64,000 nucleotides of DNA from Halogeometricum sp. S1BR25-6. GTDB lineage: Archaea; Halobacteriota; Halobacteria; Halobacteriales; Haloferacaceae. The stretch spans positions 434,001 through 498,000 of the forward strand of contig NZ_JAMQOP010000002.1 in the NCBI RefSeq assembly GCF_031624495.1. The letters run 5' to 3'. Shown here in pieces: positions 1 through 64,000 of this stretch. Position 1 is the first letter of the stretch. Every line of letters starts with the position of its first letter. A program made the position numbers and the translations under genes. The notes below the pieces were generated by a model. The model was not told where the DNA came from. It searched no databases and saw only the letters and a program-made list of their open reading frames with translations.

Positions 1-151
1 GCGTCAGTTGGTCGCCGATGGCGCGGTAGGCGAGGGCGGCGGCGACGGAGGAGTCCACGCCGCCCGAGAGGGCGATGATGGCGTGGGCGTCTCCCACCGT
101 CTCGGCTATCTCCTCGGTGGCCTCCTCGATGAACGACTCTGCGTCGACCAT
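1..151 (-). CDS. guaA: GMP synthase, ATP-pyrophosphatase subunit B (N-terminus only)
   Basis: The first 50 codons of the synthetase subunit that aminates XMP to GMP, the last step of guanine nucleotide synthesis; the rest lies beyond the window edge. The PP-loop that binds ATP is visible at about residues 29-37 as [15 protein letters not shown]. In archaea the glutaminase and synthetase are usually separate proteins (GuaAA and GuaAB); the absence of a GATase domain before the PP-loop fits the separate B subunit. The ATG at 151 shares one base with the TGA of pyrG (TGATG), so the two nucleotide-biosynthesis genes are translationally linked in one operon. Confidence 0.9.
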
Positions 152-1812
152 CAGGCCTGCACCTCCCGGTCGGCGACCAGTTCACGGGCGTCCAGTTCGC
201 CGAGAACGGCCTCCACGAACCCGACGAACGGCGGACTCGCGCGGTCGGGCCGCGAGCGGAACTCGGGGTGGAACTGCGTGCCGAGGAAGTACGGGTGGTC
301 GGTCCGCTCGACGATCTCCATGCGGTTGTTCGCCCGCCCGGAGAACGTCAAGGCGCCGTCCTCCAGGTCGTCGATGTACTCGGGGGCCACCTCGTAGCGG
401 TGGCGGTGTCGCTCGGTGCAGACGGTGTCGCCGTAGACGTGGGCGGCGAGAGAGCCCTCCGAGATGTTCGTCTCGTGCGCGCCGAGGCGCATCGTCCCGC
501 CCATCTCCTCCGTCTCGTACTGCTCGGGTAGCAGGTCGATGACCGGATAGGAGCTGTCGGGGTTCAGTTCCGCGGAGTGGGCGTCCTCGTGACCGAGGAC
601 GTTGCGCGCGTGTTCGACGACCGCCATCTGGAAGCCGAGACAGAGACCGAGGAAGGGAACGTCGTGCTCGCGGCAGTACCGGATAGCCTCTATCTTCCCC
701 GCCGTGCCGCGCGTCCCGAACCCGCCGGGGACGACGACGCCGTCGGCCTCCTTCAGCCGGTCCGTGTGTCTGTCGAGCATCTCGTCGGAGTCGACCCAGA
801 GGATGTTTACGTCCGTCCGCGTCTCGATGCCCGCGTGCTTCAGCGCCTCGTGGACCGACATGTACGCGTCTTCGAGGTCGTACTTGCCGACGAGGGCGAC
901 GTCTATTTCCTGCTGTCGGTCGCGCGTGACGAGTTCGCGCCACCGCTGGGAGCGCTCGGCCGGCGGGAGCGCCTCTTCTTCGAGGTCCAGACGCTCCATC
1001 ACGTACTCGTCGAGGCCCTCCTCTTCGACCATCAGCGGGACGTGGTAGATGTCCTCCACGTCGGGGTTCGAGAACACCGCCTCCGTGGGCACGTCGCAGA
1101 ACAGGGCTATCTTCTCTTTCGTCTCCGGGTCTAGTTTGTCCGGACTGCGGCCGACGAGGATGTCGGGTTGCAGGCCGATGCTCCGCAGTTCCTTCACGGA
1201 GTGCTGCGTCGGCTTCGTCTTCTGCTCGCCGTTCTTCGAGTAGGGGATGAGGGTGACGTGGGTGAACAGGATGTCGTCGTCCTCCTCCTCGTGGGCGAAC
1301 TGGCGGAGCGATTCGAGGAACGGCATCCCCTCGATGTCGCCGACGGTGCCCCCGACTTCGATGATGCAGACGTCGGACCCCTCCGCGGCCTCGCGGACGC
1401 GCCGCTTGATGTCGTCGGTGACGTGCGGGATTATTTGGACGGTCTTCCCGAGGTAGTCGCCGGCGCGTTCCTTCTGGATGACGTGCTGGTAGGTCTTGCC
1501 CGTCGTCACGTTGTGGTCCGACGTCATGTCGACGCCGAGGAAGCGCTCGTAGTTCCCCAAGTCGAGGTCCACCTCGCCGCCGTCTTTTAATACATAAACC
1601 TCCCCGTGTTGGTAGGGATTCATCGTCCCGGCGTCGACGTTCAGGTAGGGGTCTATCTTGACCGCCGTCACGTCGAACCCCGCGTTCGAGAGCAGACGCC
1701 CCGTACTCGCGGCGGTGATGCCCTTGCCCAACCCTGACATCACGCCTCCCGTCACGAAAATGAACTTCCGACCCAGCGACGGGTCGTACCCGGTTTCGGG
1801 TTCCTTCGGCAT
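151..1812 (-). CDS. pyrG: CTP synthase
   Basis: Converts UTP to CTP using ATP and glutamine; cytosolic, 553 aa, normal family length. The N-terminal amidoligase domain opens with the P-loop-like [11 protein letters not shown] near residue 25. The C-terminal class I glutamine amidotransferase has its nucleophile in [10 protein letters not shown] (Cys near 389) and the His-Glu pair in TQFHPEF (near 512). I chose the ATG at 1812 because [20 protein letters not shown] matches the normal start of the family; upstream in-frame codons add only non-homologous sequence. Forms an operon with guaA through a 1-base stop/start overlap. Confidence 0.97.
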
Positions 1813-1832
1813 ACCGACTGTGTGCCAGCGCA

Positions 1833-1842
1833 GTTCAAAACC
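1833..1842 (-). promoter_or_regulatory. Candidate TATA box for pyrG
   Basis: On the minus strand the A/T-rich stretch ggttttgaac lies 21-30 bases before the pyrG ATG in otherwise very GC-rich DNA. This is the spacing expected for an archaeal box A driving a nearly leaderless transcript. Position and composition are seen; promoter function is inferred. Confidence 0.35.
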
Positions 1843-2005
1843 GTTTCGGAGCGACCGATACGTTGCCACGATTCACCACGTTTCAACGGTTTTAGAGGTG
1901 ATTCGGAACTCCCGGTTTCGGGCGTTGCACCGCGGGTGCAGCGCCGCCGCCGCCGAATCGGACGACCGAAGCTACTACCGGCGGGACCCCGTAACATCGA
2001 CGACC

Positions 2006-2776
2006 GTGTACGACTACCACACGCATTCGACGTACTCCGACGGCGACTACCTCCGGTCGATGTTCGCCGCCGCGGAGGCGGCCGGACTTGACGGCGTGGG
2101 CGTCGCCGACCACTGCATGGTGCTGTCGTCGGAGTGGGCCCGCCGGACGCGACGCGAGATGGGCTTCAACTTCGACGCGACGTACGACCGCCGCCGCGAG
2201 GCCATCGACTCCCTGCGGGGGGAGTTCGACCTCGAAATCTTCGACGCCGCCGAGGTGGATTACGAACCCGGTCACGAGACCGAGATACGGTCGTTCCTCG
2301 CCGACGCGGAGTTCGACTACGCCATCGGGAGCGTCCACGCCCTCGACGGCGCGAACGTCCACGCCGTCGACCACTTCGCCGCCCTCCCCGAGTCGCGCCG
2401 CGGCGACCTGGTCGAGACGTACTTCGAGAAACTCGTCTCGCTCGTCGAATCGGAGCTGTTCGAGGTAGCCGCCCACCCCGACCTGATAGAACGGAACCCG
2501 GCGCTGCGCGGCCACGCGACCGGAGAACAGTACGAACGCGTCGCCGACGCCTTCGCCGACTCGCGGACGGTCCCCGAGGTGAACGCCGGCCGGGTCCGCC
2601 GCGACTACGGCGAGTTCCACCCGACGTCCGAGTTCTTCGAGGTGCTCGCCGCCCGCGGCGTCGACTTCGCGCTCGGGTCCGACGCGCACGACGCCGAGAG
2701 CATCGGCCCCCTCGCCGACGAACTCCGCGCGTTCGCCGACGAACGCGGCCTCGAACCGGCGCGGCCGGAGCGATAA
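2006..2776 (+). CDS. PHP-domain phosphatase/phosphoesterase (HisK-like)
   Basis: A 256 aa PHP-superfamily metal-dependent phosphoesterase resembling histidinol-phosphatase HisK. The first metal motif is immediately N-terminal (YDYHTHSTYSDGD), followed by GVADHCM, a buried EVDY, the AHPDLI motif and the terminal ALGSDAHDAESIG. HisK removes phosphate from histidinol phosphate in histidine synthesis; no other his gene is nearby, so the substrate is not certain. The GTG at 2006 was chosen because it places the first metal-binding His a few residues in, as in the family; the frame stays open far upstream but those codons lie over the pyrG promoter. Confidence 0.8.
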   Translation: MYDYHTHSTYSDGDYLRSMFAAAEAAGLDGVGVADHCMVLSSEWARRTRREMGFNFDATYDRRREAIDSLRGEFDLEIFDAAEVDYEPGHETEIRSFLADAEFDYAIGSVHALDGANVHAVDHFAALPESRRGDLVETYFEKLVSLVESELFEVAAHPDLIERNPALRGHATGEQYERVADAFADSRTVPEVNAGRVRRDYGEFHPTSEFFEVLAARGVDFALGSDAHDAESIGPLADELRAFADERGLEPARPER

Positions 2777-2782
2777 GAGCCG

Positions 2783-4129
2783 TTACTCGTCGTCGCCGCT
2801 CGATGTCCCCGAGGCGTCCCCGCGGCGGCGAATCGCCGGGGAGGTGTCGTCGGAGAGCGCCCGCGGACTCGGCGCCCCGTCGGCGCTCTCGTCGCCGGGG
2901 TCGGCCGCCGACGCCTCGACGGGGTGGTCCTCGCCGTCCGCGGCGCCCGCCTCCGCGCCGAGGTTCGGGTCGTCCGCGGCGTCGACGCCGTCCGCTCCGT
3001 CCGCACCCGGTCCCGACGCATCCGCCGTCGCCGCGGGCGTCTTGCGGTCCGGACCGGTCTCGCGGGCGACGACTTCTCCGTCCTCCAAGTCGATACGTTC
3101 GACGCCGGGCAGTTCGAGTACGAGGTCCGGGCCGAACGCCGCGGCGGGCGTCTGATAGCCCGTCGGCGCCTCGCCGTCGAGCGTCTTCTCGACGCACTTC
3201 AGCGCCGCCTGCACGGTCAGTTCGTACGTCTCGGGCGTTCGGAGACGCGAGACGAGGCGGTCGCGCGAGGAGCGGACCTCTCCCCAGACGCGCGCCTCGC
3301 CGGTGGCTCGCTGCTCTTCGTCGGGACCCTCGACGTAGCGGTCGACGAGGCGGGTCAGGAGCGACTGCCCGACCGTCGAGTCGAACGCCCCGCCGAGGTA
3401 GTTCGTCGCCGCGAGGGCGCGCCGCGCGCCCGCCGGTAGGGAGAGATACACCTCGACGTTTGGGATGCCCGTCGTGAAGTGCGCCGTCGACACGTCGCCC
3501 CACGGGATGGTGACCGCGCGGTGGAGGCCGTCGCCGAAGTCGACGGCGCGGGTCTTGTGCGCGACCGGCACCCAGCGGAGTTTCCCCTCCTTCCGCACCG
3601 CGCCGCCGCCGGTCATGTCGCTCAGTACGGTCTTCAGCGTCCCCGGCGAGACGCCGCCGTCGGCTTCGAGGGCGAGAGAGAGATGCGTCGCGTCGGGCAG
3701 TCGCGCCTTGAGGTGCGCCGCGAGGCAGTCGGTGGGAACCACGTCGAAGCCGACGCCGGGTAGCAGCGTCACGCCGGCGTCCTCGGCTTCGTCGCTCCGG
3801 CGCTTCACGCGCTCGAATACGGGGAGTTCGCCCGTGATGTCGAGGTAGTGCGTCTCCGTCTCGAGGCAGGCCTCGACCAGCGAGTCGGCCGTCCGGTCGA
3901 ACGGACCCGCGCAGTTGAGCACGAGGTCGATACCGTCGAGTTGGTTCGCCGCCAGCGACACCTCGAAGGTGCGGTAGGGGAGGTCGAGTTCGTCCGCGAG
4001 GTCGCGGGTGCGCAACTCGTCGCGTCCGGCGAGGACCACGTCGTGTCCGCGCTCGGCCGCCTCCTCGGCGATGAGACGACCGGTGTAGCCGTACGCGCCG
4101 TAGACGAGAAACCGAGAGTCGTCGGGCAT
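2783..4129 (-). CDS. Saccharopine dehydrogenase-family NAD(P)-binding reductase with acidic tail
   Basis: A 448 aa protein of the saccharopine dehydrogenase/trans-acting enoyl reductase family. The Rossmann motif is at the very N-terminus (VYGAYGYTGRLIAEEAA, residues 8-24), followed by LVLNCAGPFDRT and LLPGVGFDVVPTDC, both typical. True saccharopine dehydrogenase function is unlikely; these archaeal proteins probably reduce lipid-like or other hydrophobic substrates, but none is established here. The last ~90 residues are a low-complexity Asp/Gly/Ala-rich tail that is probably disordered. Start at 4129 leaves MPDDSRFLVYGAYG as N-terminus. Convergent with the PHP gene, 6 bases apart. Confidence 0.8.
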   Translation of the reverse strand: MPDDSRFLVYGAYGYTGRLIAEEAAERGHDVVLAGRDELRTRDLADELDLPYRTFEVSLAANQLDGIDLVLNCAGPFDRTADSLVEACLETETHYLDITGELPVFERVKRRSDEAEDAGVTLLPGVGFDVVPTDCLAAHLKARLPDATHLSLALEADGGVSPGTLKTVLSDMTGGGAVRKEGKLRWVPVAHKTRAVDFGDGLHRAVTIPWGDVSTAHFTTGIPNVEVYLSLPAGARRALAATNYLGGAFDSTVGQSLLTRLVDRYVEGPDEEQRATGEARVWGEVRSSRDRLVSRLRTPETYELTVQAALKCVEKTLDGEAPTGYQTPAAAFGPDLVLELPGVERIDLEDGEVVARETGPDRKTPAATADASGPGADGADGVDAADDPNLGAEAGAADGEDHPVEASAADPGDESADGAPSPRALSDDTSPAIRRRGDASGTSSGDDE

Positions 4130-4250
4130 GGTTCGCCGTTGGGTCGTCGGATGGTTATTCGTACCGGCTCCGGCGCCTCGAAGCGGCGAGAACCCCGAGT
4201 CGACTGCCGCGACCGGTGGCGTTGACACCGCGGCGTTCGAGCACTCGCGC

Positions 4251-5057
4251 ATGGACATCCCCAGTCTCGGCTTCGGCACGTACCAGATGGACGAACGAGA
4301 CGAGTGCGCGCGCGCCGTCGAGGAGGCGATGGAGACGGGTTACGAGCACGTCGACACCGCGCAGGGCTACGACAACGAGGAGTACGTCGCCGAGGGCCTC
4401 GACGCCGCCGGCGTCGACGAGTCCGAGGTGTTCGTGGCGACGAAACTCGACACGGACAACCTCGCGCACGACGACGTCATCTCGACGACGGAGGAGAGCG
4501 CGGAGAAACTCGACGCCGACAGCATCGACCTGCTGTACGTTCACTGGCCGCTCAACACCTACGACCCCGAGGAGACGCTTCCGGCCCTCGACGAACTCGT
4601 CGACGACGGCCTCGTCGACCGCGTCGGTCTCAGTAACTTCCGCCCCGACCAGATAGAGGAGGCAATCGAGACGCTCGACGCCCCCCTCTACGCCCACCAG
4701 GTCGAGATGCATCCGATGCTTCCCCAAGAAGAGCTGCACGAACTCGCCGTCGAACACGACCACCGACTCGTCGCGTACTGTCCCATCGCGCGCGGGCAAG
4801 TCGCCGACGTCGAGGAGATACAGGACGTGGCGGAGAAGCACGATGCGACGCCCGCGCAGGTGTCGCTGGCGTGGCTGATGGCTAAGGAGAACGTCACGGC
4901 CATCCCGAAGGCGGCCTCCTCCGACCACATCGAGGAGAACTTCGGCGCCCTCGAACTCGAACTCGAACTCGAGGAGGAAGACGTCGAGAAGATAGACGAA
5001 ATCGACGAGCGCACGCGCATCGTCGACTTCGACGAGGCGCCTTGGAATCACGGCTGA
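4251..5057 (+). CDS. Aldo/keto reductase
   Basis: A 268 aa NADPH-dependent aldo-keto reductase of the short prokaryotic subgroup (like 2,5-diketo-D-gluconate reductase). The catalytic tetrad is visible: Asp and Tyr in VDTAQGYDNE (residues ~34-42), Lys in VATKLD (~66) and His in LYVHWPL (~97). The cofactor region near the C-terminus reads AIPKAASSDHIEEN. Start at 4251 gives MDIPSLGFGTYQM, the usual beginning of the barrel. It is divergent from the saccharopine-dehydrogenase-like gene across about 120 bases. The substrate cannot be read from sequence. Confidence 0.9.
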   Translation: MDIPSLGFGTYQMDERDECARAVEEAMETGYEHVDTAQGYDNEEYVAEGLDAAGVDESEVFVATKLDTDNLAHDDVISTTEESAEKLDADSIDLLYVHWPLNTYDPEETLPALDELVDDGLVDRVGLSNFRPDQIEEAIETLDAPLYAHQVEMHPMLPQEELHELAVEHDHRLVAYCPIARGQVADVEEIQDVAEKHDATPAQVSLAWLMAKENVTAIPKAASSDHIEENFGALELELELEEEDVEKIDEIDERTRIVDFDEAPWNHG

Positions 5058-5210
5058 AGCGCGGTCGACCCGGCCCGCTCGACCCCCGTTCGACCGGCCC
5101 CGGCGCCGGATTCTGACCGACCATCATATCCGCCACAAACGACCTTCTCAAGCCTCAATAAGTCCGAATCCGGAAGTAAGATTTACAACTATTCGTCGTC
5201 GACGTGAACT

Positions 5211-5378
5211 ATGGAAATGTCGGTAGTGGCCTGTCCGCACTGCGGACAGCAGGTGGAAGCAACGCATCCGACAGGCGTCAGCACGAGGGGCGTGCGCCGG
5301 CGGTTGAAGTCGGAGTACCGGGCGACGCGGAACACGTGTCCCGAGTGCGGTTCGCAGTACGACATCAGAGCGCCGTAG
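5211..5378 (+). CDS. CPxCG-type zinc microprotein
   Basis: A 55 aa protein with two treble-cysteine knuckles, CPHCGQ near the N-terminus and CPECGS near the C-terminus, separated by a basic segment (RGVRRRLKSEYRATR). Such two-knuckle zinc-ribbon microproteins are abundant in haloarchaea and most have no known function; single knuckles could bind RNA or a partner protein. The ATG at 5211 follows an A/T-rich stretch. It stands alone between the aldo-keto reductase and the convergent ppc gene. The coding call rests on the paired Cys motifs and clean ATG/TAG boundaries. Confidence 0.75.
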   Translation: MEMSVVACPHCGQQVEATHPTGVSTRGVRRRLKSEYRATRNTCPECGSQYDIRAP

Positions 5379-5448
5379 CCGTCGGCGGGTCGCCGACGGC
5401 CGCGGCCCCGAGCGACGCGTCTCGTCTCTCTTCTTCCTTCTCCGCCGC

Positions 5449-8142
5449 TCAGCCGGTGTTCTTCATCCCCGCGGCGACGCCTTTGACCGTCAGTCGCAGG
5501 GTCCGCTCTTCCTCTTCCGTTCGGTGCGTCTGCGAGAGCAGGTGCGTCTGCAGCAGGTTCAGCGGGTCGACGTAGGGGTTGCGGCGGCGGAGGCTCTCGT
5601 CCAGCCACTGCCGCTTCAGGAGCGAATCCCGGCCGCTCACGTCGAGGACGATGCTGCGGGCGGACTCGTACTCGTCTTGGAGGCGCGGGAAGAAGCGCTC
5701 GCGGAGTTCCGCGTCGGCGAGGTCCGCGTAGTGCTCGGCGATGTCGAAGTCCGTCCGGGCGAGGGCGAGCGAGGAGTTGTCGAGCGTCGTCCGGAAAAAC
5801 GGCCACTCCTCGTACATCTCGCGGAGCGTCTCGACGTCGCCGCCGTCGTCGAGGTACGCCTGTATCCCGGTTCCGAGGGCGTACCAGCCGGTGATGATAC
5901 AGCGCGACTGCGTCCACGAGAACACCCACGGGATGGCCCGGAGGTCCTCGACGGTGCGCTCGCCGGACCGCGAGGCGGGGCGGGAGCCGAGGTTGAGGTC
6001 CTCGATGACTCCGATGGGCGTCGCCTGCCCGAAGTAGGAGACGAAGCCCTCGGATTCGAGCAGGTCTCTGTACTCGGCCCGCGCCGCCGTCGCCATCGTG
6101 TCCATCGCGTCGGCCCACTCGTCGGGGACGTGGTCTTCGGGTTCTCTGATGGCCTCGTGTCGCGCGCGGACCTGCGCGTTCAGCATCTGTTCGAGGTTGC
6201 GTTCGGCGATGCGCGGGTTGGCGTACTTCTCGGCGATGGCCTCGCCCTGCTCGGTGAACTTGATCTGGCCGGTCACCGTCTCGTTCGGCAGCGCCAGCAT
6301 CGCCTTGTTCATCGGGCCGCCGCCGCGGGAGATGGAGCCGCCGCGTCCGTGGAACAGGCGCATCTTCACGTCGAAGTCATCGCAGATGGACGCGAGGCGG
6401 CGCTGGTTCTTGTAGAGGTCCCAGTTGGCGGCGAGGTAGCCGTTCTCCTTGTTCGAGTCGGAGTAGCCGAGCATGATCTCCTGGACGCCGTTGCGGGCGG
6501 CCAGCACCTTCTCGTACGCCTCGTTCTCGAACAGCGTACCCATGATGCGGCGCGCGCCGTTGAGCGCGGACTCGGTTTCGAGGAGGGGGACCACGTCGAT
6601 GCCGCAGTGGTCCGGCAGGGAGACGACGCCCGCCTGGTCGGCCAGGAAGAGCACTTCGAGCACGTGGCTCGGCTCCTCGGTCATCGAGATGGCGTAGGTG
6701 TCGATGGCGCCGACGCCGTACTCCTTCTGCCACTCGCCGAGTCTCTCGAAGCGGGTCAGCACGCGCGCGGCGGTGTCGGAGAGTTCCTCGGTGTCGTCGA
6801 AGTCGAGCAGCGGTTCCTCCTGCAGGATGGCCTCCGTCAGCACCTCGGTGCGGCCCTCCTCGTCGCGGCCGTAGTAGTCGATGCCCTGCTGGGAGAGCGC
6901 CTCGTGGACCGCTTCGGTGTGGTTCTCCTGGTGGTCGCGCAGGTCCAGACTCGCCAGCGTGAAGCCGAACGTGTCCACCTGGCGCATCAGCGGACTGAGA
7001 TACTCGTCGGCGACGACTTCCGCGCCGTTGTTCCGCAGGCTCTTGTCGATGACCCGGAGGTCCTCCAGCAGTTCGTGGTGGTTCGAGTAGCCGTCGGGGC
7101 GAACGTCCTCGATGCGGCGGATGCGCTCGCGCATCAGCTTCAGCTTCTGGCGGTACGGCTCGTCGGGGTAGCGCTCCTCCGTCTCGTCGGCGACGACGGG
7201 GAGTCGCTCCCGGTCGGCGACCAGCGAGCGCTCGAACTCCGCGCCCGCGTCGACCCGCTCGCCGTCCTGGCTGAGGACGCCCGAGAGGCGCTTGAGCGCG
7301 TCGCTGTACTTCCCGAGGACGACGGAGCGCTGGCGTTCGAGCGTGTCTTCGGTCACCTCGGGGGTGACGAAGGGGTTGCCGTCGCGGTCGGACCCGGCCC
7401 ACGAGCGGAACTCGAACAGTTTCGGCACGTCGACTTCGGGGTACTCGTCGGCCAGTGCGTCCTCGAACTCGGCGTACACCTGCCCGACGACGTCGAAGAG
7501 GATGTTCTCGAGGTACCACTGGACGTTACGCGCCTCGTCCTGCGGTTCGGGACGGCGGCCGCGGACCTGTGAGGTCTGCCAGAGGCTCGTCACCTCGGAG
7601 TCCACCTTCCGCCACAACTGCTGGCGCTCGCGGTCGGTGAGGCGTCGCTCGTCCATGTCCTCGATGCGCGCGGCGATGGAGCGAAGCTTCGCCTTCACCG
7701 TCTTGCGGCGCGCTTCCGTCGGGTGCGCGGTGAACGTCGGTTCGATGAGCACGTCGTCGAGCACGCGCTGGACCGTCTCGGGGTCGGCGTCGCCGTCGGC
7801 GAACGACTCGACGGTGGCGGTGAGTCCGTCCTCGAGGGTGCCCTCCTGGGACGCCTCCCGGATGGTGCGAACGCGCTCGCGTTCCTCGGCGAGGTTGATA
7901 AGCTCGAAGTAGGTGGTGAACGCGCGGGCGACGACGCTCTCGCCGTCCGGGTCGAGACCGTCGAGAACCCGGCTCAGTCGATCGCGCGAGTCCAGGTCGC
8001 CCTTCCGATAGTCGATGGCGGCCGTCCGGATGTCCTCGACCGTCCGGAACGACTCCGTCGACGACTGTTCTTCCAAGACGTCGCCGAGAAGTGCCCCGAG
8101 TTCCCGGACGTCTTGTCTGACGTCTCTGGCATGTAGCTCCAT
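5449..8142 (-). CDS. ppc: Phosphoenolpyruvate carboxylase
   Basis: Adds bicarbonate to PEP to make oxaloacetate, refilling the TCA cycle; 897 aa, normal for the bacterial-type enzyme. Catalytic landmarks are all present: FTAHPTEARR with the essential His near residue 138, GYSDSNKENG near 560, the mobile-loop FHGRGGSISRGGGP near 600 and the C-terminal KNTG that closes the active site. The start at 8142 gives MELHARDVRQDVREL; a T-rich box (tcttttactc) lies about 26-35 bases upstream. Monocistronic. In this window it supplies oxaloacetate upstream of icd and of aspartate used by nadB. Confidence 0.97.
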   Translation of the reverse strand: MELHARDVRQDVRELGALLGDVLEEQSSTESFRTVEDIRTAAIDYRKGDLDSRDRLSRVLDGLDPDGESVVARAFTTYFELINLAEERERVRTIREASQEGTLEDGLTATVESFADGDADPETVQRVLDDVLIEPTFTAHPTEARRKTVKAKLRSIAARIEDMDERRLTDRERQQLWRKVDSEVTSLWQTSQVRGRRPEPQDEARNVQWYLENILFDVVGQVYAEFEDALADEYPEVDVPKLFEFRSWAGSDRDGNPFVTPEVTEDTLERQRSVVLGKYSDALKRLSGVLSQDGERVDAGAEFERSLVADRERLPVVADETEERYPDEPYRQKLKLMRERIRRIEDVRPDGYSNHHELLEDLRVIDKSLRNNGAEVVADEYLSPLMRQVDTFGFTLASLDLRDHQENHTEAVHEALSQQGIDYYGRDEEGRTEVLTEAILQEEPLLDFDDTEELSDTAARVLTRFERLGEWQKEYGVGAIDTYAISMTEEPSHVLEVLFLADQAGVVSLPDHCGIDVVPLLETESALNGARRIMGTLFENEAYEKVLAARNGVQEIMLGYSDSNKENGYLAANWDLYKNQRRLASICDDFDVKMRLFHGRGGSISRGGGPMNKAMLALPNETVTGQIKFTEQGEAIAEKYANPRIAERNLEQMLNAQVRARHEAIREPEDHVPDEWADAMDTMATAARAEYRDLLESEGFVSYFGQATPIGVIEDLNLGSRPASRSGERTVEDLRAIPWVFSWTQSRCIITGWYALGTGIQAYLDDGGDVETLREMYEEWPFFRTTLDNSSLALARTDFDIAEHYADLADAELRERFFPRLQDEYESARSIVLDVSGRDSLLKRQWLDESLRRRNPYVDPLNLLQTHLLSQTHRTEEEERTLRLTVKGVAAGMKNTG

Positions 8143-8307
8143 AGCTCCGAATATGCCAGTCCCCGAGTAAAAGACCCCGAGTCGATAGAAAATTTTGCCC
8201 GCGTCCGAGTCAATCGTCGTTCCCGCCCTCGTCGTCTGCCGAGTGCCGGGAGGTGAGTCCCTTCGAGTACGGAAATATCTTTGGCCGCTCGGTCTCTTCG
8301 ATTTCGT

Positions 8308-8502
8308 ATGGTGCTCCGAACGCTCGCTCTGACGTTGGGCGTCGTGGAACTACTTCGGCCGAAGCAGGTGGTGGACTTCTGGATGCGCCTCGCGACGCGC
8401 GGGGACGCGACACCGCGCCGGTGGGTGTACGCGGCCGCGAGAGTCGAGGGACTGTCTCTCGTCCTCTGGGCACTGACGCGGCGCTCCGACGGCGGCGACT
8501 GA
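8308..8502 (+). CDS. Small hypothetical haloarchaeal protein
   Basis: A 64 aa protein beginning MVLRTLALTLGVVELLRPKQ with a hydrophobic N-terminal helix, a central WMRLATRG and a second hydrophobic stretch (LSLVLWALTRRS). I know no function. It may be membrane-associated. The ATG at 8308 is preferred over the in-frame TTG 27 bases upstream. It lies in the 470-base gap between divergent ppc and the Rieske gene. Support is the amphipathic, non-random composition and a normal start and stop; there is no domain assignment. Confidence 0.5.
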   Translation: MVLRTLALTLGVVELLRPKQVVDFWMRLATRGDATPRRWVYAAARVEGLSLVLWALTRRSDGGD

Positions 8503-8615
8503 GGCCCCGCCCCGCGTCGAGTCGTCCGCGGGCCGACCGTTCGACGCGCGGACCACTCGGCGGGAACGAACGGGGGTTTCGTCATGCTTTTCACCGGCGG
8601 GCCGAAGGTTTCGGT

Positions 8616-9455
8616 ATGAGCGATAAGTACCCGGACGACTCGGGTCGCCGCCGGTTCGTCAAGGGTGTCGTGGGGGGCGCGACACTTGCCGGCGTCGGCG
8701 CGACGACCGCGGCCGCCGTCAACTCAGCAACGATGTCGAGCGGGAGCGGTGGCGGGACCACCCAGGCGATGGCCATCGAGAACATCGCCGGCCCCGCCCC
8801 GCGCGGAATGCCGCAGATTCCCATCGAAATCGACAGCGAGGGCTACCTCAAGGGCGTCTGGCCCGAGGTCAAGACCATCGAGGAGAACGGGGTCCAGATT
8901 CAGGTCGCCGAGACGGAGAACTACAAGGGCTCCGGCGTGACCTACACCTCGGAGTGGTTCCAGTACTGCGGCGTCGAGTCCTACGGCGGCATCGACCCCG
9001 AGTACGACTCAGACAACTACTTCATCTCCGGGGCCGCTCCCGGCTACACGTGGCAGTCCGACGCCTACTCGGAGGGTGACCGACTCCACGTCGACGACTT
9101 CTCCGACTACCAGACGTGGTCGAACGACGTCGGCGACCCCGGACTCGGAAAGCCGGCGACCGGTCGCTGGCGGTCCGAGGAAGCGGAGAACGTCATCCCG
9201 ATTCAGGTCATCCGCTCGGAGGAGATAGAGCAGATGGCGCAGGACGACCCGTGGGTGCAGGCGTCCACGCAGGAGGGCTTCGTCGCGTGGCTGAACAAGT
9301 GTACGCACTTCTGCTGCGTGCCCGGGTACAAGACCGAAGGGTCCGGGAAGTTCAACGCCGCGAACGACGTCTACTGTCAGTGCCACCAGTCGGTGTACGA
9401 CCCGTTCAGTCTCGTCGAGACACTGTTCGTCGCGCGTCCGCGTCCCAGCGAGTAA
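8616..9455 (+). CDS. Rieske [2Fe-2S] protein with Tat signal
   Basis: A 279 aa Rieske iron-sulfur protein. The N-terminus has a twin-arginine signal (GRRRFVKGVVGGATLAG, residues 10-26) for export of the folded protein as a membrane anchor. The cluster-binding motifs are CTHFCCVPGY (~228-237) and CQCHQSVYDP (~253-262), giving two Cys and two His ligands plus the disulfide pair. It ends SLVETLFVARPRPSE. Such proteins transfer electrons from quinol to a c-type cytochrome or halocyanin in a bc-type complex. No cytochrome b gene is adjacent: the next gene is on the other strand and an oligo-T follows, so it appears monocistronic. Confidence 0.93.
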   Translation: MSDKYPDDSGRRRFVKGVVGGATLAGVGATTAAAVNSATMSSGSGGGTTQAMAIENIAGPAPRGMPQIPIEIDSEGYLKGVWPEVKTIEENGVQIQVAETENYKGSGVTYTSEWFQYCGVESYGGIDPEYDSDNYFISGAAPGYTWQSDAYSEGDRLHVDDFSDYQTWSNDVGDPGLGKPATGRWRSEEAENVIPIQVIRSEEIEQMAQDDPWVQASTQEGFVAWLNKCTHFCCVPGYKTEGSGKFNAANDVYCQCHQSVYDPFSLVETLFVARPRPSE

Positions 9456-9527
9456 CCGAGTCGCGGAGCGAAACGAACGAACGGGCGGACGGACACGGCC
9501 GTCTCGCTGCCGGTCGGGTCTCTGGTC

Positions 9528-9534
9528 TTTTTTT
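9528..9534 (+). terminator. Oligo-T terminator after the Rieske gene
   Basis: A run of seven T's about 73 bases past the Rieske stop in very GC-rich DNA. Archaeal RNA polymerase stops at oligo-T tracts without needing a hairpin. It lies 43 bases before the end of the convergent SAMP gene, where a terminator is expected. Confidence 0.45.
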
Positions 9535-9576
9535 CGCGACACCCGCGACGCCGTCGTACGAGCGCCGAGACGCCCG

Positions 9577-9846
9577 TCAGCCGCCGCTGACCGGCGGGAA
9601 CAGCGCGAGTTCGTCGTTCTCGGAGACCGAATCGGAGAGCGACGCCGCCTCGCCGTTGCACAGGAGGTTGACGTGCTCGGCGAGCGTTCCGTCGTCGAAG
9701 ACGCGGACGCGGAGGCCGTCGCGGCCGTCCAAGAGGGCGTCGAGGGCGTCTTCGACCGTCGCGTCGTCGGCGACGGTGACCGTCGTCTCCCGGTCGCCGG
9801 CGACTTCCGCGAGGTCCGCGAACAGTCGCCACCGTACGGTCGTCAT
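9577..9846 (-). CDS. MoaD/ThiS-family ubiquitin-like protein (SAMP)
   Basis: An 89 aa beta-grasp protein ending in SGG (FPPVSGG). The free C-terminal Gly-Gly, activated by an E1-like UbaA, is the hallmark of both sulfur carriers for molybdopterin and archaeal small modifier proteins that are conjugated to lysines. Length, the RLFADLAEVAGD opening and NDELALFPP before the tail match SAMP1-type haloarchaeal proteins. No molybdopterin gene is adjacent. It follows the two TrkA-C genes by 54 bases on the same strand and may be co-transcribed with them. Which role dominates cannot be told from sequence. Confidence 0.85.
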   Translation of the reverse strand: MTTVRWRLFADLAEVAGDRETTVTVADDATVEDALDALLDGRDGLRVRVFDDGTLAEHVNLLCNGEAASLSDSVSENDELALFPPVSGG

Positions 9847-9900
9847 ACCTCGCTATCCCCGCCCGCGAGACATGAGTATTGCGACCGCCGGCGGTCGGGT

Positions 9901-11160
9901 TCAGTCGTCGTCCGCGGAGTCGGATGCGGGCGACGCCGGCGTCCCCGCGGAGTCGCCGCCGTCGCCGTCGTCGGCCTCCGGCGCGGCGGCGAACCGCGAG
10001 ATGCGGCGAACCGTCTCGGGCCGGGCGACGATGAACAGTTCGTCGCCGGCGGCGAGTTCGCGCGCCCGCGCCGGGATGGCGTCGACGGCCTCGTCTTCGT
10101 CCGCGCCCCGGACGGCGACGACGGTTGCGTCCAGGTTGCCGAGCGTCGCGCCGACGAGGTCGCTCCCCAGTTCGACGGTTACCCGCTCCATCGTCTCGTC
10201 GGCGCTCCTGAGCAGCGAGGTGAACTCGTGCTCCGCGCCGGGGTCCGAGGGGAGCGTGAGAAGGCGGTACTCCTCCCCGCGGTCCAACCGCTGGGCGTCC
10301 GACTCGTCGAGGATGACGGTGGCCACGTCGCCCGCCGTCGCCCGGAGTTCCGCGCCGACAACGCGTTCGGGGGCGCCGTCCTCGCCCGTCCGCCACAGTT
10401 GCACGGCGTCGCCCGCCGAGGCCCCCGCACCCGGGTCCGCGCGGACGGCGACGGCGGCGACGCCGGGGGGCATCGTCGGTCCCAACCCGGCGACGCGCCG
10501 GCCGAGAGCGAGGAAGGACACGTCGCCCGCCTCGTCCAACTCCACGTCGACGTGGCCGATGCCGTAGTCTTCCTTGATGCGCGTGACGAGGCGGTCGGTG
10601 AGTTCCGCGTCGGTCAACCGTCGGGGGAAGAGGAGGCGCTTGCCAGCCATCGCCTCCTTGCGGGCGCGGGGAACGGGGTCGTAGCCGTCGATGTCGCCGA
10701 TATTGTCGGGGTCTTCGGGGAGTTCGACCGCCGCGACGCGCCCCACCGTGCGGACGATGCGGCCCACCTCGGCGTCGACGGCGCTCGTGCCGGCGAAGGC
10801 GAACACGTCGGTGGCGACGCGGTCCCCGACCGCCCGGCCGGCCGGCGAGACGGCGACGGCGGCGACGAGTACGGTCGAGTTCAGGAGCATCGTCGAGGGT
10901 TCGAACACGTCCGCCGCCCGGGTCGGGTCCGTTATCGTGTCGAGGAGGCCGATACCGCTGATGTACACCGCGGCGGGCGTCCCGCCGAAGAGGGAGGCCA
11001 GCCACCGCGGAATCGGCTCTCTGGTGTACCACCGGTGGACGAGGGCCGCCGCCGCGGCGACGGCCGCGGCCCCCACCGCGAGGCTGGCGATGAGGGCGAT
11101 GTCGTTGAGGAGGACGGCGGCGGACCGGATCACGGCGTCGAGTTGGAGCAGAAGGGTCAC
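9901..11160 (-). CDS. Membrane-anchored TrkA-C/RCK-C protein (second of a pair)
   Basis: A 419 aa protein with hydrophobic segments in the first ~110 residues, then a long soluble region. The C-terminal part (DETMERVTVELGSDLVGATL ... AGDELFIVARPE) has the TrkA-C (RCK-C) fold that binds ligands controlling ion channels or transporters. There is no pore or complete transporter domain. The start is a GTG at 11160 whose last bases overlap the TGA of the preceding gene (GTGA, 4-base overlap), giving VTLLLQLDAVIRSAAVLL; longer in-frame starts would run deep into the neighbour. It is likely an accessory or regulatory subunit; it ends in an acidic, Asp-rich tail. Confidence 0.75.
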   Translation of the reverse strand: MTLLLQLDAVIRSAAVLLNDIALIASLAVGAAAVAAAAALVHRWYTREPIPRWLASLFGGTPAAVYISGIGLLDTITDPTRAADVFEPSTMLLNSTVLVAAVAVSPAGRAVGDRVATDVFAFAGTSAVDAEVGRIVRTVGRVAAVELPEDPDNIGDIDGYDPVPRARKEAMAGKRLLFPRRLTDAELTDRLVTRIKEDYGIGHVDVELDEAGDVSFLALGRRVAGLGPTMPPGVAAVAVRADPGAGASAGDAVQLWRTGEDGAPERVVGAELRATAGDVATVILDESDAQRLDRGEEYRLLTLPSDPGAEHEFTSLLRSADETMERVTVELGSDLVGATLGNLDATVVAVRGADEDEAVDAIPARARELAAGDELFIVARPETVRRISRFAAAPEADDGDGGDSAGTPASPASDSADDD

Positions 11161-12455
11161 GCCACCACCTCGGCGAACGCCGCGAGGTCGGGGTAGGCGC
11201 CGACGACCACCAAGTCGTCGCCGGGGTCCACCCGCTGAGTGCCGCGCGGCGCGATGGTCCACTTCCCCTCGTGGCGGACGCCGAGGATGACGACGTCGTA
11301 CCGGTCGCGGACGGTCGCCTCCCCGAGCGTCACGCCGTCGAGGACGCCGCCCTCGCGGGCCGAGAGCCGCCGGAACCGCTTGCCCGCCCGCCGGAGCAGC
11401 GTCACCAACTCGAACTCGCTGCGGACGCCGCGCGACCGGACGAGAAGCGCCACGTCGTCCGTCGAGAGCACTTTCGAGGCCTGCTGGCGCCGGACCGCGA
11501 GCGTCACGCGCGCCTCGCCGCCGGTCGCCGTGGGGACCGTCTCGGTGGGAGCGACGTCGAGGCCTCCGTCGGAGCGGAGCTCCGACGAGATTCGCGAATC
11601 GCGGATTCGCTCACCCCCGTCGGACCGCAGGTCGCCGCCGCCGTCCGTCGCCGCGGACGCCGGCGCGTCGTCGGACTTCTTCGTCTCGACGTCGTCGACG
11701 ATGCCGAGGACCGTCGCCGGGAAGGACTCCCCGCCCGCGAGCACCGTCACCTCGTCGCCGCGGGCGGTGCCCGTCGGTACCAACGCGGTGGTGGAGACGG
11801 CGCGTTCGCCGGGAGCGAGGCGCTTCGAGAGCCCGCTCATCCCCGGTGCGGCGGCGACGGACGCCCGCGCGCGTTCGTCCAGCGTCACCTCGACCTCCGC
11901 GAGGTCGAACTCGGTTCGGAGGCGGTCCTCCACGCGCGTCTCCAGTTCGACCAGCGGCACGTCGGCGGGGAACGTCCACTCGCCGCCCCGAATCTCCTCG
12001 CGGACCGACGCCGACAGCGGCTGGTAGCCCTCGACGTCGGCCACCTCGCCGACGACGCTCACGCGCACCTGTCCCCGGCCGCCGACGAGTTCGACGACGT
12101 CGGAGGAGAGCGTCCGCGCGGTGAGTTCGCGCAAGGAGAGCTTCCGCGGGAGGTTCGCGCCCATCCGGTCGCCGAGGCCGTGCGCGTAGAACGTCACCAT
12201 CAGGACGATGAGGAGGGCGACGGACAGCCGCACTTGGTTCTGCGAGAGCGTGACTTCCGGGTCGGCGAGCGCGAGGATGCCGCCGCTCAGACCGGCGATT
12301 GCGACGCCGAGACCGGCGACTGCCAGTCCGGGTATCGTGATACCCGTGAAGTACCGGAACGCGAACCCGAGCGCCCAGGCCACGAGCGCGGGGACGAACC
12401 CGGCCAGCGCACCGAGGTAGAGACCGTAGAGCAGTTCGACGGGGAGGGATGCCAT
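11157..12455 (-). CDS. Membrane-anchored TrkA-C/RCK-C protein (first of a pair)
   Basis: A 432 aa protein with three or so membrane segments in residues 5-95 (LLYGLYLGALAGFVPALVAW; ITIPGLAVAGLGVAIAGLSG; LSVALLIVLMVTFYAHGL) and a soluble region ending in a TrkA-C-like domain (TIAPRGTQRVDPGDDLVVVG). It is a distant paralogue of the gene that overlaps its 3' end by 4 bases. Residues ~275-300 hold a linker with LRSDGG duplicated around palindromic DNA (see the repeat entry). The two probably form a hetero-oligomer that senses nucleotides or ions. The divergent cupin gene and a potassium channel follow on the other strand. Confidence 0.75.
   Translation of the reverse strand: MASLPVELLYGLYLGALAGFVPALVAWALGFAFRYFTGITIPGLAVAGLGVAIAGLSGGILALADPEVTLSQNQVRLSVALLIVLMVTFYAHGLGDRMGANLPRKLSLRELTARTLSSDVVELVGGRGQVRVSVVGEVADVEGYQPLSASVREEIRGGEWTFPADVPLVELETRVEDRLRTEFDLAEVEVTLDERARASVAAAPGMSGLSKRLAPGERAVSTTALVPTGTARGDEVTVLAGGESFPATVLGIVDDVETKKSDDAPASAATDGGGDLRSDGGERIRDSRISSELRSDGGLDVAPTETVPTATGGEARVTLAVRRQQASKVLSTDDVALLVRSRGVRSEFELVTLLRRAGKRFRRLSAREGGVLDGVTLGEATVRDRYDVVILGVRHEGKWTIAPRGTQRVDPGDDLVVVGAYPDLAAFAEVVA
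11567..11610. repeat. In-frame palindromes with duplicated host codons (LRSDGG)
   Basis: Two palindromes inside the TrkA-C gene: cgtcggag/ctccgacg (8-bp stem, 5-base loop, 11567-11587) and gcgaatc/gattcgc (7-bp stem, 3-base loop, 11594-11610). In the protein they encode a 17-residue segment bracketed by two copies of LRSDGG (spacing 51 bases), in a variable linker. The frame is kept. The layout matches the segments at 39296-39437 and 49342-49456. Confidence 0.65.
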
Positions 12456-12460
12456 CTGAA

Positions 12461-12480
12461 CGTTCCTCTCGGCGGGAACG
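12461..12480. promoter_or_regulatory. Dyad in the divergent TrkA-C/cupin promoter region
   Basis: The 62-base gap between two divergent genes contains the inverted repeat cgttcc-8-ggaacg, directly next to the A/T-rich tttacactta (12482-12491) that sits 27-36 bases before the cupin ATG and is a good TATA candidate. The dyad could be an operator shared by both directions. Seen: repeat and spacing. Inferred: function. Confidence 0.35.
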
Positions 12481-12517
12481 ATTTACACTTATCGCCGCAG
12501 GAGAACGATACGAGACG

Positions 12518-12904
12518 ATGACAGACTCGACCGACTCGGCGGTTCGCCCGGTGACTCTCGCGGACGCCTTCGACTCCTTCGAGGAGACGTGGTCGCCGCG
12601 CCTCGCCGCTGAGCTGAACGGACAGACCGTGAAGCTGGCGAAGATGGAGGACGCCTTCGTCTGGCACAGTCACCCCGACGCGGACGAACTGTTCCTCGTC
12701 GTCGATGGGTCGGTGACGCTCGAACTCCGCGAACAGGCAAACGTGACGCTGGGGGCGGGCGAACTCGCCGTCGTCCCGCGCGGCGTCGAGCACCGACCCG
12801 TCTCGGAGGCCGGGGCGAACGTCCTGCTGTTCGAGCCGTCGGGAACGGAGAACACCGGCGACGCCGAGGACGGGGCGATGACGGCCGACGTCCGCGACCT
12901 CTGA
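12518..12904 (+). CDS. Cupin-domain protein
   Basis: A 128 aa single-domain cupin. The metal-binding motif is FVWHSHPDADELFLVVDG (His-x-His and Glu, residues ~48-65) and the second motif is GVEHRPVS (~87-94). These small barrels bind a metal and often an organic ligand; specific activity is unknown. The phrase EETWSPRLAAELNGQTVKLA near the N-terminus resembles cupins annotated with sugar or phosphomannose isomerase folds. ATG at 12518 was chosen for its distance from the TATA candidate. The potassium channel gene follows after 70 bases on the same strand. Confidence 0.8.
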   Translation: MTDSTDSAVRPVTLADAFDSFEETWSPRLAAELNGQTVKLAKMEDAFVWHSHPDADELFLVVDGSVTLELREQANVTLGAGELAVVPRGVEHRPVSEAGANVLLFEPSGTENTGDAEDGAMTADVRDL

Positions 12905-12974
12905 GCGTCCGAACCGCGAGACGGGCGGCCGGTCGGTCGCGTCCGTTAAGTAGCGAAGTCGCCATCGGGCAGAT

Positions 12975-14258
12975 ATGAGGCTCGAACGGGAGTGGGTGGG
13001 CGCCCGCGCGTCGATGGTGCTGACGCTCTTCGTCGGCGTCCTCTCGGTCGTCACGGGCATCGCCAACATCGGCGTCAGCGCCGACGTGGCCGACTTCGTG
13101 CTGTTCGGCGTCACCTTTCCCGGCTACGTCCAGCAGGTGGCGGCGTTCACCGGGACGCTCACCGGGTTCGTCCTCCTCGTCGCCGCCTTCGGCCTCCGGC
13201 GACGCCTGCGGGCGGCGTGGTACGCGACGATGCTGCTGTTCCCCATCACCGCCGCGCAGGGGGCGCTCCAGTCGACGCAGCTATCCTTTCCCCTCATCGG
13301 CCTCTCGGCGGTGGCGTTCGTCGTCGTCGGGCTGAACTTCGGCGCGTACGACCGCGAGTTGGAACTGACGACGACGCAGCTAGCCGCTCTCTCGGCTCTC
13401 GCGGGCGCGCAGGCGTACGGCACCGTCGGCGCGTACGCGCTCCGCGAGGAGTTCGGGGACGTCGAGACGCTCCTCGACGCGTTCTACTTCTCCTTGGTCA
13501 CCGGCAGCACCGTCGGCTACGGCGACATTACGCCCGCGACCGCGGTCGGGAAGCTGTTCACCCTCTCGGTGATGCTCGTCACCGTCTCCTCGTTCGCCGC
13601 CGTCCTCGGCGTCGTCTTCACCCCGCTCATCGAAGCGCGACTCTCCAAAGCACTCGGACGCATGACAGAAGAACAACTCGACCTCCTCGAAAACCACGTC
13701 CTCGTTCTCGGCTACGGGGACCTGACGGAACCGATACTCGAAGAACTCACCGCGAAGGCGGACGTCCTCATCCTCACCGAGGACGAAGAGCGCACCCGAC
13801 GACTCACCGAACGCGGCTACACCGTCCTCACCGCCGACCCGAGCGACGAGGAGTCCCAGCACCGCGGGCGCGTCGAGTCCGCGCGGGCCGTCGTCGTCGC
13901 CACGAACAACGACGCCGAGGACGCCCTCGGCATCCTGACGGCGCGGCAACTCAACCCCGATGTGACCATCGTCGCCGCCGCCAGCCAACGGGAGAACGTG
14001 AACAAACTGAAGCGCGCCGGCGCCGACACCGTCATCAGTCCGGCGACGCTCGGGGCGCACTTCCTCGCGGAGTCGGCGCTCGGCGGCGAGGGCGTCGAGG
14101 AACTGGAGCGGCGGTTGATGAGCGGAGACCCCTCGCAGGCGGACGAAGCGATGCAGGAGGCGCTCGGCGGCGACGACGGCGATGGCGATGACGATGGCAC
14201 CGATGGCGACGGCGGCGACGAACGCGAGGAGAACGGAAGGCGCAAAGGCGAGAACTGA
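12975..14258 (+). CDS. Potassium channel with RCK (TrkA-N) domain
   Basis: A 427 aa K+ channel. The first ~130 residues hold four hydrophobic segments, followed by two more helices around a pore with the canonical selectivity filter TVGYGD (near residue 180). A soluble RCK domain follows (HVLVLGYGDLTEPILEEL, a Rossmann-like nucleotide fold, from ~240), with ARAVVVATNNDAEDA as the second half. The gene probably controls K+ flux in response to a bound nucleotide or Ca2+; high cytoplasmic K+ is central to halophile osmotic balance. The last ~35 residues are a Gly/Asp repeat made from GAC/GGC triplets and are probably disordered. It neighbours the TrkA-C pair and the UspA protein. Confidence 0.92.
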   Translation: MRLEREWVGARASMVLTLFVGVLSVVTGIANIGVSADVADFVLFGVTFPGYVQQVAAFTGTLTGFVLLVAAFGLRRRLRAAWYATMLLFPITAAQGALQSTQLSFPLIGLSAVAFVVVGLNFGAYDRELELTTTQLAALSALAGAQAYGTVGAYALREEFGDVETLLDAFYFSLVTGSTVGYGDITPATAVGKLFTLSVMLVTVSSFAAVLGVVFTPLIEARLSKALGRMTEEQLDLLENHVLVLGYGDLTEPILEELTAKADVLILTEDEERTRRLTERGYTVLTADPSDEESQHRGRVESARAVVVATNNDAEDALGILTARQLNPDVTIVAAASQRENVNKLKRAGADTVISPATLGAHFLAESALGGEGVEELERRLMSGDPSQADEAMQEALGGDDGDGDDDGTDGDGGDEREENGRRKGEN

Positions 14259-14286
14259 GCCGCACCGCGGCCGCCGGGTTCGCGAA

Positions 14287-15753
14287 TCAGGGGTCGCCGC
14301 GGTCGAAGACGGCCACGTCGCACTCCACCTCGTGAAGTCGCTCGAACGTCGGCGGCGCGACGAACCGCGAGGCGGCCGAACGGTCCTGACTGGACCCGAG
14401 AACCAGGAGGTCGTACGACCCGGCGTTTGCGGCGATGAACGATTGCACGTCCGCCCGCGAGACGCGCGTCTCGATTGGGCCGTCGGCCGTCTCCGCGAAG
14501 TCCGCCAGCCGCGACTCCGCCCGTCGGCGCTCCACCTCGTTCGAGATGCAGGTGGTGACGCTGACGACGCCGTTCCGGCCGGCGAGTCGGGTGGCGAAGT
14601 CTATCATCGCGTGGGCGGTGTCGCCGGGGCGGGAGACGAGAACGAGGACGCGCCGCCAGCGCCGCGTCTCGCCGACCGAGCGGAACGCCACGGCGTCCGT
14701 CGGTCCGCGGAAGATGCCGCGCACGTAGTCCGAGAGCAGGCCCCGGTCCTCCTCGTACGGCGTCACCACGAGGTCGCAGTTGGCGTTCCGCGCGGCGTCG
14801 AGCGTCGTGGGCACCGACTCGCCCGCGGCGACGACCACTTCGCAGGGGACGCCGACACGGGTGCGGATATCGGCGGCGCACGACTCCAGTTCCGTGACCG
14901 TCTCGTCGGCTTCGTCGGTGAGTTCCTCGTTCGCCCCCTCGCTCGTCGCGATGTCGTTTCCCTCGACTTCGACGAGTCGCTGGTCGGACTCCTCGACGAG
15001 ACCGAGCAGCACCACCTTCCCGGCGTCGTGGGCGGCGGCGAGGCGCGCGCCGAACAGGGCGGTTCGGGTGGCGTGCTCGCCGCGCATCGGGACGAGCACG
15101 TGGTCGTCGCCGCGGACCGTCTCGTAGAGGTAGCGGGCGCGCCGTTCGTACAGTCGCTCGCGCCAGACGACGAACGCGCCCGCGATGATGCTCGACGCGA
15201 GGAAGATGTTGACGACGTACGCGACGGCGCCCGCCGTCTGCGAGAGGGGCGTACCGGGACTCGAAACCAGCGCCAGGAGCGCCGTCGAGAACGCGGAGGG
15301 CGCTTCGAGGTCGGCGGCCCACGTCACGACGCCGGTGAGAAACACCGCTAACGCGGCGCTCTCGGCGTGCGGTACGGCCGACTGCGCCTGCCCGTACACC
15401 ATCATGGTGAACCACAGGGCCGCGAGTCCGCACACCGCGCCGACGGTGAGGCTCCCGACGAACTTCGTCGGACTGGAGTATCGCCCCTCGGGGTCCGAGA
15501 ACAGCGTGTACGTGCCCGACGCCAGCGGCGGGAACAGCAGGTACGACAGCGTCTGGAGCCGACCGGTGAGGAACGTGACGAGCCCGATGAGAAGCGGGAC
15601 GAACAGGAGGATGGAGAGATGCAGCAGGTTGCTCGTGTTCTCCAGCCACCGTCGGAACTCCGAGAGTTCCCGTCGCTCTATCCGCCGAGCGCGCGCGCCG
15701 AGGGTGCTGAGGCGCGCCGCGACGTGCGCCGCGTACCGGCGGAGTCGAGACAT
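14287..15753 (-). CDS. HPP-family membrane protein fused to UspA stress domains
   Basis: A 488 aa fusion. Residues ~40-215 are an integral membrane domain of the HPP family (LFPPLASGTYTLFSDPEGRY and SSPTKFVGSLTVGAV are typical). The remainder contains two UspA-like nucleotide-binding halves (DHVLVPMRGEHATRTALFGA from ~220; RVLVLVSRPGDTAHAMIDFA from ~345; SYDLLVLGSSQDRSAASRFV near the end). The role is unknown; HPP domains have been linked to nitrite or anion transport in plants and cyanobacteria, and UspA halves suggest ATP-dependent control. It starts 3 bases after the nucleoside phosphorylase stop, so the two are one operon. Confidence 0.82.
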   Translation of the reverse strand: MSRLRRYAAHVAARLSTLGARARRIERRELSEFRRWLENTSNLLHLSILLFVPLLIGLVTFLTGRLQTLSYLLFPPLASGTYTLFSDPEGRYSSPTKFVGSLTVGAVCGLAALWFTMMVYGQAQSAVPHAESAALAVFLTGVVTWAADLEAPSAFSTALLALVSSPGTPLSQTAGAVAYVVNIFLASSIIAGAFVVWRERLYERRARYLYETVRGDDHVLVPMRGEHATRTALFGARLAAAHDAGKVVLLGLVEESDQRLVEVEGNDIATSEGANEELTDEADETVTELESCAADIRTRVGVPCEVVVAAGESVPTTLDAARNANCDLVVTPYEEDRGLLSDYVRGIFRGPTDAVAFRSVGETRRWRRVLVLVSRPGDTAHAMIDFATRLAGRNGVVSVTTCISNEVERRRAESRLADFAETADGPIETRVSRADVQSFIAANAGSYDLLVLGSSQDRSAASRFVAPPTFERLHEVECDVAVFDRGDP

Positions 15754-15756
15754 CCC

Positions 15757-16485
15757 TTACGCGAGGGACGTGACCGCGTCCAGCGTGAGCGCGATGGCCC
15801 GTTCGACGTTGTCCTTCGCCTTCTCGGGCAGTTCCTCCTCGGAGTCGGCGCCCTTCTGGGTGCCCTTCACGAGGTTGCCGTCGACGGTGCAGATGGCGCC
15901 CGCGCGGAGGCCCTTGCGGCGGGCCAGCGAGAACACGGTGGCCGCCTCCATCTCGACGGCGAGGAGACCCGCCTCGTTCCACGCCTCGACGAAGTCGTCG
16001 GACTCGTTGTAGAAGGCGTCGTCGGAGACGATAGGGCCGACGTGGACCTCCTCGTCGTTCGCCTCCGCCGAGTCGACGAGGGCGGTCAGCACGTCGTAGT
16101 CCGGCACCGCGGGGATGACTTCCGACTCGTAGCGCTTGGAGGTGCCCTCCTCCTTAGCAGCGCCCGTCGCGACGATCATGTCGCCGATTTCGACGTGCTC
16201 CTGTAGCGCGCCGATGGTGCCGACGCGGACGAACGTCTCGACGCCGACGCGGGCGAGTTCCTCGACGGCGATGGCCGCCGAGGGACAGCCGATACCGGTC
16301 GAACAGATGGTGAGGGGCGTCCCCTCGTACGTCGCGTTGACGACCTTGTACTCGCGGTTCTGTGCGACCTCCTCGACGTTCTCGCACTGCTTCGCGATGC
16401 GGTCGACGCGGCCCGGGTCGCCGGGGATGAGCGCGACGTCCTCGACGTCGCCCTCCTCGACGAGTAGGTGGGGCTGTTTGGCCAT
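15757..16485 (-). CDS. udp: Nucleoside (uridine-type) phosphorylase
   Basis: A 242 aa phosphorylase of the PNP/UDP family that splits nucleosides with phosphate to free base plus ribose-1-phosphate in salvage. Visible landmarks: the phosphate loop IPGDPGRVDRIA (~20-31), VRVGTIGAL (~85), and the nucleoside-binding VEMEAATVFSLA (~175). Length and the VEMEA motif favour uridine phosphorylase, though purine nucleosides are possible. The ATG at 16485 gives MAKQPHLLVEEGDVEDVALI; the frame is open upstream but without family similarity. It is in an operon with the HPP-UspA gene. With deoC at 19837 it fits pentose recovery from nucleosides. Confidence 0.88.
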   Translation of the reverse strand: MAKQPHLLVEEGDVEDVALIPGDPGRVDRIAKQCENVEEVAQNREYKVVNATYEGTPLTICSTGIGCPSAAIAVEELARVGVETFVRVGTIGALQEHVEIGDMIVATGAAKEEGTSKRYESEVIPAVPDYDVLTALVDSAEANDEEVHVGPIVSDDAFYNESDDFVEAWNEAGLLAVEMEAATVFSLARRKGLRAGAICTVDGNLVKGTQKGADSEEELPEKAKDNVERAIALTLDAVTSLA

Positions 16486-16943
16486 ACGCGAGAGTCTCGC
16501 GACGTCCTGAAAAACGACGCGGTCCGACCGCCGGCGCCGGCGAGGGTCTCCGCGGCCCGTCGCCGATTCCCGGGCCGTTCGACGCCGCCTAACCGGTCGT
16601 TCGAACCGTTTAACGACGGCGACAGTCGGGATATTCGACCGATAACTAAACCCCTCTCCGGTCTCTGGTAGGACGGCCGCCGAACACCGTTCCGCCCGGG
16701 ACGTTCCATCCCATCCCCCCTTCGCCGGACGGGCACATCCCCCCGCCCGTCCGCGCGTACCGACTCGGGCCGGACGGTGCGGCCGCCGGCGACGCGCGGG
16801 CGCCGCCGAGCGGGAACAGTCGATTCGCTGCGGCGTGAGCATTCCCCCCCTTCGCTCCGCTTCGACGGCTCGCAAACCACCCGCTCCCGGCACGACGCGT
16901 CACGTCGCTGGCGGCCGCTTCGGCGGTACACGTTCCCCCATAC
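16486..16943. other. 458-base gap: hairpin and C-tracts, no gene recognised
   Basis: The proximal part (16586-16665) is relatively A/T-rich and should hold the promoter of the phosphorylase operon. The rest is extremely GC-rich with runs of six or seven C's and a strong hairpin at 16726-16753 (cggacgggc/gcccgtccg, 9-bp stem, 10-base loop containing six C's). I do not recognise SRP RNA, RNase P RNA or any riboswitch in it, and no frame looks coding. A structured untranslated RNA remains possible. Confidence 0.4.
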
Positions 16944-17417
16944 ATGTCACTCAGTACACTTACGGAGCGAGCGGACCCCCCCAACGGACCCGGCTGGCGG
17001 TTCGCGGTCGAGACCGCCGCGAACCGTCGCACGGTCGCCGTCTCGACGGCGTTCGTCGCCGCCCTCGGTCTCCTTCCCCTCTACGAGTCGGTGTGGTGGT
17101 GGGACATCCTCACGCACGCCCTCGCGGGCGGGGCTATCACGGGCTGGCTCCTGCTCTCGGGACGGCGCGCGTCCGCCGTCGTCCTCCTCGTCGCCCTCTG
17201 TTCGGGCGCGTGGGAACTGCTGGAGTACGCGACGCCGACGTACGTGTTCATCGCCGGCGGCGCGGCGGACACGGCGCTCGACGTGGTCTGCAACTTCGCC
17301 GGGTCGGCCGTCGTCGCCGCCGCGTTCGTCCGCGTCCGGTCGTCGCTGCGCCGTTCGCCGGTCGACGGCGGAACGGGGTCTCGGCCGGTGCGGTCGAACG
17401 CGCCCGCGGACGACTGA
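16944..17417 (+). CDS. Small polytopic membrane protein (YjdF/DUF2238-like)
   Basis: A 157 aa protein with about four membrane segments. The conserved polar positions sit in or near the helices: WWDILTHALAGG (~52-63), SGAWELLEY (~90-98) and DTALDVVCNFAGS (~112-124). This D-H/W-E-E/D-D arrangement is typical of YjdF (DUF2238) and VanZ-like proteins, whose biochemical role is unknown. The start at 16944 follows the 458-base gap. Next on the same strand is the winged-helix reading frame, but the gap of over 100 bases makes co-transcription uncertain. Confidence 0.7.
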   Translation: MSLSTLTERADPPNGPGWRFAVETAANRRTVAVSTAFVAALGLLPLYESVWWWDILTHALAGGAITGWLLLSGRRASAVVLLVALCSGAWELLEYATPTYVFIAGGAADTALDVVCNFAGSAVVAAAFVRVRSSLRRSPVDGGTGSRPVRSNAPADD

Positions 17418-17535
17418 CGCCGAGCGGCGTCGGTCGGGTTCTTTTCACTACACTGCCACTGGCAGTTTCAACCGTGAAAATCGGGGCACTACAGTTATCT
17501 CCGCTCTCGGTGGAGAGCCGGGTGGAATAGGGAAC

Positions 17536-17838
17536 CGAAAGACCACGAACGTCGGGGAACGGGCGAGAATATGGGGACACATCCTCGGAACGCTTCGCCG
17601 GTACGGCCGAGTCGACATCGAACACCTCGGACACCGCACGGGTCGGACCGTGCGGGAGGTCGACGCTGCCTGTCGGGAGATGTCGGCGCTGGGATGGTTG
17701 CAACCGGGAACGACGAACGGCGGTTGGGTCGCCGACGGGACGGCCGCTGAGCTGCTCACCCGTTATCCGCCGCTCAAATCCGACACCGTGCCGCCGCGCG
17801 TCGACCGGGCGGGGTTCGGCGAACGGCTTACGGGGTGA
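17536..17838 (+). CDS. Winged-helix-like protein, start codon not identifiable
   Basis: The frame ending at 17838 encodes a convincing small helix-turn-helix segment: IWGHILGTLRRYGRVDIEHL, then RTVREVDAACREMSALGWLQ and a short hydrophilic tail. In this frame there is no ATG, GTG or TTG between the previous gene's stop and the GTG at 17650, which lies inside the HTH. The 5' boundary given is therefore only where protein-like sequence begins. Either the gene starts at a rare codon (for example ATA or ATC), a 5' frameshift has occurred, or it is decaying. Upstream, ctgcc-3-ggcag (17453-17465) is a small palindrome that could be its operator. Confidence 0.5.
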   Translation, partial: RKTTNVGERARIWGHILGTLRRYGRVDIEHLGHRTGRTVREVDAACREMSALGWLQPGTTNGGWVADGTAAELLTRYPPLKSDTVPPRVDRAGFGERLTG

Positions 17839-17868
17839 CCGGCGGGTCGACCGGACTCCGAAGTGCCG

Positions 17869-18381
17869 CTACAACCCCCACGTCACCAGCGGCAGCACGA
17901 CGACGAGCGTCGCGCCGAACACGAGCGACGACCGGAGCCACTGCCCGCGGACGGCCGTCGAGCGCTCCTCGTGGACGCTCGCACCCGCCCGCGGAAGGAC
18001 CACGTGCGCGAAGAAGACGTAGACGAAGCCGACGACGGCCGCCGTCGCCAGCGCGTGCGGGAGGGCGTCCAACGACCCCGCGGACGCGGTGGCGGGGAGC
18101 ACCGGCGAGAGCGCCGCGTACGCGACGGCGTACAGGACGCCGGAGAGGACGCCCGCGCCGTAATGGACGAGGCGGGCGGCGACGGTCGACACGTCGTCGG
18201 GCGTCGTTCGGCGGAGCGCCGCCGCCGCGATGTACGCCGGCGTGTAGCCGTCCTCCTGCGTCGCCATCGGGACGGTCATGGCGGCGGCGGCGACGAGACC
18301 CGAGACGGCGCTCAGCCCGACGAACGTGAGCGTCTCCCCGAGCGCTCCGACGAAGACGGGGCCGGGCGGTGGCGTCGGCAT
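17869..18381 (-). CDS. Hypothetical polytopic membrane protein
   Basis: A 170 aa protein with about four predicted membrane helices: LTFVGLSAVSGLVAAAAMTV (18-37), VHYGAGVLSGVLYAVAYAAL (~72-91), LATAAVVGFVYVFFAHVVL (~110-129) and SSLVFGATLVVVLPLVTWGL at the C-terminus. A loop with QEDGYTPAYIAAAALRRT precedes helix 2. I recognise no domain with a known function. The ATG at 18379-18381 is clear. It is divergent from the interrupted membrane gene at 18492 across 110 bases. Confidence 0.65.
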   Translation of the reverse strand: MPTPPPGPVFVGALGETLTFVGLSAVSGLVAAAAMTVPMATQEDGYTPAYIAAAALRRTTPDDVSTVAARLVHYGAGVLSGVLYAVAYAALSPVLPATASAGSLDALPHALATAAVVGFVYVFFAHVVLPRAGASVHEERSTAVRGQWLRSSLVFGATLVVVLPLVTWGL

Positions 18382-18491
18382 CGGCCGAGATAGGACGCGG
18401 GGGGCTAAAAGCGGACTGGCGCTCGCGCGCTCCGTCCCTCGTGACGGTCGGCCGACGAGAGTGTATCACGGGCGACCGCGGAGCTATCGGT

Positions 18492-18872
18492 ATGGTCCCC
18501 CCCGCCGAGTCAGTCTCCTTCCGGAACGTCGCAGTCGGTCTCGGCGTCGGCCTCCTCTTGTCCGCCTTCTCACAGTTCCTCGGAGAGGGTCTGACGTCGC
18601 TCCTCTGGCTGTACGTCCTGCTCATCGCGTTCGCTATCGCCGGAAGCGGCGTCCGACCGGTCGGCGGGACGCTCGGATTTTAGGTTCTCTCGGGCGTTCT
18701 TCTCACGGCCGTGGGCGTCGTCACCGTCGCAGTCGACGGCGTGACGCTCCGGGTTTTCGGCGTCGTCGCCACCGGTGTCGTCGTATCAATCGTCTACGGG
18801 TGGCGTGCGACGCGGCGCGGCCTCTGGGTGCCCGCCGAGAGGTCGCCGTTCTCGTTCGGACCGCCGCGGTAG
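18492..18872 (+). pseudogene. Small membrane protein gene interrupted by an in-frame TAG
   Basis: The frame begins at ATG 18492 and reads 63 residues (SFRNVAVGLGVGLLLSAFSQ, then SLLWLYVLLIAFAIAGSGVR) before a TAG at 18681-18683. With no frame change it continues for 62 more protein-like codons (VLSGVLLTAVGVVTVAVDGV, VFGVVATGVVVSIVYGW) to a second TAG at 18870. The distal half has two further membrane segments and an ending rich in aromatic and proline residues. The simplest reading is a ~126 aa four-helix protein broken by one nonsense mutation. Alternatively the 63 aa product is functional. A sequencing error would also explain it. Confidence 0.6.
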
Positions 18873-18882
18873 ACGACTCGAC

Positions 18883-19701
18883 TCACGCCCCGCCGAGCAC
18901 CGTGAAGAGCAGCAGGTTGTGCGCGCCGGGGCCGAGGCCGACGGCGGCGACGAAGCCGAGGAGGGCGTACCCCTCCGCGGGGTCCTCGCGCACGTAGTCG
19001 GCAAATAGGGCGGCGACGCCCGAGGCGATGACGAGTTTGACGACGACGAACAGCCAGACCGTCCCGAGGTAGGGTTCGGTGGGGAGCGTCGCGGCGAACT
19101 CGATGATAATCCGCGAGAGCGGCGTCCGCTCGCCGAACCCGAGCAGGTCGACGCCGACGGCGGTTGAGACGGCGTCGAGGGCGTGGCCGAAGACGGCGAG
19201 AAAGCCCACCGAACCGGTGACGCGCGCCGCCGGGTGGGCGCGGACGAGGAGGCCCCACGTGGCGACGGCGACGACGGCGGCGGCGACGAGGCCCGCGGCC
19301 GGGACGAGGGGCGCGAGCGTCCCCCTGGCGGCGCCGACGAACAGAGCGCCGGCGACGGCGACGGCGGCGAGGAGGCTTCCGAGGCCCGCGAGGACGAGGG
19401 CGGCGTCGTCCCCGGCCCGCGCGTCCGCGGCGACGAACGTCCCGACGCCGAGGGCGCCGACGGCGAGGTAGACGGCCGCCGTGGCGCCGAGCGGTCTGAG
19501 AAGAGGCGGGAGGGCATCGACGACGTAGAGGACGTGTGCGGCCGACCCGAGCACCATCCACGGGACGAACGCGAGGACGCGCCGGGGGGTAACCGCGGGG
19601 CGGCGGCGGTTCGCCGCCGCGGCGACGACGGCGACGGCGACGAGGAGGACGGCGAGGTACGGGAGCGGCGGCACCGAGAACCCTTCGGGGAGTATCGCCA
19701 T
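18883..19701 (-). CDS. DUF63 family membrane protein
   Basis: A 272 aa integral membrane protein with about eight hydrophobic segments. The family-typical motifs are VFGHALDAVSTAVGVDLLGF (~165-184), the RIIIEFAATLP segment, and the C-terminal GLGPGAHNLLLFTVLG. DUF63 is a conserved archaeal family without assigned function. The ATG at 19701 was chosen over longer in-frame options because MAILPEGFSVPPLPYLAVLL leads directly into the first helix. The stop is 11 bases from the interrupted gene on the opposite strand. Confidence 0.82.
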   Translation of the reverse strand: MAILPEGFSVPPLPYLAVLLVAVAVVAAAANRRRPAVTPRRVLAFVPWMVLGSAAHVLYVVDALPPLLRPLGATAAVYLAVGALGVGTFVAADARAGDDAALVLAGLGSLLAAVAVAGALFVGAARGTLAPLVPAAGLVAAAVVAVATWGLLVRAHPAARVTGSVGFLAVFGHALDAVSTAVGVDLLGFGERTPLSRIIIEFAATLPTEPYLGTVWLFVVVKLVIASGVAALFADYVREDPAEGYALLGFVAAVGLGPGAHNLLLFTVLGGA

Positions 19702-19836
19702 GCTCCGTTGCGCGCTTGGCGGCCGTGAAAGCCTTACGAAAGCCGCCTCCCCGGATTCGCCCCCGCGCTCCGAAGTCCGGCCGACGCGTCCGCCCGTTCG
19801 AGCCGTTTTTAGGCGCGGTCGACGTCTCTTTCCCGC

Positions 19837-20472
19837 ATGGACCGCACGGAGTTCGCCGCGCGCATCGACCACACCGTCCTCGGGCCGGAGACGACGCTTT
19901 CGGACGTAGAGCGGGTTCTGGACGAGGCGGCCGAGTACGGGATGAACGCCTGCATCCCGCCGTGTTACGTCGCCGAGGCGACCGACTACGCCCCGGACGT
20001 GACGGTGGCCACCGTCGTCGGCTTCCCGCACGGCCAGCACTCGACGGCCGCCAAGCGCGAGGAGGCCGTCGACGCGTGGGAGAGCGGCGCCGACGAACTG
20101 GACATGGTGATAAACGTCGGCCGCCTGAAAGCCGCCGAGAACGACGCCGTCGAGGAGGATGTCGCGGAAGTCGTCGCCGCCGTGCCGGTGCCGGTGAAGG
20201 TCATCATCGAGACGGCGCTCCTCTCGGAGGACGAGAAGCGCCGCGCCTGTGAGGCGGCCGTTGAGGCGGACGCCGACTTCGTGAAGACGTCGACGGGGTT
20301 CGCCGAGGGCGGCGCGACCGTCGACGACGTGGAACTGATGGCGGAGTACCTGCCCGTGAAGGCCTCCGGCGGCGTCGGCTCCTACGAGAAGGCGACGGAG
20401 ATGTTCGACGCCGGCGCCGAGCGCATCGGGGCGTCCTCGGGCGTCGACATCGTCTCGGGATATCCGGAGTAG
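19837..20472 (+). CDS. deoC: Deoxyribose-phosphate aldolase
   Basis: Cleaves 2-deoxyribose-5-phosphate to acetaldehyde and glyceraldehyde-3-phosphate in deoxynucleoside catabolism; 211 aa class I aldolase. The Schiff-base lysine is in DFVKTSTGF (~147-155); [10 protein letters not shown] (~88-97) and the C-terminal [12 protein letters not shown] with the phosphate site RIGASSG are all in place. The N-terminal [10 protein letters not shown] is typical. It pairs logically with the nucleoside phosphorylase at 15757. The next gene on the same strand starts 110 bases later. Confidence 0.95.
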
Positions 20473-20582
20473 GCGGCGAGCGTCGAGTCACTTCCCGCGC
20501 GTCGGTGCGCGCCTCCGCCCCCTCGTTTCCGTCCCCAACCGTCGGCCTTTTGGCCGCGCGGAAGAGACCTCAGAACGACCGA

Positions 20583-21854
20583 ATGGCCCGATACCACATC
20601 GAGACGTACGGCTGCACCTCCAACCGCGGCGAGAGCCGAGCCATCGAGAGCGCGCTCCGCGATGCCGGCCACTACCGCGTCGAGGGTCCGGAGGAAGCCG
20701 ACGTCGCCATCATGAACACCTGTACGGTCGTCGAGAAGACGGAGCGCAACATGCTCCGACGGGCCAAAGAGTTGGAGGAGGAGACGGCGGACCTCATCGT
20801 CACGGGCTGCATGGCGCTCGCGCAGGGCGATGAGTTCCGCGAGGAGGAGGTGGACGCCCAGATTCTCCACTGGGACGACGTTCCCTCGGCGGTCACGAAC
20901 GGCGAGTGCCCGACGCCGGGGGCGGGCACCGAACCCATCCTCGACGGCGTCGTCGGTATCCTGCCCATCGCCCGCGGCTGTATGTCGAACTGCTCGTACT
21001 GCATCACGAAGTTCGCCACGGGCCGCGTCGACTCCCCCTCGGTGGAGGAGAACGTCGAGAAGGCCCGCGCGCTCGTCCACGCCGGCGCGAAGGAGGTTCG
21101 CATCACCGGACAGGACACCGGCGTCTACGGTTGGGACGAGGGCGACCGGAAGCTCCCGGAACTGCTCGACCGAATCTGCTCGGAAATCGAGGGCGAGTTC
21201 CGGGTCCGTCTCGGGATGGCCAACCCCGGCGGGATTCACGGCATCCACGAGGAGTTAGTCGAGGTCTTCGACCGCCACGAGAAGCTGTACAACTTCATCC
21301 ACCTCCCCGTACAGTCGGGGTCCGACGACGTGTTGGAGGAGATGCGCCGCCAGCACCGCGTGGCGAAGTTCCGCGAGATAGTCGAGACGTTCGACCGGGA
21401 ACTCGACTACTGGACGCTCTCGACGGATTTCATCGTCGGCTTCCCCACCGAGACGGAGGCCGACCACGAGCGGAGCATGGACCTGTTCAGGGAGGTGCGC
21501 CCCGAGAAGGTGAACGTCACGCGCTTCTCGAAGCGCCCCGGCACCGACGCCGCCGACATGAAGGGCCTCGGCGGGACGGTGAAGAAGGAGCGCTCGAAGG
21601 CGATGTCCGAGTTGAAGATGGACGTCGTCGCCGAGGCGTACGAGGAGATGATTGGAGAGACGCACCGCGTGATGGCCGTCGAGGAGGGCACCGGCGACTC
21701 GGTGAAGTGCCGCGACGAGGCCTACCGGCAGATCATCGTGCAGAACGCCTCCGAACGCGGCGTCGAACCCGGCGATTTCTTGGAGGTCGAAGTGACGAGC
21801 CACCAGACGGTGTACGCGTTCGGCGACCCCGTCCGCACGGCGCCGAAACCGTAG
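20583..21854 (+). CDS. tRNA (t6A37) methylthiotransferase, MtaB/CDKAL1 type
   Basis: A 423 aa radical-SAM enzyme that adds a methylthio group to N6-threonylcarbamoyladenosine at tRNA position 37. N-terminal UPF0004 domain with the auxiliary cluster cysteines in ETYGCTSNRGES, MNTCTVVEKTE and VTGCMALAQG; radical-SAM motif GCMSNCSYC (~130-138); C-terminal TRAM-like RNA-binding domain ending EVEVTSHQTVYAF. The short form with GCTSN is the archaeal/eukaryotic e-MtaB version. ATG at 20583 gives MARYHIETYGC. Confidence 0.93.
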   Translation: MARYHIETYGCTSNRGESRAIESALRDAGHYRVEGPEEADVAIMNTCTVVEKTERNMLRRAKELEEETADLIVTGCMALAQGDEFREEEVDAQILHWDDVPSAVTNGECPTPGAGTEPILDGVVGILPIARGCMSNCSYCITKFATGRVDSPSVEENVEKARALVHAGAKEVRITGQDTGVYGWDEGDRKLPELLDRICSEIEGEFRVRLGMANPGGIHGIHEELVEVFDRHEKLYNFIHLPVQSGSDDVLEEMRRQHRVAKFREIVETFDRELDYWTLSTDFIVGFPTETEADHERSMDLFREVRPEKVNVTRFSKRPGTDAADMKGLGGTVKKERSKAMSELKMDVVAEAYEEMIGETHRVMAVEEGTGDSVKCRDEAYRQIIVQNASERGVEPGDFLEVEVTSHQTVYAFGDPVRTAPKP

Positions 21855-21889
21855 CGGAGCGCCGGAACGCCGGACCGTCGAGACGCCAC

Positions 21890-22867
21890 CTACGCGTCGC
21901 CGCCGCCCGCGGTATCCGACTTCGACTCCGACTCCGACTTCGACTCGAACGCTTCGCGCAGGTCGGCGGCCACGTCGGCGACGAGTTCGCGCGAGCGGTC
22001 AACCTCGTACATCGTGGCGAACCCGTGGACCATGTCTTCGTAGTTCTCGAAGCGGACGGAGATGCCCTCGCTCACCAGTCGCTCGGCGTAGGCCGCCCCG
22101 CCGTCGCGCAACGGGTCGAACCCGGCCGTGACCACCGTCGCCGGCGCGACGCCCGAGCAATCGCGGGCGTGCATCGGGTCGGCGTACGGGTTCCTCCGGT
22201 CGACGTCGCTCTCGAAGTAGCAGTCGCGGAACCACGCTAAGTCCTCCTTCGACAGCACCGTTCCGGCGTGTCGCTCGACGGACTCGCGTCGCTCGTTCGC
22301 ACCCACGGCGGGGTAGACGAGCGTTTGGTGGTCGACGTCCGGACCGCCCCGGTCGGCGGCCATCAGCGACACGACGGCCGCGAGCGTCCCCCCGGCGCTG
22401 TCGCCGGCGACGGCCAGTCCGCCGTCGGAGTCGAGACGGTCGGCGTTCTCCGCGGTCCACTCCGTCGCAGCGTAGGCGTCCTCGACGGCGGCGGGGAAGG
22501 GGTGTTCGGGCGCGAGGCGGTAGTCCACCGAGACCACGGTGCAGTCGCTCTCCCGGACGAGTCGACGGCAGAGGACGTCGTGGCTCTCCAAACTTCTGAG
22601 CACGAACCCGCCGCCGTGGAAGAATACGACCGTCGGGGACGGCCCGCCGCCGCGCGGGCGGTAGACGCGGACCGGAATCGCTCCCGCGGGGCCGGGAACC
22701 GTCCGGTCGGTGACGTCGCCCACCTCCGGCGGGTTCCGGTTCTCCCACCGGTTCGCGACCCGCGCCAGCAACCGCAGCGGTTTCGGACCGAAGCGCCTGA
22801 GGCGCGAGAGGTCGACCTGCGACGCCATCGCCGCCCGCGCCTGCGGGTGAATCTCGTCTGCGTGCAC
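21890..22867 (-). CDS. Alpha/beta hydrolase, hormone-sensitive-lipase (GDXG) family
   Basis: A 325 aa esterase/lipase. The oxyanion motif VVFFHGGGFVLRS (~82-94), the nucleophile elbow VAGDSAGG (Ser ~155), the acid in TAGFDPLRDGG (~246-256) and the catalytic His in DMVHGFATM (~280) are complete. It should hydrolyse short acyl esters; the natural substrate is unknown. The C-terminal FESKSESESKSD is encoded by a GACTCC-type microsatellite and is probably a solubilising acidic tail. Divergent from the signal peptidase gene across about 130 bases. Confidence 0.9.
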   Translation of the reverse strand: MHADEIHPQARAAMASQVDLSRLRRFGPKPLRLLARVANRWENRNPPEVGDVTDRTVPGPAGAIPVRVYRPRGGGPSPTVVFFHGGGFVLRSLESHDVLCRRLVRESDCTVVSVDYRLAPEHPFPAAVEDAYAATEWTAENADRLDSDGGLAVAGDSAGGTLAAVVSLMAADRGGPDVDHQTLVYPAVGANERRESVERHAGTVLSKEDLAWFRDCYFESDVDRRNPYADPMHARDCSGVAPATVVTAGFDPLRDGGAAYAERLVSEGISVRFENYEDMVHGFATMYEVDRSRELVADVAADLREAFESKSESESKSDTAGGGDA

Positions 22868-23000
22868 GGGAACCGTTCGCGCCGTTGTCAGAAAAGCGCG
22901 ACGGGGCGCGGGGTCGGATTCGCTCGCGACTCCGAACCGTCGACTTCGCGGGACCCGCGGAACCGCCGCGCTTTTGCTCGTCGTCCCCCACGTTCGGTCG

Positions 23001-23654
23001 ATGGCCGACGATTCCGGTTCCGCCCGCCGCGACTCTCCCCGTCCCCGTTCGGGTTCCGGCTCCCGCCCTCGCGTCCCGCGCTACGTCCGCGACGTGGCCC
23101 AGACGCTCGGCGCCGTCGTCCTCGTCGGCGCCCTCCTGTTCGCGCTGACGGGCATCTGGCCGCCGATGGTCGCCGTCGAGAGTCCGAGCATGGAACCGCA
23201 CATCGACACCGGCGACATGGTCGTCGTCTCGGACGTGAACCGCTACGTCGCCGCCGCCGCCGACGAGAACGGCATCGTGACGCAGGCGCGAGCGGATGGC
23301 TACACCCGGTTCTCCGAGGGCGGCGACGTCGTCGTCTACATGCCGCCCGACCGCCGAGGGCTCTCCTCGCCCATCATCCACCGGGTTCGCTTCCACGTCG
23401 AGGCGGGCGAGAACTGGTACGACAGGGCCGACCCCGACTCCGTGGGGGCCGGCGTGGACGACTGTGCGGAACTGGCGAACTGTCCCGCGCCGCACGCGGG
23501 GTACATCACGAAGGGGGACAACAACGCCAGGTACGACCAAGTCGGCGTCGACCCCATCGCGCCCCCGGTGCGGGCGGAGTGGGTTCGCGCGAAGGCGCAG
23601 GTTCGGGTGCCGCTGCTCGGGTGGATTCGCCTCGTCCTCGCCGGAACGGTCTGA
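23001..23654 (+). CDS. Signal peptidase I, archaeal (S26B) type
   Basis: A 217 aa membrane-bound serine protease that removes Sec signal peptides outside the membrane. One N-terminal membrane helix (TLGAVVLVGALLFALTGIW, ~37-55) precedes the catalytic Ser in ESPSMEPHI (~60-68); the general-base His that replaces the bacterial Lys is in IIHRVRFHV (~125). GYITKGDNNARYDQ matches the family's conserved box. ATG at 23001 leaves an Arg/Pro/Ser-rich cytoplasmic tail. Convergent with the CDF gene, 4 bases apart. Confidence 0.9.
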   Translation: MADDSGSARRDSPRPRSGSGSRPRVPRYVRDVAQTLGAVVLVGALLFALTGIWPPMVAVESPSMEPHIDTGDMVVVSDVNRYVAAAADENGIVTQARADGYTRFSEGGDVVVYMPPDRRGLSSPIIHRVRFHVEAGENWYDRADPDSVGAGVDDCAELANCPAPHAGYITKGDNNARYDQVGVDPIAPPVRAEWVRAKAQVRVPLLGWIRLVLAGTV

Positions 23655-23658
23655 CCCG

Positions 23659-24594
23659 TTACTTCTCGCCGGTCCGCCTCTCGAACAGTCGGGTCGCCCG
23701 CTCGTCCTCCTTCCACTCGCCGAGTTCCTTCGGGTCGACGTGGACGAACACGTCGTCCACCTCGGGAATCTCGCGGATGGCCGTCACCACCTCCGACTCG
23801 ATGTCGTGCGCCTCGAACAGCGTCATGTCGCCCTCAACCTCGATGTGGAGGCTCACGTCCACCTCGGGGCCGACGTAGTGGGCGACCACGTCGTGCGCCC
23901 CCTCGACGCGCGGGTGTTCGAGGGCGGTCGAGAGTATCTCGGCGGTCAGTTCGTCGTCCGGCGCGGCGCCGACGAGGTAGTTCACGTTGTCGCGGACGAT
24001 CTCGTAGCCGGTGTAGATGATGCCGAGGGAGACGACGCCCGCGGCGACGGGTTCGAGGACGGGGACGCCGAGGCTCGCGCCGACGACGCCGACGAGGGCG
24101 GCGGCGGCGGTGAGGATGTCGTTGCGGTTGTCCATCGCCGTCGCCACGATGGCCGGGGAGCGGTGGGTCTCGCCGACGCGCCGGCAGTAGCGGTAGAGGC
24201 CGTACTTGACGCCGGCGGAGGCGACGAGGACGCCGACGCTGAGGAGTCCTCCGGTCGCGCCGCCGTACGAGCCGTTCAGAACCGTGGTGGTGGCGTTCCA
24301 GAGGACGCCCGCGCCGGCGGCGAACACGCCGACGGCGACGAACAGGGAGACGAACGGTTCGATGCGCTCGTGGCCGTGCGGGTGCTGGAAGTCGGGGGGT
24401 TGCGTCGTCAGGTAGAGACCGGCGAGGACGATGAGGCTGTAGGCCGTGTCGGCCGCGCTGTTGACCGCCTCGGATCCGACGGCGAGACTGCCAGTCGCCC
24501 ACCAGACGCCGCCCTTCGCGAGGGCCAGCACGACGTTCACCACGAGGACGATGAGGCCCACTCGTCGGACGACCCGGCGCCGGTTTCCGCTCAT
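23659..24594 (-). CDS. Cation diffusion facilitator transporter
   Basis: A 311 aa CDF (cation efflux) protein. Six membrane helices fill residues ~10-205, and the C-terminal cytoplasmic domain (DDELTAEILSTALEHP ... DDVFVHVDPKEL) is the CDF dimerisation fold. Metal-site features include SEAVNSAADTAYS in helix 2, HPHGHERIEP in the loop and AMDNRNDILTA in helix 5. The N in place of the usual His/Asp of helix 2 hints at a metal preference other than Zn, but this is inference. The start could be ATG 24594 (used) or 24621. The HIT gene lies 54 bases upstream on the same strand. Confidence 0.88.
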   Translation of the reverse strand: MSGNRRRVVRRVGLIVLVVNVVLALAKGGVWWATGSLAVGSEAVNSAADTAYSLIVLAGLYLTTQPPDFQHPHGHERIEPFVSLFVAVGVFAAGAGVLWNATTTVLNGSYGGATGGLLSVGVLVASAGVKYGLYRYCRRVGETHRSPAIVATAMDNRNDILTAAAALVGVVGASLGVPVLEPVAAGVVSLGIIYTGYEIVRDNVNYLVGAAPDDELTAEILSTALEHPRVEGAHDVVAHYVGPEVDVSLHIEVEGDMTLFEAHDIESEVVTAIREIPEVDDVFVHVDPKELGEWKEDERATRLFERRTGEK

Positions 24595-24648
24595 CACCGG
24601 GGATTTCGGAGGCAGACGCATGACGTTTCCGACCGCCGGTCCATCGCT

Positions 24649-25218
24649 CTACCCGTCGTACTCGGTGCCCGCATCGAAGTCGAGAAAGACGGCGTCGTCC
24701 TCGCCGTCGACGTCCGCGCCCGACTGCTCGGCGAACGCCCCGCGGAGTCGCTCGTACGTGTCGTCGAGGGCTTCCACGATGACCTTCGTGTCGCCGACGA
24801 CGGGCATGAAGTTCGTGTCGCCGCCCCACCGCGGCACGACGTGCGTGTGCAGGTGGTCGTCGATGGACCCGCCGGAGGGGCCGCCGCCGAGGTTCTCGCC
24901 GGCGTTGGCGGCGTCGGGGTCGAGCGCCGCGTCGAGGGCGTCCAGCGTCCGCGTCTTCAGTTTCGCGTGGTCGAGCAGTTCCGCGTCGGTCAGGTCGCCC
25001 CACGACCCGGTGTGTCGGTACGGGATGACCATCGCGTGCCCGGGGTTGTACGGGTAGTTGTTCAGGAGGACGAACGAGTGCTCGGTCCGGGCGACGATAC
25101 GGCTCTCCCCGTCGTCGTCGGCCTCCGGAAGCGCGCAGAACGGACAGCCGTCGTCCCCGTCTCCGTCGTCGTCGCGTTCGACCCAGTCGATGCGCCACGG
25201 CGCGAATATCTGGTCCAT
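24649..25218 (-). CDS. HIT family nucleotide hydrolase/transferase
   Basis: A 189 aa histidine-triad protein. The N-terminal zinc knuckle is CPFC (~25-28), the conserved VLLNNYPYNPGHAMVIPYRH is at ~50-69, and the catalytic triad motif DHLHTHVVPRW is near residue 120. The overall form resembles Ap4A phosphorylase-like HIT enzymes with the C-terminal extension. Acts on nucleotidyl-phosphates such as AMP derivatives; exact substrate unknown. Likely co-transcribed with the downstream CDF gene. Confidence 0.9.
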   Translation of the reverse strand: MDQIFAPWRIDWVERDDDGDGDDGCPFCALPEADDDGESRIVARTEHSFVLLNNYPYNPGHAMVIPYRHTGSWGDLTDAELLDHAKLKTRTLDALDAALDPDAANAGENLGGGPSGGSIDDHLHTHVVPRWGGDTNFMPVVGDTKVIVEALDDTYERLRGAFAEQSGADVDGEDDAVFLDFDAGTEYDG

Positions 25219-25292
25219 ACGCGGTCCTCGCGCGAGTCGGGTTTAGTGCCGGCGGAACCGGCGGCCGGGACGGACTCGCTCTCTCGGACGCG

Positions 25293-26183
25293 CTACTCGG
25301 TGATGATTTCGCAGCCGTCCTCGGTGACGATGACGGTGTGTTCGGCCTGACTCACGAGTTCGCCGTCGTCCTCTTTCAGGACGGGGTAGCCGTGGAGGAC
25401 GCCCTGCTGTTCGAGCCGCTTGATGGCGATGTCCGAGCGGGGGACGTCTATCCACCGCGAGGCGAACGGGAGCGTCTTGTACTCCTCGTTCACCTGCTCT
25501 AACACCTGCCGCGCCGAGCGGTTTCGGACCGAACGGTCCCGTTCGAGGCTGTAAATCTCCTCCTTGGAGCCCTCCGTGACCTTGCCGGACCCCGTCGTGG
25601 CGAACGGTTCGATGGCGACCACGTCGCCGACTTCGAGTTCGACGCCGCGTTCGGTGCCGCGGTTGGGGATGTTCGGCCCCGTGTGGGCGTCCCACTGCTC
25701 GACGCCGTGCCCCGAGAGGTTTAGGACGGGCGTGTAGCCGTAGCCGCGGATGACGTCCTCTATCTCCGCGCCGACTTCGCCCGTCTGGACGCCGGGACCG
25801 ACGGCGTCGAGGGCGGCGTCCAGCGCTTCTTCGGCCGCCTCGACCAGTTCGTCGTTGCCCGAGAGGTCGACCGTCGCCGCGGCGTCGGCGATGTAGCCGT
25901 CGACGTGGACGCCGCAGTCCAGACAGACCATCTCGTCGTCGAACTCGGTGTCGTCGTCGCGGCCGGGCGAGGCGTGCGACGCCTCCTCGTCGACGCTGAT
26001 ATTGACGGGGAACGCACAGCCGTCGGCGAGTTCGTAGATACGCTCCTCGGCGTGCTCTGCGACTTCGAGGTGCGTCGCGCCCGGTTCGACCATCTCGGCC
26101 GTCTCGTCGAGAACCTCGCGGAGGACGCTGCCGGCCTCGCGGTACTTCTCGGCCGTCTCCTCGTCGAGGGGTCCGATGCTCAT
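25293..26183 (-). CDS. map: Methionine aminopeptidase, type II
   Basis: Removes initiator methionine from new proteins; 296 aa pita-bread metalloprotease. Five metal ligands can be placed: two Asp in LDCGVHVDGYIADAAATV, His in NLSGHGVEQWDAH, Glu in AIEPFATTG and the last Glu in QAEHTVIVTEDG. The extra helical insertion after the His motif (~200-255) makes it type II, as in archaea and eukaryotes. ATG at 26183 begins MSIGPLDEETAEKYREAG. Divergent from the phosphoesterase gene across 200 bases. Confidence 0.95.
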   Translation of the reverse strand: MSIGPLDEETAEKYREAGSVLREVLDETAEMVEPGATHLEVAEHAEERIYELADGCAFPVNISVDEEASHASPGRDDDTEFDDEMVCLDCGVHVDGYIADAAATVDLSGNDELVEAAEEALDAALDAVGPGVQTGEVGAEIEDVIRGYGYTPVLNLSGHGVEQWDAHTGPNIPNRGTERGVELEVGDVVAIEPFATTGSGKVTEGSKEEIYSLERDRSVRNRSARQVLEQVNEEYKTLPFASRWIDVPRSDIAIKRLEQQGVLHGYPVLKEDDGELVSQAEHTVIVTEDGCEIITE

Positions 26184-26314
26184 GGCCGTGCTTGGCGCGA
26201 GCGTCTCAAAGAGGTTGCGGACCCCGTCTCAGTCCCTCGAATTCGGCCCCCGATGGCCGCTCGACGCGTCGGTGTCGACCGCTGTATTAGTCGTTTCCGG
26301 CCGGAGACCGAGTG

Positions 26315-26323
26315 ACTATATAG
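26315..26323 (+). promoter_or_regulatory. TATA-like element between map and the phosphoesterase gene
   Basis: The sequence actatatag stands out in GC-rich DNA in the 200-base divergent region. A second A/T stretch, gtttattgg (26348-26356), lies 28-36 bases before the phosphoesterase ATG and is the better-placed box A for that gene. The first element could serve either direction through a longer leader. Confidence 0.35.
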
Positions 26324-26383
26324 CGCACAGAGCGCCTCCTAGCAACCGTTTATTGGTTCGCGCTCGTCTCGGCACAGAGACAG

Positions 26384-27079
26384 ATGAGTGCACCCGAGTT
26401 CGGCGCGGACGTACCTCACCGGCGGGTCGACGCGGACGACTGGAACGAAATCTACGTCGTCGGCGACGTGCACGGCTGCCGCGCGGAGTTAGAGCGGTTG
26501 CTCGACGAACTCGGCGTCACCGACGACGACCTCGTGGTGTTCGTCGGCGACCTCGTCCGAAAGGGACCCGACAGCGAGGGCGTCGTCTCGCTCGTCCGGA
26601 ACGCGGAGAACATGCTGACCGTTCGCGGCAACAACGAGGAGAAACTCATCCGCGGCGACAAGCACCTCGACGAACTCTCCGACGAGCAGATAGCGTGGAT
26701 TCGGAACCTGCCGGTCGCCATCTCGTGGGCGGACGCGCTCGTCGTCCACGGCGGCGTCGACCCGCGGAAGCCCCTCTCGGAGCACTCGCTCGAAGAACTG
26801 GAGACGTTCCGGAAGTTCGAGGACGACGGTGAGAAGTCCTACTGGTGGGAGGTCCACAGCGGCCCCCAGCGCGTCTTCTTCGGTCACACTCCCCTGGCGG
26901 CGCCCGTCTACCGCCGGTACGCCGTCGGCCTCGATACCGGGTGCGTCTACGGCAACGAACTCACCGCCTACGACTGGCGCGCCGACGAGTTCGTCGTCGT
27001 CGAACCCGAGACGACCGTCGAGGAGCGCGCCGAGTCGAAGTGGGTCGAACCCGCCGACACCCCCGCCCCCGCGCAGTAG
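26384..27079 (+). CDS. Metallophosphoesterase (PP1/ApaH/PrpE-like)
   Basis: A 231 aa calcineurin-like phosphoesterase. All metal-binding blocks are present in order: VVGDVHGCRAEL (~24-35), FVGDLVRKGPDSEG (~53-66), VRGNNEEKLI (~82-91), VVHGGVDPRKP (~120-130) and FGHTPLAAP (~165-173). The GDVHGC...GDLxxKGPDS...GNNE pattern matches protein serine/threonine phosphatases and diadenosine tetraphosphatases; the sequence does not decide between them. The C-terminal ~40 residues are acidic and Pro-rich. Followed after 83 bases by polyphosphate kinase on the same strand. Confidence 0.88.
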   Translation: MSAPEFGADVPHRRVDADDWNEIYVVGDVHGCRAELERLLDELGVTDDDLVVFVGDLVRKGPDSEGVVSLVRNAENMLTVRGNNEEKLIRGDKHLDELSDEQIAWIRNLPVAISWADALVVHGGVDPRKPLSEHSLEELETFRKFEDDGEKSYWWEVHSGPQRVFFGHTPLAAPVYRRYAVGLDTGCVYGNELTAYDWRADEFVVVEPETTVEERAESKWVEPADTPAPAQ

Positions 27080-27162
27080 CCGCGTTCGTCGCGTCCATAG
27101 CGTTCGTCTCCGCCCGCCGCGGAAGCGAACGGTGAAGTCGCTTCGCGAACAGGTCACGACCG

Positions 27163-29403
27163 ATGACTTCGGAGGACCGGGAGGCCGACGCCCCCGCACG
27201 AACGCCGCCCATCGCCCCGGCGGACGCGCCCGTGTCGTTCGACGCGGATGCGGACGCCGACGCGGACGACCCGGCGTGGTATCTCAACCGCGAACTCGGC
27301 GAACTCGCCTTTCACCACCGCGTCCTCCACGAGGCCCTCGACGACCGGAACCCGCTGTTGGAGCGGGCGAAGTTTCTCGCCATCTTCACGGGCAACGTGG
27401 ACGAGTTCTTCATGAAGCGCGTCGGCGGCCTCAAACAGCAGATGGACGCCGGCGTGACCGCGCCGTCGCCCGACGGTCGCACGCCGCGGGAGCAGTGGTC
27501 GGCGGTGCTGTCGCGCGCGTCCGACCTGTTCGAGACCCAAGACCGGTGTTTCAGCGAGACGGTCCGCCCCGCCCTCGCCGAGGCGGGAATCGAGATTCTC
27601 GACCACGAGGACCTGCGCGAGTCGGAGCGGCGCGGCCTGCGGTCGTACTTCGAGGAGTCGGTGCTGCCGACGCTGACGCCCTTGACGTTCGACCCGGCGG
27701 GGTCGTTCCCCTTCATCTCGAATCTCAGCCTCTCCGTCGCGGTGCTCACGCGGGACGGACCGGACGGCGACCTGCGCTTCTCGCGCGTGAAGGTGCCGCC
27801 GAACCGCCCGCGACTCGTCCCCGTGGCCGACGTGACGGACGGAGGGGCCGACCCGGACGAGACGAGCGCCGACGGCGCGTCCGGCGGCGCGCGTCGGTTC
27901 GTCTTCCTCGAAGACGTGCTGTGTGCGAATCTCGACCTGCTGTTCCCGAACGTCGAGGTGGTCGAGGCCTCGCCGTTCCGCGTGACGCGCAACGCGGAGG
28001 TCGGCCGGGACGAGGAGGTGGCGGAGGGCCTCATCGATACCATCGAGGACGTGCTCCGGCAGCGTCGCTTCGCCACCGTCGTCCGCCTCGAACTCGACGC
28101 CGACGCGCACCCGTTCGTCCGCGAGGTGCTGCTCGAACGGCTCAACGTCTCCGAAGCCGAGGTGTACGAGCGCTCCGGACCCATCGACAAGAAGTTCTGC
28201 TTCGCCCTCGCCGGGATGGACCGCCCGGACCTGCGGTTGCCCGCGTGGACGCCGCAACCGCACCCCCGACTGGCCGACGTCGACCCCGACGACCCCGCCG
28301 CGCTGTTCGCCGAAGTTCGGACGGACGACCTGCTGGTGCACCATCCGTACCACTCCTTCGCGGGGACGGTGCAGGCGTTCCTCTCGGCGGCCGCGAGCGA
28401 CCCCGACGTGCTCGCCATCAAGGCGACCATCTACCGCACCGCGCCCGATTCGGGCATCATCCGGACGCTCATCGAGGCGGCGAGTCGCGGCAAGCAGGTG
28501 GCGGTGGTGGTCGAACTGCAGGCGCGGTTCGACGAGGAGAACAACCTCCGCTGGGTGAAGCGCCTCGAAGAGGAGGGTATCCACGTCGCCTACGGCACCG
28601 TGGGGCTGAAGACGCACGCGAAGACCGCGCTGGTCGTCCGTCAGGAGGCGGACACCGTCCGTCTCTACTCGCACGTCGCCACCGGCAACTACCACTCCGA
28701 AACGGCGAAGACGTACACCGACCTCGGCCTCCTCACCGCCGACCGGGCCGTCGGCCGCGACCTGGTGAAACTGTTCAACTTCTTCACCGGGCACGCCCGC
28801 CACACCGACTACGAGAAACTGCTCGTCGCCCCCGAGACCCTCCGGGAGGCGTTCACCGAGCGTATCCGCCGCGAGGCCGACCACGCCCGCGCGGGCCGCG
28901 AGGCTCGAATCGTCGTCAAGATGAACTCGCTGGAGGACCCGGCGATGGTTCGGGAACTGTACGCGGCCTCGCAGGCCGGCGTCGACATCGACCTCGTGGT
29001 GCGCGGCATCTGCCGCCTCCGTCCCGGTGTCGAGGGCCTCTCGGAGACCGTCTCCGTCTCCAGCGTCGTGGGGCGCTTCCTCGAACACTCCCGCATCTTC
29101 TACTTCCACGACGGGGGCGACCCCGACTACTACATCGGCTCAGCCGACTGGATGACGCGCAACCTCGACCGCCGGGTCGAGGCCATCGCGCCCGTCGAGG
29201 ACCCGGAACTCAGGCGCGAACTCGACGCCGTCCTGCGGACGCTGCTCGCCGACAATCGCAAGCGCTGGGTGATGGACGCATCGGGCGGATACGAACAGCG
29301 CAGACCCGACCCGGGGGAGGAAGACCTCGTCGCGCACGACGCGCTGATGTCGCTCGCGCGCGGCGACGTGACGCGCGAGTCGCTCACGGAGTACGAGCGG
29401 TGA
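27163..29403 (+). CDS. ppk: Polyphosphate kinase 1
   Basis: A 746 aa PPK1 that makes polyphosphate from ATP, reversibly. N domain from WYLNRELGELAFHHRVLHEA (~45), followed by FLAIFTGNVDEFFMKRVGGL; head domain with YEEDRSGPIDKKF-like RSGPIDKKFCFALAG; two PLD-like C domains with the phospho-accepting His in VGLKTHAKTALV (~480-491) and the SHVATGNYHSETAKTYTD block. The first ~35 residues are an Asp/Ala-rich extension. Sits between two phosphoesterase genes, consistent with phosphate or nucleotide turnover, though co-regulation is only inferred. Confidence 0.95.
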   Translation: MTSEDREADAPARTPPIAPADAPVSFDADADADADDPAWYLNRELGELAFHHRVLHEALDDRNPLLERAKFLAIFTGNVDEFFMKRVGGLKQQMDAGVTAPSPDGRTPREQWSAVLSRASDLFETQDRCFSETVRPALAEAGIEILDHEDLRESERRGLRSYFEESVLPTLTPLTFDPAGSFPFISNLSLSVAVLTRDGPDGDLRFSRVKVPPNRPRLVPVADVTDGGADPDETSADGASGGARRFVFLEDVLCANLDLLFPNVEVVEASPFRVTRNAEVGRDEEVAEGLIDTIEDVLRQRRFATVVRLELDADAHPFVREVLLERLNVSEAEVYERSGPIDKKFCFALAGMDRPDLRLPAWTPQPHPRLADVDPDDPAALFAEVRTDDLLVHHPYHSFAGTVQAFLSAAASDPDVLAIKATIYRTAPDSGIIRTLIEAASRGKQVAVVVELQARFDEENNLRWVKRLEEEGIHVAYGTVGLKTHAKTALVVRQEADTVRLYSHVATGNYHSETAKTYTDLGLLTADRAVGRDLVKLFNFFTGHARHTDYEKLLVAPETLREAFTERIRREADHARAGREARIVVKMNSLEDPAMVRELYAASQAGVDIDLVVRGICRLRPGVEGLSETVSVSSVVGRFLEHSRIFYFHDGGDPDYYIGSADWMTRNLDRRVEAIAPVEDPELRRELDAVLRTLLADNRKRWVMDASGGYEQRRPDPGEEDLVAHDALMSLARGDVTRESLTEYER

Positions 29404-29456
29404 CTCGGTGACTCCGGCGCCTCGCGCCGGCGTCGAATTCCGGCTTCGCGGACCCG

Positions 29457-30113
29457 CTACGGTTCCGTCGCGTCTCGTTCGACGTCGTGCCGTTCGAGTT
29501 CGAGCGTCCCGGGGTCGAGCGTGTAGTACGCCTCCCACGTGGGTGCGAGGCTGACGACGCGGACGCCCTCGATCGTCGCCTCGGCGTGGCGGTGGTTGTG
29601 GCCGACGAGGAGGAGGTCCGGTTCGACCGCCCGCAGTAGTTTGTCGACGGCGCCGACGCCGGGGTCGCGGCCGCCGGCGACCCGGAGGAGGCCGCGCGGC
29701 GGTTGGTGCGCGAGGAAGACGTCCACGTCGGTCAGCGACGCCGCGCGTTCGACCTCGGCGCGGACGAAGTGCCGTCGCCGGTCGCCCGCGAGGTCCGCGC
29801 GCGACTTCCCGTACTGCGTCGGGGCGAAGTTGCCAGAGAGGCCGCCCACTCGGAGGCCCTCCACGTCGGCGACGGTGCTCGCGAGGAGGTGCGGCCGCCC
29901 GGCGTCCGTCAGCGTCGCGTCGCCGCGGCGGAGGGCGTCTATCACGTCGAAGTCCTCGTTGTTGCCCGCGACGAACCACGTCGGTGCGGGGAGGTCGTAG
30001 TGGAACAGGTCGCCGACTTGGAGGGCGGCGTCGGGGTCGGTCTCGCGGTACGCGGCGAGAAGAGCGTCTCTGCGGGCGGGGTCGTCGGCGTGAGCGTCAC
30101 CGAGAACGAGCAT
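29457..30113 (-). CDS. Metallophosphoesterase, YfcE/MJ0936-like
   Basis: A 218 aa phosphodiesterase-type metallophosphoesterase. Metal motifs: LVLGDAHADDP (residues 3-13), LQVGDLFHY (~36-44), FVAGNNEDFD (~52-61), FLAHQPPRG (~133-141) and LVGHNHRHAE (~168-177). The GDxH...GD...GNNE...GHxH signature fits the YfcE-like class that cleaves phosphodiesters or model phosphates; in vivo substrate unknown. It lies 57 bases downstream of the esterase of the MhqD/MhqO pair on the same strand and could be the distal gene of that transcript. Confidence 0.87.
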   Translation of the reverse strand: MLVLGDAHADDPARRDALLAAYRETDPDAALQVGDLFHYDLPAPTWFVAGNNEDFDVIDALRRGDATLTDAGRPHLLASTVADVEGLRVGGLSGNFAPTQYGKSRADLAGDRRRHFVRAEVERAASLTDVDVFLAHQPPRGLLRVAGGRDPGVGAVDKLLRAVEPDLLLVGHNHRHAEATIEGVRVVSLAPTWEAYYTLDPGTLELERHDVERDATEP

Positions 30114-30170
30114 TTCCGTGTGGGTAACGACTCGGACGCCTTAGCCGTACGCGTCCGAGGCCGTCACGGA

Positions 30171-30824
30171 TTACTCGTTTCGAAGCGAGTCGAGCAAGTC
30201 CCGCGCGTACTCGACCTCTTCGGGGAAGACGCGGTGTTCGCTGCCCTCGTAGACGTCGAAGCGCACCTCCGCGCCCATGCGTTCGAGTTCCGCGACCGTC
30301 TCCTCGGCGCGCGAGAGGGGGATGTGCGGGTCGTCGTCGCTCACGCCGAGCATGACCGGCGTCCCGTCGAGCGAGCCCTCGAACCGGAAGTCGGTCCCGT
30401 CCGCCCCGACGAACCCGCCCGAAAGGAGGACGAGGCCGCCGTAACGCGTCGGGTTCGTCGCCACGTAGGAGGAGAGCAGACACGCCCCCTGCGAGAATCC
30501 GGTGAGGACGATGTTCTCGGAGGGAAGCCCGGTCGTCTCGCGCGCCTGCGCGACCGCGCGGTCGACGTGCGTCAGCGCCGACTCGTAGTGCGGTTGATTC
30601 GACTCGACGGGCGCCATGAACGAGTTGGGGTACCACGTCCCTCGCTGCGCCTGCGGGGCGACGTAGTGGATTCGCTCCCGCCCGAACTCGTCGGCGAATC
30701 CGAGCATCCCGCGCGCCGTCGCGCCGCGGCCGTGGACGAGGACGACGGCGACGTCGGCGTCCGACGGGTCTGCGCCGGCGGTCAGTATCGGCTGGTCGGC
30801 GTGCGGGTCGTCGCTCGCGGCCAT
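30171..30824 (-). CDS. Phospholipase/carboxylesterase, MhqD-like
   Basis: A 217 aa alpha/beta hydrolase of the phospholipase/carboxylesterase family. Early strand VVLVHGRGATARGM (~27-40), nucleophile elbow LTGFSQGACLLSSY (Ser ~116), acid in LGVSDDDPHIPL (~167) and His in EGSEHRVFPEE (~195). Its ATG at 30824 shares one base with the TGA of the dioxygenase gene, so the two are co-translated. In Bacillus, MhqD-type hydrolases are paired with MhqO-type dioxygenases in quinone resistance; the same pairing here suggests a related role. Confidence 0.87.
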   Translation of the reverse strand: MAASDDPHADQPILTAGADPSDADVAVVLVHGRGATARGMLGFADEFGRERIHYVAPQAQRGTWYPNSFMAPVESNQPHYESALTHVDRAVAQARETTGLPSENIVLTGFSQGACLLSSYVATNPTRYGGLVLLSGGFVGADGTDFRFEGSLDGTPVMLGVSDDDPHIPLSRAEETVAELERMGAEVRFDVYEGSEHRVFPEEVEYARDLLDSLRNE

Positions 30825-31804
30825 CAGTCGGACACCTCCCCGGTTTCCGCTCCGGCATCGACTTCGGGTTCGGTCCCCGTCTCGGCGACGCCGTCGAGGG
30901 ACGGCAGGTTCGCTTCGATGCGGTCGCGGTCCTCCGCCAGCCACGGCGGGAGTTTCAGGTCGGAGCCGAGCGACTCGACGGACTCGTCGGCGGTGAAGCC
31001 GGGGCCGTCCGTCGCCACCTCTAAGAGGACGCCGCCGGGTTCGCGGAAGTAGATGGACTCGAAGTACTGTCTGTCCTTCCGCGGCGTGACGTTCTGGCCC
31101 GCCTCGGAGAGTTTCTCGCGCCACTCCGTCTGCGTCTCGGCGTCCGGCACGCGGAAGGCGACGTGGTGGACGGTGCCGACGCCGGGCCGCCCCCGCGGCG
31201 ACTCGCGCGTCAGGAGGTCGACGACCGTCGCTCGGTCGCCGTCGGCGACGTAGCGCATTCTGTCGCCCGCCTCGTCGGTCCGCTCGAACCCGAGGAGTTC
31301 GAGGACGCGGCCCGTCGCGTCGGGGTTCGCCGACTGGAGCGTGACGCCGTGGAACCCGCGGAGGGCGTACTCCTCGGGGACGGGGCCGTCCGCCCACGGT
31401 TCGACGCTCGTCTCGCCTTCGACCAGTTCGAGCGGTTGGCCGTCGCCGTCCTCGAACGGGAGGACGTTCGCGCCGAATCGCTCTCCCTCCTCGCCGACGG
31501 TCACGTCGTGCGATTCGAGTCTGTCGCGCCAGTAGTCGAGACTCCCCGCAGGGACGACGAACGACGTGGCGACGGCCTGTCCGCGGCCGGGTCGGCCGGG
31601 TCGCCCCTCCCCGAACGGGAAGAACGTCATCGCGGTGCCGGGCGACCCCGTCTCGTCGCCGAAGTAGAGGTGGTAGGTGTGCGTGTCGTCGAAGTTCACC
31701 GTTCGCTTGACGAGTCGGAGGCCGAGCACGTCGGCGTAGAACCGAACGCTTTCGGTCGGGTCGCCCGCGACGGCCGTGACGTGGTGGATGCCTGTGGTGT
31801 TCAT
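30824..31804 (-). CDS. VOC-family ring-cleaving dioxygenase, MhqO-like
   Basis: A 326 aa protein with duplicated vicinal-oxygen-chelate (glyoxalase) modules. Module 1 starts GIHHVTAVAGDPTESVRFYA (residues 5-24) with metal His in IHHVT; module 2 begins RGFHGVTLQSANP (~148) and continues to TVHHVAFRVPD (~218-228) and the Glu in PGGVLLEVATDGPGF (~268). This is the ring-cleaving dioxygenase pattern of MhqO/MhqE/MhqA proteins that process hydroquinones. The C-terminal acidic tail is poorly conserved. It is divergent from an HxlR regulator and translationally coupled to the MhqD-like hydrolase. Confidence 0.88.
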   Translation of the reverse strand: MNTTGIHHVTAVAGDPTESVRFYADVLGLRLVKRTVNFDDTHTYHLYFGDETGSPGTAMTFFPFGEGRPGRPGRGQAVATSFVVPAGSLDYWRDRLESHDVTVGEEGERFGANVLPFEDGDGQPLELVEGETSVEPWADGPVPEEYALRGFHGVTLQSANPDATGRVLELLGFERTDEAGDRMRYVADGDRATVVDLLTRESPRGRPGVGTVHHVAFRVPDAETQTEWREKLSEAGQNVTPRKDRQYFESIYFREPGGVLLEVATDGPGFTADESVESLGSDLKLPPWLAEDRDRIEANLPSLDGVAETGTEPEVDAGAETGEVSD

Positions 31805-31867
31805 GGTGGTGTGGAGTTACGGCGCGTTCGCCGGTCGAACGGCCAGTTTCACTCTGTTACTTAGTAC

Positions 31868-31892
31868 GGAACCGAAACCATATGTAGGTTCC
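31868..31892. promoter_or_regulatory. Dyad between the dioxygenase operon and its putative HxlR regulator
   Basis: In the 107-base divergent gap an inverted repeat ggaacc-13-ggttcc surrounds accatatgta, a TATA-like core. Just outside, gtac (31864) and gtac (31897) extend the imperfect symmetry. Such a dyad overlapping the promoter is where an HxlR/MarR-type dimer would bind. Repeat and position are seen; regulator binding is inferred. Confidence 0.45.
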
Positions 31893-31920
31893 CGGACGTA
31901 CGGGCTATCAGGTGACATCG

Positions 31921-32325
31921 ATGCCCCCCGAAGACGGAGAGCGATACAGCGAGGAAGCGTGCGGCGTTATCGACTCGATTCAACAGATCGGTTCGCAGTG
32001 GCGGCTCATCGTCCTGCACGACTTACAGGACGGCGAGAAGCGGTTCAACGAACTGAAGCGCTCGACGGGGTCGAGTTCGCGGACGCTCTCGCGCGTCCTC
32101 GACGACCTGCAGGAACTCGACTTCGTCTCCCGCCGACTGGAGGAGGACGCCCCGGTGGCGACGTACTACTCGCTCACCCCGAAGGGGCGGTCGCTCTGCC
32201 CCGTCTTCGACGAGATAAGCGACTGGGCCGACGAGTGGTTGGCCTCGCCGCCGCCGGGCGAAGACCCCGCGGCGGTCGAGGACGAGGAGGAGGCGGCCGA
32301 GACGGCCGCCGCGGAAGCCGAGTAA
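31921..32325 (+). CDS. HxlR (DUF24) family winged-helix regulator
   Basis: A 134 aa HxlR-type transcription factor. The N-terminus carries the family's redox cysteine (EEACGVIDSIQQIGSQWR, Cys at 14), then a winged helix (KRFNELKRSTGSSSRTLSRV, wing with APVATYYSLTPKG) and an acidic tail of Glu/Ala repeats. In Bacillus YodB and CatR, the equivalent Cys senses quinones and diamide. ATG 31921 is used; a GTG at 31912 would add three residues. Divergent from the MhqO/MhqD-like operon, which it probably represses. Confidence 0.88.
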   Translation: MPPEDGERYSEEACGVIDSIQQIGSQWRLIVLHDLQDGEKRFNELKRSTGSSSRTLSRVLDDLQELDFVSRRLEEDAPVATYYSLTPKGRSLCPVFDEISDWADEWLASPPPGEDPAAVEDEEEAAETAAAEAE

Positions 32326-32335
32326 CTCCTCTCTC

Positions 32336-34135
32336 TCAGTCCCCGTTCTCGCTCGGCGCCCCTGCCTCCTCGCGCCGGGCGCGCATGCCCTGTCTCGTGA
32401 ACTGCGGGTTTCCGCGGACGCGGACGCCGCGTTCGCGTCGGAACGCGACGTAACAGAGCACCAGTAGGGGCGGCACGCCGAGGGCGGCGACGCCCGCGGT
32501 CACCCCGTTTTCGAGGGCGAACAGGAGGGCGACGGCGAGGAGGTTGCCCGCGAGGAGGATGCCGGTGACGACCTTCTTCGCGAACGACTCCAACGCCTCG
32601 GACTCCGCGAGGACGACGTTCACCCGCACGTTCTCCCGTTCGACCAACCCGAGCACGCGGCTCAGTTTCGGCGGCACCGTCAGGAGCGTCCGCGTCGCCG
32701 CGCGGAACTGGTCGGCCGCGTCCTCGGCGTACTCGCGGGCGACGCGTTCTCTCACCGAGGCCTCGTCCCCCTCGTCGTCGCCGTCGACCCCGCGTTCGTC
32801 GACGTACTCGGTCACCTCCTCCACGAAGTCGAAACCGGGGACCAGCGTCCGACAAACGCCCTCAAGCACCGTCGAGACGCGGACGACGAGGGCGAGGTTC
32901 TGCGGGAGGCGGAGGGGGAAGTCGTACAGCGTCGCTCGGAACTCCGAGACCAACTGCCGGACGCGGTACTCGTCGACGTCCCCGCCGCCGAGTCTGTCGA
33001 TGGCGACGGAGAACGCCTCGCGCATCAGCGCCCGGTCGGCCGCCGGGTCCAAGGCGCCCATCGCCACGAACGCGTCTATCACCCGGTCGACGTCGTCGGT
33101 GGCGGCGCCGACGTAGAACTCGTACATGTGCTCGCGCGTGGCGGCGTCGATGCGGCCGGTCATCCCGAAGTCGTAGAAGACGAGCGTTCCGTCCGACTGC
33201 ACGGCCAGATTTCCGGGATGGGGGTCGGCGTGAAACAGGCCGTGTTCGAGCATCATCTCGATGTACGCGCGTTCGAGGCGCCGCGCGAGCGCTTCGCGGT
33301 CGACGCCCATCTGGTCGAGTTCCCCGACGCGGTCTATCTTCACCCCCTCGACGTACTCCATCGTGAGGACGTTCCGCGTGGAGCGTTCCTCGCGCGCGAC
33401 CGGGACCCGAATCTTCGGGTCGTCCGCGAAGTTCCGTCGGATGCGGCGGAGCATCGCCGCCTCGTGCGCGTAGTCCATCTCGTCGTGGATGGTGTCGGCG
33501 AACTCCCCGGCGAGGTTCTCGAAGGTGAAGCGCTGGCCGGGGTGCGCGAAGCGGACGAGCACGGGCACCAACCGCTCGACGACGCGCAGGTCCGCTTCCA
33601 CGGCGCGGCGGATGCCGGGGCGCAACACTTTGACCGCGACGCGTTCGCCGTCGGCGACGGCGGTGTACACCTGCCCGAGACTCGCGCCGCTGATGGGTTC
33701 GGGGTCGAACTCATCGAACGCCTCGTCGACGGGGCCGAGTTCCGCCTCGATTCGCGGGCGGACCGTCTCCCAGTCGTCCGGCGGCACCTCGTCCTGCAGG
33801 GTCGAGAGCACTTCGACGTACTCGGCCGGCAGGGCGTCCGGTCGGGTGGAGAGCACCTGCCCGAGTTTGACGAACGTCGGGCCGAGCGAGACCAACGTGT
33901 CCCGAAGGGCCGTCGCCCGGCGGGTGCGGGTCGCCGCGTCGGTGCGGCGCGACCGGCCGAACAGGAGGAAGCGCCGCCTGTCGCGGGCGACGGCGACAAA
34001 GAAAGGAAGGAAGGCGTAGACGACGACGAGCAGTCGCCACAGCGAGCGGAGCGTCACGCGGACGCCGGAGGGCCGGTCCGGGTCGGGACTGGGAGGGGAG
34101 GCGTCGCCGGGGGCGTCCGAGGCGGAGGCGGACAT
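32336..34135 (-). CDS. AarF/UbiB (ABC1) atypical kinase
   Basis: A 599 aa protein of the UbiB/ADCK family. The signature KxGQ motif FVKLGQVLSTRPD (~88-100), the Ala-rich loop ISGASLGQVYTA (~147-158), the lysine strand VAVKVLRPG, the catalytic FHADPHPGNLAV (~300-311) and metal-binding YDFGMTGR (~319-326) are intact. Two C-terminal membrane helices (ILLAGNLLAVALLFAL; GVAALGVPPLLVLCYVAF) anchor it. In bacteria and mitochondria these ATPases support quinone biosynthesis; in haloarchaea a role in menaquinone or lipid metabolism is plausible but unproven. Convergent with the HxlR gene. Confidence 0.9.
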   Translation of the reverse strand: MSASASDAPGDASPPSPDPDRPSGVRVTLRSLWRLLVVVYAFLPFFVAVARDRRRFLLFGRSRRTDAATRTRRATALRDTLVSLGPTFVKLGQVLSTRPDALPAEYVEVLSTLQDEVPPDDWETVRPRIEAELGPVDEAFDEFDPEPISGASLGQVYTAVADGERVAVKVLRPGIRRAVEADLRVVERLVPVLVRFAHPGQRFTFENLAGEFADTIHDEMDYAHEAAMLRRIRRNFADDPKIRVPVAREERSTRNVLTMEYVEGVKIDRVGELDQMGVDREALARRLERAYIEMMLEHGLFHADPHPGNLAVQSDGTLVFYDFGMTGRIDAATREHMYEFYVGAATDDVDRVIDAFVAMGALDPAADRALMREAFSVAIDRLGGGDVDEYRVRQLVSEFRATLYDFPLRLPQNLALVVRVSTVLEGVCRTLVPGFDFVEEVTEYVDERGVDGDDEGDEASVRERVAREYAEDAADQFRAATRTLLTVPPKLSRVLGLVERENVRVNVVLAESEALESFAKKVVTGILLAGNLLAVALLFALENGVTAGVAALGVPPLLVLCYVAFRRERGVRVRGNPQFTRQGMRARREEAGAPSENGD

Positions 34136-34279
34136 TCGAGGTACTCCTCACTCGGGACCGCGAAGGTAAAAAGGGAGTCGCCCGGCGCGCAGCCGGGCGG
34201 GGGGCCGTCAGGGTGGAGAGCGACCGCGGACCGCCGAACTGCCAGTAGTCCTTTACTCCGAGGCGGGGAGCACTTTCCA

Positions 34280-35227
34280 ATGGCAGAGAGTAAGTCGGTC
34301 GTCGTCGCTTCCCTCATCGCCAACGGCTCTATCGCCGTCATGAAGTTCGTCGGGTTCATCCTCACCGGAAGCGCGGCGATGCTATCGGAGACGTACCAGT
34401 CCGTCTCGGACACGGGTAACCAGATATTCCTCCTGTTCGGCCTTCGCTACTCGAACCAGCGGGCGGACCGCGACCACCCGTTCGGCTACGGGAAGGCGCA
34501 GTTCTTCTACGCGTTCCTCGTCTCGGTGCTGCTGTTCGGCGTCGCGGGCATCGAGAGCGCCCGCAAGGGTTACGAGACGCTCGTCGGCGGCGGCAGTTTC
34601 CACATCAGCAACGCCACGATTCCGGTGATAGAGCTGACGCTGTCCGGGGCGCAGATCAGCTACGCCGTGCTGCTGTTCGCCATCGCCTTCGAGTCGTGGG
34701 CGCTCAAGAAGGCGTACGACGGAATCAAGGTGCAGATAGACGAGCACAACTGGAGCGGACTCCGCGAGGCCTTTCGGAAGACCAGCGACGTGACGACGCT
34801 GACGGCGCTGACCGAGGACGCAATCGCCCTCGCGGGGGCGGCCATCGGCATCGTCGGAATCTACCTGACCGAACAGACCGGGAACACGGTGTACGACGGC
34901 ATCGCCGCCCTGCTCATCGGACTGCTCCTGATGGGCTTCGCCATCGCGCTGGCGTGGCAGAACAAGCGGCTGCTGCTCGGCGAGAGCCTTCCTGCGGACG
35001 AGGAACGGCGCCTGCACGCCATCGTGACCGACGCGGAGGGCGTCGAGGAACTCGTCGACTTCCGGACGGTCTACTTCGGCCCCGAGGAGGTCGTCGTCAC
35101 CGCCGACGTGGTGTTCGATTCGAGCCTCGACGCCGACGGCATCGACGACCGCATCAGCAGAATCAAAGCGGCGATAATGGACGCGGAACCGCAGGTGCGG
35201 AAGGCGTACCTCGAACCGCAGACGTAG
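34280..35227 (+). CDS. Cation transporter, CDF family (second)
   Basis: A 315 aa cation diffusion facilitator, unlike the one at 23659. It starts MAESKSVVVASLIANGSIAV with the first helix, has SAAMLSETYQSVSDTGNQIF in helix 2 (Ser/Glu/Asp/Asp pattern), HPFGYGKAQFFYAF in the loop and TLTEDAIALAGAAIG in helix 5. The C-terminal domain (ERRLHAIVTDAEGVEELVDF) is the usual soluble dimer. This group is close to the Fe/Zn-type or ZNT9-like CDFs; the metal is not determined. ATG at 34280; the frame is open upstream over the AarF gene, which is shadow. Confidence 0.88.
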   Translation: MAESKSVVVASLIANGSIAVMKFVGFILTGSAAMLSETYQSVSDTGNQIFLLFGLRYSNQRADRDHPFGYGKAQFFYAFLVSVLLFGVAGIESARKGYETLVGGGSFHISNATIPVIELTLSGAQISYAVLLFAIAFESWALKKAYDGIKVQIDEHNWSGLREAFRKTSDVTTLTALTEDAIALAGAAIGIVGIYLTEQTGNTVYDGIAALLIGLLLMGFAIALAWQNKRLLLGESLPADEERRLHAIVTDAEGVEELVDFRTVYFGPEEVVVTADVVFDSSLDADGIDDRISRIKAAIMDAEPQVRKAYLEPQT

Positions 35228-35236
35228 GCGATTCGG

Positions 35237-35872
35237 TCAGTTCCCCTCGACCAGTCGCTTCAACTGCTCCGGGGGCACCGCGCCGCGGGCGCCGTAGCCG
35301 TCGTACGCGAACGTCGGCACGCCGGTGATTCCCTGCTGCTGCGCCTCGGTGAATTTCCCGCGGACCTCCTCCCGGAGGGCGTCGTCGTCGAGCGCCGAGC
35401 GTATCTCGTCGCCGTCGACGCCCGCTTCGGCGGCGAGTTCGACCAGCACGTCCTCGTCGCCGATGTTCTTCCCCTCCGTCCAGAGCGCGTCGAATATCGC
35501 CACGTCGAACGCCAGCCACGTCTCGTAGTCGTAGTGCTCTTTCACGTAGTAGGAGGCCACCTGCGCGGGCAGGGAGTCGACGTCCGTCGCGATGTCGAGG
35601 TCCATCTCGACGTCGTACTGCTCCTGCAGGCGGCGGACGTTCTCCTTGGCCTGCTCGTAGTAGTCGTCGTCCTTGCCGTCGTCGACGTCGTGGTCGATGG
35701 TGCCGTCGGGCTTGCGCTTCCCGCTCCGGAGGTCGAACGGGTGCCAGTCGACCTCCAACTCGTCCTCGCGCGTCGCTTGGTACTGCCGGAGCGACTCCCT
35801 TCCCAGATAACAGAACGGGCAGACGTAGTCGGAGTAGACCGTGATTCGACCCGTGGATTCGGCGTCACTCAT
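35237..35872 (-). CDS. DsbA-family oxidoreductase (FrnE-like)
   Basis: A 211 aa thioredoxin-fold protein with the redox motif in YSDYVCPFCYLGRES (CPFC, residues ~18-21) and the cis-Pro segment QGITGVPTFAYDGYGARGAV near the C-terminus. No signal peptide, so it is cytoplasmic. FrnE-type proteins catalyse disulfide or glutathione-like isomerisation; a role in redox stress is likely. The start at 35872 has MSDAESTGRITVYSDYVC. Confidence 0.9.
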   Translation of the reverse strand: MSDAESTGRITVYSDYVCPFCYLGRESLRQYQATREDELEVDWHPFDLRSGKRKPDGTIDHDVDDGKDDDYYEQAKENVRRLQEQYDVEMDLDIATDVDSLPAQVASYYVKEHYDYETWLAFDVAIFDALWTEGKNIGDEDVLVELAAEAGVDGDEIRSALDDDALREEVRGKFTEAQQQGITGVPTFAYDGYGARGAVPPEQLKRLVEGN

Positions 35873-35944
35873 ACCGCCGAGTACGGCGTCGCGCGGGTAA
35901 AAGGGAGCGTCCGGGGCGCGACTCGCCGCTAGCGTTCCGACGTC

Positions 35945-36880
35945 TCAGACGCCGTAGGGGACGCCCGTCAGTTTCTCGGAGAGTTCCCAGAGGCGGTGGG
36001 CGTCCACCTCGTCGCGGGAGTCGGCGCTCGACTCGTTCTCGCCGGGGTAGCCGCGCATGTTCCGAAAGCCCGTGGGTCCGACGTACTCGCCGCCGTCGAC
36101 GCCCGGAGCGGTGGCGGCGTAGACGAGGGGAAGTGCCCCCATCTCGGCGCTCTGGGCGAGGGCGCGGTTCGCGAGGCTCATCCCCAGCAGTCGGAGGTAC
36201 GACCCCTCCATCTCCGGGCCGCGCCGCTGGAGGTTCGTCGCCGCGTAGCCGGGGTGACAGCCGACGCTGAGCACGTCGTCCTCGCCGGCGCGTTCGAGGC
36301 GTCGCTGGAGTTCGTAGGCGAACAGCAGGTTCGCCAGTTTGCTCTGCCCGTAGGCGCCCCACTTGTCGTAGGAGTCCTCGCCCATCAGGTCCTCGAAGTC
36401 CATCTCGCCGCTCTCGTGGACGCCGCTGGACTGGGTGACGACGCGCGTCTCACCCTCCGTCTCGCGGAGCGTATCCAAGAGGCGGCCCGTCAGCGCGAAA
36501 TGTCCGAGGTGGTTGACGCCGAACTGCATCTCGAAGCCCTGTTCGGTCTCGCGGCGTGGAATCGCCATCACGCCCGCGTTGTTGGCGAGAACGTGGAGTT
36601 CGTCGAACTCGCCCTCGAACCACTCGGCGAACCGGCGGACAGAGTCGAGGTCCGCGAGGTCCAACTTCGCCAGCGTGAGGTCGGCGTCCGGAACGCGGTC
36701 GAGCACGTCCCTCGCGGCCTCGCGCCCGCGTTCGGGGCTCCGAACGGCCATCACGACGTGCGCCCCTTTCTCGGCGAGCATCCGCGTCGCTTCGTAGCCG
36801 AGACCGCTGTTCGCGCCGGTTACGACCGCCGTCCTGCCCGACTGGTCGGGGGCGTCCTCGACAGTCCAGTTAGCTGTCAT
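35945..36880 (-). CDS. Short-chain dehydrogenase/reductase (retinol-dehydrogenase-like)
   Basis: A 311 aa SDR. Cofactor motif TAVVTGANSGLGYEATRML (~17-35), LHVLANNAGVMAIPR (~95), the active-site Ser in VTQSSGVHE and YxxxK as AYGQSKLANLLFAYE (~172-186), followed by HPGYAATNLQRRGP. The Arg in AVRSPERGREAA after the second strand suggests NADPH. The motif set is that of the RDH11/WWOX-like group that reduces hydrophobic carbonyls. ATG at 36880 chosen by family; upstream open frame is in the neighbour. Confidence 0.9.
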   Translation of the reverse strand: MTANWTVEDAPDQSGRTAVVTGANSGLGYEATRMLAEKGAHVVMAVRSPERGREAARDVLDRVPDADLTLAKLDLADLDSVRRFAEWFEGEFDELHVLANNAGVMAIPRRETEQGFEMQFGVNHLGHFALTGRLLDTLRETEGETRVVTQSSGVHESGEMDFEDLMGEDSYDKWGAYGQSKLANLLFAYELQRRLERAGEDDVLSVGCHPGYAATNLQRRGPEMEGSYLRLLGMSLANRALAQSAEMGALPLVYAATAPGVDGGEYVGPTGFRNMRGYPGENESSADSRDEVDAHRLWELSEKLTGVPYGV

Positions 36881-36959
36881 TATTCGGGGTAGGGGGTGGC
36901 GACGGTAAAGTCCACGGCTCGCGGCAGGACCGTCTCGGCGGCGGCGGTGCGGCGCCGAT

Positions 36960-37847
36960 TCAGCGTTCGGCGACGGCCGTCTGCATCCCCTCGGTGTTGA
37001 ACGCGCTGCCGACGCCCTCCTCGTCGGCGACGATGACGCCCGCCTCCGAGCCGGTGAGTTCCTCGAACTCGCCGACGGCCAACTCCGCGGCCGCCTGCGC
37101 GTCCTCGCCGGACTCGACATGCCGGACGGCGCGGCGGGTGAGCGTCGCCTTGGCGATGTCCTCGCCCGCGCCCGTCGCGGAGGCGGCGCCCGCGGGGGCG
37201 GCGTAGAAGCCCGAGCCTATCTGCGGCACGTCGCCGACGCGGCCGGCGAGGGCGAACCACCGCCCGCCGGTCGAGGTGGCGGCGGCGAACTCCCGGCCGT
37301 CGGAGGCGACGGCCCCGACGGTGTCGTGGTCCGAGAGGTCGGCGTCGTTCGACGCCGTCGCGCTCGACTCGCCGAACTTCGAGTCGAGCCACGCGAGGTG
37401 GTCGCGCGGCGACCCCTCCGGCGGGTCGGCCTCCGCCCAGCGCTCCCGCGTCTCGGCGGTGAACAGGTCGACGTCCGTCTCGACGCCGAAGTCGGCGGCG
37501 ACGTCGACGGCGGGCCGGCCGGCGACGAAGACGTGCGGCGTCTCCTCCAGCACCGTTCGGGCGACGGAGACGGCGTGTTCGACGCCGTCCATCCCCGCCG
37601 CCGCGCCCGCCTCGAAGTCGCTCGTCATGAGGCCCGCGTCGGTTCGGACGCGACCGTCCGACTGGACGGCCCCGCCGACGCCCGCGTTGAACGCCGGGTC
37701 CGATTCGAGGGCGCGGACGGCCGCCTCGACGGCGTCGACCGGCATCCCGCGGGAGGCGCCCGTCGCGGCCGCCTCGTCGAGCGTCTGCTGTCTCGGCTCC
37801 GGTTCCTCGGGGACGCCGCCGGCGCCGCCGTGGACGATGACTCGCAT
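36960..37847 (-). CDS. Isoaspartyl peptidase / L-asparaginase (Ntn hydrolase)
   Basis: A 295 aa plant-type asparaginase precursor. It begins MRVIVHGGAGGVPEEPEP and contains PAFNAGVGGAVQSDGRV (~52-68), AGLMTSDFEAGAA, and the autocatalytic cleavage site ahead of the new N-terminal nucleophile Thr in DHDTVGAVASDGR (Thr ~174). Beta-chain hallmarks: TSTGGRWFALAGRVGDVPQI and the ATGAGEDIAKATL block. It removes isoaspartyl residues, a common lesion in Asp-rich halophilic proteins, and may hydrolyse asparagine. Confidence 0.92.
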   Translation of the reverse strand: MRVIVHGGAGGVPEEPEPRQQTLDEAAATGASRGMPVDAVEAAVRALESDPAFNAGVGGAVQSDGRVRTDAGLMTSDFEAGAAAGMDGVEHAVSVARTVLEETPHVFVAGRPAVDVAADFGVETDVDLFTAETRERWAEADPPEGSPRDHLAWLDSKFGESSATASNDADLSDHDTVGAVASDGREFAAATSTGGRWFALAGRVGDVPQIGSGFYAAPAGAASATGAGEDIAKATLTRRAVRHVESGEDAQAAAELAVGEFEELTGSEAGVIVADEEGVGSAFNTEGMQTAVAER

Positions 37848-38013
37848 AGGACGGCCGACGACGGGGGCCGAGAAAACGGCACCGACTCGCGGAGGGGCGG
37901 CGTCGGGGGGGAGCCTCCGGACGCGGCGTCGGCGGGGCGGAAACGGCGAGAAACCGCGAGAGAGCGGCGCCTCGACCGGAACCGCCGGAGCAGCCGTCTC
38001 GTCGATAACGGCA

Positions 38014-38023
38014 GTACTTTACG
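38014..38023 (+). promoter_or_regulatory. Candidate TATA box for icd
   Basis: gtactttacg lies 27-36 bases before the icd ATG, the spacing for a nearly leaderless archaeal transcript, and is the only A/T-rich stretch in the local 200-base gap. Confidence 0.4.
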
Positions 38024-38049
38024 CTCGGTGAGGGAACAGGGGAATCGTT

Positions 38050-39295
<1,246 letters not shown>

Positions 39296-39312
<17 letters not shown>

Positions 39313-39437
39313 AGCCAACTCTTCGAGCAGCCAGAACTCTCCGAGTTCTGGCGACATCGAGACGCTGTCGTAGATAGCGTCTCAAGCGCTCGGAAATCAC
39401 AGATTTCCGAGAATATCGAAGAACTCTCGTAAGCGAG
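39296..39437. repeat. Tandem palindrome array at the 3' end of icd
   Basis: Four consecutive tight palindromes: 39296-39326 (14-bp stem, loop tag = the icd stop), 39330-39352 (gccagaactc/gagttctggc, loop tcc), 39359-39383 (gagacgct/agcgtctc, extendable by G-T pairing to 11 bp with loop gta), and 39389-39411 (ctcggaaatc/gatttccgag, loop aca). A shorter one (ctcg-4-cgag) ends the array. The region begins and ends with copies of the icd C-terminal codons (ENIEEL) 120 bases apart in frame. Apart from the TAG, the 40 inserted codons are open. A transcription terminator array is an alternative, but oligo-T is lacking. Confidence 0.75.
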
Positions 39438-39486
39438 TCGGCGCCGCTCCGCGACCCCTCTTTGTTTCGACCGCCGAGCGGCGAGG

Positions 39487-39828
39487 CTACTCGTCGCCCC
39501 AGTCGGCCATCGTTCGCGGCGGGCTGAAGATGTCGACGCCTTCGACCGTCTCATCGCCGCGGTTCTCGGCGGCGTGGACCTCCTCGCTACCGAGCGCGTA
39601 GGAGTCGCCCGCGCGGACGACCACCTCCCTGTCTTCGAGGACGAACGTGAGTTCGCCCGCGGTGAGATAGCCCACCTGCTCCTGTTCGTGACCGTGCGAG
39701 GGCACCGTCGCGCCGGGTTCGATGCGGAAGTGCTGGACGTTCATCCGTTCGGCGCCGGCGAGCACCGAGAGGTGGACGTCCGGGACCGCTTCGACCGATT
39801 CGACGTCGTCCGTGGAAACGCGTTCCAT
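39487..39828 (-). CDS. Cupin-domain protein
   Basis: A 113 aa single cupin. Metal motif ATVPSHGHEQEQVGYLTAGE (~40-59) and second motif GSEEVHAAENRG (~82-93). The FRIEPGATVP opening is typical of small cupin_2 proteins. Function unspecified. ATG at 39828 gives MERVSTDDVESVEAVPDVHL; longer in-frame starts lack similarity. Convergent with icd and divergent from the zinc/HTH gene. Confidence 0.82.
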   Translation of the reverse strand: MERVSTDDVESVEAVPDVHLSVLAGAERMNVQHFRIEPGATVPSHGHEQEQVGYLTAGELTFVLEDREVVVRAGDSYALGSEEVHAAENRGDETVEGVDIFSPPRTMADWGDE

Positions 39829-39910
39829 GGGGAGTCTGCATCCCCGTCCGAAATAAGCGTACGCCCGGCGCGGTGCCAAGGTTCAAATCCGACGACGCGG
39901 AAGCGGTGGT

Positions 39911-40438
39911 ATGTACGCGGTGGTCGGCTGTTCGGAGTGCGCCAACATGTGGATCATCACCGACCCGAAGCGGTCGAAGACGGCGAACTGTTCCCGGTGC
40001 GGGCGGACCCACCAGACGAAGAAACTGCGTTCGTTTCTCGAAACCGATGACCACCACGCCGCCAGACAGGCGCGGGCGGCCCTCCTCGCCAAGAAACACG
40101 GCGACAGCGAGGCGTTCGCCGAGACGGCGCACGTCTCGGAGATGGAGGAGCGAATCGAGGAATCCGGTATCGACGACGCCGAGTACCTCGAAGGCTCCGG
40201 GCTCGACGCCGCGGAAATCGAATCCGCGGGCGAGCGGGCGATGGAGGGACGCTCGTCGTCGAACCGACTCGACGTGGTCCGCGAGGCGGTCCGAGAGGGC
40301 GACCGTCCGACGGAGGAGGAGGTGGTCGCGTCCGCCGAGGAGCGCGGCGTCCCCGGCGACGCGGCGCGGGACCTCCTCGAGAAACTGACCCGACGCGGCG
40401 AACTCTCGGAGTCACGCGGGCGGTACCGCCTGCTCTGA
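39911..40438 (+). CDS. Zinc-ribbon/winged-helix protein (DUF5817-like)
   Basis: A 175 aa protein. N-terminal zinc ribbon with CSECANMW and CSRCGRTHQTKKL (Cys pairs at ~7-10 and ~27-30), a charged central helix (ARQARAALLAKKHGDSEAFA), and a C-terminal winged-helix-like domain (RPTEEEVVASAEERGVPGDA, LEKLTRRGELSESRGRYRLL). The combination of Zn ribbon plus C-terminal wing is known in haloarchaeal proteins of unknown function; DNA or RNA binding is likely. The name DUF5817 is from memory. Start ATG 39911. Confidence 0.78.
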   Translation: MYAVVGCSECANMWIITDPKRSKTANCSRCGRTHQTKKLRSFLETDDHHAARQARAALLAKKHGDSEAFAETAHVSEMEERIEESGIDDAEYLEGSGLDAAEIESAGERAMEGRSSSNRLDVVREAVREGDRPTEEEVVASAEERGVPGDAARDLLEKLTRRGELSESRGRYRLL

Positions 40439-40637
40439 GGAGAGGGGTGGTCGACGTCGACCGGCGGCGAGGGAACCCACGGGAACGTGAGCACCAGCGC
40501 GAGCGGTTCGACTGCTCACTTTGCCTTTCGGAGGGACATCGAGAGCGACTACCGGAGAGTCGTCGTCGCCATGTCCGAACGGTCGGTCCTCAACCGACGA
40601 AAAATCGGGGGCCGCGTCCGAGCGCTCGCGCCGCGCG

Positions 40638-40835
40638 TCACAGCAGACCGAGCAGTTTCAGCGCCGTCAGCGCGGAGACGACGGAACCCGTCGCGAGTTT
40701 GACGAGGCGCAGGAGGCGCGTCGCCGCGCGGACGTCCGAGTCGCCTGCGGCGTCGTCGGCGCGCGCGTCGGACGGTGCGTCCGGAGGGCCGGTACCAGCG
40801 TCGGCGGCCGCTGGCGCGTTCGTTCGGGGGGACAT
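40638..40835 (-). CDS. Small hypothetical protein with C-terminal helix
   Basis: A 65 aa protein: an Ala/Asp/Pro-rich first half, then a hydrophobic tail RLVKLATGSVVSALTALKLL ending GLL that could be a membrane anchor or amphipathic helix. No known domain. The ATG at 40833-40835 is the only sensible start. It is divergent from the small membrane protein at 41011, sharing a 175-base A/T-containing promoter region. Coding is likely but not certain. Confidence 0.45.
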   Translation of the reverse strand: MSPRTNAPAAADAGTGPPDAPSDARADDAAGDSDVRAATRLLRLVKLATGSVVSALTALKLLGLL

Positions 40836-41010
40836 GACGGGGCCGCCCGCGGCGGCGGGGGAGTCGCGCCGCCGCGGACGCGTTCCGACAGAGACCCGAC
40901 ACGAGTGTAAATGCGAGCCATGGGTGCACGGTGAAAGTGGGCCATTCGGCGGAACTGGAACGGCGTACGGAAAACGAAACGCTTTGTCCGGGAGCGACCC
41001 ACGGGCGCGT

Positions 41011-41358
41011 ATGTCGGATTCGCTGCCAGCGCCCGTCGGCGTCCTCGTGCGCGCCCTCGTCGTGGCGTGTTTCGTCGGCGGCGGCGTCCTCGCCCTCCTC
41101 AACGGGCGCCTCGTCCTCGCCGGTCTGGCCTACCTCGCGGGGTACACCGCACTCGCCGGGGCCGCCCTCGTGCGGGGGCAACGCCGCCGCGGCGCCGGCC
41201 TCTCGCTGTCCGGTCTCGGGTGGATGGTCCTGGCCGTCGGCGTCGCCCTCGGGTCGGAACTCCTCCTCCTCGGGGCGGGCGTCGCCCTCCTCGCCGTCGG
41301 AACGGGCCTGCTCGTCCTCCCGTGGGTCAGTCGTCGTCAGGAAACGACCGTCGACTGA
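41011..41358 (+). CDS. Hypothetical four-helix membrane protein
   Basis: A 115 aa protein consisting of four hydrophobic helices with short polar loops (VGVLVRALVVACFVGGGVLA; GLAYLAGYTALAGAALV; LGWMVLAVGVALGSELLLL; VALLAVGTGLLVLPWV). I recognise no functional family. The start at 41011 is preceded by A/T-rich sequence (ggaaaacgaaacgctttg at 40970-40987). Convergent with hmgA, 16 bases apart. Confidence 0.6.
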   Translation: MSDSLPAPVGVLVRALVVACFVGGGVLALLNGRLVLAGLAYLAGYTALAGAALVRGQRRRGAGLSLSGLGWMVLAVGVALGSELLLLGAGVALLAVGTGLLVLPWVSRRQETTVD

Positions 41359-41374
41359 CTCGCGGACCGCGACG

Positions 41375-42601
41375 CTACCGCCCGAGTTCGGCGTGCGCGC
41401 TGGAGAGGTGCCGCGACGCGAGCGCCGATAGCAGGGAGAGTTCGCCCGCGAGCGACCCGACGGCGATGGCCTCCGCGAGGGCGTCGGCGTTCGACCCGGC
41501 CGGGTCGCCGCCGCCGCGGACGCCCAGAACGTCGAGGCCTTCGGCCTGCGTCGGCAGCTTCGTCCCGCCGCCGACGGTGCCGACTTCGAGGCTGGCGATG
41601 GAGACGGAGACGTAGAGGCCTTCGTCCCTCACTTCGGCCGTCGTGATAGCGTTCGAGCCTTCGACCACCTGCGCGGCGTCCTGCCCGGTGGCGAGGAACA
41701 TCGCGGCGACGACGTTGGCGACGTGGGCGTTGAACCCCAGACTGGCCGCCTTCGCCGACCCGACGAGGTTCTTTCTGGTGTTGAGTTCCGCGACGGCTTC
41801 GGGCGTCGTGTGCAGACGCTCCTCGACCACCTCGCGCGGAATCGTCACGTCGGCGGTGACCGAACGCCCGCGCCCCTCGACGGCGTTTATCGCCGCGGGC
41901 TTCTTGTCCGAGCAGAGGTTGCCCGAGAGGGCGACGAGCGAGGCGTCAGTCGCTTCCTCGACCACGTCGCAGGCGGCCCGCGTGGCGATGGTGGCCATGT
42001 TCATCCCCATCGCGTCCTTCGTGTCGTAGCGGAAGCGCAGGTAGACGGAGTTGCCGACGACGTACGGCGTCACCCCCTCCAGTTCGCCGTGACTCGTCGT
42101 CTCCTCGGCCGCCTCGCGGAGTTTCCCCTCGTTTTCGCGCACCCACTCGACCAGCGCCTCGGCCTCCACCACGTCCGCCACGCGGAAGACGGGCGCGCGG
42201 GTCATCCCCGATTTCAGCACGCGCGCGTTCGCTCCGCCGGCGTCGTTGAGGACCGAGCAACCCCGATTGACGCTCGCCAGTAGCGCACCCTCCGTCGTGG
42301 CGAGGGGGAGGTGGCGCTCGCCGTCGAGGCTCGCGCCGCGAATCGCGACGGGGCCGGCGACGCCCATCGGCACCTGCACCGCGCCGACCATGTTCTCGAT
42401 GTTGGACCCGGCGGCCGCGTCGGCGGGGAAACCGTAGTCGCCGACGACGTCCAAGGACGCGCCGGACCGCTCCTCGACGAGGAGTCGGCGGGCCGCCGTC
42501 GCCGTGTCCGCGTCGGCGTGCTCTTCGAGTTCGTGGAATCTGAGCGTTCCGTCGCGGACGCGCTCGGCGAGTTCCTCGGCCGCGCGAGTGTCGTCGGTCA
42601 T
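41375..42601 (-). CDS. hmgA: HMG-CoA reductase, class I (NADPH)
   Basis: Rate-limiting enzyme of the mevalonate pathway that makes isoprenoid side chains for archaeal membrane lipids; 408 aa, cytosolic (no membrane anchor). Motifs: ENMVGAVQVPMGVAGP (~69-84), the catalytic Glu in LATTEGALLASVNRG (~101-115), DAMGMNMATIATRAA (~190-204), the Asp in LSGNLCSDKKPAA and GTVGGGTKLPTQ (~340). A TATA-like stretch (gataacggtt on the minus strand, ~42629) lies near -30. Confidence 0.96.
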   Translation of the reverse strand: MTDDTRAAEELAERVRDGTLRFHELEEHADADTATAARRLLVEERSGASLDVVGDYGFPADAAAGSNIENMVGAVQVPMGVAGPVAIRGASLDGERHLPLATTEGALLASVNRGCSVLNDAGGANARVLKSGMTRAPVFRVADVVEAEALVEWVRENEGKLREAAEETTSHGELEGVTPYVVGNSVYLRFRYDTKDAMGMNMATIATRAACDVVEEATDASLVALSGNLCSDKKPAAINAVEGRGRSVTADVTIPREVVEERLHTTPEAVAELNTRKNLVGSAKAASLGFNAHVANVVAAMFLATGQDAAQVVEGSNAITTAEVRDEGLYVSVSIASLEVGTVGGGTKLPTQAEGLDVLGVRGGGDPAGSNADALAEAIAVGSLAGELSLLSALASRHLSSAHAELGR

Positions 42602-42625
42602 GTCCGTGGCTTTTCCCCGACTCTC

Positions 42626-42964
42626 CTAACCGTTATCGGTCCCATTCTCGGTCTCTGTCTCCGTCGCACTCCCGGTTGCGTCCACCGCAGCAGCGACTGG
42701 CGCGACAGCCACAACCACAGTTGCGTACACCTCGAAAGTCCCTGTCGTCTCAGCTCCCAGAACTCGTCGGCTGGCCGCCCCCACTGCCGGGCGGACCGAA
42801 AGGGGCGCATCGCTGGGGGAAGGCGGCCGACGCAAGCACCGCAGCGCCACAGGCGCGAGGAGCGCAGCGAGGCCCCCGACTCCAGCGATTCGGGGCTTTC
42901 GCGGTGTTCCCGGCGACGGTCGTCGTTGCTGTGTAGCCGTCGACGAAGACTCCGAGGATAACAT
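42626..42964 (-). CDS. Doubtful ORF in a compositionally odd 420-base gap
   Basis: The 420 bases between hmgA and the amidohydrolase are less biased in codon position than all neighbours. The best frame is 112 aa: a basic Ser/Arg-rich start (MLSSESSSTATQQRRPSPGT), a hydrophobic stretch IAGVGGLAALLAPVALRCL, a second one FEVYATVVVAVAPVAAAV and a Thr/Glu-rich tail. Third-position GC looks clearly lower than in real genes nearby, so this could be a small membrane protein acquired from elsewhere or non-coding repeat-like DNA. I favour caution. It overlaps the hmgA promoter. Confidence 0.25.
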   Translation of the reverse strand: MLSSESSSTATQQRRPSPGTPRKPRIAGVGGLAALLAPVALRCLRRPPSPSDAPLSVRPAVGAASRRVLGAETTGTFEVYATVVVAVAPVAAAVDATGSATETETENGTDNG

Positions 42965-43021
42965 CTCAAATTCATACCCGCCACCCGAACCGTTTTGCTC
43001 CTTCCCGTCACCTGCCCACAC

Positions 43022-44575
43022 ATGACCGACGCCGCGGACCTCGTCCTCCTCGACGGGGAGATTCACACGCTATGCGACCCCGACGAGACGCACGAGGCGA
43101 TAGCCGTCCGCGACGGCCGCATCGTCCGCATCGGCGCCACCTACGACGTGGAGTTCCTCGTCGGCACCGAGACGGAGACGCTGAGACTCGACGGCGACGT
43201 GGTGCTGCCCGGGTTCGTCGACGCGCACACCCACCTCGACATGGTCGGTCGGTCGCTCGTTCACGCCGACCTGTCGGGCGCCTCGGGACCCGACGACTGC
43301 CGCGACCGACTCCGGAAACGACTGGACGAACTCGAATCCGAGGGGGGCGCGGAGAGCGACGACTGGGTGCTCGGGTTCGGTTACGACGAGAGCGGGTGGG
43401 CCGAGTCGCGCTATCTCACCTGCGAGGACCTCGATTCGGTCGCGACCGACCGCCCCGTCGCCGCGTTCCGCGAGGACATGCACGTCGTCTCCCTGAACTC
43501 TGTCGCCCTCGACCGACACCTGGGCGAGATGCCCAAGGACGACGTGCGCTTCGACGGCGAGGACCCGACCGGCGTCGTCGTCGAGGAGGCCGTAGACGCG
43601 ATATACGGCGCCGTCGAACCCGGCGTCGAGGAGACGGAGGAACTCCTCCGCGCGGCGCAGGCGGCGGCGAACGAACGCGGGGTCACCGGCGTCCACGACA
43701 TGACGCGCAACTCGCAGAAACCGCGGGTGTACCGCGACCTCGACCGGGCGGGCGAGTTGACGCTTCGGGTTCGAATCAACTACTGGGCCGACCACCTCGA
43801 CGGCGTGATAGACGCCGGTCTGCGGACGAACCACGGCAGCGAGATGGTCCGGACGGGGGCGATAAAGACGTTCACCGATGGGTCGTTCGGCGGCCGAACG
43901 GCCAAACTGTCGGACCCGTACAGCGACAGCGAGGGGGAGACCGGGACGTGGGTGGTCGACCCCGAGGAGTTGGCCGACGTCGTCTCGCGGGCGGACGCGT
44001 ACGGTCTCCAACTGTCGGCGCACGCCATCGGCGACGAGGCCGTCGACGCCGTCCTCGACGCCTACGAAACCTGCGAGAGTCCGGGTGAGAGCCGCCACCG
44101 CGTCGAACACGCCGAATTGGCCGACGACGAGGCGATAGCGCGGTTCGCGGAGTCCGGCGTCGTCGCCTCCGTCCAGCCCAACTTCCTGAAGTGGGCCGAG
44201 GAGGGCGGTCTGTACGCCTCGCGCCTCGGCGACCGGCGGACCGAGACGAACCGCTACGCCGCCCTCGCGGACGCCGGCGTCCCCCTCGCGTTCGGCAGCG
44301 ACTGCATGCCGCTCGACCCCCTCCTCGGCGTCCACTGGGCGGTGAACGCCCCCGCGGAGGCGCAACGGCTGAGCGTCACCGACGCCCTCCGCGCGTACAC
44401 GTCCGGCGCGGCGTACGCCGGGTTCGACGAGGACCGATTGGGGACGCTCGAAGTCGGGAAAACCGCGGACCTGACGGTGCTGGCCGAGTCGCCGTGGGAG
44501 GCCGAGCGGATACGCGATATCGACGTCTCGGCCACCGTCGTCGACGGACGAGTCGTCTACGACGCCGACGCGTAA
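43022..44575 (+). CDS. Amidohydrolase, YtcJ-like
   Basis: A 517 aa metal-dependent amidohydrolase. The first metal motif GFVDAHTHLDMVGRS (~67-81), the central lysine-type segment GAIKTFTDGSFGG (~280), metal His in SAHAIGDEAVDAV (~338) and HRVEHAELADDEA (~358-370), and the Asp in LAFGSDCMPLDPL (~420). YtcJ-like enzymes hydrolyse amide or formyl bonds on unknown substrates (exoenzyme-type regulators in Bacillus). The start at 43022 gives MTDAADLVLLDGEIHTLCDP. Confidence 0.9.
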   Translation: MTDAADLVLLDGEIHTLCDPDETHEAIAVRDGRIVRIGATYDVEFLVGTETETLRLDGDVVLPGFVDAHTHLDMVGRSLVHADLSGASGPDDCRDRLRKRLDELESEGGAESDDWVLGFGYDESGWAESRYLTCEDLDSVATDRPVAAFREDMHVVSLNSVALDRHLGEMPKDDVRFDGEDPTGVVVEEAVDAIYGAVEPGVEETEELLRAAQAAANERGVTGVHDMTRNSQKPRVYRDLDRAGELTLRVRINYWADHLDGVIDAGLRTNHGSEMVRTGAIKTFTDGSFGGRTAKLSDPYSDSEGETGTWVVDPEELADVVSRADAYGLQLSAHAIGDEAVDAVLDAYETCESPGESRHRVEHAELADDEAIARFAESGVVASVQPNFLKWAEEGGLYASRLGDRRTETNRYAALADAGVPLAFGSDCMPLDPLLGVHWAVNAPAEAQRLSVTDALRAYTSGAAYAGFDEDRLGTLEVGKTADLTVLAESPWEAERIRDIDVSATVVDGRVVYDADA

Positions 44576-44760
44576 CGGCCGAAGAGAATAGTCCTTCGAT
44601 ACCGCCTCATTTCGCGTAGGATTCTTTCGCTCGTGACTAAGAGACCTACACTAGATAGCCATCCATTACCGGATAGTATCTCAGCACAATCTACACTTCG
44701 AAGAAGAATATTTTTCATCAAAGCGCTCTGAGGAGACGATAGCCCTCACACGGGATACCA
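44576..44760. promoter_or_regulatory. A/T-rich promoter region of the nadABC operon
   Basis: This 185-base gap is the most A/T-rich stretch of its neighbourhood. A strong TATA candidate aatattttt (44708-44716) lies about 45-53 bases before the nadA ATG, implying a leader of roughly 20 bases; gaggag (44730-44735) would fall at the transcript start rather than at a ribosome-binding distance. No clear riboswitch or long dyad is visible. Binding by an NAD-responsive repressor cannot be judged by eye. Confidence 0.4.
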
Positions 44761-45888
44761 ATGGCACGACTAGAGACAGCGGGGTTCGAATCGGACCTGA
44801 GCCTCTTCAAGTACGACGATTTAGAGCAGTTACCCGAACGGTATCGGGACCTGACCGAAGCGGATAGGGCGGGGAGAATCGAGGCCGCCCGCGAGGAACT
44901 CGGCGACGAGGTGGTCGTCCTCGGCCACAACTACCAGCGCCGCGAAATAGTCGAGCACGCCGATTTCGTCGGCGACTCCTACGAACTGTCGAGGCGCGCG
45001 GCCGAGTCCGACGCCGAGTCCGTCGTCTTCGCCGGAGTGACGTTCATGGCGGAGAGCGCCGACATAATCACCGACGACGACCAGACCGTCCTCCTGCCAT
45101 CGATGGAGGCGTCCTGTCCGATGGCCGGGATGGCCGAGGCGCTTCAAGTCGACGCGGCGTGGGAGAAAATCGAGTCGGCGGCGGGCGGACGAGACGTGAT
45201 TCCGGTGACGTACATGAACTCCTACGCCGACCTGAAGGCGTTCTGCGCCGAACAGGGCGGACTCGTCTGCACCTCCTCGAACGCCGCCGACGCGTTCGAG
45301 TGGGCGTTCGAACGGGGCGACGCCGTCCTCTTCCTCCCGGACAAACACCTCGGACGCAACACCGCCGCCGAACTCGGCGTCGACTCGGTGACCGAGTGGG
45401 ACCCCTGGGACGCCGACTCGCCCGACGCCGCGGCGGCCGCCGACGCGGACGTCGTCCTCTGGGACGGCTACTGTCAGGTGCACGAGCGCTTCGACGTCGA
45501 GCACGTCGAACGGGCGCGCGAGGAACGCGACGCGAACGTCATCGTCCACCCCGAGTGCCGTCGGGAGGTGGTCGTCGCCGCCGACGAGGCGGGGTCGACG
45601 AGCCGGATATGCGACACCGTCGCAAACGCCGACCCCGGCGAGACGTGGGCTATCGGCACCGAGATACACCTCGTGAACCACCTGCGACGGTGGCATCCGG
45701 AGGTCGAGGTGATTTCCCTCTGCGGCGACGCCTGCATGGACTGCAACGCGATGCGGCAGGTAGACCCGAACTACCTGACGTGGCTGCTGGAATCGCTCGC
45801 CGACGGCGAGGTGCACAACGCCGTCGAGGTGGCGGAACGGGAGAAGGAACTGGCCGAAGTCGCCCTCGACAGGATGCTCGACCTATGA
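44761..45888 (+). CDS. nadA: Quinolinate synthase A
   Basis: Condenses iminoaspartate with dihydroxyacetone phosphate to quinolinate, first committed part of de novo NAD synthesis; 375 aa. A [4Fe-4S] enzyme: the three cluster cysteines can be placed in [13 protein letters not shown] (~120), [11 protein letters not shown] (~268) and [11 protein letters not shown] (~320), with the conserved [20 protein letters not shown] near residue 60 and [11 protein letters not shown]. The gene ends in ATGA, shared with nadB. Confidence 0.95.
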
Positions 45889-47435
45889 CGCGGGAGACGG
45901 ACGCCCGCGAGGCGGACGTGCTCGTCGTCGGGTCGGGCGTCGCCGGGTGCGCCGCCGCACTCGCCGCCGCCCGCGCGGGCGCGAACGTTCTCGTGGCGAC
46001 GAAGGCCACGGCGCCCGAGGACGCCGCGACGGACTGGGCGCAGGGCGGCGTCGCCGTCACCGGGAGCGACCCCGAGTCGTTCCGCGCGGACGTCCTCGCC
46101 GCCGGCGACGGCGAGTCGGACCCCGAGGCGGTCGACGTCCTCGTCGGCGACGCGCGGGAAGCGGTGACGGACGTCCTCGTCGACACCCTCGGCGTCCCGT
46201 TCGACGGCGCCTCCCCCGGTGCGGACCTCGGCGCGTACGACCGCGGGCGGGAGGCGGCCCACTCGGAGCGACGCATCCTCCACGTGAACGCGAGCACGGG
46301 CCGGCACGTCCTCCGACCGTTCCTGAACCACCTCCGCGACCGGGAGAGAGTGACGTTCCTCGACGACGCGACGGCGCTGGACCTTCTGACCCACGAGGGC
46401 CGCGTCCACGGCGTCGAACTGCTCCGCGAGGGGTCGGTCGACCCCATCTTCGCCGGCGCAACGGTGCTGGCGACCGGCGGCATCGGCGCCTGCTACGGGA
46501 CGACCACCAACCCGTCGGGGGCGACGGGCGACGGCGTGGCGATGGCCGCCCTCGCCGGCGCCCGCGTTGCGGACATGCAGTACGTGCAGTTCCACCCGAC
46601 CGCTTTCCCCGCCGAGGACCCGTTCCTCGTCAGCGAGGCGGTCCGCGGGGAGGGAGCGGTGCTCCGCGACGGGTCGGGAAAGCGGTTCATGCCCGCCGTC
46701 CACGACGACGCCGAACTCGCCGCGCGTGACGTGGTCGCCCGCGCCGTCGCGGACGCCCGCGAGCGAACCGGCGAAGTGCGCCTCGACGTCTCTCCCCTCG
46801 ACCCGGACTTCGGCAGCGAGTTCCCCGACTTGGCCGCCCTGTGCACCGAACGCGGCGTCGACCCGAGCGAGGGAATCCCCGTCGCCCCCGCCGAGCACTA
46901 CCTCTGCGGCGGCGTCGCCGTCGACGACCGGGGACGGACGACGCTCGACCGCCTGTTCGCCGCCGGCGAGTGCGCCCGAACCGGCGTCCACGGCGCGAAC
47001 CGCCTCGCCTCGATGAGCCTCCTCGAAGGTCTCGTCTGGGGCCGCCGCGCCGGCGAGACGGCCGCCGACGCGGGCGCCGGGGGCGCGGAGCGAATCGAGG
47101 CGCCCGAACCGCTCGACCGGGACCCCGGACTCCCGGACGCGTTCGCCGACGCGAAGTACACCCGCCTCCGCGAGACGATGGATTCGACCGTCGGCGTCGA
47201 GCGGACCCCCTCGGGCCTCGAACGCGCCCGCGCCACCCTGCGGCGCCTGAAGGGCGAAGTCGACGCCTACACCCGGACGCGCGTCTCCCGGTCGCTGTAC
47301 GAACTGCGCAACGCGACGGTGTGCGCCCTCCTCGTCGCCCGCGCCGCGAGCGAAGCCCCGTCCGCCGGGTGTCACCGCGTCGTAGGTGAAGGCGCCGACG
47401 AACCGCGGACCGGAGGCGCCCGTGCTGACGACTGA
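45885..47435 (+). CDS. nadB: L-aspartate oxidase
   Basis: Oxidises aspartate to iminoaspartate for NadA; 516 aa flavoprotein of the succinate-dehydrogenase/fumarate-reductase family. FAD motif [20 protein letters not shown] (~12-31), DWAQGGVAV (~49), the His/Arg active site in [10 protein letters not shown] and [30 protein letters not shown] (~370) and the C-terminal helical domain. Starts inside the nadA stop (ATGA, 4-base overlap) and runs into nadC, so the three are one translationally coupled operon. Confidence 0.96.
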
Positions 47436-48237
47436 GACGGTCGAACGGTGGCTTCGCGAGGACGTGGGTCACCGCGACGTGACGAACGACGTGCCCGGCG
47501 AGACGACGGGCCGACTGGTGACGAGAGAGGCGGGCGTCGCCGCCGGCCTCGACGCCGCCGTCGCTGTCTTCGAGTACCTCGGCGTCGAGGCGTCGCCCCG
47601 CGTCGACGCCGGCGAGTCCGTCGAACCGGGGACGACGGTGCTGACGGCGTCGGGGTCCGCCCGCGAGGTGCTCCGGGGCGAACGCGTCGCGGTCAACGTC
47701 GTCGCGCACGCCTCCGGCGTCGCCACGCGGACGCGCCGCGCCGTCGACGCCGCCCGCACCGTCGACCCGGACGTGCGCGTCGCCGCCACGCGGAAGACGA
47801 CGCCCGGCCTGCGAGGCGTCGAGAAGCGCGCCGTCGCCGCGGGCGGCGGCGACACTCACCGACTCACCCTCTCGGGGACGGTGATGGTCAAAGACAACCA
47901 CGTCGCCGAGATGGGACTCGAAGCGGCCGTCGAGCGCTTTCGCGAGCGCAAGTCGTTCGCGACGAAACTCGAAGTCGAGGTGGAGTCGCCCGAGGCGGGC
48001 GCCCGCGCCGCCGCCGCGGGCGCAGACATCGTCCTCTTCGACAACCTCCCGCCCGAGGACGTCCGCGCGGGCGTCGAGCGCCTTCCGAACGGCGTGCTCT
48101 CGGAGGCCAGCGGGGGAATCACCCTCGACGCCGTCGCCGACTACGCCGCGACGGGCGTCGACGCGGTGTCGATGGGGTCGCTCACCCATGGCGCTCCGAG
48201 CCTCGACCTCTCGTTCCGAACCGGCGGCGAACGGTAG
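47422..48237 (+). CDS. nadC: Nicotinate-nucleotide pyrophosphorylase (quinolinate phosphoribosyltransferase)
   Basis: Turns quinolinate and PRPP into nicotinate mononucleotide; 271 aa. Motifs: EDVGHRDVTNDVP (N-terminal), RKTTPGLRGVEKRAV (~115), TVMVKDNHVAEMG (~155) and SEASGGITLDAV (~230). I use the GTG at 47422, giving [16 protein letters not shown], which matches the usual start and overlaps nadB by 14 bases. An in-frame GTG at 47386 would add 12 residues without family similarity. Confidence 0.95.
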   Translation: MLTTETVERWLREDVGHRDVTNDVPGETTGRLVTREAGVAAGLDAAVAVFEYLGVEASPRVDAGESVEPGTTVLTASGSAREVLRGERVAVNVVAHASGVATRTRRAVDAARTVDPDVRVAATRKTTPGLRGVEKRAVAAGGGDTHRLTLSGTVMVKDNHVAEMGLEAAVERFRERKSFATKLEVEVESPEAGARAAAAGADIVLFDNLPPEDVRAGVERLPNGVLSEASGGITLDAVADYAATGVDAVSMGSLTHGAPSLDLSFRTGGER

Positions 48238-48358
48238 AGTGCGCGGCGCCCGCCGGGGCCGGGTCGACCGGCGCACGGGCGGGAACATCGAAGTCGCCCC
48301 GTCCCGTCTCTCCGGCGTGTACGTGACAGAGAGGATTCGAACGGGAGTGGGATAATCG

Positions 48359-49039
48359 ATGCCCGAGAGCGAGTACGACCCGGACGACGCGCTGGTCCCG
48401 TCGACGCCCGCGGGCTACCGCGACCCGACGACGTTCGACTACTCGATGCCGGCGCTGGCCGTCGTCGGAACCGCCCTGACCGTCCTCGGCATCTTCGCGT
48501 TCGGCGCGGTGCTGGATTTCGCGCAGGGGTCGGACGTCTACGACGCGCTGTTCGTCTTCGAGGAACTTCCCGACGGCGGCTTCGTCGCCACTCTGCGCGC
48601 CGGTCTCGTCTTCGGTATCACCGTCGCCGTCGTCGTCGTTACCGTCGTCGCCCACGAACTCGTCCACGGAATCGTCTACCGGCGCTTCGGTTACGACGTC
48701 AGTTACGGCCTCGTCCCCTCCCTCGGCGCGGCGTACGCCGGCGCGTTCCACCAGTTCCAGCGCTCCGAACACGTCCGGTACGTCGGCGTCGCTCCGTTGC
48801 TCGTTCTCGACGCCCTCTTCCTCATCCTCCTGTTCGTCCCCGTCCCCTTCGTCGCGTTCGCGGCGTTCGTCGGCCTTGTGTTCAACACGGCCGGGGCCGC
48901 CGGCGACCTGTACCTGCTGTGGTTCCTCTCGCAACTGCCCGAGGGGACGCTCCTCTACGACAGCGACATGCGCCACTCGTACGTCTTCAAACCGGCCTCG
49001 AAGTCGGACTCAAACTCGAGCTCGAACGCGGAGCCCTGA
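48359..49039 (+). CDS. DUF3267-type membrane zinc metalloprotease
   Basis: A 226 aa integral membrane protein with about five helices. The zinc motif AHELVHGIVYRRFG (~98-111) lies in or next to a membrane helix, and the distal ligand is probably the Asp in NTAGAAGDLYLLWF (~178-191), the arrangement of site-2-protease-like DUF3267 proteins. The N-terminal region is acidic and the C-terminal tail is Ser/Asn-rich (SKSDSNSSSNAEP). The substrate is unknown. It follows the nad operon after 121 bases and is not clearly part of it. Confidence 0.8.
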   Translation: MPESEYDPDDALVPSTPAGYRDPTTFDYSMPALAVVGTALTVLGIFAFGAVLDFAQGSDVYDALFVFEELPDGGFVATLRAGLVFGITVAVVVVTVVAHELVHGIVYRRFGYDVSYGLVPSLGAAYAGAFHQFQRSEHVRYVGVAPLLVLDALFLILLFVPVPFVAFAAFVGLVFNTAGAAGDLYLLWFLSQLPEGTLLYDSDMRHSYVFKPASKSDSNSSSNAEP

Positions 49040-49061
49040 GCGGTCGGGGCGCGGCGCTCGG

Positions 49062-50828
49062 TCACACGCTGCCGTCGACCGCTCCCGCCGGGTGTTCGGC
49101 GGCGAACTCGAAGCGGGCGCCGCCGGTCTCGCTCTCGGTCAGCGTCACCGACCAGCCGTGGGCCTCGGCGATGCGCTTCACGATGGCGAGACCGAACCCG
49201 GTGCCGTCGGCGACGGAGGAGTGGCCGGCCTCGAAGACGGTCTCGCGCTCGGACTCGGAGATTCCGGGACCGTCGTCCTCGACGTAGAATCCCCCGTCGG
49301 TCCGCCCGACGGTGACCGTGAGGGTGTGGGTGTCGTCGTCGGTGGAGCCGTGCTCCACACTGTCGTCGGGCGTCGCCCGACTGTTCGTGGAACTGTGTTC
49401 CACACTGTCTCCGGGAGCGGAGCGACCGGAGGCCTGTCGAGCACCGTGCTCGACAGCGTTCCGAAACAGGTTCTCGAACAGGGCGCGCAGTCGTCCCGGG
49501 TCGGCGGGAACGGTCGCGTCGCCCGTTTCGACGGCGAGCGTCGCCCCGTGGGTCGTCGTGCTCCGCCACGCCGCGTCTACCACGTCGGCGATGCGCGTCG
49601 AAGTGAGGTCGTCGACCACCGTCCCCTGTCGCGCCAACGCCAGCACGTCCTCGATGAGTTCGTCCATCCGTCCGTGAGCGTCCTCGATGCGGTGGAGGTA
49701 CGACCGGGCCGTTTCGTCGTCGACCGCCTCCCCGAGGAGTTCGAGGTAGCCCTGCGCGACGTTCAACGGCGAACGCAGGTCGTGGCTGACGACGTCCGCG
49801 AACTCCGACAGCCGCTCGTTCTGCCGTTCGAGCCGTCGTCTGTCGGCCTTCCGGTCGGAGATGTCGATGGAGAAGCCGACCAGTCCGACCACTTCCCCGT
49901 CGGCGTCGCGCCACGGTACCTTCGAGGTGAGCACCCAGTCGCCGGTGACGGTGCCGTCGGCCTCCCCGTGCCGTTCGAGCAGCGACTGCATCGAGAACGT
50001 CGTGTCCGCGGGGACGATGGGTTCCTCCTGGTCGAACAGCGGTTGGCCCGTCTCCATGATCCGAAGGTCGTCCTCGTACGTCCCCCGCGACGTCTCGTCG
50101 GGGACGACGTCGTAGTCGGTCTTTCCGAGGAAGCGGTCGGGGTCGCCGACGTACGCCTCGCTCACCCGGATGTGCTTCGCTTCGCGGTCCTTCACGTACA
50201 GGTGCGCCGGCACCGTCTCGAAGATGGCGTTCAGCAGGCCGCGCTCCCGCGAAAGGTCCGCGGCGAGTCGCTCCCGCTCCGACCGAAGACGCGCGGCCTC
50301 CGAGCGCGCCACCGCGCTCCGAACGCGGGCGTCGAGGACGGCGGGGTCGGCCGCGTTCGCCGCCGGGACGAACTCCGCGGCGCCGGCCTCGAACGCGTCG
50401 GCGGCGTCCGCGGCGTCGCCTCCGACGAGGACGACGGGCGCGTCGGCCGGGAGGCGCCCGAGCGTGTCGAATGCGGAGGCGTCGAGCGGACCGGGCGACC
50501 CGGGCGCGGACGAAGCGTCGGCGTGCGCGACGACGCAGTCGAACGCGCCGTCTTCGAGTCGCTCGCCGAGCGGTTCGGCGTCGGCGGCGGTCGGCCCCGT
50601 CCCCGGCCCCGCCGCCGCGTCCGCCGTCGTCTCCGTCACCGTGAATCCGAGCGTCCGAAGGGCGTCGGCCGTCTCGTCCGCGCCGTTCCCGCGAGGCGGA
50701 CCGGCGCGCGCGTCCTGGAGGGCGACGACGAGGACGGCGGGCGAATCCGGCGCCTCCGGTGTCCCTTCTCCACCGTCTGTCCGCGATTCGCCGCGCTCGG
50801 GTCCCAACACAATCTGTTCGACCGACAT
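49062..50828 (-). CDS. PAS sensor histidine kinase with degenerate N-terminal receiver-like domain
   Basis: A 588 aa cytoplasmic kinase with no membrane helix. Residues ~20-175 have an alternating alpha/beta receiver-like pattern (FDCVVAHADASS; APVVLVGGDAADAADAF) without a confident phospho-Asp. A PAS domain (VPAHLYVKDREAKHIRVSEA; VVGLVGFSIDISDRKA) covers ~210-335. HisKA: SHDLRSPLNVAQGY (~358). ATPase: N-box ENLFRNAVEHG (~450), G1 VEDDGPGI (~518), G2 GTGFGLAIVKRIAEAHGWSV (~548). A 39-residue insert directly after the N-box repeats VEH three times on palindromic DNA. No response regulator is adjacent. Confidence 0.9.
   Translation of the reverse strand: MSVEQIVLGPERGESRTDGGEGTPEAPDSPAVLVVALQDARAGPPRGNGADETADALRTLGFTVTETTADAAAGPGTGPTAADAEPLGERLEDGAFDCVVAHADASSAPGSPGPLDASAFDTLGRLPADAPVVLVGGDAADAADAFEAGAAEFVPAANAADPAVLDARVRSAVARSEAARLRSERERLAADLSRERGLLNAIFETVPAHLYVKDREAKHIRVSEAYVGDPDRFLGKTDYDVVPDETSRGTYEDDLRIMETGQPLFDQEEPIVPADTTFSMQSLLERHGEADGTVTGDWVLTSKVPWRDADGEVVGLVGFSIDISDRKADRRRLERQNERLSEFADVVSHDLRSPLNVAQGYLELLGEAVDDETARSYLHRIEDAHGRMDELIEDVLALARQGTVVDDLTSTRIADVVDAAWRSTTTHGATLAVETGDATVPADPGRLRALFENLFRNAVEHGARQASGRSAPGDSVEHSSTNSRATPDDSVEHGSTDDDTHTLTVTVGRTDGGFYVEDDGPGISESERETVFEAGHSSVADGTGFGLAIVKRIAEAHGWSVTLTESETGGARFEFAAEHPAGAVDGSV
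49342..49456. repeat. Palindromic in-frame repeats in the histidine kinase N-box
   Basis: Four tight palindromes with 3-base loops: 49342-49358 (gtggagc/gctccac, loop cgt), 49365-49381 (gtcgggc/gcccgac, loop gtc), 49387-49403 (gtggaac/gttccac, loop tgt) and 49434-49456 (ctgtcgagca/tgctcgacag, loop ccg); a weaker one is at 49409-49422. Three of them start on the codons VEH of the N-box, giving VEHGARQASG, VEHSSTNSRA and VEHGSTDDD in the protein. Units are about 45-51 bases and keep frame. Confidence 0.75.
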
Positions 50829-50900
50829 ATCACGAACGGAGTATTGAATCTATCGGGTCGAATGGGAACTTTCTCGGCGGCGGCGCGCGCAGGTCAGCCG

Positions 50901-51725
50901 ATGACTACCGCGTTCTTCGACCGCCTCGCCGACCGCATCGAACGCGTCGACAGCGTCGTCTCGGTGGGTCTCGACGCCGACCGGTCGCGCATCCCCGAGC
51001 ACTTACAGGAAAAAGACCTGCCGCAGTGGGCGTTCAACCGCCGCATCATCGACGCGACGCACGAGCACGCCGCCTGCTACAAACCGAACGCGGCGTTCTA
51101 CGAGGACGCCGACGGCTGGCGGGCGCTCCGCGAGACCATCGCCTACGCGCACGGAAAGGACGTGCCCGTCCTCCTGGACGCGAAGCGCGCCGACATCGGC
51201 AACACCACGCGCCAGTACGCGAAGTTACTCGACGAGGCGGACGCCATCACGGTGAACCCGTACATGGGTCGGGACTCCCTGCAACCGTTCCTCGACAGGG
51301 AAGACAAGGGGGTCTTCGTCCTCTGTCGCACGTCCAACCCCGGCGGTTCGGACCTGCAGGACCTCGAACTCGACTCGGACGAGAAACTGTACGAACGGGT
51401 CGCCGCCCTCGCGGACCTGTGGAACCAACACGGCAACGTCGGCCTGGTCGTCGGGGCGACGGCGCCCGAGGAGTTGGAGTCGATACGGGAGCAGGTTCCC
51501 GATTTGCCCTTCCTCGTGCCCGGCATCGGCGCGCAGGGCGGCGACGCCGAGGCGGCCGTGGAGTTCGGTCTCTCCGACGGGGTCGGCCTCGTGAACTCCT
51601 CGCGCGGCATCATCTTCGCCGGCGAGGACCGCGGAGAGCAGTTCGCGGGTGCGGCGGGCGAGGCGGCCCGCCGACTGAAGCGACGGCTCAACCAGTACCG
51701 CGAGGCGGCGGACGGCGACGAGTAG
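50901..51725 (+). CDS. pyrF: Orotidine 5'-phosphate decarboxylase
   Basis: Makes UMP, the last step of de novo pyrimidine synthesis; 274 aa of the longer bacterial-type subgroup. Catalytic signature VLLDAKRADIGNTTRQYAKL (Lys/Asp pairs, ~92-111), the N-terminal SVGLDADRSRIPEHL (~21-35), LVPGIGAQGGD (~202) and VNSSRGIIFAGE (~226). ATG 50901 fits the family start MTTAFFDRLADRIERVDS; an upstream in-frame ATG at 50862 would add a 13-residue N-terminus with no similarity. Divergent from the histidine kinase. Confidence 0.94.
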   Translation: MTTAFFDRLADRIERVDSVVSVGLDADRSRIPEHLQEKDLPQWAFNRRIIDATHEHAACYKPNAAFYEDADGWRALRETIAYAHGKDVPVLLDAKRADIGNTTRQYAKLLDEADAITVNPYMGRDSLQPFLDREDKGVFVLCRTSNPGGSDLQDLELDSDEKLYERVAALADLWNQHGNVGLVVGATAPEELESIREQVPDLPFLVPGIGAQGGDAEAAVEFGLSDGVGLVNSSRGIIFAGEDRGEQFAGAAGEAARRLKRRLNQYREAADGDE

Positions 51726-51767
51726 CGTTCACGGGAGTCGGCGCGCCGAGTTCTCCGGGAACCGAAC

Positions 51768-51911
51768 TCAGTAGACGAGTCCGACCGAGAAAAGGTGGTC
51801 GCGGTAGGCGGTGCCGTCCTCGAAGCGGTCCCCGCAGGCCGGACATTTCCGTTCCGACCCCGGTTCCCGCTCTGATTCGGTCGCTTTCGCTGTCTCCGTC
51901 GGTTCCGTCAC
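51768..51911 (-). CDS. Zinc-finger microprotein
   Basis: A 47 aa protein with an N-terminal Thr/Glu-rich segment and a C-terminal zinc-finger-like end: KCPACGDRFEDGTAYRDHLF followed by SVGLVY. The Cys-x2-Cys plus downstream His resembles half of a classical C2H2 finger. The GTG at 51911 is chosen because upstream codons overlap the neighbouring microprotein. Related haloarchaeal microproteins exist; function unknown. Same strand as the next zinc microprotein, 41 bases apart. Confidence 0.6.
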   Translation of the reverse strand: MTEPTETAKATESEREPGSERKCPACGDRFEDGTAYRDHLFSVGLVY

Positions 51912-51952
51912 GTTCGTACGCAGACTATCGAAGCGGGTAGTCGTTGCGCCGG

Positions 51953-52162
51953 TCAGATCCGGTGAACGTCGTCGTCGTCGACGCCGGGGCCGGAGTCGGG
52001 GTCCGGGTTGGCGATGTCGTCGCGTCCGGACCGCTCGACGCAACGGGTACAGAGGCTCTTGTCGCGCTGATAGTGCTTCTCGCACACCGGCGTTCCGCAC
52101 TGCCCGCAGGTGTGTTCGGCCTCGTTCGACTCGCAGATCTGACAGAGTCCGGAGAGGCTCAT
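51953..52162 (-). CDS. Multi-cysteine zinc-binding microprotein
   Basis: A 69 aa protein with three Cys-pairs: LCQICESNEAEHTCGQCGTP, then VCEKHYQRDKSLCTRCVERS. The spacing C-x2-C...C-x2-C...C-x2-H...C-x2-C suggests two interleaved zinc sites, like B-box or HIT-type fingers. The Asp-rich tail (DDIANPDPDSGPGVDDDD) is typical of the organism. Function unknown; probably protein or RNA interaction. It likely shares a transcript with the 47 aa microprotein downstream. Confidence 0.75.
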   Translation of the reverse strand: MSLSGLCQICESNEAEHTCGQCGTPVCEKHYQRDKSLCTRCVERSGRDDIANPDPDSGPGVDDDDVHRI

Positions 52163-52271
52163 ACGCGGCGGTACGAGCGGGGGGTATCTACGTCTTGGGG
52201 GCGGCCGGACGCGGCCGTCGAATCGGCGGGGGCGGCGAGACGCTTACGGTCCTGCGAACCTAAGCCCGAGC

Positions 52272-52871
52272 GTGGACCGTGACACGCTCGTACTGGGGCT
52301 TGCGGCGGTGTTCGCGGGTATCTCCATGCTTCTCGTCGTCCTCGGCTTCGCCTACCAACTGTTCTTCCTGCTCGTCGCCGTCCCGTTCGTTCTCACGACG
52401 TACCTCATGTGGGAGCACGCCAGCGGACGGTTCAGAGAGCGAATCCGGCAGAGCCGAACCCGGCGCGGCCGCGGCCGAGGAGCGGAGAACGCCGCCGGCC
52501 GCGGCCCGAGCGACTTCCGCGGGTTCGGTCCCGGCCGTCGCTCGGCCGCCGACGGCGCAGGCGCGGAAGCGGGGGCGGGGGCGGGCGGCCCGAACGGACC
52601 CGGCGGGGCGAGCGGAGGCGCCGGCCGACGCGGCCGACGCGGGCGGAACCGGAACCGTCGACGTCGGTCCCGCGGGGCCGAGGAGGCGGCGAGCAGTCGG
52701 CTCTCCCCGGCGGAAGCGTACCGCACGCTCGACCTCTCCTCGTCGGCGACGACCGCCGAGGTGAAAGACGCCTACCGCTCGAAAGTCAAGGAGGTCCACC
52801 CCGACACCGAGTCGGGGAGCCGAGAGGAGTTCAAGCGCGTGAACCGGGCGTACGAACGGCTCTCGGAGTGA
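52272..52871 (+). CDS. Membrane-anchored J-domain protein with RG-rich linker
   Basis: A 199 aa protein: two N-terminal membrane helices (VLGLAAVFAGISMLLVVLGF; LFFLLVAVPFVLTTYLMW, residues 6-47), then a basic Arg/Gly-rich linker (~50-140, with GRRGRRGRNRNRRRRSRG), then a C-terminal J-domain (SPAEAYRTLDLSSSATTAEV ... EVHPDTESG ... FKRVNRAYERLSE) with its HPD motif near residue 180. J-domains stimulate DnaK. Type III form with the J-domain at the end. The GTG at 52272 is the start. No dnaK nearby. Confidence 0.85.
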   Translation: MDRDTLVLGLAAVFAGISMLLVVLGFAYQLFFLLVAVPFVLTTYLMWEHASGRFRERIRQSRTRRGRGRGAENAAGRGPSDFRGFGPGRRSAADGAGAEAGAGAGGPNGPGGASGGAGRRGRRGRNRNRRRRSRGAEEAASSRLSPAEAYRTLDLSSSATTAEVKDAYRSKVKEVHPDTESGSREEFKRVNRAYERLSE

Positions 52872-53038
52872 GCGCTGCGGCAGCGTCGAGCACGCTCCGT
52901 TGCCGGCGCTCGCCGTGACTGGTACTCTCACACCACCGCGAGAACGGTCGTGTCGGGTCTATAGTCGCCATATCCCTACTGTGATACTGAATATCATGCA
53001 CGGAAAGCGTTTTACTCGGTCCTCCCATATCCGCGCTC

Positions 53039-54652
53039 ATGAGCGCTGACCGGGCCGCGCTGAACAAGGCCCTCGAGCGCGGCGAGGAGGAGGGCGGCAA
53101 CATCGAGTTCAAAGAGCGGCTCTCCCGCGCCGTCCACCTCGCGGACGGGCGGTTGGAGAGTTTAGCCGCCCAACTCCGGCACCGAGTCCTCTCCGGCGAC
53201 GGCACGGCGACGTACGTCGTCGGCGTCACGGACGACGGCGGCATCGCCGGCATCGCGCCCGACGAGTTCTCCGAGTCGATGGACGTACTCTCCATCCTCG
53301 CCGACGAGGCGGGCGCGCACATCGAGGACGTCGAGACGTGGGGCGTCGGCGACGACGCCTCCCGCGGACTCGTCGGCGTCGCCACCGTGCGGGAGGGTGC
53401 CGCCCTCGACGCCGACGACGACCACATCGTCGTCGGGACGGCGGGTCACGTCGACCACGGGAAGTCCACCCTCGTCGGGTCGCTCGTCACCGGGCGGGCC
53501 GACGACGGCCAGGGGAGCACCCGCGGGTTCCTCGACGTGCAACCCCACGAGGTCGAACGCGGCCTGTCCGCGGACCTCTCCTACGCCGTCTACGGCTTCG
53601 ACGGCGACGACGCGGTCCACCTGGGGAACCCCCACCGGAAGTCCGACCGCGCCCGCGTCGTCCAGGAGTCCGACAGGCTGGTCTCCTTCGTCGACACCGT
53701 CGGGCACGAACCGTGGCTCCGGACGACGATTCGGGGGCTGGTCGGCCAGCGACTCGACTACGGACTGCTCGTCGTCGCCGCCGACGACGGGCCGACGAAG
53801 ACGACGCGCGAACACCTCGGCATCCTCCTGGCGATGGAGTTGCCCACCGTCGTCGCCCTGACCAAAGTGGACGCCGTGAGCGACGAACGCGTGCAGGAGG
53901 TCGAACGCGAGGTCGAACGCCTCCTGCGCGACGTGGGTCGGACGCCCCTGCGCGTGGACCGTCACGGTGTCGACGCCGCCGTCGAGGAGGTGAGTTCCTC
54001 GGTCGTTCCTATCCTGCAGACCAGCGCGGTGTCGATGGAGGGCCTCGACCACCTCGACTCGTTCTTCCGGAACCTCCCGAAGACGAACTCGGAGTCCCGC
54101 GAGGACTTCCGGATGTACATCGACCGGACGTACTCGGTCACCGGCGTCGGCGCCGTCGCCTCCGGGACGGTCAACTCCGGCAGCGTCGAGGCGGGCGACG
54201 AACTCAAGGTGGGACCGATGCCCGACGGCTCGTTCCGCGACGTGGAGGTGCGCTCCATCGAGATGCACTACCACCGCGTTGACCAGGCGAAGTCGGGCCG
54301 CATCGTCGGCATCGCCCTCAAGGGCGTCAAGGAGTCCGAGATAGAGCGCGGGATGGCGCTCCTGCCGGGCGACGCCGACCCGACGCCGGTGCGGTCGTTC
54401 GACGCGGAGGTGATGGTGCTGAACCACCCGACGCGCATCCGCGAGGGGTACGAACCCGTCGTCCACCTCGAAACCGTCAGCGAGGCCGTCGTCTTCCGCC
54501 CCGAGGGCGGCCAACTCCTCCCCGGCGACACCGGCGAGGCGACGGTGGAGTTCAAGTTCCGCCCGTACCTCGTCGAGGAGGGCCAGCGGTTCGTCTTCCG
54601 CGAGGGGAGTTCGAAGGGCGTCGGCACCGTGACCGAGATTCACGGCGACTGA
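53039..54652 (+). CDS. GTPBP1-like translational GTPase
   Basis: A 537 aa EF-Tu-like GTPase. A ~130-residue N-terminal extension precedes the G domain: P-loop GTAGHVDHGKSTLVGSL (~135-151), switch II VDTVGHEPWLR (~222), G4 LTKVDAV (~275) and G5 TSAVSME (~330). Domains II and III follow (YSVTGVGAVASGTVNSGSV; HPTRIREGYEPVVHLETVSE), as in GTPBP1/GTPBP2 of eukaryotes and archaea. These act in mRNA decay or ribosome rescue; the archaeal role is not settled. An A/T-rich promoter (gatactgaatatcatg) lies ~50 bases upstream. Confidence 0.88.
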   Translation: MSADRAALNKALERGEEEGGNIEFKERLSRAVHLADGRLESLAAQLRHRVLSGDGTATYVVGVTDDGGIAGIAPDEFSESMDVLSILADEAGAHIEDVETWGVGDDASRGLVGVATVREGAALDADDDHIVVGTAGHVDHGKSTLVGSLVTGRADDGQGSTRGFLDVQPHEVERGLSADLSYAVYGFDGDDAVHLGNPHRKSDRARVVQESDRLVSFVDTVGHEPWLRTTIRGLVGQRLDYGLLVVAADDGPTKTTREHLGILLAMELPTVVALTKVDAVSDERVQEVEREVERLLRDVGRTPLRVDRHGVDAAVEEVSSSVVPILQTSAVSMEGLDHLDSFFRNLPKTNSESREDFRMYIDRTYSVTGVGAVASGTVNSGSVEAGDELKVGPMPDGSFRDVEVRSIEMHYHRVDQAKSGRIVGIALKGVKESEIERGMALLPGDADPTPVRSFDAEVMVLNHPTRIREGYEPVVHLETVSEAVVFRPEGGQLLPGDTGEATVEFKFRPYLVEEGQRFVFREGSSKGVGTVTEIHGD

Positions 54653-54754
54653 CGGCCCGAGAGATGCTTCCTGACCCCCCGTCCGCACTCTTTCAATTAT
54701 CAAAGACTGTAATCTGTTCTGAAAGCTTTTGTCGCTGCCGCCGAGACGATTCGC

Positions 54755-56050
54755 ATGGAACTGAGTGGGTACGAGTTCGGGCGGGTCTGCGACGTCGACC
54801 CCGACCGGACCGACGCGGGGGTCCCGAGGGTGGTCGTCCCGCAACCCGAGTACGCGAAACGGGACGAGAAGCCGGTCCACGACCACGGCTGGGGGCCGTT
54901 CTGCGCGTTCGGCATCCCCGACGAGGGGACGCACCGACCGGGCGTGTACGTCCTCGCCGTCGAGGGCGAGGTGACGTACGTGGGCGAGACGCAGGACCTC
55001 TACGCGAAGTTCGCCAACGGCTACGGCACCATCTCGCCGGCCGACTGCTTCGAGGGCGGCGGCGGGACGAACTGCCGGCTGAACACGGCCATCTTCCACG
55101 CCGTCCGGGCGGGCGACCGGGTGTCCGTGCACCTCCACGCGACGGACGACTTCGCCGGGACCGCCGACGAGAACCGCGCGCTCCGGCGCATCATCAAAGA
55201 CGACCTCGTGACGGCGCTGAATCCGGCGTGGAACCGGACCGGCGGGGACGACCGGGCGGACGAGAGGGAGGACGCCGAGAGGGGGGAGGCGGATGCACCC
55301 GAAGTCACGCAGGAATCGGTCGAGTCGGAGTCAGACCCCGGTTCTGAGACAGAACCGAACGCCCGAGCGGGAACGGAGAGCGGTCCCGACGGCGACGGCG
55401 CGGACGCCGAACCCGACCCGGTCGGAGCGGCGATGCCGAACACCGGGTCGTCCGGCGGGGTTTCCTCGAACAGGAACTCGGCCGGCACGGTCGAGGAGTG
55501 GTTCGAGACGGAACGGCGCGCGTCGGGACGGTCCGAAGCCGAGCGGTCCGACCCGGAGCGACCCGACCCGAATGCGTCCCGCCCGGCGGAGTTCGACGCG
55601 GCGGCGCCCGACTCGACCGCGCCGGCGGCGGAAGGATTCGAGCCGAAACCGGTCGAGCCGGAACGTTCGCGGGACGCTCGGAGCGCGCCCCCCGCGGCCG
55701 ACCGCCCGACGGGCGAGTTCGCGGCGCTGTACGACTACCTGGTCGAACACGAACGCGACCGAGTGGAGCGCTCGTTCGCCGACTTGGAGGTCGTCCTCGA
55801 CGCGCGGTTACCGACGGAGGCGCGCCGGTGGCGGCGCTGGTGGACGAACGACGAGTCGTCGCACCCGCACGCGAGCGCGTGGCTCCGCGCCGGGTACGAG
55901 GTGACGGAAGCCTCCCTGCCCGAGGGTCGCGTCGCCTTCGAGCGGGTCGGGACGGACGAGCGGTCGCAGTCGGCTCCGGAGTCGGAGTCGGAGTCGGGGT
56001 CGGTCGCGTCGCCGTCGGCGGGGCGCGCCTCCCCCCAGCGGCCGGAGTGA
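54755..56050 (+). CDS. GIY-YIG nuclease-like protein fused to a WWTND C-terminal domain
   Basis: A 431 aa three-part protein. Residues ~62-165 are a GIY-YIG domain: RPGVYVLAVEGEVTYVGETQ (the GVYVL and TYVGE halves), DLYAKFANGYGTIS, the acidic site in ADENRALRRIIKDD and NPAWN. Residues ~165-320 are a disordered Glu/Ser/Pro/Asp linker. Residues ~320-405 form a second domain (EFAALYDYLVEHERDRVERS, LPTEARRWRRWWTNDESSHP, ASAWLRAGYEVTEASLPEGR) that I recognise as the family recently catalogued as DUF7662 (name from memory). A catalytic Arg is not obvious in the GIY-YIG part. Its upstream gap is A/T-rich. Confidence 0.75.
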   Translation: MELSGYEFGRVCDVDPDRTDAGVPRVVVPQPEYAKRDEKPVHDHGWGPFCAFGIPDEGTHRPGVYVLAVEGEVTYVGETQDLYAKFANGYGTISPADCFEGGGGTNCRLNTAIFHAVRAGDRVSVHLHATDDFAGTADENRALRRIIKDDLVTALNPAWNRTGGDDRADEREDAERGEADAPEVTQESVESESDPGSETEPNARAGTESGPDGDGADAEPDPVGAAMPNTGSSGGVSSNRNSAGTVEEWFETERRASGRSEAERSDPERPDPNASRPAEFDAAAPDSTAPAAEGFEPKPVEPERSRDARSAPPAADRPTGEFAALYDYLVEHERDRVERSFADLEVVLDARLPTEARRWRRWWTNDESSHPHASAWLRAGYEVTEASLPEGRVAFERVGTDERSQSAPESESESGSVASPSAGRASPQRPE

Positions 56051-56124
56051 CGACGGCGGCGAATCCGCCGTCGAACGGCCGCCGCGGCGCGGCGCTTAAC
56101 CGTTTTCGACCCCACTTTCGTGGC

Positions 56125-57423
56125 ATGGTGTCGCAAGCGGCGATCTCCTTGGTCGCCCTCCTCGTCGGGACGCAGGTTCTCTTTACGGTGTTGGACGCGC
56201 TGAACCTCAGACACGGCGCCCGCGCGGTCCGCGAGTCGGCGTCGTGGGTGCGCGAGACGCTCGGCGTCGACGATCCCGAGCGGATGCTCTCCTACCAGCG
56301 GTCGAAGACGGCGCTCTCCAGAGCGCAGTCGTGGGTCGGCGTCCTCGTCGTCCTCGCCGTCGTCGTCTCCGGCCTGTTCGGCGACGCGGTGGCGCTCCTG
56401 ACCGAGACCGGACTGCCGACCGTCGCGCAAGGGGTCGCCCTCCTCGTCGCCGCCGGCGTCCTCGCGCGCCTGTTCGGCGCGCCGTTCGACCTCTACGAGA
56501 CGTTCGTCCTCGAAGAGCGGTTCGGGTTCAACAACCAGACGCCGGCGCTGTGGCTCCGCGACTTTCTCGTCGGCGCCGTCCTCTCGGCGGCGCTGGCGGG
56601 CGCCCTCGGCGGCATCGTCCTGTTCGTCGTCGACCGCCTACCGACGCTGTGGCCCGCGGCCGGATGGGCCGTCGTCGTCGGCTTCTCGCTCCTGATGATG
56701 GTGGTCTACCCGCGGTTCGTCGCGCCCCTGTTCAACGACTTCGACCCCGTGGAGTCGGGGCCGCTCCGAGACGCCGTCGACGACGTGTTCGAGCGCGCGG
56801 GGTTCGACTGCGAACAGGTGTACGAGATGGACGCCAGCCGCCGCTCCTCGCACTCGAACGCCTACTTCGTCGGCTTCGGGCGGGCGAAGCGGGTGGTGCT
56901 GTTCGACACCTTAGTCGAGCAGATGGACCGCGAGGCCGTACAGGCCGTGCTGGCGCACGAACTCGCCCACTGGAAGCGCGGGCACATCTGGAAGCAACTC
57001 GCCGCCTCGGCGGTGCAGACGGGGCTGGCGTTCGCCTTCCTCTGGTGGGTCACGACCTCTCGGTGGGTGTACGCGGCGTTCGGACTCCCCGAGGTGACGT
57101 ACGCCGCCCTCGCCGTCGGCCTGCTCTACGTCGGTCCGCTGTTCTCGCTGGCGTCGCCGCTGACCAATCGACTGTCGCTGGCGCACGAACGGGAGGCCGA
57201 CGACTTCGCCGCGCGGGTGATGGGCGAGTCCGAGTCGATGACGCGGGCGTTGGCGACGCTCGCCGGCGAGAACCTGAGCAACCCGTTCCCGCACCCGTGG
57301 TACGCCGCGTTCCACTACTCGCACCCGCCGATTCCCGAGCGGATGCGGCGGTTGCGCGAGGGGAGCGGCGAGGGCGAGTCGGAGGAGAACGAAGGACCGT
57401 CGGGGCCGGCGAGCAGCGTCTGA
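56125..57423 (+). CDS. M48 family peptidase, Ste24/CAAX-protease-like
   Basis: A 432 aa polytopic zinc metalloprotease. About seven membrane helices; the N-terminal ~150 residues match the Ste24-type domain (FDLYETFVLEERFGFNNQTP). Zinc motif VLAHELAHWKRGHIWKQ (HExxH ~276-280) and the third ligand Glu in LAHEREADDFAARVM (~353). The NPFPHPWYAAFHYSHPPIPE box near the C-terminus is also Ste24-typical. Quality control or lipid-protein processing in the membrane is likely. ATG at 56125; the C-terminal tail is Glu/Gly/Ser-rich. Confidence 0.9.
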   Translation: MVSQAAISLVALLVGTQVLFTVLDALNLRHGARAVRESASWVRETLGVDDPERMLSYQRSKTALSRAQSWVGVLVVLAVVVSGLFGDAVALLTETGLPTVAQGVALLVAAGVLARLFGAPFDLYETFVLEERFGFNNQTPALWLRDFLVGAVLSAALAGALGGIVLFVVDRLPTLWPAAGWAVVVGFSLLMMVVYPRFVAPLFNDFDPVESGPLRDAVDDVFERAGFDCEQVYEMDASRRSSHSNAYFVGFGRAKRVVLFDTLVEQMDREAVQAVLAHELAHWKRGHIWKQLAASAVQTGLAFAFLWWVTTSRWVYAAFGLPEVTYAALAVGLLYVGPLFSLASPLTNRLSLAHEREADDFAARVMGESESMTRALATLAGENLSNPFPHPWYAAFHYSHPPIPERMRRLREGSGEGESEENEGPSGPASSV

Positions 57424-57434
57424 GAGTCGGACGT

Positions 57435-57923
57435 CTACTCGACGGCGACGTAGCCGTCCGCTTCCGCCGCCGCGAGGTCCAAGAGGACCAGCCAGTCGAG
57501 TATTCGCTCGACCCGCTCGGTCCAGATGTCTCGCCAGTTCTCGACCGCCCGGTGTCGCTCCCAGGCGGGCACCCGCTCGTCGAATCCCCCGAAGACGTCC
57601 GCGACCGACTTCGGTTCGTCCGAGAGCGCGTCGAGCACGTCGCTCGCGCCGTACACGCGCCGCTCGAAGGCGTCCCGGAGGTGCGCCGCCGTCGGTTCTC
57701 GCTGCAGGCGGACGAAGCTCCCGTCGCTCGTCTCCTCGGCCAACTCCAGTGCGCGGAGGAAGGTGAGCCACGTGCGCGCGACGTCGCGGCTCGGCAGGTC
57801 GAGGCGGCGCATCAGGCGTGCGCAGCAGTCGTCCTCGGAGCCCGGAACGAGGGGGACGGCGCGCTGAGCGTCCGCGACGAAGCCGAGTTCGTCCGGGGGA
57901 GTGGGGACGAGTTTGAACTTCAC
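57435..57923 (-). CDS. Haloarchaeal protein coupled to mch (winged-helix-like)
   Basis: A 162 aa protein starting with GTG (VKFKLVPTPPDELGFVADAQ), overlapping the mch stop by 4 bases (GTGA). It is helical, with CCARLMRRLDLPSRDVARTW, an HTH-like segment REPTAAHLRDAFERRVYGAS, and a C-terminal RVERILDWLVLLDLAAAEAD followed by GYVAVE, suggestive of a winged helix. I know no function; the tight coupling suggests it serves or regulates mch or has an associated role. Confidence 0.7.
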   Translation of the reverse strand: MKFKLVPTPPDELGFVADAQRAVPLVPGSEDDCCARLMRRLDLPSRDVARTWLTFLRALELAEETSDGSFVRLQREPTAAHLRDAFERRVYGASDVLDALSDEPKSVADVFGGFDERVPAWERHRAVENWRDIWTERVERILDWLVLLDLAAAEADGYVAVE

Positions 57924-58864
57924 GACCGGATGTCGAACGACTCCGCCAGCAGCTCCTCGTCGGTCTCGCCGTGGACGTACGTCGGCCCGTTCACCACGTC
58001 GACGGTGACCTTCGCGGGGGCGAACACCGTCTCGGGGACGTCGTAGAAGTCCCAGCCGACCTCCTCGAATATCTGCTGGAACGGCGTGCCGTACTCGTCG
58101 GCGGCCGTCGAGGCCACCCGGTCGAACACGTCCGAATCCTCCGTGACCGTAAGGTGCGCCTCGCCGCCGTACGCGATAGCGTCGTTCGTCCGGCCCATGG
58201 CGACGCCCTCGTCGTAACTGACGGGCGCGAGAGGGGCGGAACCGAACGCCGAGACGACGTTCCGGGGGTCGTAGTCGAGTTCGAAGAGGCGGAACATGGC
58301 GAGTTCGCACACCCGCGCGGCCGTCGTCACGCTTCCGACGAGCGACCCCGTCGCGTACGTCGGGAGGAAGACGCCGCTGGGTTCGATGCCGGCCATGTCG
58401 GCGACGTGTTCGGCAACCCGGTCACCCGGAAGGTCGATGCTCTCGATGCCGAGCACCGTGAGGTCGAACTCGTCGAAGTACTCCACGGCGTGGAACTCGT
58501 CCTCCTCGGCGACGAGGGCGCGGGCGGGACCGGAGCCGAGGCCCTCGAACGGCGGGTCGTCGAACTCGAGTTCCCACCCGGCCTTCTGCGAGCAGAGGAG
58601 CGCGAGGGCAGGGTGGTCCGTCTGGAGTTCGATTCGGGGGGTGGGTGCGCCGGCCACGTCGTCCATCGACGCCTGAATCGTGGCGAGGCCGGCCGTCTCT
58701 ATCTCCGCGAGGAGCATTCCGGCCTCGATACCGCCCTCGGCGTCGACACCGAAGTCGATGACCGTCGCCCCCGAGTCGAGTTCGTACACGTCCACCCGCA
58801 GTTCGTCGGCGAAGTCGATGGCCTCGTCGACGAGTTCGATGGCCATGCGATTGATGGAGTCCAT
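57920..58864 (-). CDS. mch: Methenyltetrahydromethanopterin cyclohydrolase
   Basis: A 314 aa enzyme that interconverts N5,N10-methenyl- and N5-formyl-tetrahydromethanopterin. In haloarchaea, which lack methanogenesis, it probably acts on a folate or pterin C1 carrier for biosynthesis. Recognisable blocks: YELDSGATVIDFGVDAEGGI (~28-47), QTDHPALALLCSQKAGWEL (~82), SGPARALVAEEDEF, PSYATGSL-like LPTYATGSLVGSVTTAARVC (~165) and TNDAIAYGGEAHLTV (~228). ATG 58864 gives MDSINRMAIELVDEAIDFAD. The downstream gene starts within its stop codon. Confidence 0.92.
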   Translation of the reverse strand: MDSINRMAIELVDEAIDFADELRVDVYELDSGATVIDFGVDAEGGIEAGMLLAEIETAGLATIQASMDDVAGAPTPRIELQTDHPALALLCSQKAGWELEFDDPPFEGLGSGPARALVAEEDEFHAVEYFDEFDLTVLGIESIDLPGDRVAEHVADMAGIEPSGVFLPTYATGSLVGSVTTAARVCELAMFRLFELDYDPRNVVSAFGSAPLAPVSYDEGVAMGRTNDAIAYGGEAHLTVTEDSDVFDRVASTAADEYGTPFQQIFEEVGWDFYDVPETVFAPAKVTVDVVNGPTYVHGETDEELLAESFDIRS

Positions 58865-58931
58865 GGGCGTCGGTTGGTCGTGACCTCCTAAAGACGTTGG
58901 CAGTCGGGGCGAAAGGCGCCGGCGGGGCGTC

Positions 58932-59249
58932 TCACTCCTCTCGCTCTTTCTTCGCCTCCCGGCCCAGGTGCCCCTCCACGGCGTCGACTTTGTCCTGCGC
59001 CGTCTGAGTCGACCCACGCTTGTCGTCTATCTTCAGGAAGGTGCTCACCCGGTCGCCGTCGACCGCCTTGTGTGCCGCGCCGACGGCATCGAGGAGGGTG
59101 TCGACGTCGTCGGCCTCTATCACCGTCCCCATCGGGTTCGTCTCGTAGGAGACGTCGAAGTCGTCGAGGGCGGCGACGGCCTTCGCCACCTCGCCGGACA
59201 TGCTGTCTTCGACGACGGGCGCGACGCTCAGGAGCGCGATGACTGTCAT
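58932..59249 (-). CDS. Thiamine-binding/MTH1187 family protein
   Basis: A 105 aa protein of the MTH1187/YkoF-like small alpha/beta family. VIALLSVAPVVEDSMSGEVA at the N-terminus, VSYETNPMGTVIEADDVDTL (~39-58) and RVSTFLKIDDKRG (~77-89) are characteristic. Members bind thiamine or related ligands and form dimers or tetramers; exact role unknown. ATG 59249; a longer start would add nine residues. It lies 67 bases upstream of mch on the same strand and may be co-transcribed. Confidence 0.85.
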   Translation of the reverse strand: MTVIALLSVAPVVEDSMSGEVAKAVAALDDFDVSYETNPMGTVIEADDVDTLLDAVGAAHKAVDGDRVSTFLKIDDKRGSTQTAQDKVDAVEGHLGREAKKEREE

Positions 59250-59332
59250 GGACGCACCGTCGCGCCCGCGGGACAAAACGGTACGCCTGAATGCCGCCAG
59301 TGTTTTTCTCTCGGACGGATAGTTCCACTCAC

Positions 59333-60406
59333 ATGAACTTGCGACAGTCGTTGACCGACGCGCCGTACGTCGGGCGGACCGTCACGCTCCTCCGGGCGTT
59401 GGTCCACGAAGTGCGGGCCGAGAAACTCACGTTCATGGCGGGCAGCATCGCCTACCACGCGTTCGTCTCTCTTCTTCCCCTCTTCTTGCTCCTCTTGGCG
59501 CTGGCCGCGGCCACGGGCAATCAGGCGCTGGACGAGAGCGTCCGAACGTTGGCGGGCGTCGTCCTCACCGAGGGGACGCGCGAGGAGTTCTTCGCGGAGA
59601 TGACGCGGTCCAGCCAGTCGACCGGCGTCTCGCTATTCGGGGGCGCCGTCCTCCTGTGGGGGACGCTGCGCATCTTCCGCGGCCTCGACACCGCCTTCTC
59701 CGACATCTACGAGTCCGAGGCGTCGAACACGCTCGCGGACCAACTCCGCGACAGCGTCATCGTCCTCGGGACGTTCGGCGTCGTCCTCGTCGTCGGGTCC
59801 CTCGTCCACGACGTCGTCGGGTCTCTCTCCTCACCGATGCTCGGATGGGCGGCCGGCCGCGCGTTCCTGATCGGGGGGCTCGCGCTCGCGCTGTTTCCGA
59901 TGTACTACATCTTCCCCGACACGGACGTGGGCGTCGCCGAAATCCTCCCGGGAACGTTCACCGCCGCGGTCGGACTCACCGTCTTCCAGTCGCTGTTCGA
60001 CCTGTACACCGCCTACTCCAGCGCCTCGTCCGACGGCAGCGTCGTCGCGAGCGTGCTCGTCCTTCTGACGTGGCTGTACTTCAGCGGCCTCGTCGTCCTC
60101 TTCGGCGCCGCCGTCAACGCCGTCCTCTCGAACCGGAGCCGCGACGTGAACGTCGAACCCGTCTTCGGAGGGATCTCGCCCGAAACGAAGCGGCACGGGC
60201 GGGCCGTCTCGCGCGAGGAACTCGTCGACGCCGTCGACCGACTGGACAAACGACTCCACGACGCCGAGGAGGTGGTCGTCGTCGTCGACGACGAGGAGAT
60301 ACCGATTCCCGTCCCTGACGAAGTCGTCTCCGACACCGACTCGCTCCGCCTCCTGCCGGGCGGCGCGGTGACCGTCGAACTCCGGTGGTCGCCCGCCGAC
60401 GAGTGA
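59333..60406 (+). CDS. YihY/BrkB family membrane protein
   Basis: A 357 aa protein with six membrane helices. The hallmark FMAGSIAYHAFVSLLPLFLL (~37-56) is followed by FGGAVLLWGTLRIFRGLDTA, the central DVGVAEILPGTFTAAVGLTV (~200) and SVLVLLTWLYFSGLVVLFGA (~238). These inner membrane proteins were once called virulence factor BrkB or RNase BN; function remains uncertain, possibly an exporter. A C-terminal cytoplasmic tail (~275-357) is acidic. ATG at 59333. Divergent from the thiamine-binding gene. Confidence 0.88.
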   Translation: MNLRQSLTDAPYVGRTVTLLRALVHEVRAEKLTFMAGSIAYHAFVSLLPLFLLLLALAAATGNQALDESVRTLAGVVLTEGTREEFFAEMTRSSQSTGVSLFGGAVLLWGTLRIFRGLDTAFSDIYESEASNTLADQLRDSVIVLGTFGVVLVVGSLVHDVVGSLSSPMLGWAAGRAFLIGGLALALFPMYYIFPDTDVGVAEILPGTFTAAVGLTVFQSLFDLYTAYSSASSDGSVVASVLVLLTWLYFSGLVVLFGAAVNAVLSNRSRDVNVEPVFGGISPETKRHGRAVSREELVDAVDRLDKRLHDAEEVVVVVDDEEIPIPVPDEVVSDTDSLRLLPGGAVTVELRWSPADE

Positions 60407-60465
60407 CCGGTAGCCGAACTGTCTCGGCACTCTAGATTAAGCTCTCGGAGAGCGTATACTGCATT

Positions 60466-60786
60466 ATGCCCGCGAGAACCCACGCCGCGCAGCAACCGAC
60501 AGGCACGACGACCACCGTCTCCGCCGCCGTCACCCTCCGACCCGCCGTCGTCGACGCCGACCCGACCGTCCGGAACCCCGAGACCAGCGCCACGACCACC
60601 TCGCGGGCCGTCGCTCCGCGAATCACCCTCCCGAATCGCCGCCTCGCGGACGGCTACTTCGGCGAGTCCTACCTCGTCTGGCGCTGTCTGGACTGCGGCG
60701 AGACGGGGTCGCTGACGGCGTTCCCGACGCGCTGCCCCGACTGTCGAACCGGCCGCGAGTCGTTAGCGTACTGGATCGAGGACTAG
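60466..60786 (+). CDS. Zinc-ribbon protein with Thr/Ala-rich N-terminus
   Basis: A 106 aa protein. The first ~55 residues are low-complexity (AAQQPTGTTTTVSAAVTLRP), and the C-terminal half is a zinc ribbon: GESYLVWRCLDCGETGSLTA, then PTRCPDCRTGRESLAYWIED (CxxC pairs at ~75-78 and ~91-94). The ending RESLAYWIED is shared by a family of haloarchaeal zinc-ribbon proteins of unknown function. The start ATG 60466 follows the A/T-rich stretch attaagctctcggagagcg. A later start closer to the ribbon cannot be excluded. Confidence 0.68.
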   Translation: MPARTHAAQQPTGTTTTVSAAVTLRPAVVDADPTVRNPETSATTTSRAVAPRITLPNRRLADGYFGESYLVWRCLDCGETGSLTAFPTRCPDCRTGRESLAYWIED

Positions 60787-60912
60787 CGCGGAACGCGAAC
60801 GGACTGCTCTGTCGAGGGACGCTCGACGAACGCGCCCTCTCGTCGCCCGCCGGAGGCGTCGCGGGTGGGCGTCTCGACGACGAACGTACCAGTCTCGGCC
60901 GCGTTCGGCCCG

Positions 60913-61131
60913 TCAGGAGTCGTTCGTCTCGTATCTGACGACCGCCTGACCGACCGACCCGACGAGCATCAGAAACGCCCCGACGATGAACGCGTAGATG
61001 CCGAGTCGTTTCAGCGACTCGTACAGAAAGAAGACGCTCCCGACGAAGAACAGCACGTTGCCGAGCAGCCCGAGGCTGAGGTGAATCCATTCGTACTCCT
61101 GAAAGAGCGTTTTTAGCGCGTCTTTGAGCAT
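60913..61131 (-). CDS. YrhK-like small membrane protein
   Basis: A 72 aa protein with two membrane helices: EYEWIHLSLGLLGNVLFFVG with SVFFLYES, then LGIYAFIVGAFLMLVGSVGQ. The W-I-H-x-x-x-G-L-x-G-N-x-x-F-x-x-G-S signature is that of the YrhK domain. Function unknown. ATG 61131 is preferred; the longer frame adds an unlikely basic N-terminus. Downstream stop at 60913. Confidence 0.78.
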   Translation of the reverse strand: MLKDALKTLFQEYEWIHLSLGLLGNVLFFVGSVFFLYESLKRLGIYAFIVGAFLMLVGSVGQAVVRYETNDS

Positions 61132-61218
61132 TGTCGTCGTCACCAACTCCGTACGTCCACGTTGCGGCCTCGGGGCCAACTGCGTTGTGGCGGTCGTGGT
61201 GAGTGGTGTCGCGCGCGT

Positions 61219-61707
61219 TCAGCGTCGGTCGCGTATCGCCCGCAGCGCCAGTCTGGGAACGGTGACGAGAACCGTCGGGAACCCGAAGCCGAGTTGTCGA
61301 CGGAGCGTCGCCGAGTCGACGAACGCGCGCTCCTCGGCGATGCGGCCGTCGACGTAGCGAACCATCGACATCCCCTCCAACTCGATGCGCCGACCGGTCG
61401 GGGAAATCCGACCGAACGGTCCCTCGTGTGTGCCGGTGAGCGTGTAGTGAGCCACCACGGTATCGCCCTCCGCCAGCATCTCGTGGAGTTCGACGCGGAG
61501 GTCCGGGAAGGCGGTGAACGTGTCGCGGAGGTAGCGCGCGAACGCCTCCCGCCCCCGTATCGGACGCGGTTGCGTCGGGTCGTAGAGGACGCAGTTCTCG
61601 TGGACGTACTCCGGCGCCGTCTCGACGCGGTGGTCGTTCCAGATGTCGTCGGCGAACCGACGGTGGCCGTCGAGGTTGGTCTGTTCGATGGTGTCTGTGG
61701 CGGTCAT
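61219..61707 (-). CDS. SnoaL-like ester cyclase/polyketide cyclase fold protein
   Basis: A 162 aa NTF2-fold protein of the SnoaL-like family. Typical features: DDIWNDHRVETAPEYVHENC, REAFARYLRDTFTAFPDLRV (~53-72), VVAHYTLTGTHEGPFGRISP (~84-103) and GMSMVRYVDGRIAEERAF (~112-129). Such proteins cyclise or hydrate small molecules, or have no enzymatic role; the substrate is unknown. A C-terminal ~25-residue basic extension (VTVPRLALRAIRDRR) is unusual for the family and could bind nucleic acid or membrane. Confidence 0.82.
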   Translation of the reverse strand: MTATDTIEQTNLDGHRRFADDIWNDHRVETAPEYVHENCVLYDPTQPRPIRGREAFARYLRDTFTAFPDLRVELHEMLAEGDTVVAHYTLTGTHEGPFGRISPTGRRIELEGMSMVRYVDGRIAEERAFVDSATLRRQLGFGFPTVLVTVPRLALRAIRDRR

Positions 61708-61829
61708 ACTACCCCGTAGCGTACGTCGCCTGACAGCATATCGCTATCTGAGCGTCGCTCGGACTATCCTCGAACCCGTACTGTCGAGTCCGGAGAGTCC
61801 AGGCGCTCTGAGGGAGAGGTTCGGAAAAG

Positions 61830-61900
61830 TGCGCTGGCTGGGACTTGAACCCAGGTTGTGACCATGGCAAGGTCACGTGATACCACTACACTACCAGCGC
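61830..61900 (-). tRNA. tRNA-Gly(GCC), copy 1
   Basis: A 71-nt tRNA without encoded CCA, discriminator A. Acceptor stem GCGCTGG/CCAGCGC pairs fully, the anticodon stem TGACC/GGTCA carries the loop TTGCCAT with anticodon GCC, and the T stem CTGGG/CCCAG closes TTCAAGT. It differs from copy 2 by one base in the T-loop. A TATA-like tacaaataag lies ~50 bases before its 5' end. Confidence 0.95.
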
Positions 61901-62068
61901 GTGCCGACGGGTCGTTTCCCGCGTCACTCGAACGGATGCGACGGCGGTACAAATAAGACACGAATCGCTTCGACTTGCGCGCGTACGCGGAAGAAGAATA
62001 TACTGGCGAGACACTGACTTTTCGCGCCGAGACGAGACTCGACGCTCGAAGCGTGAGATTCGGAGAAG

Positions 62069-62139
62069 TGCGCTGGCTGGGATTTGAACCCAGGTTGTGA
62101 CCATGGCAAGGTCACGTGATACCACTACACTACCAGCGC
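62069..62139 (-). tRNA. tRNA-Gly(GCC), copy 2
   Basis: Same 71-nt tRNA as at 61830, with the T-loop TTCAAAT instead of TTCAAGT. All stems pair and the anticodon is GCC. The trailing sequence after the 3' end also resembles that of copy 1 (ttcggaaaagt versus ttcggagaagt), indicating a tandem duplication including flank. Confidence 0.95.
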
Positions 62140-62156
62140 CCGTCGCGGCGTGCGAC

Positions 62157-62171
62157 TACAATAAATCGTAA
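62157..62171 (-). promoter_or_regulatory. Candidate promoter of tRNA-Gly copy 2
   Basis: On the minus strand ttacgatttattgta lies 18-32 bases before the tRNA 5' end, the expected box A distance for an archaeal stable-RNA promoter. It is markedly A/T-rich for this genome. Confidence 0.5.
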
Positions 62172-62342
62172 CGCGAGGTCGATTGATAAGGCTTGCGAAA
62201 CGCCGTAAATCGAGCGATGGCGTGGGGGGAACACCCACGGGCGGGTCGGCGTGGCGGACGGGTCGACGACGCTGACTGTCCGATTAGAAATCCCTAACCA
62301 CGACGGGTCAACCGCTATCCTCGCGAGCGGCGTGGGTGAAGT

Positions 62343-62714
62343 ATGAACTTAGAGACCCGAATCCGCGAACTGCACCGAGACGGCGACGACGGCGCGGTGA
62401 AACAACTGATTCGCGCCGCCATCAGTTGCGGCAACGGGGCCGAGTACCGAGTAGCGAACGACCGAGTGCACGTCTCGCACTCGGCGTACACCGGGAGCCA
62501 CGACATCGTGCGGGGACCCGGCTCCTTCGGACAGGTGCGAGTGGTGGCCCGCGGGACGTACCGCTTCACGGGCGGAGACGAGTCCCTAGACGTCGAACTC
62601 GACGCGGTGAACTCGAAGGCGGTGCAGTTCGGTCGGGCGCACATCGACGGGACGAACGCGGGCGGCGACGTCCGGGAGGCCGGCCGGGAGGACCGCCCGG
62701 CGACGGCGCCGTAA
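62343..62714 (+). CDS. Hypothetical haloarchaeal protein
   Basis: A 123 aa soluble protein with a helical start (MNLETRIRELHRDGDDGAVK), a Cys/Asn segment ISCGNGAEYRVANDRVHVSH, beta-rich middle (GQVRVVARGTYRFTGGDESL) and a charged, probably disordered end. I do not recognise the family. The ATG at 62343 follows 203 bases of intergenic DNA downstream of the divergent tRNA. Codon composition and low-complexity pattern fit a real gene. Confidence 0.6.
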   Translation: MNLETRIRELHRDGDDGAVKQLIRAAISCGNGAEYRVANDRVHVSHSAYTGSHDIVRGPGSFGQVRVVARGTYRFTGGDESLDVELDAVNSKAVQFGRAHIDGTNAGGDVREAGREDRPATAP

Positions 62715-62884
62715 ACGGACCGACGGTGTACCGCTCGCGGTGACGAACCGCACGGACGTTCGGCCGCGAAACCCCCGTCCTCGCGGGTGTCACGCCCTCA
62801 CAACGTCGGCTACGAGTCGCTACCCTTTTAGGGAGGCATCCGGTACAAGCGATACAGTCTAGACGTGACGACGAAGGGACCGGT

Positions 62885-63721
62885 ATGACACTGAGCGTAC
62901 TCGTGCCGTCTTCCGTCGTCCGAGAAGCCGAGGACAAACGCGAGGCCACTCGCAAACTCGGTTACGTCGCCCGCGCGGCGACGGTGTTTCGGGCGGACCG
63001 GCTCGTCGTCTTCCCCGACCGGGAAGGCGAGAACCGGTGGGGAGGCGAGTTCGTCGAGACGGTGTTGCGATACGCCGCTACGCCCCCTTACCTCCGAAAG
63101 GAGGTGTGGGGTCACCGCGACGAACTGCAGTACGTCGGTGTCTTACCGCCCCTCCTCGTCTCGTCTACGACCGGCTCCGAATCGAACGGTTCGGGGTCGT
63201 TACAACAGGGAATCGTGACCGAGGTCGGACCTGAAGGTCGCGTTCGGGTCAATTGCGGACTGCAACACCCGGTCTCCCTCTATGCTCCGTCGGATACGGA
63301 GTTGAAAGAGGGGGAGCGCGTCGCCATCAGGATCTCTTCGCGAGAACCGGTCCGTGCGCGGATCGTGGACGAGCCCGTTCCGGGGTTCTCCATCGCCCGC
63401 ACGGACCTCGAGGAAGCCATCGGCCGCTCCGACGCGGGCGTCACTATCGCGACGTCCCGGTACGGAGAGTCGCTGACGGTCCCGAGGCTGGCGGAACTCA
63501 CCCCCCGTATCGAGCGGGAGGGAGCCACCGTCGCCTTCGGGTCGCCCGGCCGCGGGCTTCCGGACATCCTCGGCGTGGACGCCGAGGAAGTCACAGTCGA
63601 ACCCTCCGACGGTCCGGGGTTCGACCTCTGGCTCAATACGATTCCGCGACAGGGCAGCGAGGTGGTGCGAACCGAGGAAGCGATGTTCGCCTCCCTCGCG
63701 TCCCTGACACTCACGGAGTGA
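62885..63721 (+). CDS. SPOUT-type RNA methyltransferase (PF02598-like), upstream of rpl3
   Basis: A 278 aa protein of the Mth1/C9orf114 SPOUT family, which forms a knotted fold and probably methylates rRNA. Recognisable blocks: [20 protein letters not shown] (4-23), [28 protein letters not shown] (~62), a C-terminal [14 protein letters not shown] (~217-230) that corresponds to the SAM-binding glycine loop, and [20 protein letters not shown] (~244-263). An OB-like insert with [20 protein letters not shown] lies between. It is 4 bases upstream of rpl3, so it leads the ribosomal-protein operon. ATG at 62885 follows a cttttag TATA-like stretch. Confidence 0.88.
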
Positions 63722-63725
63722 ACAC

Positions 63726-64000
63726 ATGCCACAACCAAGCAGACCACGTAAGGGTTCGATGGGTTACGGCCCACGCACGCGTGCGGCCAAGGAGGTCCCA
63801 CGCATCAAGTCGTGGCCCGACGACGACGGGTCACCGGCGCTGCAAGGGTTCGCCGGCTACAAGGCCGGAATGACCCAAGTGATGATGGTCAACGACGAGT
63901 CCAACTCCCCCCGCGAAGGGATGGAGGAGGCCGTCCCCGTGACCGTCGTCGAGACGCCGCCGATGCGCGCCGTCGCCCTTCGAGCCTACGAAGACACGCC
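63726..64000 (+). CDS. rpl3: Ribosomal protein L3 (N-terminus only)
   Basis: The first ~91 codons of uL3, truncated by the window end. [20 protein letters not shown] and [20 protein letters not shown] are typical archaeal L3 (KAGMT motif). L3 starts the S10/L3-L4-L23-L2 cluster in archaea and is among the first proteins assembled on 23S rRNA. Starts 4 bases after the SPOUT methyltransferase stop, indicating co-transcription. Confidence 0.95.

Follow-up and report, generated by a model that had tools for sequence, protein, structure and literature searches.

Tandem palindromic units at the N-box of a haloarchaeal histidine kinase probably belong to a dispersed family of transposase-less mini-elements

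The window, by which we mean the whole 64,000-nucleotide stretch of Halogeometricum sp. S1BR25-6 that was analysed, contains a histidine kinase gene whose N-box runs directly into a tandem array of short palindromes:

49062..50828, minus strand: host gene, a PAS-type sensor histidine kinase of 588 aa, identified by Pfam domains and fold match
49443..49475, minus strand: N-box, ENLFRNAVEHG, recognised from the sequence; its VEH codons double as the opening arm of hairpin 1 of unit 1
49341..49454, minus strand: whole array, codons 459-496, two full units plus a third VEH hairpin, 114 bp
49404..49454, minus strand: unit 1, 51 bp, VEHGARQASGRSAPGDS, which recurs in paralogues L024, L034 and L040
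49436..49454, minus strand: hairpin 1 of unit 1, GTCGAGCACGGTGCTCGAC, 8-bp arms and a 3-nt loop
49409..49431, minus strand: hairpin 2 of unit 1, CTCCGGTCGCTCCGCTCCCGGAG, 6-bp arms and an 11-nt loop, matching covariance model R1 (see below)
49359..49403, minus strand: unit 2, 45 bp, VEHSSTNSRATPDDS
49387..49403, minus strand: hairpin 1 of unit 2, GTGGAACACAGTTCCAC, 7-bp arms and a 3-nt loop
49365..49381, minus strand: hairpin 2 of unit 2, GTCGGGCGACGCCCGAC, 7-bp arms and a 3-nt loop
49342..49358, minus strand: hairpin 1 of the terminal partial unit, GTGGAGCACGGCTCCAC, 7-bp arms and a 3-nt loop

Pfam assigns PAS_4 to residues 203-327, HisKA to residues 340-401 (E 1.6e-16) and HATPase_c to residues 443-576 (E 1.4e-16), and Foldseek matches the fold to HK853 and other kinase cores. 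With a HisKA domain and a HATPase_c domain that has N, G1 and G2 boxes, the gene product is a sensor histidine kinase. The N-box is intact despite the insert: its residues N119, N123, E126 and H127 (alignment A3) are invariant among the aligned kinases, as are the D-G-G and G-G residues. The protein reads ENLFRNA-VEHGARQASGRSAPGDS-VEHSSTNSRATPDDS-VEHGST-DDDTHTLTVTVG across this region.

Five short palindromes tile the 114 bp from 49341 to 49454, two hairpins to each full unit. When synonymous codons were shuffled with the peptide held fixed, the observed palindromicity was reached in 0 of 20000 shuffles; the summed length of arms with 3-nt loops is 29 bp in the real sequence, against a mean of 2 and a maximum of 22 in the shuffles. 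Neither the peptide nor codon bias therefore accounts for the palindromes of the array. The original prediction had seen three VEH copies here, the first being that of the N-box itself, each opening a palindrome with a 3-nt loop, in units of about 45-51 bases that keep the frame. All of this is borne out, with arms of 8, 7 and 7 bp and units of exactly 51 and 45 bp. Two details need adjusting: the array spans 38 residues from the first VEH, rather than 39, and, although the codons between VEH copies do form palindromes as predicted, hairpin 2 of unit 1 has a loop of 11 nt, not 3.

The prediction had also mentioned VEHGST-like repeats in other haloarchaeal histidine kinases, and had proposed on that basis that the site is a hot spot. 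Both ideas proved correct: 154 of 391 haloarchaeal genomes have an N-box followed by two or more units, representing 44 of 86 genera (one genome per species throughout, with no strain-level event seen), and a reversed control pattern gave no matches in the same 391 Halobacteria genomes. When 84,980 species genomes were scanned with a fixed gap, at least 116 stretches were returned; among the 80 listed, 79 are haloarchaeal, including Halorubrum, Haloferax, Haloarcula, Halosimplex, Halorussus, Haloplanus and others, and the remaining one is from Acidimicrobiia and lies outside any kinase. Two loci beyond those 80, L178 and L186, are likewise non-kinase. The 45-bp VEH pattern was not found in 2.9 million viral contigs, which gives no sign that this form is carried by viruses. 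In the genome that holds the window, all four exact VEH palindromes lie in kinase N-boxes, and 13 of the 16 near-exact ones lie within or adjoining HATPase domains, the other three being in unrelated contexts; across four further genomes, 29 of the 30 exact matches fetched are kinase N-boxes. By these counts the VEH form is restricted to the kinase N-box, and the same position is occupied in different kinase subfamilies (for example L066, L067, L069 and L149). Among 175 kinases, VEH-to-VEH spacings are 45 bp (166 cases), 48 bp (47) and 51 bp (18), plus doubles; the 45-bp share is inflated because most loci were fetched with a pattern needing two VEH 45 bp apart. In a variable-gap search free of this bias, all spacings listed are multiples of three, and inserts are made of whole units of 45, 48 or 51 bp, a multiplicity that the prediction had put forward for checking. 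Restriction to one protein position, constant preservation of the frame and presence in a large share of genera would suit a protein-level adaptation, in which a functional peptide would tune the turnover of ATP or the binding of partners and the palindromes would be incidental.

The way in which the stems vary argues strongly against such an adaptation. Homologous arrays are palindromic at the DNA level, as the prediction had suggested checking, and their silent sites covary. Hairpin 1 follows the consensus GTN GAR CAY RGY TCN AC. Its pairs 3-15 and 6-12 each link two silent third codon positions, and yet the bases match in 270 of 308 cases (Fisher odds ratio 178) and 275 of 308 cases (odds ratio 131), respectively. 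The corresponding p-values ignore shared ancestry, and the argument leans on the silent sites and on the number of different compensated states instead. Inner units are paired most often (75/82 for each silent pair) and the final VEH of an array least often (53/74 and 58/74), which would fit decay of terminal VEH copies. Within the 45-mers, hairpin 2 has seven pairs that are 94% Watson-Crick and form 23 different perfect stems, with all four pair types at pair 28-34 and with coupled amino acid changes, and in the 48-bp type a stem of the form CCTxyz...z'y'x'AGG varies freely around a TCGCAGGCTC-like loop. The peptide itself is poorly conserved: 154 distinct 45-mers hold 124 different 9-residue strings, a further point against selection on the protein.

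Compensated stems within an mRNA could also mean that the hairpins act in the transcript, through stability, translation pausing or protein binding. Selection on RNA should tolerate G-U, however, and mispairs over the hairpins counted show no wobble preference, with 21 G-T against 36 A-C. Because silent sites covary and A-C mispairs are at least as common as G-T, the pairing constraint acts on DNA, and not on protein or mRNA. The near-perfect covariation of two silent codon positions is thus an unusually clean readout of a DNA-level force, separate from protein and RNA selection; template switching and selection for a DNA hairpin are candidates for that force.

An AlphaFold2 model (35 homologues, mean pLDDT 85) rendered the kinase core well and most of the array with low confidence (10-residue blocks at 52-58, about 50-60 pLDDT). 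The modelled array sits between the N-box helix, which is a few residues longer, and the next strand. The ATP lid of these kinases is the segment between the G1 and G2 boxes. The prediction of an expansion at an ATP-binding surface is only partly upheld: the array follows the ATP-binding N-box directly, but the site is the flexible loop that leads from the N-box helix into the following strand, and not the ATP lid. At the protein level, the model is most simply read as a hydrophilic, disordered loop that the kinase tolerates, and activity is probably affected mildly, if at all. Predicted disorder is likewise hard to square with a peptide that tunes the enzyme.

Arrays turn over fast, and units are shared between paralogues. 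Paralogues with the 51-bp unit in the window's own genome share exact runs of 33-56 bp within their inserts, the longest of these (L024/L035, about 56 bp) being approximate because one junction codon was omitted from the calculation, and their flanks are 68-79% identical. Unit order differs among these paralogues, L040 carrying the shared unit second rather than first. The number of VEH copies differs in 17 of 23 near-orthologous pairs whose flanks are both 80% identical or more. The window kinase and the corresponding gene of G359, a genome of the same genus, have flanks that are 84% and 88% identical and no unit in common, and the related kinases L117, L190 and L212 have arrays with 2, 3 and 6 VEH. 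Such differences in sequence and number between near-orthologues also count against a protein-level adaptation, and we regard that explanation as extremely unlikely. No filled/empty pair with defined end points or a target duplication was found for the N-box, where arrays are too divergent. Pairs with one similar and one dissimilar flank, the pattern of interest for domain shuffling with breakpoints in the array, appear to be largely artefacts of the motif used for the downstream boundary.

Several other features of the arrays were observed. Adjacent units in the 175 kinases avoid the same silent arm type (position 3 is identical in 62 of 239 neighbouring pairs, against 114 expected, sd 7.5), and units two apart agree in 52 of 87 cases, giving an alternating pattern; perhaps identical neighbouring units are lost through recombination or cross-pairing. 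An array in Halarchaeum rubridurum (L105, 2287-2550) departs from the usual alternation, with six VEH and several near-identical units of GPQQEAADS type. L143 and L175 have flanks that are 99% identical and many differences inside the array, and the palindrome of the second unit has decayed in one of the two, which suggests locally raised mutation there.

Whereas the original prediction had treated the palindromic units as a kinase peculiarity, relatives of hairpin 2 of unit 1 lie between genes and within unrelated genes. Hairpin 2 of the 51-bp unit (24 nt, at most 2 mismatches) was found in 34 of 391 genomes, mostly outside kinases. Dispersed copies consist of a variable, self-complementary hairpin 1, usually a GAGC linker, and then hairpin 2, and the GAGC linker and a GAC-GCC tail are common to the dispersed and kinase units. 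Many of them are embedded in the long open reading frames of unrelated proteins, where they are often read in the opposite direction, as VSGSxATGGSSD..SDG. Copies outside genes, or antisense to them, are a further argument against an element that works in the mRNA, and we judge that explanation very unlikely.

We built a covariance model, R1, from 25 non-N-box copies. It finds unit 1 of the window at 49404-49442 (41.4 bits, 2.8e-8), and this unit has the family layout of a hairpin, about 5 nt ending in GAGC, a second hairpin and GAC; unit 2 has the two-hairpin layout but no R1 match. With a threshold of E<=1e-4, R1 has matches in 46 of the 59 haloarchaeal genomes sampled. At E<=1, G275 has 56 matches and G162 has 112, of which many seem to lie between genes, and R1 also detects the N-box 48-bp units of G275 (about 1e-4). 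Two kinases, L080 and L104, hold a dispersed-type, non-VEH element within the N-box array. The commonest 45-bp kinase unit has GTCGGAC..GTCCGAC as its hairpin 2; its place in the dispersed family is suggested by mixed arrays and by the shared layout and linker, and not by a match to R1. A generic scan for any two adjacent hairpins over 0.9 Mb proved too noisy, with 333 hits against 66 in codon-block shuffles, and most of the leftovers are unrelated. Some dispersed elements in G162 and G275 are clustered within a few hundred bases.

The clearest case outside kinases is trpA. G134 and G195 have a 17-residue (51-bp) in-frame insert directly after the first strand (PYLAAGD) of tryptophan synthase alpha (L328 and L327), and the insert is absent from four congeners and one outgroup, making a clean filled/empty site. 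In hairpin 1, the copies in G134 and G195 differ at one base pair, with the change on one arm compensated on the other. Copying of target DNA as the source of hairpin 1 could be rejected in the case of trpA, as the arm sequence is missing from the empty site. A Y1 transposase was also considered as the mover and was rejected by its absence for G162, a genome with about 100 element copies and no Y1 transposase (PF01797); in G000 and G275, which have one Y1 gene each, no R1 element lies within 1.5 kb of it.

These observations bear on whether the arrays arose locally. N-box codons could have seeded a palindrome by template switching, with tandem slippage and gene conversion between kinase paralogues doing the remainder and the dispersed GC-rich hairpins being unrelated. 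Native N-box codons are indeed contained in hairpin 1, the VEH form is confined to N-boxes, and exchange between paralogues would suffice to explain the shared units. Yet a model built from copies outside N-boxes matches kinase units, dispersed-type elements without VEH sit within N-box arrays, linker and tail are common to both sets, and trpA, a gene without VEH, has gained an insert of the same 51-bp length. A purely local origin therefore seems doubtful to us. We consider it likely that the insert consists of tandem copies of a mobile mini-element, bipartite, palindromic and without a transposase, for which the N-box is a hot spot.

In this mini-element, a linker of about 5 nt (usually ..GAGC) separates hairpin 1 from hairpin 2, after which comes GAC-GCC or similar, and lengths of 45, 48 or 51 bp keep it in frame within genes. 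Hairpin 1 uses the N-box's own codons (GTN GAR CAY GG). Every kinase N-box would then be homologous to the ends of every unit, and this homology is probably what makes the N-box a hot spot. Units could thus spread, duplicate and swap among the many paralogous kinases of a cell by slippage, unequal crossing-over or gene conversion. Upkeep of the arms is the least certain step: hairpin-primed template switching may copy one arm onto the other or, alternatively, the folded single strand may be recognised by a putative mobilising enzyme. A stronger proposal, which we think improbable, is that a haloarchaea-specific DNA-hairpin system keeps the arrays palindromic and moves units among N-boxes, with selection acting on the DNA and not merely mutation bias. 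If this were true, the arrays would be recombination sites that diversify or rewire a cell's sensor kinases, forming a contingency or shuffling locus.

The elements occur in most of the 59 haloarchaeal genomes sampled and, in about half the genera, are focused on one spot of one enzyme family. Haloferax species are among the carriers and offer a genetically tractable case for how short palindromes arise, stay perfect and copy between loci; the arrays also bear on how far an enzyme tolerates repeated insertions beside an ATP-binding motif. In the open-access literature, we found no report of this haloarchaeal family, of the kinase repeats and their hot spot, or of the SGSEATGG insertions, and the elements appear to be a family of very small mobile DNAs, so far undescribed, that provides proteins with spare loops. 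In-gene palindromic mini-elements (Rickettsia palindromic elements, RPEs, and PARCELs), dispersed REPs and haloarchaeal PATEs are known already (PMC3119063, PMC2996958, PMC3733652).

Comparison with these systems brings out both likenesses and differences. PATEs include 52-bp terminal-only IS605 remnants of Haloquadratum, and, like the elements described here, are haloarchaeal and transposase-free, with a length of about 50 bp when terminal-only and two near-terminal palindromes (PMC3119063). That paper describes neither an in-gene hot spot at the N-box nor free covariation of stems for PATEs, in a comparison of descriptions rather than of sequences. REPs, REPINs and BIMEs are short palindromes, often doublets, found between and sometimes inside genes; an unpaired GTAG or CGTC tag marks REPs, and those with GTAG accompany RAYT transposases (PMC3733652, PMC3116915). 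The haloarchaeal elements are similarly short, palindromic and dispersed between and inside genes, but their stems vary freely and G162 lacks a Y1 transposase despite its roughly 100 copies. Many dispersed copies begin with CGTC, although these bases are paired within hairpin 1. Most known small palindromic elements within protein genes come from Rickettsia and Mollicutes. RPEs are small (about 100-150 bp), mobile, bacterial elements that occur in frame in unrelated protein genes and encode tolerated peptides. The haloarchaeal element likewise lies in frame in unrelated genes, with occupied and empty orthologues (trpA). It is set apart from RPEs by its length of 45-51 bp, by having two separate hairpins and tandem arrays at one hot spot, and by its occurrence in haloarchaea. 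PARCELs share with it tandem in-frame coding repeats, dyad symmetry and spread within genomes, but they encode a 25-residue amphipathic motif in membrane-targeted proteins, whereas the haloarchaeal units encode 15-17 variable, hydrophilic residues inside a kinase domain.
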